Below are positions 1 through 38,449 of a stretch of DNA of 38,449 bases, piece by piece. The stretch covers positions 1,422 through 39,870 of the forward strand of contig JAJYRM010000027.1 in assembly GCA_021794075.1 (NCBI GenBank). The letters run 5' to 3'. The DNA comes from Bacteroidota bacterium. GTDB lineage: Bacteria > Bacteroidota > Ignavibacteria > Kryptoniales > JAKASW01. Every line of letters starts with the position of its first letter. Position 1 is the stretch's first letter. The position numbers were made by a program, and so were the translations under genes. The notes below the pieces were generated by a model. The model ran no database searches, was not told where the DNA came from, and saw only the letters and a list, made by a program, of their open reading frames with translations.

Positions 1-308
1 CCGGTTTCTACTGTGCCTCGATGGAGGGTGGCGTACTCTCTTATCACAGTATTGTCGCCCACTTCGAGGAGTGTCTCTTCACCGGCATACTTGAGGTCCT
101 GCGGCGCGTTAGATACCACCGCTCCATGGTGGATAGCGCAGTTCTTCCCGATACGCGCACCGTTGGCAATCAGCGCTGAAGAGCCGATTTTGCAACCGTC
201 GCCAATAACGACATCATCTTCCACTAGAGTGAAAGGTCCGATCGCCACGTCATCGCCAATGTGTGCCTTGGGACTGACTACGGCTCTCGGATCGATAGTA
301 ATCGCCAT
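1..308 (-). CDS. lpxA: LpxA, UDP-N-acetylglucosamine acyltransferase (N-terminal part, cut by window edge)
   Basis: LpxA adds the first 3-hydroxyacyl chain to UDP-GlcNAc in lipid A synthesis, in the cytoplasm. The visible 102 residues begin [18 protein letters not shown] and run through hexapeptide repeats of the left-handed beta-helix type ([30 protein letters not shown]). They then show the LpxA-typical stretch [12 protein letters not shown] followed by [14 protein letters not shown]. The ATG lies 7 bases after the stop of the upstream lpxC-fabZ gene, so the two are almost certainly co-transcribed and probably translationally coupled. The C-terminal part lies beyond base 1. The order lpxD-(lpxC-)fabZ-lpxA matches the common gram-negative arrangement, which supports LpxA over other hexapeptide acyltransferases. 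Confidence 0.95.
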
Positions 309-315
309 CTTGAAT

Positions 316-1734
316 TTACTTTCCCTCAGCGGTTGAATTATTGACATCGACGATCGCGGCGGTCATCTCAGCCTCTGCCACCAGAGCTCCGTCGACGAAG
401 GCTTTACCGGCCATTGTCGCTATCTTGTTCCGCCTCGATGCCATCTCCACCTGCATGATAAGCTGGTCGCCGGGTACGACCGGCTTTCTGAACTTCACGT
501 TATTCAGTGACATGAAGTACACAAGCTTTCCGTCCGCGTTTTCCATCCCGTTAAGCAGAAGCACTCCGCCCGTTTGCGCCATCGCTTCTATTATCAGGAC
601 TCCCGGCATGATCGGTTTCGCCGGAAAATGTCCCTGAAAAAAAGGCTCGTTTGTGGTAACGTTCTTCACACCGACGACTCTCTCATCAATCTTGAACTCA
701 ACAATCTTATCCACCAGAAGGAACGGGTATCTGTGCGGAAGTATGCGCTTGATTGCCTCGTTATCGAAAATCACGCCTTCAGTTTTTGTGAACTGGTACT
801 TCTTGACGATTTTTTTCTGCTGGTACAGTTTTCTGATCTTTCTCGCGAATTCCACGTTGTGCGGATGCCCAGGTCTGGCGGCAAGTATCTGCGCCTTCAT
901 CGGCGCCCCAACGAGCGCAAGGTCGCCAAGAAGATCGAGAAGTTTATGACGCGCGGGCTCGTTCTTATATCTCAAGGTCCGGTCGTTTAAGATGCCGGTC
1001 GAACCGAGTATGACGGACCCGTTGATTCCAAGTTTCGTGGCAAGCCTCTTCAACTCTTTGGCCTCCATCTCGTCATCGACAATGACGATGGCGTTATCGA
1101 GATTCCCTCCGCGTATTAGCCCGTTCTCCCTCAGCATCTCGACTTCCTTCAGAAAGCAGAAAGTTCTCGCTGAGGAAAACTCGTTGACGAATTCGTCTTC
1201 CAATGAGAATAGCCCCGTATGCTGGCTTCCGAGCGCGGGGTTCTTATAGTCTATCATTATAGTGACCCTGAAATCGTCGAGAGGGAGGGCAACCATCTGC
1301 ACGTCCTTCTTCTCGTTCAGGAACTCGACGGTTTGGTCGATGATCAGGTAATCCTTCGGAGCATCCTGGACTGTGAAGCCGGCTTTGAGCAGCACATCCA
1401 CAAAAGGCTTCGAGCTTCCGTCTCCAACCGGAGGTTCGGGCGCGTCGAGCTCAATCATGACATTGTCGATCTCGAGTCCTGCGACCGCAGCAAGAACGTG
1501 TTCCACCGTGTGGACCTTAACGTCACCGATCCCGAGAGTTGTGCCGCGTGAAACGTCCACGACATAGTCGGCGAGCGCCGGTATTTCGGGCTTGCCTCCG
1601 ACGTCGGTTCTGCGGAACACAATGCCATGGTTCTCTGGTGCGGGAAGGAAAGTGATCGTTGATTCGCATCCGGTATGCAGACCCACGCCGGACACCGAGA
1701 CTTTATTTGAAATGGTACGCTGTTGAACAAGCAT
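316..1734 (-). CDS. lpxC/fabZ: Bifunctional LpxC deacetylase / FabZ dehydratase fusion
   Basis: The N-terminal domain (about residues 1-305) is LpxC, the zinc deacetylase that commits UDP-acyl-GlcNAc to lipid A. Zinc-ligand positions are visible as H79 in HTVEH and as H263 and D267 in HKLLDLLGD, and the GHPHN motif supplies the catalytic His near residue 290. The C-terminal domain (about 320-472) is FabZ, the 3-hydroxyacyl-ACP dehydratase, with catalytic H334 in [13 protein letters not shown] and E383 in [14 protein letters not shown]. Both active sites look intact, so both activities are expected. This fusion is known from Bacteroidota and relatives and is a lineage marker. The ATG follows the lpxD stop by 8 bases, with AAGGAG upstream inside the end of lpxD. 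Confidence 0.96.
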
Positions 1735-1742
1735 CTATGTGA

Positions 1743-2777
1743 CTACTCCTTGTCTGTCAATTTGTCTACCTTGTTTCGGAGCGCCGCAATTTCCTCGATC
1801 AATTCCGGAAGCATTCGCAACGCTCCTTCGATGCGCTTGGCTTCTCTAATTTCCTTCGCCGGATATCCAAAAAGTACTTTCCCCGACTCTTTAACTGATT
1901 TCGAGACACCGGATTGCGCTCCGATTGAAGTGTTATCCGCTAATTCGAGATGGCCAGAAACTCCGGCCTGGCCCCCCACCATGCAATGTTTGCCTAGTTT
2001 CGTGCTCCCAGCGACGCCGGATTGCGCAGCCATGACGGTATGTTCGCCTATCACGACGTTATGCGCGATCTGAACGAGGTTGTCTATCTTCGCGCCCCTG
2101 CAAATTTTCGTTTCCCCGATCGTCGCGCGATCAACCGAACAGTTCGATCCGATTTCCACGTCATCTTCGATAACTACGATGCCAAGCTGTGGAATCTTTT
2201 CGTACGTGCCATCCATCTTAGGAGCAAAACCGAAGCCGTCGCTTCCTATGACGGTCCCGCTGTGAATGATGACATTCTTCCCAATCTTGCAACCGGGATA
2301 TATTGTCACGTTCGGATAAAGCAGAGAATTTTCCCCCACCTCCGCTCCTTCGCCCACGACCGAGCCATGCGAGATTTTCGCGCCGTCCCCGATCTTCGCG
2401 CCTTCGAGAATGCATGCGAAGGCTCCGATCCTGACATCCTTTCCCACCACAGCATTCGGGGAGATGTATGCTGCCGGGTTTGTACCAGGTTGGAGGGGTT
2501 CGACCGGCGGCATCATGCTCTTCAACGCGAACACGAATGCCACATACGGATCTTTGGCTCTAAGCAGTGTGATATCGCTTCGATCGGAATTGAAGTCCTC
2601 CGAGACGATCACCGCAGAAGCTTTTGTACCATCAAAAAACTTCCGGTACTTTGGGTTGGCCAGGAAAGTAAGCTCACCTTCCCTGGCCTCTTCAATTTTT
2701 CCGATACCGGATATTTCTAAATCAGCATTCCCTTCGACTTTCGCCCCGACGAGCCTGGCTATGTCGGAGACCTTCAT
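1743..2777 (-). CDS. lpxD: LpxD, UDP-3-O-acylglucosamine N-acyltransferase
   Basis: LpxD adds the second 3-hydroxyacyl chain, to the 2-amino group of UDP-3-O-acyl-GlcN, in lipid A synthesis. The 344 residues fit the family. The N-terminal uridine-binding domain (about 1-100) contains LTFLANPKYRKF. A long left-handed beta-helix of hexapeptide repeats follows (about 105-300), with the catalytic histidine region in LVQIAHNVVIGEH and the LpxD-typical GSDGFGFAPK. The C-terminal helix (LPELIEEIAALRNKVDKL) is the ACP-recognition type. The start codon overlaps the stop of the upstream ompH gene by one base (TAATG), a translational-coupling arrangement. Confidence 0.96.
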   Translation of the reverse strand: MKVSDIARLVGAKVEGNADLEISGIGKIEEAREGELTFLANPKYRKFFDGTKASAVIVSEDFNSDRSDITLLRAKDPYVAFVFALKSMMPPVEPLQPGTNPAAYISPNAVVGKDVRIGAFACILEGAKIGDGAKISHGSVVGEGAEVGENSLLYPNVTIYPGCKIGKNVIIHSGTVIGSDGFGFAPKMDGTYEKIPQLGIVVIEDDVEIGSNCSVDRATIGETKICRGAKIDNLVQIAHNVVIGEHTVMAAQSGVAGSTKLGKHCMVGGQAGVSGHLELADNTSIGAQSGVSKSVKESGKVLFGYPAKEIREAKRIEGALRMLPELIEEIAALRNKVDKLTDKE

Positions 2778-3355
2778 TAATGAATGCCCTGGGGCGGGTT
2801 CTGCTGATTTGTCGGCGATGTCGTAGCAGGGATCTTCAGCTTGTCGAGAACCTGCTGCGTCACATCGTACTTAGGATTCGAGTACATGAGAAGAATCTGT
2901 CCGCTCTTGTCGAAGATATAGTCGTATTTATCTTCCTTGGCCACGTCCTGAATGGCCTGAAGAATCTTCTCCTGAACCGGGCGCATGATGGCATTCTGTT
3001 GTTGAGAAAGGTCGCCGTTAGGACCAAACCGCTGGTTCCTTAGGTCGACTATTTTCTTCTGCATGTCGCTCAACTTCTGCTCTTCCTGCACGCGTGCCTG
3101 CTCGGGGAGAATGAGTCTTCTTCGCTGGTAATCGTTGGCTTCCTGCGTGAATTCGTTTTGAAGCTTGTTGATCTCGCTCTGCCATTGAGCTACCAGATTG
3201 TCGAGCTTATTCTGCGCTTCGACGGCGGCCGGAAGTTTCTTCATTATAACCTGCGTGTCCACCCATCCGACTTTCTGCTGGGCGAACCCGGTGAGGCTGG
3301 AAAGAAAGATGAAAGCAGAAACGAGCGACCAAAATTTCAAACCACTCGTCTTCAT
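2777..3355 (-). CDS. OmpH/Skp family periplasmic chaperone, copy 1
   Basis: This is a small exported protein of the OmpH/Skp family, periplasmic chaperones that hold unfolded outer-membrane proteins for BamA. A signal peptide (hydrophobic segment within residues 8-22, cleavage probably after SLTGFA) is followed by the family opening QQKVGWVDTQVIM. A long glutamine- and charge-rich helix (about 45-125) forms the tentacle part, and the C-terminal strand segment KEDKYDYIFDKSGQILLMYSNPKYDVT closes the body. It differs in sequence from the neighbouring copy but shares its architecture. It lies 8 bases after the other ompH gene and overlaps lpxD by one base, within the bamA-ompH-lpx run. Confidence 0.9.
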   Translation of the reverse strand: MKTSGLKFWSLVSAFIFLSSLTGFAQQKVGWVDTQVIMKKLPAAVEAQNKLDNLVAQWQSEINKLQNEFTQEANDYQRRRLILPEQARVQEEQKLSDMQKKIVDLRNQRFGPNGDLSQQQNAIMRPVQEKILQAIQDVAKEDKYDYIFDKSGQILLMYSNPKYDVTQQVLDKLKIPATTSPTNQQNPPQGIH

Positions 3356-3363
3356 GATGTTTC

Positions 3364-3915
3364 TCAGTTTCCTCTTCGTGTTAATATATCAAGGACCTTG
3401 TAAGTAAGGTCGTAATCCGGGTCGGCATAGAGAAGGATTGCCGCCTGGTCACTCTTATCGAAAACAAACTCCATGCGCTGGGATTTCGCGACCTGCGCGA
3501 TGACGGAATAAACGCGGTCACGTATCGGCTTCAGAAGTTTTTCGCGCGTCTGGTCGAGTTCGCCGCCCTGGCCCACTTTCTCCTGACGATATGCTAGTAT
3601 CTGCTGCTGGAGCTGGTTGATTTCATTCTGCGCCTGTTCCTTCGCCTGCGTGGTCATCATAGCCGACTGTTTTGAGTAGGAGTCGACTTTAGTCTGGTAT
3701 TCCTTCGACATCTGATCCACTGTATCGCTCCATGCCTTCATCAGTGCATCGAGTTTTCTCTGGGCCGCCTGCGCGTCCGGAAGCTGATTTAAAATCGTCG
3801 TGGAATTGACGTACCCGATTTTCAGCGGCTCATTTTTGGGCGCCGCCGCAAACATGAAGCCTAACGCCGACACGATGAGAGCCGACGAAAGAAGGACGAT
3901 GAATTTCTCTTTCAC
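3364..3915 (-). CDS. OmpH/Skp family periplasmic chaperone, copy 2
   Basis: This is a second OmpH/Skp-type protein, immediately downstream of bamA in transcription order. An N-terminal hydrophobic segment (about residues 4-24) serves as signal peptide or anchor. It is followed by LKIGYVNSTTILNQLPDAQ, a coiled-coil region about 45-120 rich in Gln and Lys, and the C-terminal block MEFVFDKSDQAAILLYADPDYDLTYKVL. That block parallels the end of copy 1. The start is GTG, preceded by AGAGG at suitable spacing. The gap to bamA is 45 bases. Its role as an outer-membrane-protein chaperone is inferred from family and neighbours. Confidence 0.88.
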   Translation of the reverse strand: MKEKFIVLLSSALIVSALGFMFAAAPKNEPLKIGYVNSTTILNQLPDAQAAQRKLDALMKAWSDTVDQMSKEYQTKVDSYSKQSAMMTTQAKEQAQNEINQLQQQILAYRQEKVGQGGELDQTREKLLKPIRDRVYSVIAQVAKSQRMEFVFDKSDQAAILLYADPDYDLTYKVLDILTRRGN

Positions 3916-3960
3916 TTCTAACCTCTTTTTTTGTTTAACACAAGTTAATAGTCCTGAATC

Positions 3961-6324
3961 TCAAAAACTCTTGCCGAATTCGAAATTGAAATGCCATCCC
4001 GATATTGGTCCGTTCGGGGTAGTCGAATCGAAGCCGTAGCCATAGTCGAACCCAACGAGGCCGATTGGATTTATGAGAATCCTGGCTCCAAATCCAGCGG
4101 CGCGTTTCAACTGGAAGATGTTTGTCTGCCCCAGACTCGACCAGACATTTCCTCCCTCCGCGAACAATAGGAGATACAGCGGCATGGGGTCTTGCAAAAC
4201 CGAGACGCGAAGTTCCAGCGTCTGCTTAAACATGACGTTACCACCGATGGGATTTCCGCTCGCATCCTTGGGACCAACGCTCTGATCGGCGTAACCTCTC
4301 AGCGCGGTGGTCGAGATATATCCGAGGCCCGTGCCTCCCATGAAAAATTTTTCCAGCGGAGGAGCACCGAGTAGCTTGGTGTTGATCAGACCGATCACTC
4401 CGAACCTCGTCCCGCTGTAAAGCACGATCTTGTTGCTCCCGAACATCGTGGTATAGAAATCGGCGGAGAAGACGTGCTTATGGAAGCTCGTCTCGCCGGG
4501 AAGCGGCGGGCCGGCAATTTCGTCCGTCAGAGAGACATCCGAGCCGACGGTTGGGAAGATCGGACTGTCTGTGCTGTTCCTCGATATTACCTGCGTAAGA
4601 CTAACCTCGCTGCTCGGCCCGATAGTATAAAGGAGGGACGGCCCGCTGATGAAGTCGTTCTTCTGCGCGGTTAAAATCCAGTCGATGTGGAAGTACCTGT
4701 CGGGCCACATCAACCTTCTTCCGACGCTGATCGAACCGCCGGTCATCCTGTAATCGTAGGTGTAAATCTGCCGGGTGTCGAACACGTTCACGCCTAAAGA
4801 TGTGGGCGTGTTCATGAACCAGGGCTCGGCAAATCCCAGGGAGAAGGTACGATAGTAGCTGCTCACTCCGAACTGCCAGGTGAAGTTAAGAGACTGCCCC
4901 GCGCCTCCCTGCAGAGGATGCGCGATGTCGAAATTGTTGAAGCTCAACCCGATCGCGCCCGTGAACCCGAAGAGCTGACTGTAGCCGACCGACATATTGA
5001 ACGTGTCGCTCGACTTTTCTTTCACGCTGTACGTGACATCCACGGTGGAATCGTTCACGATGTAATAATCCGGCTTGATCTTTTCGGGATCGAAGTAATT
5101 CATCTGGGAGAGCTGCCTCACGCTGCTTATTATCATGGCACGGGAGAAGTAGTCGCCCGGGACCGTAAAGAGCTCGCGCCGGATAACCTTATCCTGCGTT
5201 TTCGTATTCCCATTGATGATGACCTGCCCGATCCTGAACTGGTTTCGCTCCTGTACGGTTATGTGGAGGTCCACCGAGTCGGGGGGGACACGCGTGACGG
5301 TGGGATCGATGTTCATAGTCAGATAACCCGTATCTAGATAGAGGGAAGCGACGTCCGTCTGTTCTTTGTTACCCCGCAGGTTCTCGTCAAATTTCACCTC
5401 ATTGAAAATCTGACCTGGCTTCACGCCCAACCTTTCGTTCAGTATGGCCGTCGGGAAGCGTGTGTTCCCTTCCCATGTAATGCGCCTTATGTAGTATTTC
5501 TTTCCCTCGTAGACGTTGATATGGATGAACATATCCTTCTTGTTGGCGCTATACCAGATTGAATCCGAGACGATCGAAGCGTCTATGTAGCCGTGCTCCC
5601 TGTAAAAGTCGACGACATTCTGTTTGTCCTTTTCGAACTTCTTTTCGTCGAATTTCGAACTTTGCCAGAACATCCACCAGACAGCCTCATGTGTATCCTT
5701 CATCGCGCCACGAAGGTCGCTCGACTTGAAAGCATGATTGCCGCTGAATGTGATCTTCTTGATCTTGACCTCCTGCCCTTCGTCGATGTTCACGACGAGG
5801 TTCACTGGAGCGTCTGCTGTATCTACCACAGGTTCGAGCTTAGGGGTTATCTTCGCCAGGAGATATCCCTTCTTGTCGTATTTCTTCATGACGTTATAGA
5901 CAAGGGTGCTCAGATCTTCCGGGTTGATTATCTGACCTTTGATAAGATTGATGTCTTCCTTGATATCCTTCTCGCTCAACTCGTGGTTGCCTTTGATGAT
6001 AATGTCGTTGAGCCTCGGATATTCCTTAACCTTTATCAGGAGAAAGGCGCCGTCACCTACGCGGTTATCGAGAAGGACTTTTATATCCGAGAAAATTCCG
6101 AGCGACCAGAGCTGCTTGATGGCCTGGCGGATCTTGTCGCCGCCTGGAGTGAACTCCTCGCCCACCTGCAAACCGGAATAGCGGATAACGGCAGACGCTT
6201 CAGTCTGCTTGTTCCCTTCGACTGAGATCCCCAGAATCTTCAGGGGCTGTGCCTTTTGCTCCATTTGCGCGTACGCGTTCACGAAGAACAAGCCGAGGGC
6301 CATAAATACAAAAAAATACTTCAT
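3961..6324 (-). CDS. bamA: BamA outer-membrane protein assembly factor
   Basis: BamA is the essential barrel that folds and inserts outer-membrane beta-barrel proteins. The 787 residues fit the family. A signal peptide (MKYFFVFMALGLFFVNAYA) precedes a run of POTRA domains, probably five (about residues 28-430, for example ILGISVEGNKQTEAS, IIIKGNHELSEKDI, KITFSGNHAFKSSDL, ITWEGNTRFPTAIL, VIINGNTKTQDKVI). The Omp85 barrel follows. The conserved loop-6 motif appears as LRGYAD inside the barrel, and the protein ends in a beta-signal with terminal phenylalanine (NFEFGKSF). It sits between uppS and the ompH pair, as in many gram-negative genomes. Confidence 0.96.
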   Translation of the reverse strand: MKYFFVFMALGLFFVNAYAQMEQKAQPLKILGISVEGNKQTEASAVIRYSGLQVGEEFTPGGDKIRQAIKQLWSLGIFSDIKVLLDNRVGDGAFLLIKVKEYPRLNDIIIKGNHELSEKDIKEDINLIKGQIINPEDLSTLVYNVMKKYDKKGYLLAKITPKLEPVVDTADAPVNLVVNIDEGQEVKIKKITFSGNHAFKSSDLRGAMKDTHEAVWWMFWQSSKFDEKKFEKDKQNVVDFYREHGYIDASIVSDSIWYSANKKDMFIHINVYEGKKYYIRRITWEGNTRFPTAILNERLGVKPGQIFNEVKFDENLRGNKEQTDVASLYLDTGYLTMNIDPTVTRVPPDSVDLHITVQERNQFRIGQVIINGNTKTQDKVIRRELFTVPGDYFSRAMIISSVRQLSQMNYFDPEKIKPDYYIVNDSTVDVTYSVKEKSSDTFNMSVGYSQLFGFTGAIGLSFNNFDIAHPLQGGAGQSLNFTWQFGVSSYYRTFSLGFAEPWFMNTPTSLGVNVFDTRQIYTYDYRMTGGSISVGRRLMWPDRYFHIDWILTAQKNDFISGPSLLYTIGPSSEVSLTQVISRNSTDSPIFPTVGSDVSLTDEIAGPPLPGETSFHKHVFSADFYTTMFGSNKIVLYSGTRFGVIGLINTKLLGAPPLEKFFMGGTGLGYISTTALRGYADQSVGPKDASGNPIGGNVMFKQTLELRVSVLQDPMPLYLLLFAEGGNVWSSLGQTNIFQLKRAAGFGARILINPIGLVGFDYGYGFDSTTPNGPISGWHFNFEFGKSF

Positions 6325-6478
6325 CCTTACCAGATTCTTTCCGAGAAAATCATTTACTTGGTGATGTCGTAAGCTCGCGTTGGACGACGCCCGATACGAT
6401 TACATTCCTCACTTAGACAAAAAACTGACGCGGCGGTTGCATCCCCGCTGAAACTATTCTCTTTGGGTAGTAGGCTTA

Positions 6479-7261
6479 TCAAATCGTTTGGAGGCGCTTT
6501 ACCTGCTCGCTCACAAGCCCAAATCTGCGCTCGCGTTTCTGAAAATCGCTTATTGCTTCGTACAGCTGTCGACGACGGAAATCCGGCCAAAAGACTTTCG
6601 AAAAATAAATCTCCGTATATGCCGACTGATAGAGGAGAAAATTGCTGATACGGAGTTCACCGCTCGTTCTTATCAGCAAATCGGGGTCGGGCATCGAACC
6701 GGTGCTTAGGTATCTTGATAAGAGAGCTTCATCTATGTCTTCGATAGACAACTTACCGCCGACAACATCAGAGGTAATTTTCCTGGCGGCTTCGACAATT
6801 TCGCGCCGGCCGGAATAGCTGAGCGCAAGATTAAGATTAAGGCCCGTGTTTTGCATGGTCTTTTCAAATGCCTCGTTCAGTTCCCGCTGCACTCCGGAAG
6901 GCATTGAGCCGAGGTCACCGATGGCCGTGAGGCGAACGTTGTTCCTGTAAAGCCTGTCCGTCTCATCGCGCAGCGCCTTTACAAGGAGTCTCATGAGAGT
7001 AGAGACTTCTTGCGTCGGACGCTTCCAGTTCTCCGTCGAGAACGTGTATAGCGTCAGGCACTTCACGCCCAACTCGCCGCAGGCTTCGACAATGTCGCGG
7101 ACAGAATTCACACCCTCACGGTGCCCTGCCGCGCGCGGCAACGCACGCTGTTTGGCCCACCTACCGTTGCCATCCATTATGATCGCAATGTGCTTGGGTA
7201 TACTGCCGCTGGCCTTCAGTTCTTGCTGTAGACCCTTGTCATCAGAGCCGAGTCTGATCAA
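6479..7261 (-). CDS. uppS: Isoprenyl transferase (undecaprenyl diphosphate synthase)
   Basis: This cis-prenyltransferase makes the C55 carrier lipid used for peptidoglycan and O-antigen. Family motifs are all present: HIAIIMDGNGRWAKQR with catalytic D30, GHREG, LYTFSTENWKRP, the ALSYSGRREI block, and DLLIRTSGELRISNFLLYQSAYTE. The length of 260 aa is normal. The start is TTG: no in-frame ATG lies before the catalytic region, and GAGGCGG stands upstream of the TTG. A T6 run lies in the 154-bp gap to bamA, but I see no convincing hairpin, so read-through into bamA is possible. Confidence 0.95.
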   Translation of the reverse strand: MIRLGSDDKGLQQELKASGSIPKHIAIIMDGNGRWAKQRALPRAAGHREGVNSVRDIVEACGELGVKCLTLYTFSTENWKRPTQEVSTLMRLLVKALRDETDRLYRNNVRLTAIGDLGSMPSGVQRELNEAFEKTMQNTGLNLNLALSYSGRREIVEAARKITSDVVGGKLSIEDIDEALLSRYLSTGSMPDPDLLIRTSGELRISNFLLYQSAYTEIYFSKVFWPDFRRRQLYEAISDFQKRERRFGLVSEQVKRLQTI

Positions 7262-7384
7262 TATTTCCGCCTCATTTTTTGCTGTGAAATTTAAACCGGC
7301 ATATAGTAAAAATCAAGGATTTGAAAGACGTTCGAACGGGATAACATTCAATTTTTCCGTAAGTTACGCCAACCTTACCAAGAT

Positions 7385-9757
7385 TTATCGCCAATCAACA
7401 ACCTGCGATGAGCCGTGCATGATTCTGAAGCATGCCGCGCCGGAAGAATCGGTTCTCCACGCGCTCATCCCCCTTTGTGTCATCCTTTCAATCACTTTTG
7501 CGGATGGGTGACCGAATCGGTTTCCCGCACCTACAGATATGACTCCGTACCGGGTCTGAACGAAATCGAGAAATTCCTCCGAAGAACTTGTCTCGCTTCC
7601 GTGATGGGCCACCTTCAAAATTCTTGATGCAAGAAAACCGCGATACACCATCGTGAGTTCATGTTCCACCCCTTTCTCAATGTCACCACACAGCAAGGCG
7701 GACTCGCTATCTAAGCAGACTTTCAACACTATTGAGCCATCGTTGAACTTAGACCGGTACGATTTCCCGCCCCTTCCGACGTATTTCCCGTTCGGATGAA
7801 GGACATAGATCCGATGCGTCGCGCCTGAATCGAGAATCATCCCCGCGCGGGCGAACCGCGATGGGATCTTCAGAGCCTCAGCCGAGGCCAGGGTAGTTTT
7901 CCAGGTATTCGAGCCTGAATACTGCTCAGGATAAATAAAATTGCTGATCTTCATGTTCCGGAGCACGCTAGCGGCACCGCCTACGTGGTCGCTGTGAAGG
8001 TGCGTCACCACGAAATAGTCGATGTGATCTATCCCTTTCTTCCTGAGGAAGGGAATAATGACCCGGGAACCCGCGTCATTCCCGCCGAACTTCATTCCGG
8101 CATCTATCAGCATATTTTTTCCATTCGGGAGTTCGATGAAAATCGCGTCCCCCTGTCCCACGTCCAATACGTACAATCTCGCTTCAGTCCGAGTCGCGAG
8201 TAGCGGCGCATAGAGGATCAGGTTTCCGCCGAGCAAAACCGCGAAAACAATTTTCTTCAGGATTGACTTCTTACCGAATAGAAAGACCGCGACCAGCCAC
8301 AAGAGGTAGAGAGCGCTGAACATCATGACCGAGTCGTTGATCCTGACTATGCTGGCGCTCCATGAGCCGAAGATGGAATTCAGCCAGAGGATCATGAAAC
8401 CGATCACCTGAGTCGCGCCCGCATAGATCGAGGCAAGCGCAGACGACAAAAGGCTAAACGCCAGGAATGTGAAGGCCATTGAGGTGAAGAGACCCGAAAG
8501 CGGAACGATCAGAAGATTCGCGAGAACACCGACGAGCGAGACTCTTTCGAAATAGAAGACCGACAGGGGAACCGTACCCAAAGTAGCGGCGATCGTCAGA
8601 AATGAAGCCGATACTAGTGAATTCATCCAGGGCAGTTCGGCGATCTTGGGATGAGACCTTCTAACCGAAGTAACCATTCTGTCATAGAAGAACGCGATCG
8701 ACAACACCGCGGCGAAAGAGAGCTGGAATCCCGGAGAGAAGAGCTGCGACGGCGCGAACGTGAGAATAATCAACGCGGCGAAACCAAGCGAGTTGATAAG
8801 ATTGCTCTTCCTCTGGAGGAATAGTCCGAAGAGAACGACTATCGCCATGATGACCGCGCGGACCACGCTCGGCCCCATTCCAACAACGAATGCATAACCG
8901 ATCAAGAGCGGAGCGATTATAAAGAAGCGAAGCCTCCTGGGCACCCTTAACACTGACGCGATGGCCACAAGGATTCCTGTCAGGAATCCGATGTGCAACC
9001 CTGATACCGAGAGGATATGGATTGTCCCAGAATTCATGAAGTTCTCGTTCATCGCTCTGTTTATCCCGCTCCTCTCCCCAAGGACCATCGCCCTCGCCAG
9101 TCCCGATACATCTCCGCCAAGGAGCGCGCCCGTTTTCTCTCGGACGAAAACTCTGATAGGTTGGATCAGCGATCTCTTCAAGTTGAATCCATCATCGCGC
9201 TTCAGGCCTACTATATCTTTCGCGCTTCGTAGATAGATACGTCCGACCAAACCGTTCATCCGGTAATAGTTTCTTGCGTTGAATTGTCCGGGATTTCTCG
9301 CGAGCGATAGCGTTCCCATCCTGCCCGTGAAGATAATTTTGTCTCCGATCGAGATTGACATTGACGATTGGGGCATCACCACAAGATCGCCGTGGATTTC
9401 GTTCCAGCCGTCTTTGAATCCACTGCAGTCGGTCAAGACAATCGCAGGTCTCGACGTGTCGGAAGAGATCTCAGCCACAGTTCCTGAGTAGAAGCGAAAG
9501 TCGGTTTGATGGACTTCACTCAATGAAGCGAGAGTGATATTCATGTAGAAAGCGAATGAAATAAAAAACGAGAGATACGCGAGGACAGCCACGATAATTG
9601 AAGGCCCCCCTTTGCGCGCGGATAGAAGGGCAAAGGCAGTAAACACGCATACGGCGCATACCAGGAGGACCATGGAAGAATAATCCTGCAGGAATTTTCC
9701 TGCCAAGATGCCGGCCGACGCGACCAGCGCGGCCTTGAACGCCGGTAGATGTTTCAT
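7385..9757 (-). CDS. comEC: ComEC/Rec2 family DNA-uptake channel
   Basis: ComEC is the inner-membrane channel for transforming DNA. Three parts are visible: an N-terminal membrane segment and OB-like DUF4131 domain (about 1-190), a polytopic Competence domain (about 200-480, starting at GLARAMVLGERSGI and including LSVSGLHIGFLTG), and a C-terminal metallo-beta-lactamase-like domain. The last contains LDVGQGDAIFIELPNG, the metal motif HLHSDHVGG, and VAHHGSETSSS. The metal ligands are intact, so a nuclease role is plausible. I chose the ATG giving MKHLPAFKAALVAS; another ATG 42 bases upstream (9799) is possible and has no better ribosome site. No other competence genes are in the window. Confidence 0.92.
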   Translation of the reverse strand: MKHLPAFKAALVASAGILAGKFLQDYSSMVLLVCAVCVFTAFALLSARKGGPSIIVAVLAYLSFFISFAFYMNITLASLSEVHQTDFRFYSGTVAEISSDTSRPAIVLTDCSGFKDGWNEIHGDLVVMPQSSMSISIGDKIIFTGRMGTLSLARNPGQFNARNYYRMNGLVGRIYLRSAKDIVGLKRDDGFNLKRSLIQPIRVFVREKTGALLGGDVSGLARAMVLGERSGINRAMNENFMNSGTIHILSVSGLHIGFLTGILVAIASVLRVPRRLRFFIIAPLLIGYAFVVGMGPSVVRAVIMAIVVLFGLFLQRKSNLINSLGFAALIILTFAPSQLFSPGFQLSFAAVLSIAFFYDRMVTSVRRSHPKIAELPWMNSLVSASFLTIAATLGTVPLSVFYFERVSLVGVLANLLIVPLSGLFTSMAFTFLAFSLLSSALASIYAGATQVIGFMILWLNSIFGSWSASIVRINDSVMMFSALYLLWLVAVFLFGKKSILKKIVFAVLLGGNLILYAPLLATRTEARLYVLDVGQGDAIFIELPNGKNMLIDAGMKFGGNDAGSRVIIPFLRKKGIDHIDYFVVTHLHSDHVGGAASVLRNMKISNFIYPEQYSGSNTWKTTLASAEALKIPSRFARAGMILDSGATHRIYVLHPNGKYVGRGGKSYRSKFNDGSIVLKVCLDSESALLCGDIEKGVEHELTMVYRGFLASRILKVAHHGSETSSSEEFLDFVQTRYGVISVGAGNRFGHPSAKVIERMTQRGMSAWRTDSSGAACFRIMHGSSQVVDWR

Positions 9758-9805
9758 TGAGCCGCCCTGACATTTTGCCCATGAACTTAACAACGACATC
9801 TGCAG

Positions 9806-9842
9806 ACGCCGCGGAGACTCATGTTTCGCTCTCTAGCGGCGT
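9806..9842. other. Inverted repeat between nadB and comEC
   Basis: ACGCCGC at 9806-9812 and GCGGCGT at 9836-9842 are perfect complements. An inner GAGA/TCTC extends the stem after a small internal loop. There is no T-tract on either side. It lies just upstream of the comEC start, so it may be a leader structure or part of the nadB transcript end. Confidence 0.4.
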
Positions 9843-9856
9843 AAACTCTCGTCAAG

Positions 9857-9886
9857 AAAACGCCCTGTCCGTTCTTCCGAACAGAC
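9857..9886 (-). terminator. Possible intrinsic terminator after nadB
   Basis: On the minus strand an 8-bp stem (GTCTGTTC/GAACGGAC, one G-U wobble) closes a GGAA tetraloop at 9867-9886. A TTTT run follows after AGGGCG. It sits 16 bases past the nadB stop. The spacer before the T run weakens the call, so read-through into comEC remains possible. Confidence 0.45.
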
Positions 9887-9901
9887 TCAACTGCTAATCA
9901 G

Positions 9902-11488
9902 TTATATCCTATAATGACAGCCGACGCTGCTCTTGTTTTCCCATGCCGAAAGTGTCACAATAAGCCCGGCCCTCAGCGCGTTCCTCAGTCCGATGAGCTC
10001 ATCCGTAAGTCTGACGGCCCTGTAAAAATTTTCTATCTCAGACTCAAGATGCCTTAGCTCACGGATGGCCCTGCGAAGCCGCCGCGTCGTGCGAACAAGC
10101 CCGACGTAATTCCACATTATGTGCTTCAGAACGCTCATGTCCTGGCTGATCAGAGCCGGATCGGCAGTCTCCGTGCCGGTGTCTTCCCAAAGAGGTATAT
10201 CGAATGTCGAAGGATCGGGGGCGCCGTCCATCTTCCGAGCGATATCTTCAGCGGCTCGGACTCCCCATACAAGTCCTTCCAACAGCGATGTGCTGGCAAG
10301 CCTGTTGGCGCCATGCAGGCCTGTGCAAGCCACCTCCCCAACTGCGTACAACGAATCTACGGAGGTCCTTCCCCACTCGTCGACCCACACGCCGCCGCAG
10401 AAATAATGGGCTGCGGGAACGACAGGTACCAGCTCCGTCGCAATATCGATTCCATATATCAAGCACTGCTCGCGGATCGAAGGAAACAATTCGATAATCT
10501 TATCTTTCGGTATATACGAGCGCAGGTCGAGATAGACATTCGGGACATCCTTTGAAAGCATCTCCTGATGTATGCTTCTTGAGACGACGTCGCGGGGAGC
10601 CAGGTCTTTCCATTCGGGCGCGTATTTGTCCATGAAAGGTTCTGCGTCGGCGTCAACAAGCCTCGCCCCTTCGCCGCGAACCGCTTCAGATATCAGAAAG
10701 CTCGGGGCGTTCGTCTGGTAGAAAGTTGTTGGATGGAATTGAACGAACTCGCTGTTGATTACTCTTGCACCCGCGCGATAAGCCATAGCAAGTCCGTCTC
10801 CCCGCGCGCCGATAGGATTTGTCGTCCTTAGAAATATCTGTCCAATCCCACCGGTAGCGAGGACAGTCTTGTGCGCCAGACACCTGATAACCGCGCCGCT
10901 GTCCTGGTCGAGAAGATATGCTCCGATGCACGAAAGCGGGTCGTAAATTCGGAGCCTGTCGGAGGAGTGATGTGCGGGAGTTAGCAGGTCGACTGCCGTG
11001 TGCCCTGTCAGGAGCCGGACATTCGGGTGGCCTTCTAGCGCTTTGAGGAGCGAGACTTCGATGGCGCGCCCGGTGGCATCTGTAGCATGAACGATCCTGT
11101 TTATCGAATGTCCCCCTTCACGTACGAGCGAGAGCTCGTCGTTATCAGACCTGTCGAAAGGAACTTTAACCTTCTCCATCAATATTTCGCGGGCAAGCTT
11201 CGGGCCTTCCGTAGCGATTATCTCCACGGCTCTCGGATTACAGTAACCGGCTCCCGCGCGTATGATATCCTCGGTAAGCAGTTCCCTTGAATCCTCATGA
11301 GCCGTGTAAACTATGCCTCCTTGGGCATAAAAAGTATTCGACTCTTCCGGCTTCCTGGCACGAGTCGCGAGCGTAACATCTATGCCCGCATCTGCCAGCT
11401 GCAGCGCGGTCACCGAGCCCGCTATTCCAGTCCCGATTATGAGCACCTCGGTCTCAATCCCCGAGTGCCCTTGGTCTTTATTTTTCAT
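9902..11488 (-). CDS. nadB: L-aspartate oxidase NadB
   Basis: NadB is the flavoprotein that oxidises L-aspartate to iminoaspartate, the first step of de novo NAD synthesis. An N-terminal Rossmann FAD motif (IGTGIAGSVTALQLADAG) is followed by signatures of the succinate-dehydrogenase/aspartate-oxidase flavoprotein fold: NTFYAQGGIVYT, GARGDGLAMAYRAGARV, EFVQFHPTTF, EAVRGEGARLV, HYFCGGVWVDEWGRTSV and LYAVGEVACTGLHGANRLASTSLLEGLVWG. The C-terminal helical region contains the expected LRRAIRELRHLE segment. The length of 528 aa is normal. It lies directly downstream of nadA and completes a nadC-nadA-nadB set. Confidence 0.95.
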   Translation of the reverse strand: MKNKDQGHSGIETEVLIIGTGIAGSVTALQLADAGIDVTLATRARKPEESNTFYAQGGIVYTAHEDSRELLTEDIIRAGAGYCNPRAVEIIATEGPKLAREILMEKVKVPFDRSDNDELSLVREGGHSINRIVHATDATGRAIEVSLLKALEGHPNVRLLTGHTAVDLLTPAHHSSDRLRIYDPLSCIGAYLLDQDSGAVIRCLAHKTVLATGGIGQIFLRTTNPIGARGDGLAMAYRAGARVINSEFVQFHPTTFYQTNAPSFLISEAVRGEGARLVDADAEPFMDKYAPEWKDLAPRDVVSRSIHQEMLSKDVPNVYLDLRSYIPKDKIIELFPSIREQCLIYGIDIATELVPVVPAAHYFCGGVWVDEWGRTSVDSLYAVGEVACTGLHGANRLASTSLLEGLVWGVRAAEDIARKMDGAPDPSTFDIPLWEDTGTETADPALISQDMSVLKHIMWNYVGLVRTTRRLRRAIRELRHLESEIENFYRAVRLTDELIGLRNALRAGLIVTLSAWENKSSVGCHYRI

Positions 11489-11533
11489 TGGAGTTCGCTA
11501 CCATTCAAGTTTGATAGTGTTGTCCCGGGGCAT

Positions 11534-12559
11534 TCATCCTATGGCGATCATTCGTTCGACAGCCTTGGCGGCCCTGACTCTCACCTCTTCCTGGACCTCT
11601 ATGACATATTGTGTCTTTCGCAGCGCGTCTAGAGTATCTTCCAAAGTGATCTGATTCATATGTGGACAGCGGATGGTGCAAAGCCTAAGCATCTCCTTGT
11701 CGGGATTGGCGGCGGCTACGTTGTCGCCCATCGAACATTCCGTGAGGAGGAGATATCTGGGAGATTTGGATTCCCGCACGAAGCGTTCCATTGCCGTTGT
11801 GCTTCCCGAAAAATCGGACGCCTCTACCACCTCCGGGCTGCATTCCGGATGAGCGAGGACAATAACGTCGGGAAATTGCTTGCGGACGTTCTCGATATCT
11901 TCCACGGTAAATCTTTCGTGCACCTCGCATCTTCCCTGCCATCCCACTATCTGGAAAGCACGTTCGAGCTCAGTCGGATTTCTCCTTGGGAAAATTATCT
12001 TCTTACCTGTCTCCGCGGCCACATTGCTTGCCAGGTACTCATCAGGAAGAAAGATGACGACATCACTGTCGAGCGATCTGACGACGGCGGCCGCATTTCC
12101 GGATGTGCAGCAGATATCCGATTCCGCCTTGACGTCGGCGTAGGTGTTGACATAGGTGACGACTGGAGCGCCGGGAAACTGCGCCTTCAGGCTTCGCACG
12201 TCTTCCGCAGTGATGCTCGCGGCAAGCGAACAGCCCGCCTTCTCAGCCGGAAGGAGCACGGTCTTCTCAGGATTGAGTATCTTCGCCGTCTCAGCCATGA
12301 AGCGCACGCCGCAGAAAATTATTATATCTTTGTCGGTCTGCGCCGCTTTCCTGGAGAGCTCGAGCGAATCCCCCACAAAATCCGGAATCGAATAGTAAAG
12401 CGCCGGTTCCATATAATTATGGCCGAGTATAACCGCGTTGCGCTCAACTTTGAGCCTGTTGATCTCGTACGCGATCTCGGATTTTATTCTAAGCTCGGGC
12501 TCTGGAACCACGTCTCTCAATCTATTCTTCAAATTTTGATAAATATCCTGTACCGTCAT
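11534..12559 (-). CDS. nadA: Quinolinate synthase NadA
   Basis: NadA condenses iminoaspartate with dihydroxyacetone phosphate to quinolinate, using an oxygen-sensitive 4Fe-4S cluster. By comparison with the E. coli pattern, the three ligand cysteines are those in EKAGCSLAA, WQGRCEVHERF and CTIRCPHM (about residues 110, 211 and 298). Other family motifs are GHNYMEPALYYSIPDFVGDS, GVRFMAETAKIL, TYVNTYADVKAESD and HPECSPEVV. I chose ATG at 12559; a TTG two codons upstream (12565) is also open. The gap to nadC is 13 bases, which supports an operon. Confidence 0.95.
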   Translation of the reverse strand: MTVQDIYQNLKNRLRDVVPEPELRIKSEIAYEINRLKVERNAVILGHNYMEPALYYSIPDFVGDSLELSRKAAQTDKDIIIFCGVRFMAETAKILNPEKTVLLPAEKAGCSLAASITAEDVRSLKAQFPGAPVVTYVNTYADVKAESDICCTSGNAAAVVRSLDSDVVIFLPDEYLASNVAAETGKKIIFPRRNPTELERAFQIVGWQGRCEVHERFTVEDIENVRKQFPDVIVLAHPECSPEVVEASDFSGSTTAMERFVRESKSPRYLLLTECSMGDNVAAANPDKEMLRLCTIRCPHMNQITLEDTLDALRKTQYVIEVQEEVRVRAAKAVERMIAIG

Positions 12560-12572
12560 CGTCAACTTTCAA

Positions 12573-13409
12573 TCATTTATTGTCTATCATCAAACTTATG
12601 TCCATCGCAGTTACGGAATGTGTCAGCGCGCCGACCGAGATGAAATTGACGCCGGTTGCCGCAACGGCCGCGACTCGCCTCAAAGTCATATTGCCCGACG
12701 CCTCCAGCGGCACACGCCCCGCGGAAATCTTGACGGCCTTTCTCATCGTGTTCGTATCCATGTTGTCTAGCAAAACGCGGTCGACGTTAAGCGTGAGCAC
12801 TTCCTGCAATTCATCAAGCGTTCTCACTTCCACTTCTATCTTCATTCCGGCGGGCGCGGTTGCCCTCACACGACGGACGGCCTCTGTTATTCCGCCCGCC
12901 TCCGCTATGTGGTTGTCCTTTATGAGTACCATGTCGTACAAACCGATGCGGTGATTAGAAGCCCCGCCCATTCTCACCGCCATCTTGTCGAGAACTCTAA
13001 GTCCCGGCACTGTCTTCCTAGTATCAAGTATCACAGCCTTTGTGCCGGAGGTAGCCTCAACGAATCGGCGGGAAGCCGTCGCGATACCAGACATCCGCTG
13101 GAAAAAATTCAGTGCGACACGCTCGCCAGCGAGTATCGCTTTGCCCGGGCCGCTTACCGTTCCGATTACTTCTCCTGATTTCACATCGGCCCCATCCGAC
13201 ACCGATTGGATTACCTTCACTCGCTCGTCAAGGAATCGAAAAGTCGCTTTGACCACATCCCAGCCTGCCACCGTTCCATTAGACTTCGCGATGAACCGCC
13301 CGTTAGCCTGTAATTCCTGAGAGAAAATTGAATTCGTAGTGACGTCGCCTGAGCCGATATCTTCCGCAAGCGCGCGTCTTATTATGTCATCAATCTCTTT
13401 GTTTATCAT
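12573..13409 (-). CDS. nadC: Nicotinate-nucleotide pyrophosphorylase NadC (quinolinate phosphoribosyltransferase)
   Basis: NadC converts quinolinate and PRPP to nicotinate mononucleotide. Signature motifs are DIGSGDVTTNS near the N terminus, LNFFQRMSGIAT, ILDTRKTVPGLRVLDKMAV, GGASNHRIGLYDMVLIKDNH, VDRVLLDNMD and the C-terminal LEASGNMTLRR and FISVGALTHSV. The length of 278 aa is typical. It is the first gene of the nadCAB run. Its 254-bp upstream region is shared with the divergent CHRD gene and contains a 10-bp palindrome, AGCCTAGGCT, at 13488-13497. I could not recognise a promoter or a known NAD-type regulatory site there. Confidence 0.95.
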   Translation of the reverse strand: MINKEIDDIIRRALAEDIGSGDVTTNSIFSQELQANGRFIAKSNGTVAGWDVVKATFRFLDERVKVIQSVSDGADVKSGEVIGTVSGPGKAILAGERVALNFFQRMSGIATASRRFVEATSGTKAVILDTRKTVPGLRVLDKMAVRMGGASNHRIGLYDMVLIKDNHIAEAGGITEAVRRVRATAPAGMKIEVEVRTLDELQEVLTLNVDRVLLDNMDTNTMRKAVKISAGRVPLEASGNMTLRRVAAVAATGVNFISVGALTHSVTAMDISLMIDNK

Positions 13410-13605
13410 AATGTGCTGAATATTCGTTATTTAAGTGGATGTTAACAGGCTTAAAATGGTCACATCCGGCAGAGAAAATGTAATCAAAGCCTAGGCTAAA
13501 CTGCAATCTATCTGTACCAATCGGGACAAGAATTCGTGGGAACCGGCATTGCCCCAGCAGTGTTCCCAATTTCAAGAGACCGGCTTTGGAGGAGGAGCCA
13601 GCTTC

Positions 13606-13637
13606 TTTCTAAGACGGGGAGTGAGAGCACTTAGAAA
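13606..13637 (+). promoter_or_regulatory. Leader hairpin upstream of the CHRD gene
   Basis: TTTCTAAG at 13606-13613 and CTTAGAAA at 13630-13637 form a perfect 8-bp inverted repeat with a 16-base loop. It lies 26 bases before the start codon, just ahead of the strong AGGAGGAG ribosome site. It could be a 5' leader stem or an operator. No function is shown by the sequence alone. Confidence 0.35.
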
Positions 13638-13663
13638 CGAATCAGAAGAACCAGGAGGAGTAA

Positions 13664-15502
13664 ATGAAACGAACATTAATAATGTTTGTGCTCTTAGCGT
13701 CCGTATTTCTCACCAGACAAGCGTCGGCCCAGGTGTTCTTCACCGCCAGCCTTGGACCAGGACCTTCAGTGGTTTCAAACGGGACCGGAAGTGCGTGGGC
13801 CGTTCTGAACGTGGCGCAAAGATCACTAACATTCAGAATCACGTACGCTAAGCTAGACAGCACATTCACACACGCGCATTTTCATCTCGGTGCGGCAGGA
13901 ACGAACGGACCGGTAGTGTTTCCGCTCGACACGTTCTTTGTCGGCAACACCGCAAAGGGCACATGGAACAACATTCCGGACTCGTTGATTTCCGCCCTCA
14001 TGAAAGGCGACATTTATATAAACATTCATACGCTCAAATATCCGGCGGGTGAGATACGAGGTCAGTTGGAAGCCTCTCCCGACATGGGTATCTCCATGAG
14101 CTTAGACGGCTCGCAGGATGTTCAACCACTTCCTGTAGGGGGAACGGGAACCGGTTGGGCAATTTTCAACCCCGATTCCAACGTACTTTACTATCGGGTA
14201 ACTGTCGCCGGTCTTACATCGGGTATAACGGGCTCTCATTTCCACCTGGGTGCTGCCGGGACTAACGGCCCCGTCATCTTTCCATTTGCCATGACAGACA
14301 GTACCGCGACGGGCGAGTGGGCATTCCCCGACAGCATGTGGGCAAATCTCGTAACGAACCAGCTATACGTGAACATTCACACCCAGAAAAATCCAACGGG
14401 CGAAATTAGGGGCCAATTTACTTTGGAACCCACTTCAAATATTTTCCTTGACGCCTCCTTAGACGGAGCGAATCAGGTTCCCGCGGTAACTTCTAACGGC
14501 GCCGGGACGGCTTGGACAATCCTGACGGTAACTCCTTCGACCACTGATTCCTATGGGAACGAAATACCTGGCTCGGGCTCGATCAAATATCGACTAACTT
14601 ATGCCGACCTTGACAGCACATTCACCGCGGCACATTTCCACCATGGGGCAGCAGGGACAAATGGCCCTGTGGTTATGCCGATTACTACTTTTTCAGGCAA
14701 CAGTGCCCAGGGAACGTGGTCAAACATTCCTGACAGCCTGGTCGACGCGATGTTGAGCGGAGATATCTACTTGAACGTCCATTCATTGGCACACCCTGCC
14801 GGAGAAATCCGCGGTCAACTCATGAGAACCGACGGCATCCCATTCTCGATAAGTCTTTCGAGCAACCAGAGCGTACCCCCCATATCCACGACTGGTACCG
14901 GCACGGGATGGGCGGTCCTTGATACGACAGGCTCGAATCTCGATTACGCTATAACTGTCGCCACATTATCGTCGCCGCTCATTGCAGTGCATTTCCACAA
15001 TGGTCCCGCGGGAGTGAATGGTCCAGTCGTACAGCCGCTTTCGTACACCGCAACTGGCGTAGCCGGAATATGGACGTCGGTCCCTGACTCACTTATCCCA
15101 TCTATGCTTAGCGCGGGTATTTACTCAAACTTCCACACGACGGACCATCCTGCCGGTGAAATACGCGGACAGCTTATGCTTGACAACGGCTCGCTGACTG
15201 TTACCGCAATTGAGGAAGCACATAACAATACTCCTGGAACGTTTGCACTCGCGCAAAATTACCCGAACCCCTTCAACCCCACGACTATTATAAGCTACAG
15301 CGTCCCTTCAAAAGCGCAGGTCAGGCTGACGGTTTATAACATCCTCGGCCAAAGGGTAACAACACTCGTTGACGCCATTGAAAGTCCGGGGATGCACGAC
15401 GTCGTCTTCAACGGGGACCGACTCGCCAGCGGAGTCTATTTCTACAGGCTATCCGCGAACGGGAACACGTTCCTGACGAAGAAGATGGTTCTTCTTAAGT
15501 AA
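13664..15502 (+). CDS. Exported protein with four CHRD domains and a type IX secretion sorting domain
   Basis: A signal peptide (hydrophobic stretch, cleavage likely after RQASA) is followed by four tandem CHRD domains at about residues 23-132, 138-255, 263-390 and 398-508. Each carries the family pattern HFHxGxAGxNGPV, then SGDIYxNxHTxxxPAGEIRGQL. The C terminus (about 528-612) is a type IX secretion type-A sorting domain, with QNYPNPFNPTT, VRLTVYNILGQRV, LASGVYFYRL and a terminal TKKMVLLK. The protein is therefore predicted to cross the outer membrane by the type IX system and be released or surface-attached. The role of bacterial CHRD domains is unknown. It is the only plus-strand gene in the first 34 kb. 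The ribosome site is AGGAGGAG three bases before ATG. Confidence 0.92.
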   Translation: MKRTLIMFVLLASVFLTRQASAQVFFTASLGPGPSVVSNGTGSAWAVLNVAQRSLTFRITYAKLDSTFTHAHFHLGAAGTNGPVVFPLDTFFVGNTAKGTWNNIPDSLISALMKGDIYINIHTLKYPAGEIRGQLEASPDMGISMSLDGSQDVQPLPVGGTGTGWAIFNPDSNVLYYRVTVAGLTSGITGSHFHLGAAGTNGPVIFPFAMTDSTATGEWAFPDSMWANLVTNQLYVNIHTQKNPTGEIRGQFTLEPTSNIFLDASLDGANQVPAVTSNGAGTAWTILTVTPSTTDSYGNEIPGSGSIKYRLTYADLDSTFTAAHFHHGAAGTNGPVVMPITTFSGNSAQGTWSNIPDSLVDAMLSGDIYLNVHSLAHPAGEIRGQLMRTDGIPFSISLSSNQSVPPISTTGTGTGWAVLDTTGSNLDYAITVATLSSPLIAVHFHNGPAGVNGPVVQPLSYTATGVAGIWTSVPDSLIPSMLSAGIYSNFHTTDHPAGEIRGQLMLDNGSLTVTAIEEAHNNTPGTFALAQNYPNPFNPTTIISYSVPSKAQVRLTVYNILGQRVTTLVDAIESPGMHDVVFNGDRLASGVYFYRLSANGNTFLTKKMVLLK

Positions 15503-15562
15503 GACCCTTAGCAAAGAGATGGCTCGCCATGAGCCGCTTCGAACGATTTAAATCAGGCAAAC

Positions 15563-15595
15563 CGGTGCTCCGGCCATAGAAAGGCCGGAGCACCG
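15563..15595. terminator. Perfect 13-bp hairpin between converging genes
   Basis: CGGTGCTCCGGCC at 15563-15575 and its exact complement at 15583-15595 enclose a 7-base loop (ATAGAAA). It lies 60 bases past the CHRD stop and 79 bases past the stop of the facing minus-strand gene. No U-rich tail follows on either strand. It is probably a transcript-end stabiliser or a bidirectional terminator. Confidence 0.55.
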
Positions 15596-15673
15596 TGGAT
15601 GCTTGTCTGTTTGTAGTTCATAACCACATGGAGTCACAAGCTCCGTCAGGAGCGGCCTGTACGCAGCAATTCG

Positions 15674-17065
15674 CTAATGAAGAATCATCCCTCTATCGAT
15701 GTAGTAAATCATGCCAATACTGACGCGATTGTCGATCTCCCTTGTCCTGTTAGTTAGGACACCGACCGGCTTCATGTCGCTGTAGTTAAGCGAGTATTGG
15801 CCCGAAAGAGAGATATTATCCTCGACAAAATAATTCAACTGGACGTTCGTATCGTCTGTCAAAAGCCTTCCCTGGCCGTTCCCGTTTTGAAACAAAACAT
15901 CGAAGCTGTTCTCGGCAGAAACGACAATCATGTCGGTGAGTTCGTAATCGTAACCGAGGTCAGCGTTAAGCGCGTACTGTTGTCCCAACGTTTGATGTCT
16001 TGTCAGATTCGGGCCTCCGTTTGCGGCAATGTCAAATCGTACCTGTGAATTAAGATCGAGTTGGTGGCTGTAGTTCACATACGCATTCCCTATGGCGAGA
16101 AACTGTTCAATACTTATCCCATTGGGTGGATGGATCTGAGCCGAATAATATTGGTTCGAGTAGTCTATACCGACCCCGATACCACCAATAAGCCCTTCGT
16201 TCCTCATGAACCTCAGCTCGTTTGGAACTTGCCTGAGATACGATGCGGCATACATGTTTAGCGCGTCAAGGTTTATACCGTCTCCAGCAAGCGCGTTCCC
16301 GACGTCTTGCCAGAAAAACTTGTCCGGTCTCACGTGGACTTGGGAGTAATACCCTTCCCGGTAGAATTGTTGCGCAAGGTCTTCAATTGTTTTGTCGCTG
16401 AGATTCGAGTTGATGAGATTGAGGCGTTTCATCCTCTCCTGGAAACGTATAGCCGAGACGACCGCAGTTACGTTGCGCATTTTCCCCCACCCAAATCCTA
16501 TCGAGAGTGAATATTCTTGCAACTTTTGACCTCTGTACGAGGAAGCACGCGTCGAGTCGGACATGGGGTTGTCGTCGTACTCGTCAAGAGTAGAGAAGCC
16601 TCCGGACGAATTTAATGAGAAGAAGAGGTCTCCGCCGTTCAAGTAGTTCCTGAGAGTCTCCTTCACATTTACCTCGACGTTCTCGTTGACGCTCTTCCGG
16701 AAATTATTAAGAAGCACGCCGGGACCTTCGGACTTGCCGTCGGAATATGAATATTCTCCCGAGAAGATGGTGTTGAAGGAAAAATAGATGTCATCCGATT
16801 CCTTCAGCATGTAATATTGCGGAGAGAAGCCGAAGTTCAGATAGCGGTTGTATGAATTGTAGTTGGGTCCGGTGTCGAAGAGATTGGAAGTCTTCGACGT
16901 GTAACCATATAAGCTCGTGTTGAACCACAGCGCATGAAGGTCAGTATTCGGGATTTTGAATTTCGAGAAGACCGCCGGATCCGTGTTATCTAATCCGTAA
17001 GTCTGTGCGGATGAAATGCCACACGATACAGCTGTTAAGATTGAAATGAATATTGCATACCTCAT
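15674..17065 (-). CDS. Predicted outer-membrane beta-barrel protein of unknown function
   Basis: I do not recognise the family. The protein (463 aa from the preferred start) has a clear signal peptide (MRYAIFISILTAVSCGISSA). A body of alternating aromatic and polar strands follows, of the kind seen in outer-membrane barrels: LNFGFSPQYYML, DIYFSFNTIFSGEYSY, VRFDIAANGG, VQLNYFVEDNISLSGQYSLNYS and a last strand RVSIGMIYYIDRG. It lacks a terminal phenylalanine. The ATG at 17065 has AGAGG four bases before its AAAG spacer and is preferred over the ATG six codons upstream (17083). A palindrome TTTGTCGACAAA lies upstream at 17140-17151. The nearest upstream gene is amzA, 213-231 bases away, so co-transcription is uncertain. 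Barrel localisation is inferred. Confidence 0.6.
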   Translation of the reverse strand: MRYAIFISILTAVSCGISSAQTYGLDNTDPAVFSKFKIPNTDLHALWFNTSLYGYTSKTSNLFDTGPNYNSYNRYLNFGFSPQYYMLKESDDIYFSFNTIFSGEYSYSDGKSEGPGVLLNNFRKSVNENVEVNVKETLRNYLNGGDLFFSLNSSGGFSTLDEYDDNPMSDSTRASSYRGQKLQEYSLSIGFGWGKMRNVTAVVSAIRFQERMKRLNLINSNLSDKTIEDLAQQFYREGYYSQVHVRPDKFFWQDVGNALAGDGINLDALNMYAASYLRQVPNELRFMRNEGLIGGIGVGIDYSNQYYSAQIHPPNGISIEQFLAIGNAYVNYSHQLDLNSQVRFDIAANGGPNLTRHQTLGQQYALNADLGYDYELTDMIVVSAENSFDVLFQNGNGQGRLLTDDTNVQLNYFVEDNISLSGQYSLNYSDMKPVGVLTNRTREIDNRVSIGMIYYIDRGMILH

Positions 17066-17296
17066 CTTTCCTCTCCCTTTCATGATTAGAAGATGGCATG
17101 AATCTCCGGAAAGATTGGAGACGTCGGAAGGATCTACTTTTTGTCGACAAATTCCCAGCCCCCGCCGGATGATACACCGTCTTGCCCTTTAAGCAGATGT
17201 CAGCTTTGCAACTATGCTAATGCTCTGGATCAGGATAGTTGACCTGACTGTTCACAAATGAGCTACTTCAATAAATGTCCGGCCGCAGGCAAAGCG

Positions 17297-17845
17297 TCAT
17301 GCGTTCAATTTCGCAAACAATAGTTCCGAACACCTTGAACAGAGCCGGTTTGTTTTCACATCTATCTCTTCAACACCTGTGGAAGAATGCATCACACATA
17401 GATAATTGTTGCAGTGGAGCAAGCCGAACACGTGTCCGAGCTCGTGAGTTGATTCCTTGACAAGGCGTAGATTCAGCAAACTCGCGTCGGGCGCCAGGCC
17501 ATAATATTCATCGCGAAGCCTGTGAGACGAAACCACCGCTACTTTTCCCTCCAGCTGCGCTTCACCAAAAACATAGGTGAGTACCGGGACGAAGAGATCC
17601 CCTGCGGTAACCCCAAGAATCTTCCCATCGAAATCCTCGAACTTTTCCAGGAGCGACGTAATGAGAGAGGTAGAGGCGTATTGGTTCCTGGACAAGTTAA
17701 AGGCAAACGAACCGTCCAGCGGAACGTCACGCGTCACCTCCACCCGGCACCGGAAAGTCCCTGTCAGAGGCTTTGCGAGGGGTTGAAGGAGCGCGCGGTC
17801 GATAGGATTGATCGCTACGATTAGGATCGAAGAGGCGTTCGCCAT
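17297..17845 (-). CDS. amzA: Archaemetzincin family zinc metalloprotease
   Basis: The 182-residue protein contains the full archaemetzincin signature. The catalytic zinc site is H134, E135, H138 and H144 in HELGHVFGLLH. The family's cysteine-rich second site follows, with C145, C150, C169 and C172 (HCNNYLCVMH, then CSRC). The methionine of CVMH is the metzincin Met-turn. Length and motif match the compact prokaryotic archaemetzincins. There is no signal peptide, so it should be cytoplasmic; substrates of bacterial members are not known to me. The start is 18 bases after the stop of the sigma-54 response regulator gene, so it looks like the last gene of that two-component operon. Confidence 0.88.
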   Translation of the reverse strand: MANASSILIVAINPIDRALLQPLAKPLTGTFRCRVEVTRDVPLDGSFAFNLSRNQYASTSLITSLLEKFEDFDGKILGVTAGDLFVPVLTYVFGEAQLEGKVAVVSSHRLRDEYYGLAPDASLLNLRLVKESTHELGHVFGLLHCNNYLCVMHSSTGVEEIDVKTNRLCSRCSELLFAKLNA

Positions 17846-17863
17846 TGGGCTACCGGTCCCCGG

Positions 17864-19240
17864 TTAAGCCTGAGGTTTCTTCAGCCCGTACTTCGATATC
17901 TTACTGTAGAGAGTCACGCGATCTATTCCCAGCGCCTCCGCGCTGTGGGTGATGTTCCAGCCGTGCTTCGTCAGCACTTTCGCGATATGGATTTTCTCCA
18001 TGCTCGTGATAAGGTCGTCCTGTTGGGCTTCCGTTTCCTGCAGCTGGGAAAGCTGGAAAGGAAGATCACCTGGCTTGATCGCGGGCGGCTTGGCGAGTAC
18101 CATGGCACGCTCGATGACATTCTCCAGTTCGCGGACGTTTCCCGGCCACCTGTTCCTGATAAGAAGATCCATCGCTTCAGAGTCTATCCCTACCGTTTGT
18201 TTGTTCATGAGTGTCGCGTACTTTTGGACAAAGTGGTTGACGAGCGGCGGAATGTCTACGCGCCTTTCTCTCAGTGGAGGGATGAAGATTGTAAAAACGT
18301 TGAGCCTGTAATAGAGATCTTCCCTGAAACTTCCGTCTCCTATCGCGGCTTCCAAATCCCGGTTCGTGGCGCAGATGACGCGGAAATCACTGGAGATCAT
18401 CTCATTGCCGCCCACCCTTGTGAATTGCTTTGTCTCAAGAACACGCAGGAGTTGCACTTGCATCTTCTGGCTGATCGTGCCAATCTCATCGAGGAAAATA
18501 GTTCCTCCGTCAGCCATCTCGAATTTTCCCTTCCGCCTGAACTGCGCGCCGGTAAAGGCCCCCTTCTCATGCCCGAAGAGTTCGCTTTCAAGAAGAGTCT
18601 CGGGCACAGCTCCGCAATTCACAGTAATTATGGGGAAGTATTTTCTGGCGGAGTTGGCATGGATGGTCCTCGCGACCAGTTCCTTCCCGGTGCCGCTTTC
18701 GCCGCGTATCATTACCGTCGTGTCAGTCTGCGCGACTGTCTTAGCGAGGTCGATGACCTTCTTCATTTGCGAACTCTCGCCGACAATATCCTCGACCCCG
18801 GACAGTTCCGACATCTGTTGACGGAGGCGCCAGTTTTCGTCCGTAAGCTTCTTTGTCCTCAGAGCGTTCTGGACAAGATGCGAAAGATGTTCAGGATCGA
18901 CAGGTTTTGTGACGTAATCGAATGCTCCTTCCTTCAGTGCTTGAACGGCGCTGTCGACCGCCGCAAAAGCCGTTATCATGATAACGGAAGCGCTCTTGTC
19001 GATCTCCCTGATTCTCTTTTGCAGCTCAAGGCCGTCCATGCCGGGCATTTTGATGTCGAGGAGTATGACGTCCCAGGGTCCATCGTTCATAAGCGTCAAC
19101 GCCTTGTTCGCGTTTTCGGCCGCTCCGACCTTGAAGCCGTCCTCCCTGAACCATTTGCTCAGCGAATCTCGCACCGACAGCTCGTCATCGACGATTAAGA
19201 TACTTGATTGAGAGCCCTTCTCACTGTTCGCCATGTTCAT
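17864..19240 (-). CDS. NtrC-family sigma-54-dependent response regulator
   Basis: A three-domain enhancer-binding regulator of 458 aa. The receiver domain (about 12-125) has acidic pocket D18/D19, phosphoacceptor D62 in LLDIKMPG, T90 and K112. The AAA+ domain (about 150-385) has Walker A GESGTGKE at 180-187, the sigma-54 contact loop GAFTGA at 227-232, Walker B IFLDE at 248-252 and the arginine-finger region. The C-terminal Fis-type helix-turn-helix (about 420-450) reads THSAEALGIDRVTLYSKI. All parts needed for sigma-54 activation are intact. It follows the histidine kinase with a 3-base gap and precedes amzA. Its likely target is the adjacent NrfD module, an inference from position. Confidence 0.95.
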   Translation of the reverse strand: MNMANSEKGSQSSILIVDDELSVRDSLSKWFREDGFKVGAAENANKALTLMNDGPWDVILLDIKMPGMDGLELQKRIREIDKSASVIMITAFAAVDSAVQALKEGAFDYVTKPVDPEHLSHLVQNALRTKKLTDENWRLRQQMSELSGVEDIVGESSQMKKVIDLAKTVAQTDTTVMIRGESGTGKELVARTIHANSARKYFPIITVNCGAVPETLLESELFGHEKGAFTGAQFRRKGKFEMADGGTIFLDEIGTISQKMQVQLLRVLETKQFTRVGGNEMISSDFRVICATNRDLEAAIGDGSFREDLYYRLNVFTIFIPPLRERRVDIPPLVNHFVQKYATLMNKQTVGIDSEAMDLLIRNRWPGNVRELENVIERAMVLAKPPAIKPGDLPFQLSQLQETEAQQDDLITSMEKIHIAKVLTKHGWNITHSAEALGIDRVTLYSKISKYGLKKPQA

Positions 19241-19243
19241 TTC

Positions 19244-20872
19244 TCAATTCTTCTTTACAGTTGCCAATAATGATTCGCCGGCCTTCTCCGGGTTCACCGG
19301 CAAGGAAATAGTGAACGTCGTCCCAATGCCTGGCTTGGAATCCACTTCAATTCTCCCGTTGTGCCGCTCGATTATGCCGTGGACGACAGCCAGACCAAGC
19401 CCCGTTCCTTTGCCGTCCTTCTTTGTCGTGAAGAACGGCTCGAAGATGTGCTCGAGGTCATCGTCGTTTATCCCGATGCCGTTATCCGTTACTTTTATTT
19501 CTATTTCATCACGGCCTTCAAGTTTCTTCATCGTAAGCTTTAGCGTACCACCACCTGGCATCGCCTCTATGGCGTTTATCTCCAGCGCGATGAGCGCCTG
19601 CTCGATCTGCTGCGGGTCGCAGATCGCTTCCACCGGGATCTCCGGGACATCGACCTCCGGCTTGACGTTGTTCATGGCCAGGTGATGCGCAATCAGCTTT
19701 AGACTTTGCTGTATGATCGGGGTTAAATTCTGAAGCTGGAATTCGCCTATCTTCTGCCTCGAAAAGAGGAGAAGGTTGTTGACGATATTGCCGCATCTCG
19801 CGCTCTCATCGGCAATCATGGATAATTCGTCGCTGATTCCTTTTACTCCATCGTCCGTCAGGTTACCCTTCGCGAGCTGCTTCTTAACCAGCTTGGCGTA
19901 AGCGAGGATACCGGCGAGAGGGTTGTTAAGCTCATGCGCCACGCTGGCGGCGAGCTTACCAAGCGAAGCCATTTTCTCCATCTGCACCATGTTGGACAGA
20001 GCCCTGCGAAGCTCGTCGGTCTTCTGCTCAACGCGGTCTTCAAGGGTTTGCGTCCATTCGGTCAGCTCATCCCTAGCCCTGCCTAGTTCTTCGGTCATCT
20101 TATTGAACGAATCGGCCAGGTCGCCGATCTCATCGGAAGAATGCACCCTGATCCTGTGATCCAGATTTCCCTTCGTGATCTCGTGAGTCCCCTCGGTCAA
20201 CCTCCTGACCGGTATGTTGACCATGGTCCATATAAAAATTCCCGCGAAGATCGTGACGCTCAGAACCATTAGCGCGCCCCCGAAGTATGAGTATTGTCTA
20301 AGTTGAACAAGACTGGCATCCATCGCTTTGAGCGGAAGCATAACGTCGAGCACTCCGAGGACAGTCTGATTGGCCGGATGTTCATGACATGGCGCTTTGT
20401 AACAGCTGGGTTCGTTCTTGATCGGTGTAATTACGCCTAGTACGCGATATCCCTTTGGTGAATAAAAAATTCTAGTCAGAGCTGCATTCCCGTTTGTCGG
20501 CAGCGCTTTCCCAGGCCTATGGCAAGCGTTGCACGCTTCGGCGTTCATATTTACATACTTACCCACTTCGCCGGCCACGGTGGAGTAAGTGATTTCGCCT
20601 TTCTTGTTGTAGATACGGATCGCCTGTATCCCTGGTTCGGAGCCAAGTGTATTGATTGTTCGGTAGATATCTTCCCTGCGGTTTTCCAGCATGCTGTAAT
20701 GCGTGGATCTCTTTATCAGATCGCTTGTGCGAAGGGCCCAATCGGTCGTAATACTGAGATACTTCTCGGTATGCCAATTCAACATGACGGCCGTGAAGAT
20801 AGCGGTGGCGACTATCATGACGAGAAGCACGATCACGAATAATCGAAAAGCCAGGTATCTGGTTATGCGCAT
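19244..20872 (-). CDS. Membrane histidine kinase with heme-c-type motifs in its periplasmic sensor
   Basis: The 542-residue kinase has two membrane spans (about 8-30 and 198-220) flanking a periplasmic sensor. The sensor contains CNACH at residues 114-118, a standard CxxCH heme-attachment motif, and CYKAPCH at 157-163, a CxxxxCH variant. A HAMP domain (about 217-270), a coiled coil, the HisKA domain with phosphoacceptor H313 in VAHELNNPLAG, and the ATPase domain follow (EINAIEAM, DNGIGI, FEPFFTTK, GTGLGLAVVHGI). The heme motifs suggest redox or gas sensing, as in related cytochrome-type kinases. It is the obvious partner of the sigma-54 regulator that follows after 3 bases. Confidence 0.93.
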   Translation of the reverse strand: MRITRYLAFRLFVIVLLVMIVATAIFTAVMLNWHTEKYLSITTDWALRTSDLIKRSTHYSMLENRREDIYRTINTLGSEPGIQAIRIYNKKGEITYSTVAGEVGKYVNMNAEACNACHRPGKALPTNGNAALTRIFYSPKGYRVLGVITPIKNEPSCYKAPCHEHPANQTVLGVLDVMLPLKAMDASLVQLRQYSYFGGALMVLSVTIFAGIFIWTMVNIPVRRLTEGTHEITKGNLDHRIRVHSSDEIGDLADSFNKMTEELGRARDELTEWTQTLEDRVEQKTDELRRALSNMVQMEKMASLGKLAASVAHELNNPLAGILAYAKLVKKQLAKGNLTDDGVKGISDELSMIADESARCGNIVNNLLLFSRQKIGEFQLQNLTPIIQQSLKLIAHHLAMNNVKPEVDVPEIPVEAICDPQQIEQALIALEINAIEAMPGGGTLKLTMKKLEGRDEIEIKVTDNGIGINDDDLEHIFEPFFTTKKDGKGTGLGLAVVHGIIERHNGRIEVDSKPGIGTTFTISLPVNPEKAGESLLATVKKN

Positions 20873-20915
20873 AATTTTGTCGATGCCCTCAACTCAGGGT
20901 AAAAAGGTCAATTCT

Positions 20916-20966
20916 TATGCCGAGGATAGTAAAACCCCAGCCTCATTTTGGCTTGAAATCGGCATA
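20916..20966. promoter_or_regulatory. Inverted repeat upstream of the histidine kinase gene
   Basis: TATGCCGA at 20916-20923 and TCGGCATA at 20959-20966 are perfect 8-bp complements. They flank a smaller AGCC/GGCT hairpin. The element lies 44-94 bases upstream of the kinase ATG in the 181-bp gap after the GcvH-like gene. It may be an operator, a leader structure or a weak transcript end; there is only a short T run. Confidence 0.35.
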
Positions 20967-21053
20967 GAATGGAGGATTATAGACAGATATTGACAGGCAG
21001 AGCGGCACCATGAAGTTTGCCTGAAGGGAAACGTGGCATAATTCCGCGTCTAC

Positions 21054-21872
21054 TTATTTTCGTCCCGAAAAAAGAACCTGGAGGAATGAGACATATCTTG
21101 AGGTGCCCAGAAGGTCCTTCAAGGTACGCGGACGAATCCCGCCGTCCATCATGGTCACGCCGAGAGAAGGCGGTCTGGCATCGAATTCCGTGAGGAGGTT
21201 CTGCTTCAACGACTTGAATTGTTCCTTGGAGAGGACCTCAATTGTTAAGGCATCTACACAAGTCGCGGCATTTTCGTCGAGACAAGATATCTCACAGATC
21301 CACCCCGCTCCGTAAGGATCCTGTCTGAGAATAGCCACTGACTCCATCACCTTATGATTCACGCTTTTAATCTTGCCGTCAACAGGCGATTGTATCGCGA
21401 TGGTCCCTTCTTCGCATGTCATCCAAGCGCATGGATTGTCTTTGAGGGTTGAGGTGCCGGTCTGAGGCAACACGACGCTCCCCACTCCTTCAAGAAGCCC
21501 GGCGGCAAAATGGTCAATCCCGACCTGGTAATTATTCGCCGCCGTCTTCTTCAACCAAACATGAGCATGAGAGTACATCCTGTCAGATGGAGGTTTCACG
21601 GAGAATGGCCCGCCGAAAATACCGCGTATCACATCGAGGAGCGAATCCTGTTTGACTCGCACCTTCGCGCCGGTCACATCCGAAGTGGATTTCGCTGTAC
21701 TGACAGACGCAGAGGCGGGAATCGACTTCTGACGCATCACCTGATCGAAGGGACATTCATCGCATTCAAAATTCCGGTCGCACAGCTTGTACGACACCAG
21801 GCCGGCATCGGCCCAGATGCAGTTCTGCTCACCTTCCGGAATCACCTTGCTTATCGTCTTCTTCTCTTCCAT
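21054..21872 (-). CDS. GcvH-like (degenerate lipoyl-fold) protein with an N-terminal cysteine motif
   Basis: The 272-residue protein begins with a cysteine motif (C18, C31, C37 and C40 in CIWADAGLVSYKLCDRNF and CDECPFD). After a linker comes a glycine-cleavage-H-like hammerhead fold (about 105-215), with AHVWLKK, YQVGIDHFA, IAIQSPVDGKIKSVN and DPYGAGWICEIS. The position of the lipoyl lysine (eight residues before the P of the SPVDG turn) is glutamate, so lipoylation is not expected. Near the C terminus it has GVTMMDGG, shared with the other GcvH-like protein of the cluster. I chose ATG at 21872 (AGAGGCGG upstream, 25 bases after the nrfD stop) over an upstream ATG that would overlap nrfD. Function is unknown; the context suggests an electron-transfer accessory. 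Confidence 0.75.
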   Translation of the reverse strand: MEEKKTISKVIPEGEQNCIWADAGLVSYKLCDRNFECDECPFDQVMRQKSIPASASVSTAKSTSDVTGAKVRVKQDSLLDVIRGIFGGPFSVKPPSDRMYSHAHVWLKKTAANNYQVGIDHFAAGLLEGVGSVVLPQTGTSTLKDNPCAWMTCEEGTIAIQSPVDGKIKSVNHKVMESVAILRQDPYGAGWICEISCLDENAATCVDALTIEVLSKEQFKSLKQNLLTEFDARPPSLGVTMMDGGIRPRTLKDLLGTSRYVSFLQVLFSGRK

Positions 21873-21897
21873 GCCACACCCGCCTCTGCTGAGTTGA

Positions 21898-23139
21898 CTA
21901 TTTTGCCTGCATCCCGAAGGAAGGTGCACCTTTGAGTTGGGCATCGTCTTCAATCAGCACGACCTCATAGCTCTCGGGCCTCACAGGTTCCTTTGCCGCC
22001 ACAGCCTCCGGAAAAACCGCGAGGTTCTTCGCGGCCCACGCGAAGGCTCCGAACCCGAGGGCGACCACCATAAGCGTTACTGAAACTTCCATCCAGCTCG
22101 GGAAGTAGGCGACGCCGTAATGTCTTTCAAGCGACGTCACGCTAACGTTCATCCTGTTCAAAACGAAACCGATCACCGCGAATAGGGCGCTGTAATACAA
22201 ACCGCGTTTGTTGTTCCTGATTTTCGGGATCACCAACATCGTAATCGGTATGATGACTCCGATCAGGATCTCCGCCCAGAAGAGCATTCCCTCTGTATTG
22301 AAAGTAAAGAGATAGGAAAATAGATGATAATTAATCATGTCTTCGACCCTGAGCACAAGATATACCGACAGAGCTACCGCGGTGACCTTGCCAAGCTTGG
22401 ACAATATCGGCATTTCAATCTCGCGATGGAATGCGCGCGAGCTGAAGAATGATTCCATTATCACCATAGCAGGCCCTACAGCCACTGCCGAGACAAAGAA
22501 GAGGAACGGAAGATTTCCCGTGTACCACAAAGGATATACCTTCTCAGGCATTACAAGATAGAGGGAGCCAAGCGAAGACTGGTGCAGCGACGACAACATT
22601 ATTCCCAAAATCACAAGTGGGACTATCATCTTATGAACAACTTCCGCGGCCTTATGCATATGAAACCGTTCAAACACCATCGGGCTGAATTCAAATGCAA
22701 GGACGGTCGTGTAGAGCATCACGCACCACGCGAGCTCAAACATGGGGGAATGCGGATTCCACATGACGAGCGGATGCCATATGTTCCATGGCCTCCCAAG
22801 ATCGTACATGAGGGCAAAGACGACCAGGACGTAACCGAGGAACGCGGTCAGAACTGCGGGTCTGGCAATCGGCTTATAGTAATCCAGATGGAAAACATAG
22901 ACCGCGCCGGCAACGACGAATCCGCCCGCGGCCAGTCCGACGCCGCAGAGGACATCGAAACCGATCCATATCCCCCACGGGAACTTGTCGCTCAGATTGG
23001 TAGCCGCGCCCAGGCCGTAGACGAACCTGACGTAGGTGGAATACAGACCGGCAACCACAAGCACAAGGAAGACGGACTTCCAGAATGTCATATGCCTGAA
23101 CCAATAGGCAATTCTCGATAAGACGCCGTTATTCCGCAT
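21898..23139 (-). CDS. NrfD/PsrC-family quinone-interacting membrane subunit
   Basis: A polytopic membrane protein of 413 aa with about ten hydrophobic segments, of the NrfD/PsrC/HybB type that exchanges electrons with the quinone pool. Typical features are KFPWGIWIGFDVLCGVGLAAGGFV in helices 2-3, YDLGRPWNIWHPLVMWNPHS and an acidic residue in helix 4 (FELAWCVMLY), and SSLHQSSLGSLYLV in a later helix. ATG at 23139 is preferred because GGAGGAAACG stands directly upstream. This start overlaps the end of the 4Fe-4S gene by 11 bases, so the two are translationally coupled. The partner is the FeS protein upstream. No molybdopterin subunit is present nearby. Confidence 0.9.
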   Translation of the reverse strand: MRNNGVLSRIAYWFRHMTFWKSVFLVLVVAGLYSTYVRFVYGLGAATNLSDKFPWGIWIGFDVLCGVGLAAGGFVVAGAVYVFHLDYYKPIARPAVLTAFLGYVLVVFALMYDLGRPWNIWHPLVMWNPHSPMFELAWCVMLYTTVLAFEFSPMVFERFHMHKAAEVVHKMIVPLVILGIMLSSLHQSSLGSLYLVMPEKVYPLWYTGNLPFLFFVSAVAVGPAMVIMESFFSSRAFHREIEMPILSKLGKVTAVALSVYLVLRVEDMINYHLFSYLFTFNTEGMLFWAEILIGVIIPITMLVIPKIRNNKRGLYYSALFAVIGFVLNRMNVSVTSLERHYGVAYFPSWMEVSVTLMVVALGFGAFAWAAKNLAVFPEAVAAKEPVRPESYEVVLIEDDAQLKGAPSFGMQAK

Positions 23140-23935
23140 CGTTTCCTCCGCTCGTTTGATCTTTGTCTTCGATTTCGGCTGGTGGGATATTCCCGCTCTG
23201 CAGCTCCTTCTCGTATTCGGCAACCTTCTTCTTCCGATTTGTGAGCCACCAGAACCCCGCCATCAACGTACTCCCCCAGACGAAATAGTCCGGGATCTTT
23301 TCCATAATGTCCCAGGTGTACTTGGGCAGCGCTCTCTTCGGCAAATTGGTTGGGAAGCCGAGCTTTCCGAAGTCCACTCCGGCTAGATAAATGGTCGAAG
23401 TGCCTCCAACCTCGGTCGTGCCAAATACGTGCTCGTTGTATGTCCCCGGATTATTTTTTATTCTTTTCTTTGCTTCGTCGATGAGGTCATCACGATAGCC
23501 GAATATCCGGGCCTGGGCGGGGCAAGCTTCAACGCACGCCGGCTGCTTCCCTTCCAATTGCCTCGGATAACACATGTCACACTTGGTTACCTTCGGAGCG
23601 GGCTTGTTCCATTGGTACTTAGGAATCTGGAACGGACAGGCCTGCACGCAATATCGGCATCCCATGCACTTGTTTACATCATAGACAACAGGTCCTGCCG
23701 CGGTTTTCTGAATTGCTCCCACCGGGCAGACGGACGCGCAAGTCGGCTCTTCGCAGTGCATGCAGAGTTTCGGCACGTACGTTTGACCATATTGTTGGAC
23801 GACTGTATTCTTTTCACACGACAGCTCGTGCACATCCGTATGTGGGAAGCCCCATCTGTCTGCGCATGCGTCCTCACAAGCCATGCAGCCGATGCATTGC
23901 GTCGTGTCTACTAAAATTCCTACCTGCTTTTTCAT
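23129..23935 (-). CDS. Four-cluster 4Fe-4S ferredoxin-type subunit with C-terminal membrane segment
   Basis: This is an electron-wire subunit of the HybA/DmsB/NrfC type. Sixteen cysteines fall in four groups for four 4Fe-4S clusters: C14, C17, C20, C24; C58, C61, C66, C70; C90, C93, C96, C100; and C119, C122, C134, C138. A hydrophobic segment near residues 222-240 (FVWGSTLMAGFWWLT) followed by RKKK could anchor it. There is no Tat or Sec signal at the N terminus, unlike HybA. The C-terminal tail is acidic. AAAAGGA stands upstream of the ATG. It overlaps the NrfD gene by 11 bases, and together they would form a quinone oxidoreductase core. Confidence 0.9.
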   Translation of the reverse strand: MKKQVGILVDTTQCIGCMACEDACADRWGFPHTDVHELSCEKNTVVQQYGQTYVPKLCMHCEEPTCASVCPVGAIQKTAAGPVVYDVNKCMGCRYCVQACPFQIPKYQWNKPAPKVTKCDMCYPRQLEGKQPACVEACPAQARIFGYRDDLIDEAKKRIKNNPGTYNEHVFGTTEVGGTSTIYLAGVDFGKLGFPTNLPKRALPKYTWDIMEKIPDYFVWGSTLMAGFWWLTNRKKKVAEYEKELQSGNIPPAEIEDKDQTSGGNDAE

Positions 23936-23976
23936 CTTGAATGTCCTTTTCCTGTTAACGACTGAGATTTAGCTGA

Positions 23977-24672
23977 TCACTTTCCATTTCCAGATCCAAG
24001 GAAATCGGTCTCGAATCTTCGCCAGATTTCCTGTGAAGAGTGTTCCATCACGTCGTTAACCGGCGTGCCACCATCCATGAGAGTCACGCCAGCGGGCGCC
24101 GTCGCACCGGAAGAGGCAAGAGCTTCCGTCTGAGCAGTAATGAAATTCCTGAACCTTTTTATCTCTTCCTTAAGCCAGAGTGCGGCCTCATTACCGATGG
24201 AGAGCTGCTTGATGTCGGCCGCTAGATTTGTCGGCTCAATCATCAGCACCCATCCTCCCTTATACGGCTCCTGCCGCACAACACCGGGAGAGTGCGCAAG
24301 ATCATCATTGATCGCGACCACTCTACCTGAGATCGGAGCGCGAAACGAGACCTCTTTCCCTCCCTGTCGCAGAGTGAAGAGCTTATCTCCCTTTTGCACA
24401 ACGGTGTTTGCCGGAATGAGCTCAACCCCGCTGACCGGCCCCAGAATTTTTTGGACGAAATCATCCAGCCCGACGCGCGTCAGTCCATCCGGGAGGAGTT
24501 CAACCCAAGTGTGCCCTCTTCCGAAAAAATATCCTTTGGGAATAATGAACCTGGGCTTTGTGGAAACGCGGGCGGCGGGAGCAAGTGCCGCCTTACGTTT
24601 CGCGGCCCGCTGCACGAAATAATCGATAGACAAGAAAACGATTATTGTCGCGACTACAAACAACGCAACCAT
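23977..24672 (-). CDS. Membrane-anchored GcvH-like protein
   Basis: The 231-residue protein has an N-terminal transmembrane helix (about residues 2-19, VALFVVATIIVFLSIDYFV) followed by a basic stretch (QRAAKRKAA). A GcvH-like hammerhead fold comes next (about 45-150), with GHTWVELLPDGLTRVGLDDFVQ, LFTLRQGGKEVSFRAPISGRVVAIN and PYKGGWVLMIEP. The residue aligned with the lipoyl lysine is glycine; the nearby lysine is one position off, so lipoylation is doubtful. The C terminus carries GVTLMDGG, shared with the second GcvH-like protein downstream. ATG at 24672 is preferred because AGGAGG lies six bases upstream. It is the first gene of the FeS-NrfD cluster. Its role is unknown. Confidence 0.75.
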   Translation of the reverse strand: MVALFVVATIIVFLSIDYFVQRAAKRKAALAPAARVSTKPRFIIPKGYFFGRGHTWVELLPDGLTRVGLDDFVQKILGPVSGVELIPANTVVQKGDKLFTLRQGGKEVSFRAPISGRVVAINDDLAHSPGVVRQEPYKGGWVLMIEPTNLAADIKQLSIGNEAALWLKEEIKRFRNFITAQTEALASSGATAPAGVTLMDGGTPVNDVMEHSSQEIWRRFETDFLGSGNGK

Positions 24673-24747
24673 TTTCAACCTCCTAAAATTTTACTGTGCT
24701 ATGATGATCAAATTGACGACTGTTACACGTTTCATTTGACTTTTTCT

Positions 24748-24769
24748 GAATCACTACATGTAGTAGTTC
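24748..24769. promoter_or_regulatory. 22-bp dyad upstream of the NrfD cluster
   Basis: The core ACTACATGTAGT (24753-24764) is a perfect 12-bp palindrome. It is flanked symmetrically by GAA and TTC, two bases out on each side. It lies 76-97 bases upstream of the first start codon of the cluster, a suitable place for a dimeric regulator. The cognate protein is not known. Confidence 0.45.
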
Positions 24770-24875
24770 AATTAGTGTTCCGAAACGACAAAGATGGCAC
24801 AGAAAAAGTGTGTGCGTAACTATCGAGATGTTGGTAGATTGTCGTGGCGGGAAAAACAGCAGCGTGCGTTTGAGA

Positions 24876-25000
24876 GTTCAACCGTGAACCACAGTTGAAT
24901 CGTTCAACAGGCAAAATAGGTACGATGTTGAATATCCGCTGAAATTAGTCAGAATCCCACAAAGCGGTGGATTGAGATATTCAACGCCAGGTGTTTAACA
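24876..25000. repeat. Cluster of GTTGAA/TTCAAC half-sites, candidate enhancer sites
   Basis: Half-sites seen are GTTCAAC at 24876-24882, then GTTGAATCGTTCAAC at 24894-24908 (a near-perfect 15-bp palindrome). GTTGAATATC at 24927-24936 has its exact inverse GATATTCAAC at 24976-24985. A degenerate TTTAACATC ends at 25000. The cluster sits about 200-330 bases upstream of the first gene of the NrfD cluster, a normal distance for sites bound by NtrC-type activators. Binding by the adjacent regulator is a guess from position. Confidence 0.45.
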
Positions 25001-25088
25001 TCTCAGCGAAATTCCACCAAAGGCGGATCAGGGCTGGACAAATCTGGAAATTTCTAAAGAATCGAGAGAGGGAGTCAATCCAAAATCT

Positions 25089-25126
25089 CCCGCCGCTGTC
25101 TGTCTCAAATACCAACACGCGGCGGG
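25089..25126 (-). terminator. Terminator after deoC
   Basis: CCCGCCGC and GCGGCGGG (25089-25096 and 25119-25126) form a perfect 8-bp GC stem with a 22-base loop. On the minus strand AGATTTTGG follows. It lies 15 bases past the deoC stop. Confidence 0.6.
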
Positions 25127-25140
25127 TTTCATAAACGGCT

Positions 25141-25824
25141 TTACTGTTGCATGCTTTCCTGAACGATCTTGACTCCTGAACTTGCACCTATCCTTGTGGC
25201 ACCGCTCTCAATCATCAAGACCGCTTCGGCAAAAGTTCTGATGCCGCCTGAAGCTTTCACCCCCATCGCAGTTCCGACCACTCTACGCATAAGAGCGACG
25301 TCCGAAGCAGTGGCTCCCCCTTTACTGAAGCCGGTGGATGTCTTCACGAAATCGGCGCCCACCTTCTTCGCGATCATGCAGACTAGCTCCTTCTCCTCAT
25401 CGCTCAAAAGGCACGTCTCAATTATTACCTTGGATATGACGGACTTTGAATGTGCCGTCTCCACAACGGCCCGAATGTCCTCTTCGACATACGCGAAGTC
25501 TCCTGCCTTCAGGCGACCAACGTTGATCACCATATCCACTTCCTGCGCACCGTTTGAAATAGCCTCTTCGGTTTCGCGCACCTTCGATCCCGTCGTGGTC
25601 GCGCCTAGCGGGAAGCCTATCACGGAGCACACTTTAACGGTGGAGTTTTTCAGACTCTCTTTGACCAACACGACGTACGCAGGATTAACGCAAACGCTCG
25701 CAAAGTTGTGTTCCAGAGCTTCCCTGCAAACCTTCTCCACTTCGGCCGGAGTCGCCTCCGGTTTCAGGATAGTGTGGTCGATCATCCGCGCCAGATCGGC
25801 GCCGGAAATCTTTTTACTACTCAA
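25141..25824 (-). CDS. deoC: Deoxyribose-phosphate aldolase DeoC
   Basis: DeoC cleaves 2-deoxyribose 5-phosphate to glyceraldehyde 3-phosphate and acetaldehyde in deoxynucleoside catabolism. The family motifs are complete: [29 protein letters not shown] with D97, [17 protein letters not shown] with Schiff-base K161, and [10 protein letters not shown] with K190. The length of 227 aa is normal. The start is TTG, sharing TTGA with the stop of the phosphoesterase gene upstream, and the strong GGAGGGGGG site just before it supports this start. It is thus translationally coupled to that gene. No other deo gene is present in the window. Confidence 0.95.
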
Positions 25825-28409
25825 TTCCCCCCTCCATTACTGTTGAATTGATTATACAGTTCAAGATCGGACTTCATCAGATGCGATGAAGGCGCCGTCG
25901 GCGTGTACGGTTTGAAATCAGGCTTTCTTGTAAATATTCCGAACATCGGAACTGCCAGCGCATCGCCAAGGTTCAGCGGCTTCACTCCAAGTATCAGTTC
26001 GATAGTCCGCAGCATGCTCAGCTGGTCATAACGATCATGTACCACTACGTCACGCTTTACGTACGGTCCCGCGGCAAGAGCCACAGTTCTTGTCGCGTCT
26101 ACGTGGTCCGGCCCGTTTTGGGCGTCATCTTCTTCAATGAGTATGAGACTGTTTTTCCATACGGGACTGTGAGATATCGTCTTTACTATCAGGCCGAGCG
26201 CCGCGTCATTTTCTGAAACCAGCTGATACGGATTCGGAAGATTCGGGTTCGTCCCGCCGGTATGATCGTTCGGCAGCCAGATATACTCGAACGACGGGAC
26301 ACCGCCGTGATGGAGAAGATAATCGAAGTCTTCCCTCCAACCTTCAAATCTCTTCAGGTCCGAATATTTCAGATCCCAGGTGTAATAATTGAAAGCGAAA
26401 TGATGAAGGAAGCGCGCGAACCTCTCCCTGAAAAGCTGATTAGTTTTGAAAGCCTTGTACATCGTTCCATCGCCGACAAATATCTTCGATATTCCCATTC
26501 CGAAATCATCGGTGAGAAGGAGCTTGGCTATCTCATTTGGCGAATGAGAATCATTATAGAACTTCGGCGAAAAATCGCAAAATGCTTTTCCTCTGTCGGT
26601 GACCCACGCGAGGTTCATGCTCTGCGCGTAAAACTTCTTCGCCATCTCGCTGTTCACACCGAACGTCTTAGCGATTACCTTGTAAGCCGCGGTGGAAAGA
26701 TAGTACGGTTCGCCGTAGACTTTGAATGAGACTCCCTTCGTCTTCAGTGCATCCCAAATATATTTCGGTGAAAAAACTGCCGGAACCGTTCCGAACGGAT
26801 AGCCATCGTAGCGCCCTGAATACGCGACATTTCCGAGCAGTTCCAGGAAAGGGCTGGCGTAACCGCTCGTGGTGAAACTGTGTCCGAGCACGCTTATTTC
26901 GCCGTCGGCGAAATAGTTGTCGAGGTCAACGAACGTCCTCGCGATCTTATGTCCGTTTGGTGTGATCGCGTTTCCGAAAAGCGTCAGAGTCGAGTCTCCG
27001 TTGCCGCGTCCCAGGTCACCGAGGATCTGGTCGTATGTTCTGTTTTCCCTGATAATGTAAAAGACATGCTTGATCGGAAGTTTGAAGCCTTTAGCCGGGC
27101 TGTAAAGTGGCGAACCGTCCTCGACAATCTTTGACCATAATTTCAGATGGGAATCGACATCAGTTACCGGAACAATCGATGCGGCCCCCTTTAGGAGATC
27201 GAGGACATATTCGGGTCCGCCCTTCCCCTTAACAGGCTGAGGACCGTTAAGGTTAGGCCTTCGACCCCGTATGCCTTTGGCGCTGATAGTTATAACCTTC
27301 CCATCGTTGACAAGCACAGTTGTTGGATACCAGCCCGCAGGGACATACCCGGTGAGTTTGCCGCTGATCCTGTCCAGGACCGCGACGGCGTTCATTGTCG
27401 CCTCGCTCACGAACAGCCTACCGCCATCAACCGCGCACGATGTCGGCGCCGCGCCATAGCTCTCACCCTTAGCCGATACATTAAGCTTCTTCTCGATCCT
27501 GTTGGTCGCGGCATTAATGACGTACACCGCGTCGGAATTTTGATTGACAACATAGACAAGCTTGCCGTCGACAGTCATATTGCCGGGACCGCGCCCAACT
27601 TCAAGTGTCGCTTCCTTCTTCAATTCCCTGCTAAAAATCTCGACCTTGTTTTCCCCGAGAACCGATACGAATATCTTTCCGTCAGCGTAAGCAACCGAGT
27701 AAGGAAAATAGCCAGCTTGAGTTTCGCGGTCGATCTTCCCCGACTGCAAATTGAGGATAGCGACTTTCCCCTTTCCGTATTTTCCTTGCGGGTCCTTCGC
27801 GGTCAGAAGCGCGACCGCGATGTGGCTAGCGTCAATCGCGCAGACCCCGGACGCGTAGCCGTCCACCGCAAACGAGTGATCGAGCGAGAAATCCTTTCCG
27901 ATGCGATACACTTCGGAGGCAAATCCCCCGCTGACATAAAGGTAGCCATCGTCGCCGACACATGCGGATGGGAAAATGGAATTCAGCTTCACCGTCTTGA
28001 CTACTTCCGCTTTGTCTATGTCAATGACAGAAAGTTCCTGCGGCTCTTTCCAGTAATCCCCCGTATTAAGAACGACGAGCCTGCCGTTGTAGACTATCGC
28101 GTCGCACGGGAATCTGCCAAGCTCAACCTGCTTCCCGGCGGGAGCGATCTTCCAGCCGGTCGGAAGAGATATCTCTCCGGATTCGGCGGCCTGCGACAGG
28201 GCATGCTCCTTTTTCAGGTATGACTGTATTGATGAGTACGGCGTACCCTTCGCGAAAGTCCATAGCTCGCTATTAAGGACATGTTCAGTTCCGGGGACAT
28301 CAAAGCCCTCGTCACTGTTTTGCGCGAGGGCGGTTCCTGAAATAAATGGGGATGCTACCAGATAATAGAAAAGCAGTATAGAGGCCAGCGGTTTGAGGGT
28401 CTTTCTCAT
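25821..28409 (-). CDS. Exported YncE-type beta-propeller / phosphoesterase-family protein
   Basis: The 862-residue protein has a signal peptide (cleavage likely after GTALA). A YncE/YVTN-like beta-propeller follows (about 60-420), with repeats such as [49 protein letters not shown] and [19 protein letters not shown]. The phosphoesterase-family domain (about 445-840) belongs to the alkaline-phosphatase-like superfamily related to acid phosphatases and phospholipase C. Its motifs are [67 protein letters not shown] and [15 protein letters not shown]. The substrate is unknown. Coupling with deoC hints at a phosphorylated or nucleoside-related compound, but that is only inference. A GGAG site lies before the ATG. 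Confidence 0.85.
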
Positions 28410-28506
28410 GTTGACAAAATCTCCGGGTATTTATTCTGTATAATCACATATTTTCACGCGATAGAACGAGGCGCCGCAACATCGCTTGCGCCGAGACGAA
28501 TCTTAG

Positions 28507-28538
28507 GAAAACAGGGGCTCGAATTATCAAGCCCCTGT
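28507..28538 (-). terminator. Intrinsic terminator after the VPS10/BNR gene
   Basis: On the minus strand a 12-bp stem (ACAGGGGCTTGA with TCGAGCCCCTGT, one G-U pair) closes a TAAT loop and runs into TTTTCC. It lies 11 bases past the stop of the large BNR-repeat gene, and so separates it from the phosphoesterase-deoC unit. Confidence 0.85.
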
Positions 28539-28548
28539 CAGAGAGAGT

Positions 28549-31500
28549 TCACTTACCATTCCAAACAGGGAATGCACCCGGCGTCCATGGCGCTCCCGCA
28601 GCCTGCACCTCGTCCTCAAGTTTCCTTAAATCGACGTTGACAAGCATTTTTAGTTCTCCGAGCTGTTTGGCAAACTCTTCGCTCGCGATGTTATAGGAAG
28701 TCACATCGGTCTGCGGCGGGCGTGCTGTCGACATCGATTCATTATACATGATCATCTCGATACGGTCGTTTATGGAAGGCGGCGTATTGATGCTCAGGGC
28801 CTGGAGCGTCTCGTTACCGCGCAGCTGTATTAGTATTGAATCGAGTTTCATCTGCATGTTGTAGACGTCGGTGCGCAGGATCTCGACGTTCGAAGAGGTC
28901 TGGTTGAGCGCCTTCCCGATCAGGCCAAGTCTCTCTTTCAGCTGGTTCGCAGTCTGGAGCGTGCCGTAGACGGCACCGTGCAGCTTCGTGACTTTCTCCT
29001 GGAATGCAACCAGTTCCGCGCGGGCGGCGGCAGGCATCGTGTCCTCGCCGGCGACGTATACGTCGAAGCTCTGCGGTTGGGATAGCTGAGTCGTCTTACC
29101 GTCCATTCTCTCGAATAAAGTGGCAGTGTACTTCCCAGGCATGACGAACGGGCCTTCGTCAGAACCGTAGCTGCGCGGCTTCTCGCGTACCACCATGCTC
29201 GGATACCTGAGGTCCCAGCTTATGCGGTGGATGCCTGCGGTCACCGGACCCTCGACCCTTCTCACGACATTACCCGATTCGTCGGTCACCTTGAGCTCGA
29301 TGACAGGCTCCGGCTGCATTCCTTCCGCGGTAAGCTGCTCATTCGGCGGGAACGCGATTTCGGATCCACTCTTCTCGGCCTTTGCCTCTTCCGCCAGGCG
29401 CTCTTGCTTAGCAGTCTTCAGGCTCTCTTTTAAATAATAGGTAAACGTCGCGCCAAATGGAGGATTCGGGGCGGTGAAATACGACTCACCCTGAGCGGCC
29501 TTTCCAACATCGCCTAGCGGCTCTTTCTGGACGTACATCATGGCGTTTCTCACCGGGAAGAGATCTGCTTTCTCGGACAGAGTCTGCTCGTCGGCAAGAC
29601 GGAGCGGCGCATAATTGTCGAGGATGTAGAAACCACGTCCGAATGTCGCCGCCACCAGATCACACTCGTGCTGCTGTACAGCGAGGTCGCGCACCGGTAT
29701 CGTCGGCATATTGCCTTTGAGCTGTATCCACTTTTCTCCGCCGTTGTTCGAGAAGAAGAGGCCGAACTCCGTACCGGCAAAGAGAAGGTTCGGATCTTTA
29801 TAGTCCTGTGCGAACGCAAGGACTGGCCCGTCTGCAGGAAGATTCGAGCTGATCGAGGTCCACGTCCTTCCCTGATCTGTGCTCTTCAACAAGTAAGGCT
29901 TGAAGTCTTCGTTTTTGTGATTGTCGAATGCGGCATAGACAGTGTTGGCGTCGAACCTGGATGTAATAACCCGCGTGACATACGCCAGCTCCGGCACCCC
30001 GGGAAACTTGTCGATCTTCCGCCATGTCTTCCCATCGTTGTCTGTGACTTGTATGAGGCCGTCATCAGTACCAACATACAACAGTCCGCGTTTGAGCGGA
30101 GACTCGGAAATGCTCGTCAATGTTCCATAGAATGAAGTCGATGTGTTTCTGGCAACCGCATCCGGTCCCCAGACCCTTCCCATGATTTTCAATTTATTGA
30201 CATCAATCTGGCGTGTGAGGTCGCCGCTAATTTCGGTCCAGCTGTCGCCGCGGTCTGTGCTCTTGAAAAGCTTGTTCGCGCCGAAATAGATCGTGTTATG
30301 ATCGAACGGACTTATGATGATTGGCGAGTCCCACTCCCAGCGAAGCGGAGCTTCATTCTTCCCCTGCACAGGTTGGATACCAAGCATTTGTTGAGTCTTC
30401 CTGTTATAGCGAACGAGACCACCATACTGGCTTTCGGCATAGACTGTGCTCGGGTCGACTGGATCGACGCGCGATTCAAACCCGTCGCCCCCGACGGTAA
30501 TGAACCAATCAGAGTTGACGATGCCCGAAGCGCTCATCGTTTGCGAGGGGCCGCCGACAGAATTGTTATCCTGCGTGCCGCCGTAGACATAGAAGAAGGG
30601 TTCAGAGTTATCGACATCGACATCGTAGAATTGCGCGATCGGAAGGTTGCTCTTGAAATCCCAGTTCTGCGCGCAGTCGTAACTCTCGTACAATCCGCCG
30701 TCGCAGCCGACCAGGTAGTAATCGGGATCATTCGGATCGACGTACATGACGTGGCTGTCGACATGCTTCCACTTCTCATCCATGTGCTTCATCGTCCTGC
30801 CGCCGTTATCGGAATACATGAGATAGGTACCCATGAGATAGATCCGATTAACGTTCTTCGGGTCGGCATAGATCGTCGCGTAGTACATAGCCGTTTCATT
30901 GTAGCTGTTCATCTTCTGCCACGTTTCGCCGTAATCTGTCGATCTGAATATTCCGCCCTTTCCTTCGGCAGCTTCGATTGTCGCATACAAAACGCTCGGC
31001 TTCACCGGCGAAACCGCAAGTCCGATCTTTCCCATGTCGACAGTCGGCAGCCCGGCCGCGAGTTTCGTCCATGTTTCGCCGGCATCTGTAGACTTGTAAA
31101 TTCCGCTTTCGGGACCACCGTCGATAAATCCCCAGGTATGGCGGCGCCTCTCGTAAGTTGAAGCGTACAAGACATTGGGGTTTGTCGGATCCATCTCGAC
31201 ATCGTTCACTCCGGTATTCTCGCTGATCTTCAGAACATCCTTCCAGGTTTTGCCGCCATCGGTGGTTTTAAAGAGTCCGCGGTCGCCCCCCGGTCCCCAG
31301 AGCGGTCCCTGAGCCGCGACATAGACGATGTTCGAGTTTCGCGGATCGATCAGGATTTTGCCGATGTGCTCTGAGGTTTTCAGCCCCATGTTTGTCCAGT
31401 GTTTGCCGCCGTCGAGAGTCTTGTAGATCCCATCGCCCCATCCTACGCTGCGCTGGCTGTTGGCTTCGCCGGTCCCCGCCCAAACCACAAAGGGGTTGTC

Positions 31501-31839
31501 CGGATCCATCGCGAGCGCCCCGATGGAATAGACAGGCTCATGCTCGAATACAGGCGTCCATGATGTGCCGTCGTTGTATGTTTCCCACACTCCGCCAGAT
31601 GCAACACCGACATAATAATGAGCCCTGTTGTTGGGGTCGACGGCCAGAGCGACGATTCTCCCGCCCGTAAACGCCGGACCTATCGAGCGAAGGGCCAGCC
31701 CACTGAAAGTCGCCGAGGACATGGCATCATTCTTCTCTGTTTTGGCCGGCGCAGCTTTGCGGTTCGGCTGCCCGAACGCGAGTCCCACGGATAGCAATAG
31801 GAAAAGAGCTGCTGAAGTAAAGCGGTAAGAATGTTTCAT
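28549..31839 (-). CDS. Large exported VPS10/BNR-repeat beta-propeller protein
   Basis: The 1096-residue protein starts with a signal peptide (hydrophobic segment to GLAFG). Most of it (about 35-760) is a run of sortilin/VPS10-type repeats with Asp-box motifs: TLDGGKHW, TTDGGKTW, STDAGETW, STDYGETW, STDRGDSW, TDNDGKTW and STDQGRTW. Such domains form large propellers and are often annotated as glycosyl hydrolases by fold alone. The C-terminal third has an Ig-like segment (VIELKVTDESGNVVRRVEG, GIHRISWDLRYP) and a helical region. The upstream ATG that would add 43 residues overlaps a terminator, whereas ATG at 31839 has AAGGAG nearby. TATATTTG upstream (31885-31892, minus) could be a -10 element. 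Enzymatic activity is not evident. Confidence 0.85.
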   Translation of the reverse strand: MKHSYRFTSAALFLLLSVGLAFGQPNRKAAPAKTEKNDAMSSATFSGLALRSIGPAFTGGRIVALAVDPNNRAHYYVGVASGGVWETYNDGTSWTPVFEHEPVYSIGALAMDPDNPFVVWAGTGEANSQRSVGWGDGIYKTLDGGKHWTNMGLKTSEHIGKILIDPRNSNIVYVAAQGPLWGPGGDRGLFKTTDGGKTWKDVLKISENTGVNDVEMDPTNPNVLYASTYERRRHTWGFIDGGPESGIYKSTDAGETWTKLAAGLPTVDMGKIGLAVSPVKPSVLYATIEAAEGKGGIFRSTDYGETWQKMNSYNETAMYYATIYADPKNVNRIYLMGTYLMYSDNGGRTMKHMDEKWKHVDSHVMYVDPNDPDYYLVGCDGGLYESYDCAQNWDFKSNLPIAQFYDVDVDNSEPFFYVYGGTQDNNSVGGPSQTMSASGIVNSDWFITVGGDGFESRVDPVDPSTVYAESQYGGLVRYNRKTQQMLGIQPVQGKNEAPLRWEWDSPIIISPFDHNTIYFGANKLFKSTDRGDSWTEISGDLTRQIDVNKLKIMGRVWGPDAVARNTSTSFYGTLTSISESPLKRGLLYVGTDDGLIQVTDNDGKTWRKIDKFPGVPELAYVTRVITSRFDANTVYAAFDNHKNEDFKPYLLKSTDQGRTWTSISSNLPADGPVLAFAQDYKDPNLLFAGTEFGLFFSNNGGEKWIQLKGNMPTIPVRDLAVQQHECDLVAATFGRGFYILDNYAPLRLADEQTLSEKADLFPVRNAMMYVQKEPLGDVGKAAQGESYFTAPNPPFGATFTYYLKESLKTAKQERLAEEAKAEKSGSEIAFPPNEQLTAEGMQPEPVIELKVTDESGNVVRRVEGPVTAGIHRISWDLRYPSMVVREKPRSYGSDEGPFVMPGKYTATLFERMDGKTTQLSQPQSFDVYVAGEDTMPAAARAELVAFQEKVTKLHGAVYGTLQTANQLKERLGLIGKALNQTSSNVEILRTDVYNMQMKLDSILIQLRGNETLQALSINTPPSINDRIEMIMYNESMSTARPPQTDVTSYNIASEEFAKQLGELKMLVNVDLRKLEDEVQAAGAPWTPGAFPVWNGK

Positions 31840-31935
31840 GGTGATGGTCTCCTTTGAATTTAGGTCCACAAGAAACTCTTGACTCAAATATACCTCCTCA
31901 GCCCTAAAGCTTGAAGAGACAAACATCCATCGCTC

Positions 31936-31966
31936 AAAAAAAACCAGGGCGGCCGTTCGACCGCCC
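31936..31966 (-). terminator. Intrinsic terminator after the OPT transporter gene
   Basis: On the minus strand GGGCGG and CCGCCC (8-base loop) are followed by TGG and eight T residues (31936-31943). This is a textbook rho-independent terminator, about 100 bases past the OPT stop. It rules out the longer upstream start of the BNR gene. Confidence 0.88.
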
Positions 31967-32001
31967 ATTTAATCCAACATTCCAGAATTCCCAGACTGCG
32001 T

Positions 32002-32036
32002 CCCGACAAAGGTGCCTTTGCCGGGGCTTCGTCGGG
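32002..32036 (-). other. Second hairpin after the OPT transporter gene
   Basis: On the minus-strand RNA, CCCGACGAAG pairs fully with CTTTGTCGGG (one G-U pair), giving a 10-bp stem with a 15-base loop. It lies 27 bases past the OPT stop and before the T-tract terminator. It may protect the 3' end or act as a first termination signal. No T run follows directly. Confidence 0.5.
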
Positions 32037-32062
32037 CAGACAATTATTCCATGTTACATGCT

Positions 32063-34078
32063 TTACATTGCCGCTTTCGGCGGTGCCGGCTGATTGGGCG
32101 AACCTGCGTTTCTTAGCGGATAGTATATGAGAATCGCCGCAAGAACCAGGAATACGAGTATGCTTATGCCGAAGCTCGGATGCACGAAAATCAATGGCCA
32201 CTGGACATCGTAGAAGGCGAGCGCGGCAAACACGAGACCCATCAGCGCTTCTCCGGCAATGAAACCCGAGGAGAGGAGGATGCCTGTGTTCTCGACGCGA
32301 GCACCCTGCGCATCATTGAACTTCCGACGTTTCACGATCAAATCGACGATGCCGCGGATAAGTCCACCGACAAAGATTGCCGCTACAGTCCCGAACGGCA
32401 GATACATCCCGACGAAGACGAGCATCGGGCTTCGCACACCGCTGATGATAAACCCAAACGCCATGATCATTCCAATTATCACAAGCGGCCACGCCATATG
32501 TCCGCCGACTATTCCCTGCGCGAGCGCTGCCATCATACCGGCCTGTGGCGCCGGAAGGTTTGCGCCGCCGAAACCGGTCCCGCCGCGGTTTATGTCTCCC
32601 TGGTTCAGTATCATCAGAGGTATAAACATCACAGCGGAGCCAGCGAAGACGCCGAGCAGGTCGCCGACTTGCATTTTCCAAGGCGTACCACCCAATATAT
32701 GTCCGACTTTCAAATCCTGGAGCATCTCGCCTGCAACCGCTGCAGCCACGCATACTACCGCGGCCACACCGAGGACTGCTGCAACGCCCGCGATGCCCGT
32801 CTGTCCCAGAATCACCATCAGAATCGCTGCTATCAAGAGCGTAGAAATGGTCAATCCGCTTACAGGGTTGTTGCTCGAGCCGATGATGCCGACGAGATAT
32901 CCTGAGACAGCGGCAAAGAAGAAGCCGGCGACCAGCATGACAATGGTTGCGGTCAAAGCGGCGGCAGCCTCATTCGCAAAATGATCGTAAATAAAGAAGG
33001 TCAAGATGCCGGCAAGTATTATTCCACCGCCGACATATCTGAAATCCATATCGCGTTCCGTCCTGATCTCAACTCTGCCACCCGTCGCGGCTTTTCTAAC
33101 ATCGCCGATCGCCCTGCCGAGACCGACGCTCAAGCTCTTTCTCATTTTATAAAGCGTGTAACCCGCGCTGAAGAGCATCCCACCGATGGCGATGGGGCGC
33201 ACAAGTGTGAGCGAGACTGAGTAAGCGAGAGCAATCCACGAGCTTTGCGAGGCGGTGGCCGGAAGTGCGGTCGGGCCGATGAAATAAAGAAGAAGCGGCA
33301 CAAACAAGCCCCAGGCAATGATGCCGCCACTGAAGTTCAACGCGGCGAGGCGCGGTCCGATAATATAACCTACACCGACGTACGCCGGGCTGACTCCGGG
33401 AGTCGTTATCAGCGCTCCGCCGCCCGAGTTGACGGTTGCGCTCGAAGAGCCGGTACCGAGCGACATCGGCAGCGGCGTGAATTTGATGAACCTCTCCCAT
33501 GCAGAGGCGAAGAAGTTGAGCTGGCCGAGCGCATTGATCAGTCCGCCGATTCCCATAGCGGTGAAAAGATACTTCGCTCCGGTACCGCCTGTACGTCCGG
33601 CCTTGTGTATCTCGGATGCCGCGATCGATTCTGGAAAAGGAAGTTCCTTGTCTTCGACCATTACCCTTCTCAGGATTGTCACAAAAAGTATCCCAAGCAC
33701 GCTGCCGACAAACATGATGGACGTCGCCACGAGGAAATGCCGGCTGTCGAAGTGTTTCCATATGCCCGCGATATAGAAAGCGGGGATTGTGAAGACGGCT
33801 CCGGCGGCGATGGACTCGCCTATCGCGCCAACTGTCCTTGCTATATTCTCCTCGAGCAGACTTCCTTTCATTGTCTTGAGGATGGCCATGCCTATGACGG
33901 CTGCCGGATAGGTAGCGGCGATAGTCATTCCGGCCTTCAGTCCCAGATACGCGTTGGCGGCTCCGAGAATGACGCACATTACCAACCCGAGTAATACTGC
34001 CCTGAGGCTGAATTCCCTCATGGTAGTCTCAGCAGGCACGTACGACTGAAATCGCGTGCCATTTACCTGTTCAGCCAT
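32063..34078 (-). CDS. OPT-family oligopeptide/metal-chelate transporter
   Basis: A polytopic membrane protein of 671 aa with roughly fifteen hydrophobic segments. It belongs to the oligopeptide transporter (OPT/YSL) superfamily, proton-driven importers of peptides or peptide-like metal chelates. Characteristic stretches are REFSLRAVLLGLVMCVILGAANAYLGLKAGMTIAA near the N terminus, YPAAVIGMAIL, ARTVGAIGESIAAGAVFTIPAFYI, LPFPESIAASEIHKAG, IIGSSNNPVSGLTISTLL and PLVIIGMIMAFGFIISGVRSPMLVFVGMYLPF. The ATG at 34078 has AAGGAG five bases upstream and is preferred over an ATG ten codons earlier. The gene is monocistronic, with a hairpin and a strong terminator downstream. The substrate cannot be told. 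Confidence 0.92.
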   Translation of the reverse strand: MAEQVNGTRFQSYVPAETTMREFSLRAVLLGLVMCVILGAANAYLGLKAGMTIAATYPAAVIGMAILKTMKGSLLEENIARTVGAIGESIAAGAVFTIPAFYIAGIWKHFDSRHFLVATSIMFVGSVLGILFVTILRRVMVEDKELPFPESIAASEIHKAGRTGGTGAKYLFTAMGIGGLINALGQLNFFASAWERFIKFTPLPMSLGTGSSSATVNSGGGALITTPGVSPAYVGVGYIIGPRLAALNFSGGIIAWGLFVPLLLYFIGPTALPATASQSSWIALAYSVSLTLVRPIAIGGMLFSAGYTLYKMRKSLSVGLGRAIGDVRKAATGGRVEIRTERDMDFRYVGGGIILAGILTFFIYDHFANEAAAALTATIVMLVAGFFFAAVSGYLVGIIGSSNNPVSGLTISTLLIAAILMVILGQTGIAGVAAVLGVAAVVCVAAAVAGEMLQDLKVGHILGGTPWKMQVGDLLGVFAGSAVMFIPLMILNQGDINRGGTGFGGANLPAPQAGMMAALAQGIVGGHMAWPLVIIGMIMAFGFIISGVRSPMLVFVGMYLPFGTVAAIFVGGLIRGIVDLIVKRRKFNDAQGARVENTGILLSSGFIAGEALMGLVFAALAFYDVQWPLIFVHPSFGISILVFLVLAAILIYYPLRNAGSPNQPAPPKAAM

Positions 34079-34286
34079 GGATGCTCCTTTCCCGCGGATC
34101 GTCTGCACGACCCCGGTTGTTTAGGTTATGACTCAATTAGACATTTATAGAGAAGCAAATTATTGCAGCCGCGCACTAATGGAGTAATCAAATCAGCCTT
34201 TCATTTGACTTCGTGAATATAAAAGCCCCTTGCCGGATTTTCAACGAAAATGTGACCGTTCCGTCCCATCTTGTTCTATCTCATCG

Positions 34287-34315
34287 TTGAAACTTAGCGC
34301 ACTGCTTTTTATTTT
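34287..34315 (+). promoter_or_regulatory. Candidate housekeeping promoter of the phosphohexomutase gene
   Basis: TTGAAA at 34287-34292 and TATTTT at 34310-34315 are spaced 17 bases apart. They end 30 bases before the ATG, with AAAGGA as ribosome site. The spacing is ideal and both boxes are close to the general bacterial consensus. Confidence 0.5.
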
Positions 34316-34345
34316 GTCGAGGTACTAACCAAAAGGATAAAGGCT

Positions 34346-35746
34346 ATGGAGAAGATCAAATTCGGAACAGACGGATGGCGGGGAGTTATCGCGCAGGACT
34401 ACACGTTCAGCAATGTTTCCAGGGTTGCACTGGCGACAGGAAGATATTACAAGAAGCATAAGTTGGCTAAGAACGGCATACTGGTCGGGCACGATACCAG
34501 ATTCCTTTCTGCTGAATTTGCCGAGAGGACGGCTCAGGTTATTGCGAATACCGGATTGAAAGTCATACTTTCGGACGGCTACTGCCCAACCCCGGCGCTT
34601 TCGCTCGCGATACCGGAATTCAAAGCTGCCGCGGGCGTGGTGATAACCGCGAGCCACAATCCGGCAAGATACAATGGGTTCAAGCTGAAGGCCGATTTCG
34701 GAGGGCCTGAAGATGTCGAAATAGTAAACAAGGTGGAGAAGGAAGCCAACAAGACTTCTGAAAAAGCTCTCGAGCTAGTAAAGAAGAGCTTTGACGAACT
34801 GGCCAAAAAGGGGAAGATAAGTAAGGCTAATCTCAGGCAACTGTACATAGATGATCTCAAGAAGAAGATCGACATCGTGTCGATAAAGAACGCGCGTTTG
34901 AGAATCGTTCATGATGCCATGTACGGAGCCGGACAAGGGATTCTTCAGCAGATCATCGAAGATGCCGATGTGATACACAATGAATTCAACCCGTCGTTCG
35001 GCGGCGAACACCCCGAGCCTATTGCCGCTCATCTCCCTGAGCTAATGAAGCTTGTGCCAAGCGGGAATTACAACGTCGGACTCGCCACAGACGGTGACGC
35101 GGACAGGATCGGAGCTGTCGACGAGCATGGCAATTTCGTCGGACCGCAGGAAGTTTACGCGCTTCTTCTGAAATATCTCTACGAGACAAAAGGCATGAGA
35201 GGCGAGATCGTTAAGACAGTCTCTGTCGGCGAAATGCCGGACAAGCTGGCAAAACTCTACAACCTTCCGCTGACTGAGTTGCCGGTCGGCTTCAAGCACG
35301 TCGCTTCGCTTATGGTTTCACGAGACGTGCTGATAGGTGGCGAGGAAAGCGGCGGTGTCGGCCTGAAGGGACATATCCCGGAACGTGACGGTTTATTCCT
35401 CGGTCTTACGCTTTGCGAGATGATGGTGAAAAGGGAACGAACCCTTGGCGAGCTTGTGAAAGAGTTATTCGACCAGGTGGGACTGCACATTTATAGAAGG
35501 ATCGACGTCCGAACAACGGAGAAGTACAAGCAGAAGGTTCTCGCGAAAATGAAGAAAGGGCTGAAAGAAGTTGCCGGACATAAAGTCGACCATGTGCTCA
35601 AGATCGACGGGTTCAAATACTTCTTCGCCGACGGCGGATGGATGCTCGTTCGCGCTTCCGGGACGGAGCCGCTTATCCGTTACTATTGCGAGGCGGAGTC
35701 GAAGGACAAGGTCGACAAGATTCTTGAAGCGATCACGAACCTGTAG
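34346..35746 (+). CDS. Phosphoglucomutase/phosphomannomutase family phosphohexomutase
   Basis: A 466-residue alpha-D-phosphohexomutase. The N terminus begins with KFGTDGWRG. The phosphoserine loop is TASHNPARYNG with catalytic S103, the metal loop is DGDADR (D249, D251, D253), the sugar-binding loop is GGEESGGVG (about 331-339), and the phosphate-binding loop is RASGTEPLIRYY near the C terminus. All four active-site loops are intact. It would interconvert hexose 1- and 6-phosphates for envelope or storage sugars; whether glucose, mannose or glucosamine is preferred cannot be read from the sequence. It is divergent from the OPT gene. Confidence 0.93.
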   Translation: MEKIKFGTDGWRGVIAQDYTFSNVSRVALATGRYYKKHKLAKNGILVGHDTRFLSAEFAERTAQVIANTGLKVILSDGYCPTPALSLAIPEFKAAAGVVITASHNPARYNGFKLKADFGGPEDVEIVNKVEKEANKTSEKALELVKKSFDELAKKGKISKANLRQLYIDDLKKKIDIVSIKNARLRIVHDAMYGAGQGILQQIIEDADVIHNEFNPSFGGEHPEPIAAHLPELMKLVPSGNYNVGLATDGDADRIGAVDEHGNFVGPQEVYALLLKYLYETKGMRGEIVKTVSVGEMPDKLAKLYNLPLTELPVGFKHVASLMVSRDVLIGGEESGGVGLKGHIPERDGLFLGLTLCEMMVKRERTLGELVKELFDQVGLHIYRRIDVRTTEKYKQKVLAKMKKGLKEVAGHKVDHVLKIDGFKYFFADGGWMLVRASGTEPLIRYYCEAESKDKVDKILEAITNL

Positions 35747-35762
35747 AAGTCTAAAGGCAGCC

Positions 35763-35795
35763 AGCCTTGTCAGGGTGCAACCCCCTGACAAGGCT
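35763..35795 (+). terminator. Perfect 13-bp hairpin after the phosphohexomutase gene
   Basis: AGCCTTGTCAGGG at 35763-35775 pairs exactly with 35783-35795 across a 7-base loop. It lies 17 bases past the stop codon. No T-tract follows, the same layout as the hairpin at 15563-15595. Confidence 0.6.
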
Positions 35796-35911
35796 CATCT
35801 CCGGTCAACACGGCTTACTCCCCGCCATTTCACCCACACCTTTTCATCCTATTCCCCGGAAACCATTTCCAGCGATCCGTTTGTTAACGATATTAGACAG
35901 AGGAGATAAAA

Positions 35912-36328
35912 ATGCTTGAGACATTCGATTTATTTATAGATCAGATGCGCAAAGAGGTCAGATCGCTCGGCGCTCAGGAGCTTAAGACTCCGGAAGAAGT
36001 GGACAACGCAGTGAAGGGCAATGGTACCACACTGGTTTTCGTCAATTCGATCTGCGGTTGCGCGGGAGGGGTCGCGAGGCCGGCGCTCTCTATTGCCTTG
36101 AAAAACAAGACCTTACCGGACAGGATAACTACGGTCTTCGCCGGACAGGACAGGGAGGCAACCGAACGCGCGAGGAGTTACTTCACGGACCAGCCACCAT
36201 CGTCCCCATCCTTTGCCCTTCTCAAAGACGGACATCTTGTGACGATGATTCACAGAAGCGACATTGAGGGACGGGAGCCGGAAGAAGTCGCCGGATTACT
36301 CAGAGAGACTTTCTACAAGCACTGCTGA
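35912..36328 (+). CDS. BrxA/BrxB-type bacilliredoxin
   Basis: A 138-residue thioredoxin-like protein with the CGC active site at residues 48-50 in VNSICGCAGGVARPA. Family blocks are TLVFVNS before it and TVFAGQDREATERARSYF, PPSSPSFALLKDG and HRSDIEGREPEEV after it. In Firmicutes such bacilliredoxins remove bacillithiol from mixed disulfides. In this lineage the thiol partner is inferred, since no bsh genes are in the window. AGAGGAGAT stands before the ATG. A C-terminal cysteine (KHC) is also present. Confidence 0.92.
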   Translation: MLETFDLFIDQMRKEVRSLGAQELKTPEEVDNAVKGNGTTLVFVNSICGCAGGVARPALSIALKNKTLPDRITTVFAGQDREATERARSYFTDQPPSSPSFALLKDGHLVTMIHRSDIEGREPEEVAGLLRETFYKHC

Positions 36329-36354
36329 AGTACTTAAATTCTCGCTTAACGCCA

Positions 36355-36406
36355 AGAGTGCCTAAGACACCCTAAGTGTGTCTTTCCTTTCGGTAGGTAA
36401 CACTCT
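36355..36406. terminator. Nested hairpin between converging bacilliredoxin and MFS genes
   Basis: An inner stem AAGACAC/GTGTCTT (36364-36370 and 36378-36384) is followed by TCCTTT on the plus strand. An outer stem pairs AGAGTGCCTA (36355-36364) with TAGG...CACTCT (36394-36406) with a 3-base bulge. Its place between converging genes suggests a bidirectional terminator. Confidence 0.5.
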
Positions 36407-36441
36407 ACACAAAGCGGCGGGGAGTATGGATATAAAATCGC

Positions 36442-37638
36442 CTATTTTACTTCAGCTTCCACTTCGATCTCTTCTTCAAGTTCTTCTTTCCTCGTGCCGA
36501 AGAACTTTATGTAGAGATAGAGGTTCGCTGCCATTATCACGCCGTAGATAAAGAAGGGCATCTCAAATAGCGCGGTGTCCATCAGGTAACCGCTTAAACC
36601 TGTACCGGTGGAAGAAGCAGCGAGCCGCGCGACCTGGTTTATGCCGAGTGCCCTTCCCATCTCGTCATTGTCGACACGTTTCGTCAACTCAGATTGCTGA
36701 ATGGGAAGCGCCATAACCCTTAACGCCGGGCCGATGATGTAAATGAACACGGCCACCGGCAGAAACCTCAGGAGGGGGAAAACCACGAATAGGACTGTCC
36801 CGATGCCTCGCGTGACGACGATGCTTTTGACGAAACCGAAATATTTTTCCAGCATCGGCGCCCCCAGAATCGCGAACGAGCCAAGAAGCCCGCTCGCGAA
36901 AGCATATTCAGACATCAGCGACTTTGGAACGTGGTACACAAGTACAAAAAACGGGATAAGAAAAGGTACGATGAGCCCCTGCGAAAGGCCGTTCAGCATT
37001 CCCGTCAATGTGAATTTTCCAATTGTAGATTTAGTCTTCAGCTTTCCGATTTTCCCTCGAGCTTCCGCCACGTGAAGATACCAGAGGCCCGGGACACCGG
37101 CTGCCGAAATTATTGCCGAAACCATGAAGATATCTCGCACATCGAACAACTTGGAAAAGAGCGCTCCAATTGCGGCAGTCACGCCTGATAGAAAAGTGAA
37201 AAAAGAGAAGTACCTTGTCCTCTTCTCGTGGGGCGCGAGACCTGCGAGTACGGCGCTCTGTATCGGCTGAACCGCTCCTCCGATGCCGCCTCCCGCGAGG
37301 GAGCCGGTGGCCGAGTAGCCGCCAATCATCGCGGCGGGGACAATCGTCCAAAGGCTGCTAGAGAAATAAACTATTACTGCACTTACAGGAAGCAACGCGC
37401 TCGCGATTATGAGCGTGCCTCTCTTCCCCCATACATCTGTCGCGATTCCCGAAAAGAATCCGAAAATTGCCGTACCAACAGTGGCGGATACATAAATGAG
37501 CCCGATGACGAACGCGCCGTAGTGTAGAGTCATCAGTATGTAATATGGGAATGCCACGTTGATCATTCCCGCTGCTATACTTCTTGTAACCCTTGAAAAG
37601 CCGAGTACGGTTATGTCTCTATTGATAGAATTCTTCAT
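36442..37638 (-). CDS. MFS transporter, paralog 1
   Basis: A 398-residue major facilitator superfamily permease with about twelve hydrophobic segments. The loop between helices 2 and 3 reads SGIATDVWGKRGTLI, a form of the MFS motif A (GxxxDRxGRR). The C-terminal half is closely similar to the next gene upstream (for example LTKRV, GRALGINQVARLAASSTGTGLSGYLM and VPFLIPFFVLVYHVP are shared). Substrate is unknown; drug or metabolite efflux is possible. The C-terminal tail is strongly acidic (EELEEEIEVEAE). No clear ribosome site precedes the ATG. Gap to the paralog is 116 bases. Confidence 0.88.
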   Translation of the reverse strand: MKNSINRDITVLGFSRVTRSIAAGMINVAFPYYILMTLHYGAFVIGLIYVSATVGTAIFGFFSGIATDVWGKRGTLIIASALLPVSAVIVYFSSSLWTIVPAAMIGGYSATGSLAGGGIGGAVQPIQSAVLAGLAPHEKRTRYFSFFTFLSGVTAAIGALFSKLFDVRDIFMVSAIISAAGVPGLWYLHVAEARGKIGKLKTKSTIGKFTLTGMLNGLSQGLIVPFLIPFFVLVYHVPKSLMSEYAFASGLLGSFAILGAPMLEKYFGFVKSIVVTRGIGTVLFVVFPLLRFLPVAVFIYIIGPALRVMALPIQQSELTKRVDNDEMGRALGINQVARLAASSTGTGLSGYLMDTALFEMPFFIYGVIMAANLYLYIKFFGTRKEELEEEIEVEAEVK

Positions 37639-37754
37639 TTCGTTTGAATTAAGTCCGAAACCTGAAAGTAAGTCTTTTTGTCCACCGGATTCATCAGTTA
37701 CTCATATAGACGATTGCGCTTCCCAACAGTTGCAGTGTAAAACGTTGAAGGAAG

Positions 37755-38449
37755 TCACGCGCCGGTGGTCGCGTCCGAATTTTTCGGGCCGAATAATTTA
37801 ACATAAAGGTAGAGATTCCCCATCATCAGTACACCATAGGCCAGGAAAGGCACTTCATAAAGCGCGTTTTGCATAAGATAGCCGCTCAGTCCCGTTCCTG
37901 TCGACGAAGCCGCGAGTCTTGCGACCTGGTTTATGCCGAGCGCTCTTCCGAGGTCGTCTTTGTGCACACGCTTCGTAAGTTCCGATCTCTGTATCGGGGC
38001 GGCAACAACTCTAAGCGAAGGGGCGAGGATGTATATCGCGATGGCCGCCGGAAAAAATCTTACGACCGGAAGTAACGTAAACATCACAAGACCAAGTCCA
38101 CGTGTCGCCACAACGCTCTTCACAAAGCCGAGTTTTCTCTCCAGAAGCGGCGCGCCCAGGATCGCGATTGAGCCGAGCGCGCTTCCGGCAAAAGCGTAAA
38201 CGGACATTTCGGTCATCGGCACGTGATATACCAGGACAAAGAAGGGTATGAGAAAAGGGACGACGAGTCCCTGTGACAGCCCATTGATCATGCCGGTCAG
38301 CGTAAATTTGCCGATCACCGTCTTTGTTTTCAGCTTCTCTCTTTTTTTCCTCGTATTGGAAACATGCAGTTTCAAAAGTGCGGGGATCGTTATCAATGAA
38401 ATGAGAGTCGCGGCAAGGAAGACATCGTGGACAGTCAGGACTTTCGTTA
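37755..38449 (-). CDS. MFS transporter, paralog 2 (C-terminal half, cut by window edge)
   Basis: The reading frame stays open to the end of the window, so the true start lies beyond base 38449. The visible 230 residues cover roughly the end of helix 6 to the C terminus. They align with paralog 1 along their whole length, sharing KFTLTGMxNGLSQGL, GSxAILGAPxLE, GFVKSxVxTRG and GRALGINQVARLAAS. A TTG at 38394-38396 is not a likely start, because codons beyond it continue the paralog similarity (TVHDVFLAATLISL). Tandem duplication is the simplest origin. Confidence 0.88.
   Translation of the reverse strand, partial: TKVLTVHDVFLAATLISLITIPALLKLHVSNTRKKREKLKTKTVIGKFTLTGMINGLSQGLVVPFLIPFFVLVYHVPMTEMSVYAFAGSALGSIAILGAPLLERKLGFVKSVVATRGLGLVMFTLLPVVRFFPAAIAIYILAPSLRVVAAPIQRSELTKRVHKDDLGRALGINQVARLAASSTGTGLSGYLMQNALYEVPFLAYGVLMMGNLYLYVKLFGPKNSDATTGA

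Follow-up and report, generated by a model that had tools for sequence, protein, structure and literature searches.

A seven-gene operon on the minus strand

The whole 38 kb stretch of DNA analysed (hereafter the window) carries four co-directional genes on the minus strand, encoding a GcvH-like protein (GcvH1), a ferredoxin-type FeS subunit, an NrfD-type membrane subunit (NrfD) and a second GcvH-like protein (GcvH2). All four had been read in this way in the original prediction and were confirmed here, with ATG as the start codon of each after refinement from the sequence (Table 1). The reported overlap of the FeS and NrfD genes was also found and amounts to 11 nt. In contrast, the extent of the cluster had been underestimated, since the operon runs past GcvH2 downstream and includes a sensor histidine kinase (HK), a sigma-54-dependent response regulator (RR) and an archaemetzincin (M54), giving the order GcvH1-FeS-NrfD-GcvH2-HK-RR-M54. 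This order was found again in KSB1 and in many families of the class, indicating that the arrangement is not due to chance. The cluster contains no molybdopterin, hydrogenase or cytochrome genes, and apart from the kinase the window encodes no Mo, NiFe or CxxCH protein.

Table 1. Genes and candidate regulatory features of the operon (window coordinates)
Feature	Position	Strand	Description
GcvH1	23977..24672	-	N-terminal membrane helix and GcvH-fold domain without lipoyl lysine; 231 aa
FeS	23129..23935	-	16-Cys ferredoxin-type subunit, C-terminal hydrophobic tail, no Tat signal; 268 aa
NrfD	21898..23139	-	NrfD-type quinone-interacting membrane subunit, 10 predicted TM helices, N-in/C-in; 413 aa
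GcvH2	21054..21872	-	N-terminal Cys4 segment (C-x-W..LC..C..C) and GcvH-fold domain without lipoyl lysine; 272 aa
Cys4 motif segment of GcvH2	21729..21830	-	pattern YKLCD[RN]
Sensor histidine kinase	19244..20872	-	periplasmic CxxCH and CX4CH haem motifs; HAMP, HisKA, HATPase; 542 aa
Sigma-54-dependent NtrC-type response regulator	17864..19240	-	Response_reg, Sigma54_activat, HTH_8; 458 aa
Archaemetzincin (M54) metalloprotease	17297..17845	-	Peptidase_M54, 80 bits; 182 aa
Candidate -24/-12 (sigma-54-type) promoter	24768..24784	-	TTCGGAACACTAATTGA; aligned in relatives
Four GTTGA-N5-TCAAC-like dyads	24868..25007	.	0-2 mismatches; candidate regulator sites

Upstream of GcvH1, the candidate sigma-54-type promoter was the sole exact match within the window, and in most relatives it ends in GA, not in the usual GC. 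Farther upstream, 4 of the 19 dyad matches of the window fall inside 140 bp, and comparable dyads lie upstream in relatives (L092, L093 and L095). A genome-wide regulon defined by the exact dyad was discarded, as the window's own genome contained 5 perfect dyads versus 4 for a reversed-pattern control, which is no enrichment.

The quinone module, the GcvH-like proteins and the haem kinase

Pfam detected Fer4 domains in the FeS subunit, and its best NCBIfam matches, HmcB (236 bits, cut-off 420) and HybA (206 bits, cut-off 263), both stayed under their cut-offs. NrfD passed PF03916 with 85 bits and was closest to HmcC (328 bits, cut-off 550) and to the HybB-type family (308 bits, cut-off 450) in NCBIfam. 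The C-terminus of FeS consists of a conserved hydrophobic membrane tail followed by positive residues, as in Tat-tagged homologues. With neither a Tat signal on FeS nor a linked exported, Tat-bearing partner in the window, a periplasmic location of this subunit is not accounted for, and a tail-anchored FeS protein lacking a Tat signal poses a clear topological puzzle. An inverted NrfD was rejected as its solution, because loop charges were alike in all types of locus described below and assigned an N-in/C-in orientation throughout.

The established role of GcvH is that of a lipoyl carrier. Both proteins of the operon matched Pfam GCV_H (71 bits for GcvH1 and 60 bits for GcvH2; cut-off 22.2), and structure prediction agreed with this fold. 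The AF2 model of GcvH1 comprised a helix at residues 2-30, which is the anchor of the protein formerly described as an anchored GcvH, and then a GcvH fold matching 3a7l in Foldseek (E 3.7e-12), while GcvH2 matched 1onl (E 5.3e-12). The GcvH equivalog TIGR00527 was not reached (62 and 59 bits vs a cut-off of 115.85), and a canonical GcvH is encoded on another contig of the same genome. At the lipoyl-lysine column the window pair carries Gly (GcvH1) and Glu. The lysine was missing in 178 of 185 GcvH-like homologues, and none of the seven proteins that kept it was a GcvH2 (0 among 58 GcvH2 homologues), indicating that GcvH1 and GcvH2 are not lipoyl carriers. GcvH2 contains four invariant cysteines (Cys18, Cys31, Cys37 and Cys40). 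From their topology, both proteins are predicted to sit on the cytoplasmic side of the membrane.

The haem motifs of the kinase are located in the periplasmic stretch that separates its two membrane helices. Haem-type kinases of locus types A, B and C have kept both motifs, a few exceptions aside. Similarly, the archaemetzincin motif HEXXHXXGX3CX4CXM...CXXC was complete in 87 of 88 homologues.

Related loci and their partner proteins

Among 43 loci of type A, the type represented in the window, GcvH1 was present in 41, GcvH2 in 37 and the kinase in 38. A Mo subunit within 7 kb was found at none of them and a multihaem cytochrome was absent from the same distance in 29, in line with the proposal that the FeS/NrfD unit has no catalytic subunit linked to it. 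No FeS protein of these 43 loci carried a Tat signal, whereas homologues from Syntrophales, Planctomycetota and type C did. Some relatives provided candidate partners: six c554-like tetrahaem proteins were encoded in-operon, 13-haem cytochromes adjoined the FeS/NrfD pair in planctomycetes, and the C-terminus of a KSB1 type-A NrfD was joined via an extra TM helix to a tri-haem domain. The window's genome also encodes a c554-like protein, unlinked to the operon.

Two other types had a different composition. The window's genome also contains a type-B locus (contig 78, L006), which encodes a Tat-tagged molybdopterin subunit and a cytochrome with five CxxCH motifs. In type C, found in related Ignavibacteria, the GcvH-like domain was fused to a receiver, in one version with an N-terminal helix, and these genes adjoin an FeS-NrfD-13-haem cytochrome set and a haem kinase. 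A catalytic subunit always lying nearby had been named as an outcome that would speak against the original prediction; what we found was a cytochrome or Mo subunit in some groups only (planctomycetes, KSB1 and types B and C). Since type B carries both the Mo subunit and the five-haem cytochrome and other relatives carry 13-haem cytochromes, the absent catalytic partner characterises this lineage rather than the whole family. In the NrfD tree, long branches were joined (a long-branch warning), and the direction of evolution is unsure.

The GcvH-like genes were then followed independently of the quinone module. A search with the pattern YKLCD[RN] returned 75 loci from several phyla; the scan used the ten closer Cys motifs, the full set of 18 being too diverse. 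The Cys-motif GcvH occurred without NrfD/FeS at 40 of 73 loci, so that for this one GcvH type the suspected lack of co-occurrence with the pair was real, and 33 of those 40 loci carried the kinase, the regulator and the archaemetzincin, which were its constant neighbours. Many Desulfobacterales combine one GcvH-like type with the kinase-regulator-protease set and lack NrfD/FeS. This distribution, together with the receiver fusions of type C, indicates that the GcvH-like proteins belong to the signalling side of the operon.

Possible functions and comparison with known systems

The reading that we favour, and to which we give an even chance, is that the seven genes couple a haem-sensing two-component cassette to a quinone module of the HmcBC/HybAB kind, whose reaction partners would be unlinked c-type cytochromes. 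NrfD would exchange electrons with the menaquinone pool near the outer side of the membrane, and the tail-anchored FeS subunit would relay them to periplasmic c-type cytochromes encoded elsewhere in the genome, although the direction of transfer might be the reverse. Having lost lipoylation, GcvH1 and GcvH2 would act as cytoplasmic adaptor or effector domains, perhaps in contact with NrfD or the kinase, as members of a conserved cassette that also comprises the haem-sensing kinase, the sigma-54 regulator and the archaemetzincin. Through this cassette, control of the operon, probably by autoregulation, and possibly of the complex itself may depend on how reduced the module or the cytochrome pool is, with a putative role for the protease. 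Support for this explanation comes from the gene order shared across families, the receiver fusions of type C, the Cys-motif GcvH loci that have the cassette but no NrfD, the missing lipoyl lysine, the N-in/C-in NrfD, the candidate promoter and dyads, the partner cytochromes of relatives (in-operon c554-like proteins, 13-haem proteins and the KSB1 NrfD fusion) and the unlinked c554-like gene, while the Tat-less FeS, the 29 of 43 loci without a linked cytochrome, the GA end of the promoter and the unenriched dyads count against it. The operon suggests a redox switch made from recycled metabolic parts and not an ordinary respiratory enzyme.

A non-respiring FeS-NrfD module might alternatively serve purely as a sensor, reporting the state of the quinone pool to the haem kinase, directly or via GcvH, for the sigma-54 regulator to act upon. 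Most loci lack a dedicated acceptor, the haem kinase is nearly always there with its motifs at the periplasmic side, and the signalling cassette is more widespread than its link to NrfD; however, the in-operon tetrahaem cytochromes, the 13-haem partners and the NrfD-cytochrome fusion suggest that electrons pass to cytochromes, making this rather unlikely. The missing Tat signal could also mean that the FeS subunit of type A remains cytoplasmic, binding NrfD from the inside and exchanging electrons with partners in the cytoplasm, among them GcvH2, whose conserved Cys4 segment would suit such an exchange. Against this unlikely option, the positive cluster behind the C-terminal tail resembles that of Tat-tagged homologues and favours an N-domain outside, the orientation of NrfD is unchanged, and in a KSB1 type-A NrfD an additional membrane helix precedes the fused haem domain.

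At an [FeFe] hydrogenase locus, tail-anchored FeS proteins without a Tat signal are believed to cross the membrane by hitch-hiking on a Tat-tagged partner (PMC10924467), and the module could similarly serve an unlinked Tat-exported enzyme that carries FeS through the membrane. The type-B FeS, which also lacks a Tat signal, adjoins the Tat-tagged Mo subunit, and TatC is encoded in the window's genome. In that genome, however, no [FeFe] hydrogenase was found, the [NiFe] family was limited to partial PF00374 matches at both profile ends (contig 116), and the only Mo matches were a NuoG-like protein and the type-B paralogous locus. Genome G200, with a type-A locus, had a NuoG-like protein as its sole Mo match and neither hydrogenase. 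An unlinked Mo, [NiFe] or [FeFe] partner was thus not supported in either genome, and we consider this explanation improbable. The proposal that the GcvH-like proteins replace the catalytic subunit, working as carriers of the lipoyl type like LbpA, could draw on their fold and on the partnership of LbpA proteins with a redox complex during sulfur oxidation (PMC6067878). It is already contradicted at the level of the sequence, as the lipoyl lysine, strictly conserved in LbpA (PMC6067878), is gone; the predicted cytoplasmic side and the 40 of 73 Cys-motif loci without NrfD/FeS weigh in the same direction, leaving it highly improbable.

Returning to the signalling cassette coupled to a quinone module, types C and A together raise the tentative idea that the non-lipoylated GcvH-fold domain is an output domain of two-component signalling for post-translational redox control of a respiratory complex. 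In type C, the haem-sensing kinase would phosphorylate the membrane-anchored receiver-GcvH proteins, which would act directly on the quinone:cytochrome module; the corresponding domains of type A would work as separate adaptors. A GcvH fold kept without its cofactor site and wired into haem-based signalling beside a quinone module would, if this holds, constitute a new class of signalling adaptor, place a bacterial archaemetzincin in a plausible context and provide a system in which the action of a sensor kinase on a membrane electron-transfer complex can be tested. No literature on GcvH near NrfD, REC-GcvH proteins or an M54/kinase cassette was found in a limited search, which is weak evidence.

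Among known systems, tail-anchored ferredoxin/quinol oxidase modules combine tandem C-tail FeS and HybB/NrfD genes, often with c-type cytochromes (PMC10924467). The window FeS shares the membrane tail but lacks the Tat signal or a linked exported partner, and GcvH-like genes are not mentioned in that work. LbpA (sHdr, PMC6067878) is likewise a GcvH-fold protein tied to a redox complex, but it retains the lipoyl lysine and is associated with Hdr-like genes. Like sCache_heme sensors (PMC12889525), the kinase is a signalling protein with an extracytoplasmic sensor domain and a CxxCH motif, whereas its second motif, CX4CH, and the lack of a DUF3365 match in Pfam at E 0.001 set it apart. Mo/W enzyme modules of the Psr and Qrc type differ by their molybdopterin-fold subunit, found at 0/43 type-A loci. 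Hydrogenase-2 HybA/HybB resembles the window in joining a tail-anchored FeS to a 10-helix NrfD-type subunit, but the [NiFe] large and small subunits are missing from the window and scores fall below the HybA and HybB-type cut-offs. The Hmc complex of Desulfovibrio shares the FeS and HybB/NrfD-type pair, with HmcB and HmcC as best NCBIfam matches, and relatives of type C and from planctomycetes have a 13-haem cytochrome next to the pair. In contrast, the window locus lacks HmcA, D, E and F and any high-molecular-weight cytochrome, scores far under the HmcB and HmcC equivalog cut-offs, has a Tat-less FeS and adds GcvH-like proteins, kinase, regulator and protease. The type-B paralogue differs in its molybdopterin subunit and five-haem cytochrome but shares two GcvH-like genes, FeS, NrfD, haem kinase, sigma-54 regulator and archaemetzincin.

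Gene content of the operon

The four same-strand genes of the original prediction, for two GcvH-like proteins, a ferredoxin-type subunit (FeS) and a quinone-interacting membrane subunit (NrfD), are all present with clear start sites. The FeS and NrfD genes indeed overlap, by 11 nt, and the claim that no catalytic subunit is encoded in the cluster could be extended to the whole 38-kb window, where no Mo, hydrogenase or multihaem gene was found.

Coordinates of the four genes in the window
Gene	Position	Strand	Domain
GcvH1	24672-23977	-	Pfam GCV_H
FeS	23935-23129	-	Pfam 4Fe-4S domains
NrfD	23139-21898	-	Pfam NrfD
GcvH2	21872-21054	-	Pfam GCV_H

Beginning 181 nt 3′ of GcvH2, the same strand continues with three further genes, for a histidine kinase, a sigma-54 response regulator and an archaemetzincin, with spacings of 3 and 18 nt (the signalling cassette). 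The extracytoplasmic part of the kinase carries a CxxCH and, about 45 residues later, a CX4CH, candidate haem-binding motifs kept with few exceptions in all three locus layouts described below; the full archaemetzincin motif is retained in 87 of 88 homologues. Upstream of GcvH1 lie a GG-N10-GA/GC element, aligned in relatives, and four dyads close to GTTGA-N5-TCAAC within 140 bp, perfect copies of which were not enriched genome-wide. This pattern, noticed after the fact, is consistent with a putative sigma-54 control of the operon by the encoded regulator. Elsewhere in the window, the product of 13664-15502 repeats similar segments (HFHxGAAGxNGPVV... GEIRGQL), CHRD-like by eye, and has a C-terminal NYPNPFNP sorting-type tail.

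AlphaFold models gave an H-protein fold for both GcvH1 (pLDDT 83.5; Foldseek 3a7l, E 3.7e-12) and GcvH2 (pLDDT 78.9; 1onl, E 5.3e-12), the N-terminal four-Cys segment of GcvH2 (Cys4 motif) being a low-confidence region. The lipoyl-lysine has been lost: allowing for some slack at the alignment column, a lysine occupies it in 7/185 homologues and in no GcvH2, and about half of the GcvH1 sequences have lysines nearby. Since positive charges follow the N-terminal helix and type-C homologues are fused to receiver domains, established topology rules would place the GcvH-like domain in the cytoplasm.

Related loci within and outside the phylum

A search of 296 genomes of the phylum with the window NrfD (E 1e-20) matched 43 genomes. 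Neighbourhoods of these matches, plus motif-found loci from named genomes, were read and sorted into three layouts. Type A, that of the window, comprises 43 loci (equal to the number of matching genomes by coincidence) spanning several families, though a few are from near-identical genomes and some are near contig ends. Its gene content is conserved, with GcvH1 in 41/43, GcvH2 in 37/43 and the kinase in 38/43. As to whether a cytochrome or Mo subunit ever joins the four genes, no type-A locus has a Mo subunit (0/43), while 14/43 have a multihaem cytochrome within 7 kb: six of these cytochromes are tetrahaem, c554-like and encoded beside operon genes, a type-C operon close by accounts for another five, and one forms a fusion with NrfD. 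Type B has both: two GcvH-like genes flank those for a Mo subunit with a Tat tag and a cytochrome with five CxxCH. The window's own genome carries such a paralogous locus on contig 78 (L006:7063-17916), in which one GcvH-like protein has an N-terminal Cys-rich part (CPFLxxxxVxxC repeats). Type C combines FeS, NrfD and a 13-haem cytochrome with a haem kinase and two receiver/GcvH-like fusion proteins, which have no DNA-binding domain; the longer has an N-terminal membrane helix, as in GcvH1. If phosphotransfer were shown, these fusions could be a new kind of two-component output.

Type-A and type-C operons stand head to head in several genomes (L063, L064, L109, L116, L132), and thus two haem-kinase systems adjoin each other. 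At L044 (G259:C4:12550-12753), a same-genus genome holds a second FeS-NrfD copy; the GcvH2 beside it is a fragment interrupted by a stop codon, which marks the duplicate as decaying. In genome G243 (L051), type-A NrfD, kinase and regulator share one contig and GcvH1 and GcvH2 another (contigs 5 and 84); the GcvH/NrfD linkage is therefore breakable within one genome.

Scanning named genomes for the Cys4 motif yielded 75 loci, including type-A-like sets in KSB1 and Syntrophales; planctomycetes show the order GcvH2-GcvH1-FeS-NrfD followed by a 12/13-haem cytochrome. The co-occurrence of GcvH-like genes with NrfD/FeS, which holds in type A, breaks down here: NrfD is absent at 40/73 motif loci, some of them short enough for NrfD to lie just past the contig end; for 21 of the 40, the sequence extends 3 kb or more in both directions. 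Because 33 of these 40 have kinase, regulator and archaemetzincin adjoining the GcvH-like gene, the Cys-motif GcvH has the signalling cassette as its constant neighbour, and the quinone module as one association among others. Most of these NrfD-less loci are from Desulfobacterales and have a kinase that carries no haem motif; one NrfD-less locus, from Blastocatellia, carries both GcvH1 and GcvH2. Several Desulfobacterales cassettes (L134, L140, L145, L148, L164) adjoin a FAD/NAD(P)-type oxidoreductase of about 1,350 aa that begins with Cys motifs and by eye resembles GltD/HdrA.

Topology and proposed function

Two main rivals to electron exchange with the periplasm are that the FeS subunit works on the cytoplasmic side and that the module is a pure quinone-pool sensor. 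The N-in/C-in charge pattern of NrfD is identical in every type. A Tat signal is found on the FeS of Syntrophales, planctomycetes and type C and on none in type A (0/43 loci); all these groups share a similar C-terminal tail. For the Tat-less tail-anchored FeS protein of an [FeFe] hydrogenase locus, hitch-hiking with a Tat-tagged partner has been proposed (PMC10924467); type-A FeS is equally Tat-less, but no such partner is linked to it, nor was an obvious unlinked export partner found in the window's own genome or in genome G200. A KSB1 NrfD (L104:8289-9851) continues through an extra membrane helix into a C-terminal domain with three CxxCH, a quinone-module/cytochrome fusion that argues for a periplasmic electron acceptor.

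The individual parts are already known; a PMC search, covering part of the literature, found no description of their combination. We read the GcvH-like proteins as non-lipoylated adaptors, which would couple the signalling proteins to the membrane module. The partner cytochromes would be encoded elsewhere in the genome, which has a c554-like gene on contig 169. Most likely, menaquinone and periplasmic c-type cytochromes would exchange electrons through the module, in the manner of HmcBC/HybAB-like modules.
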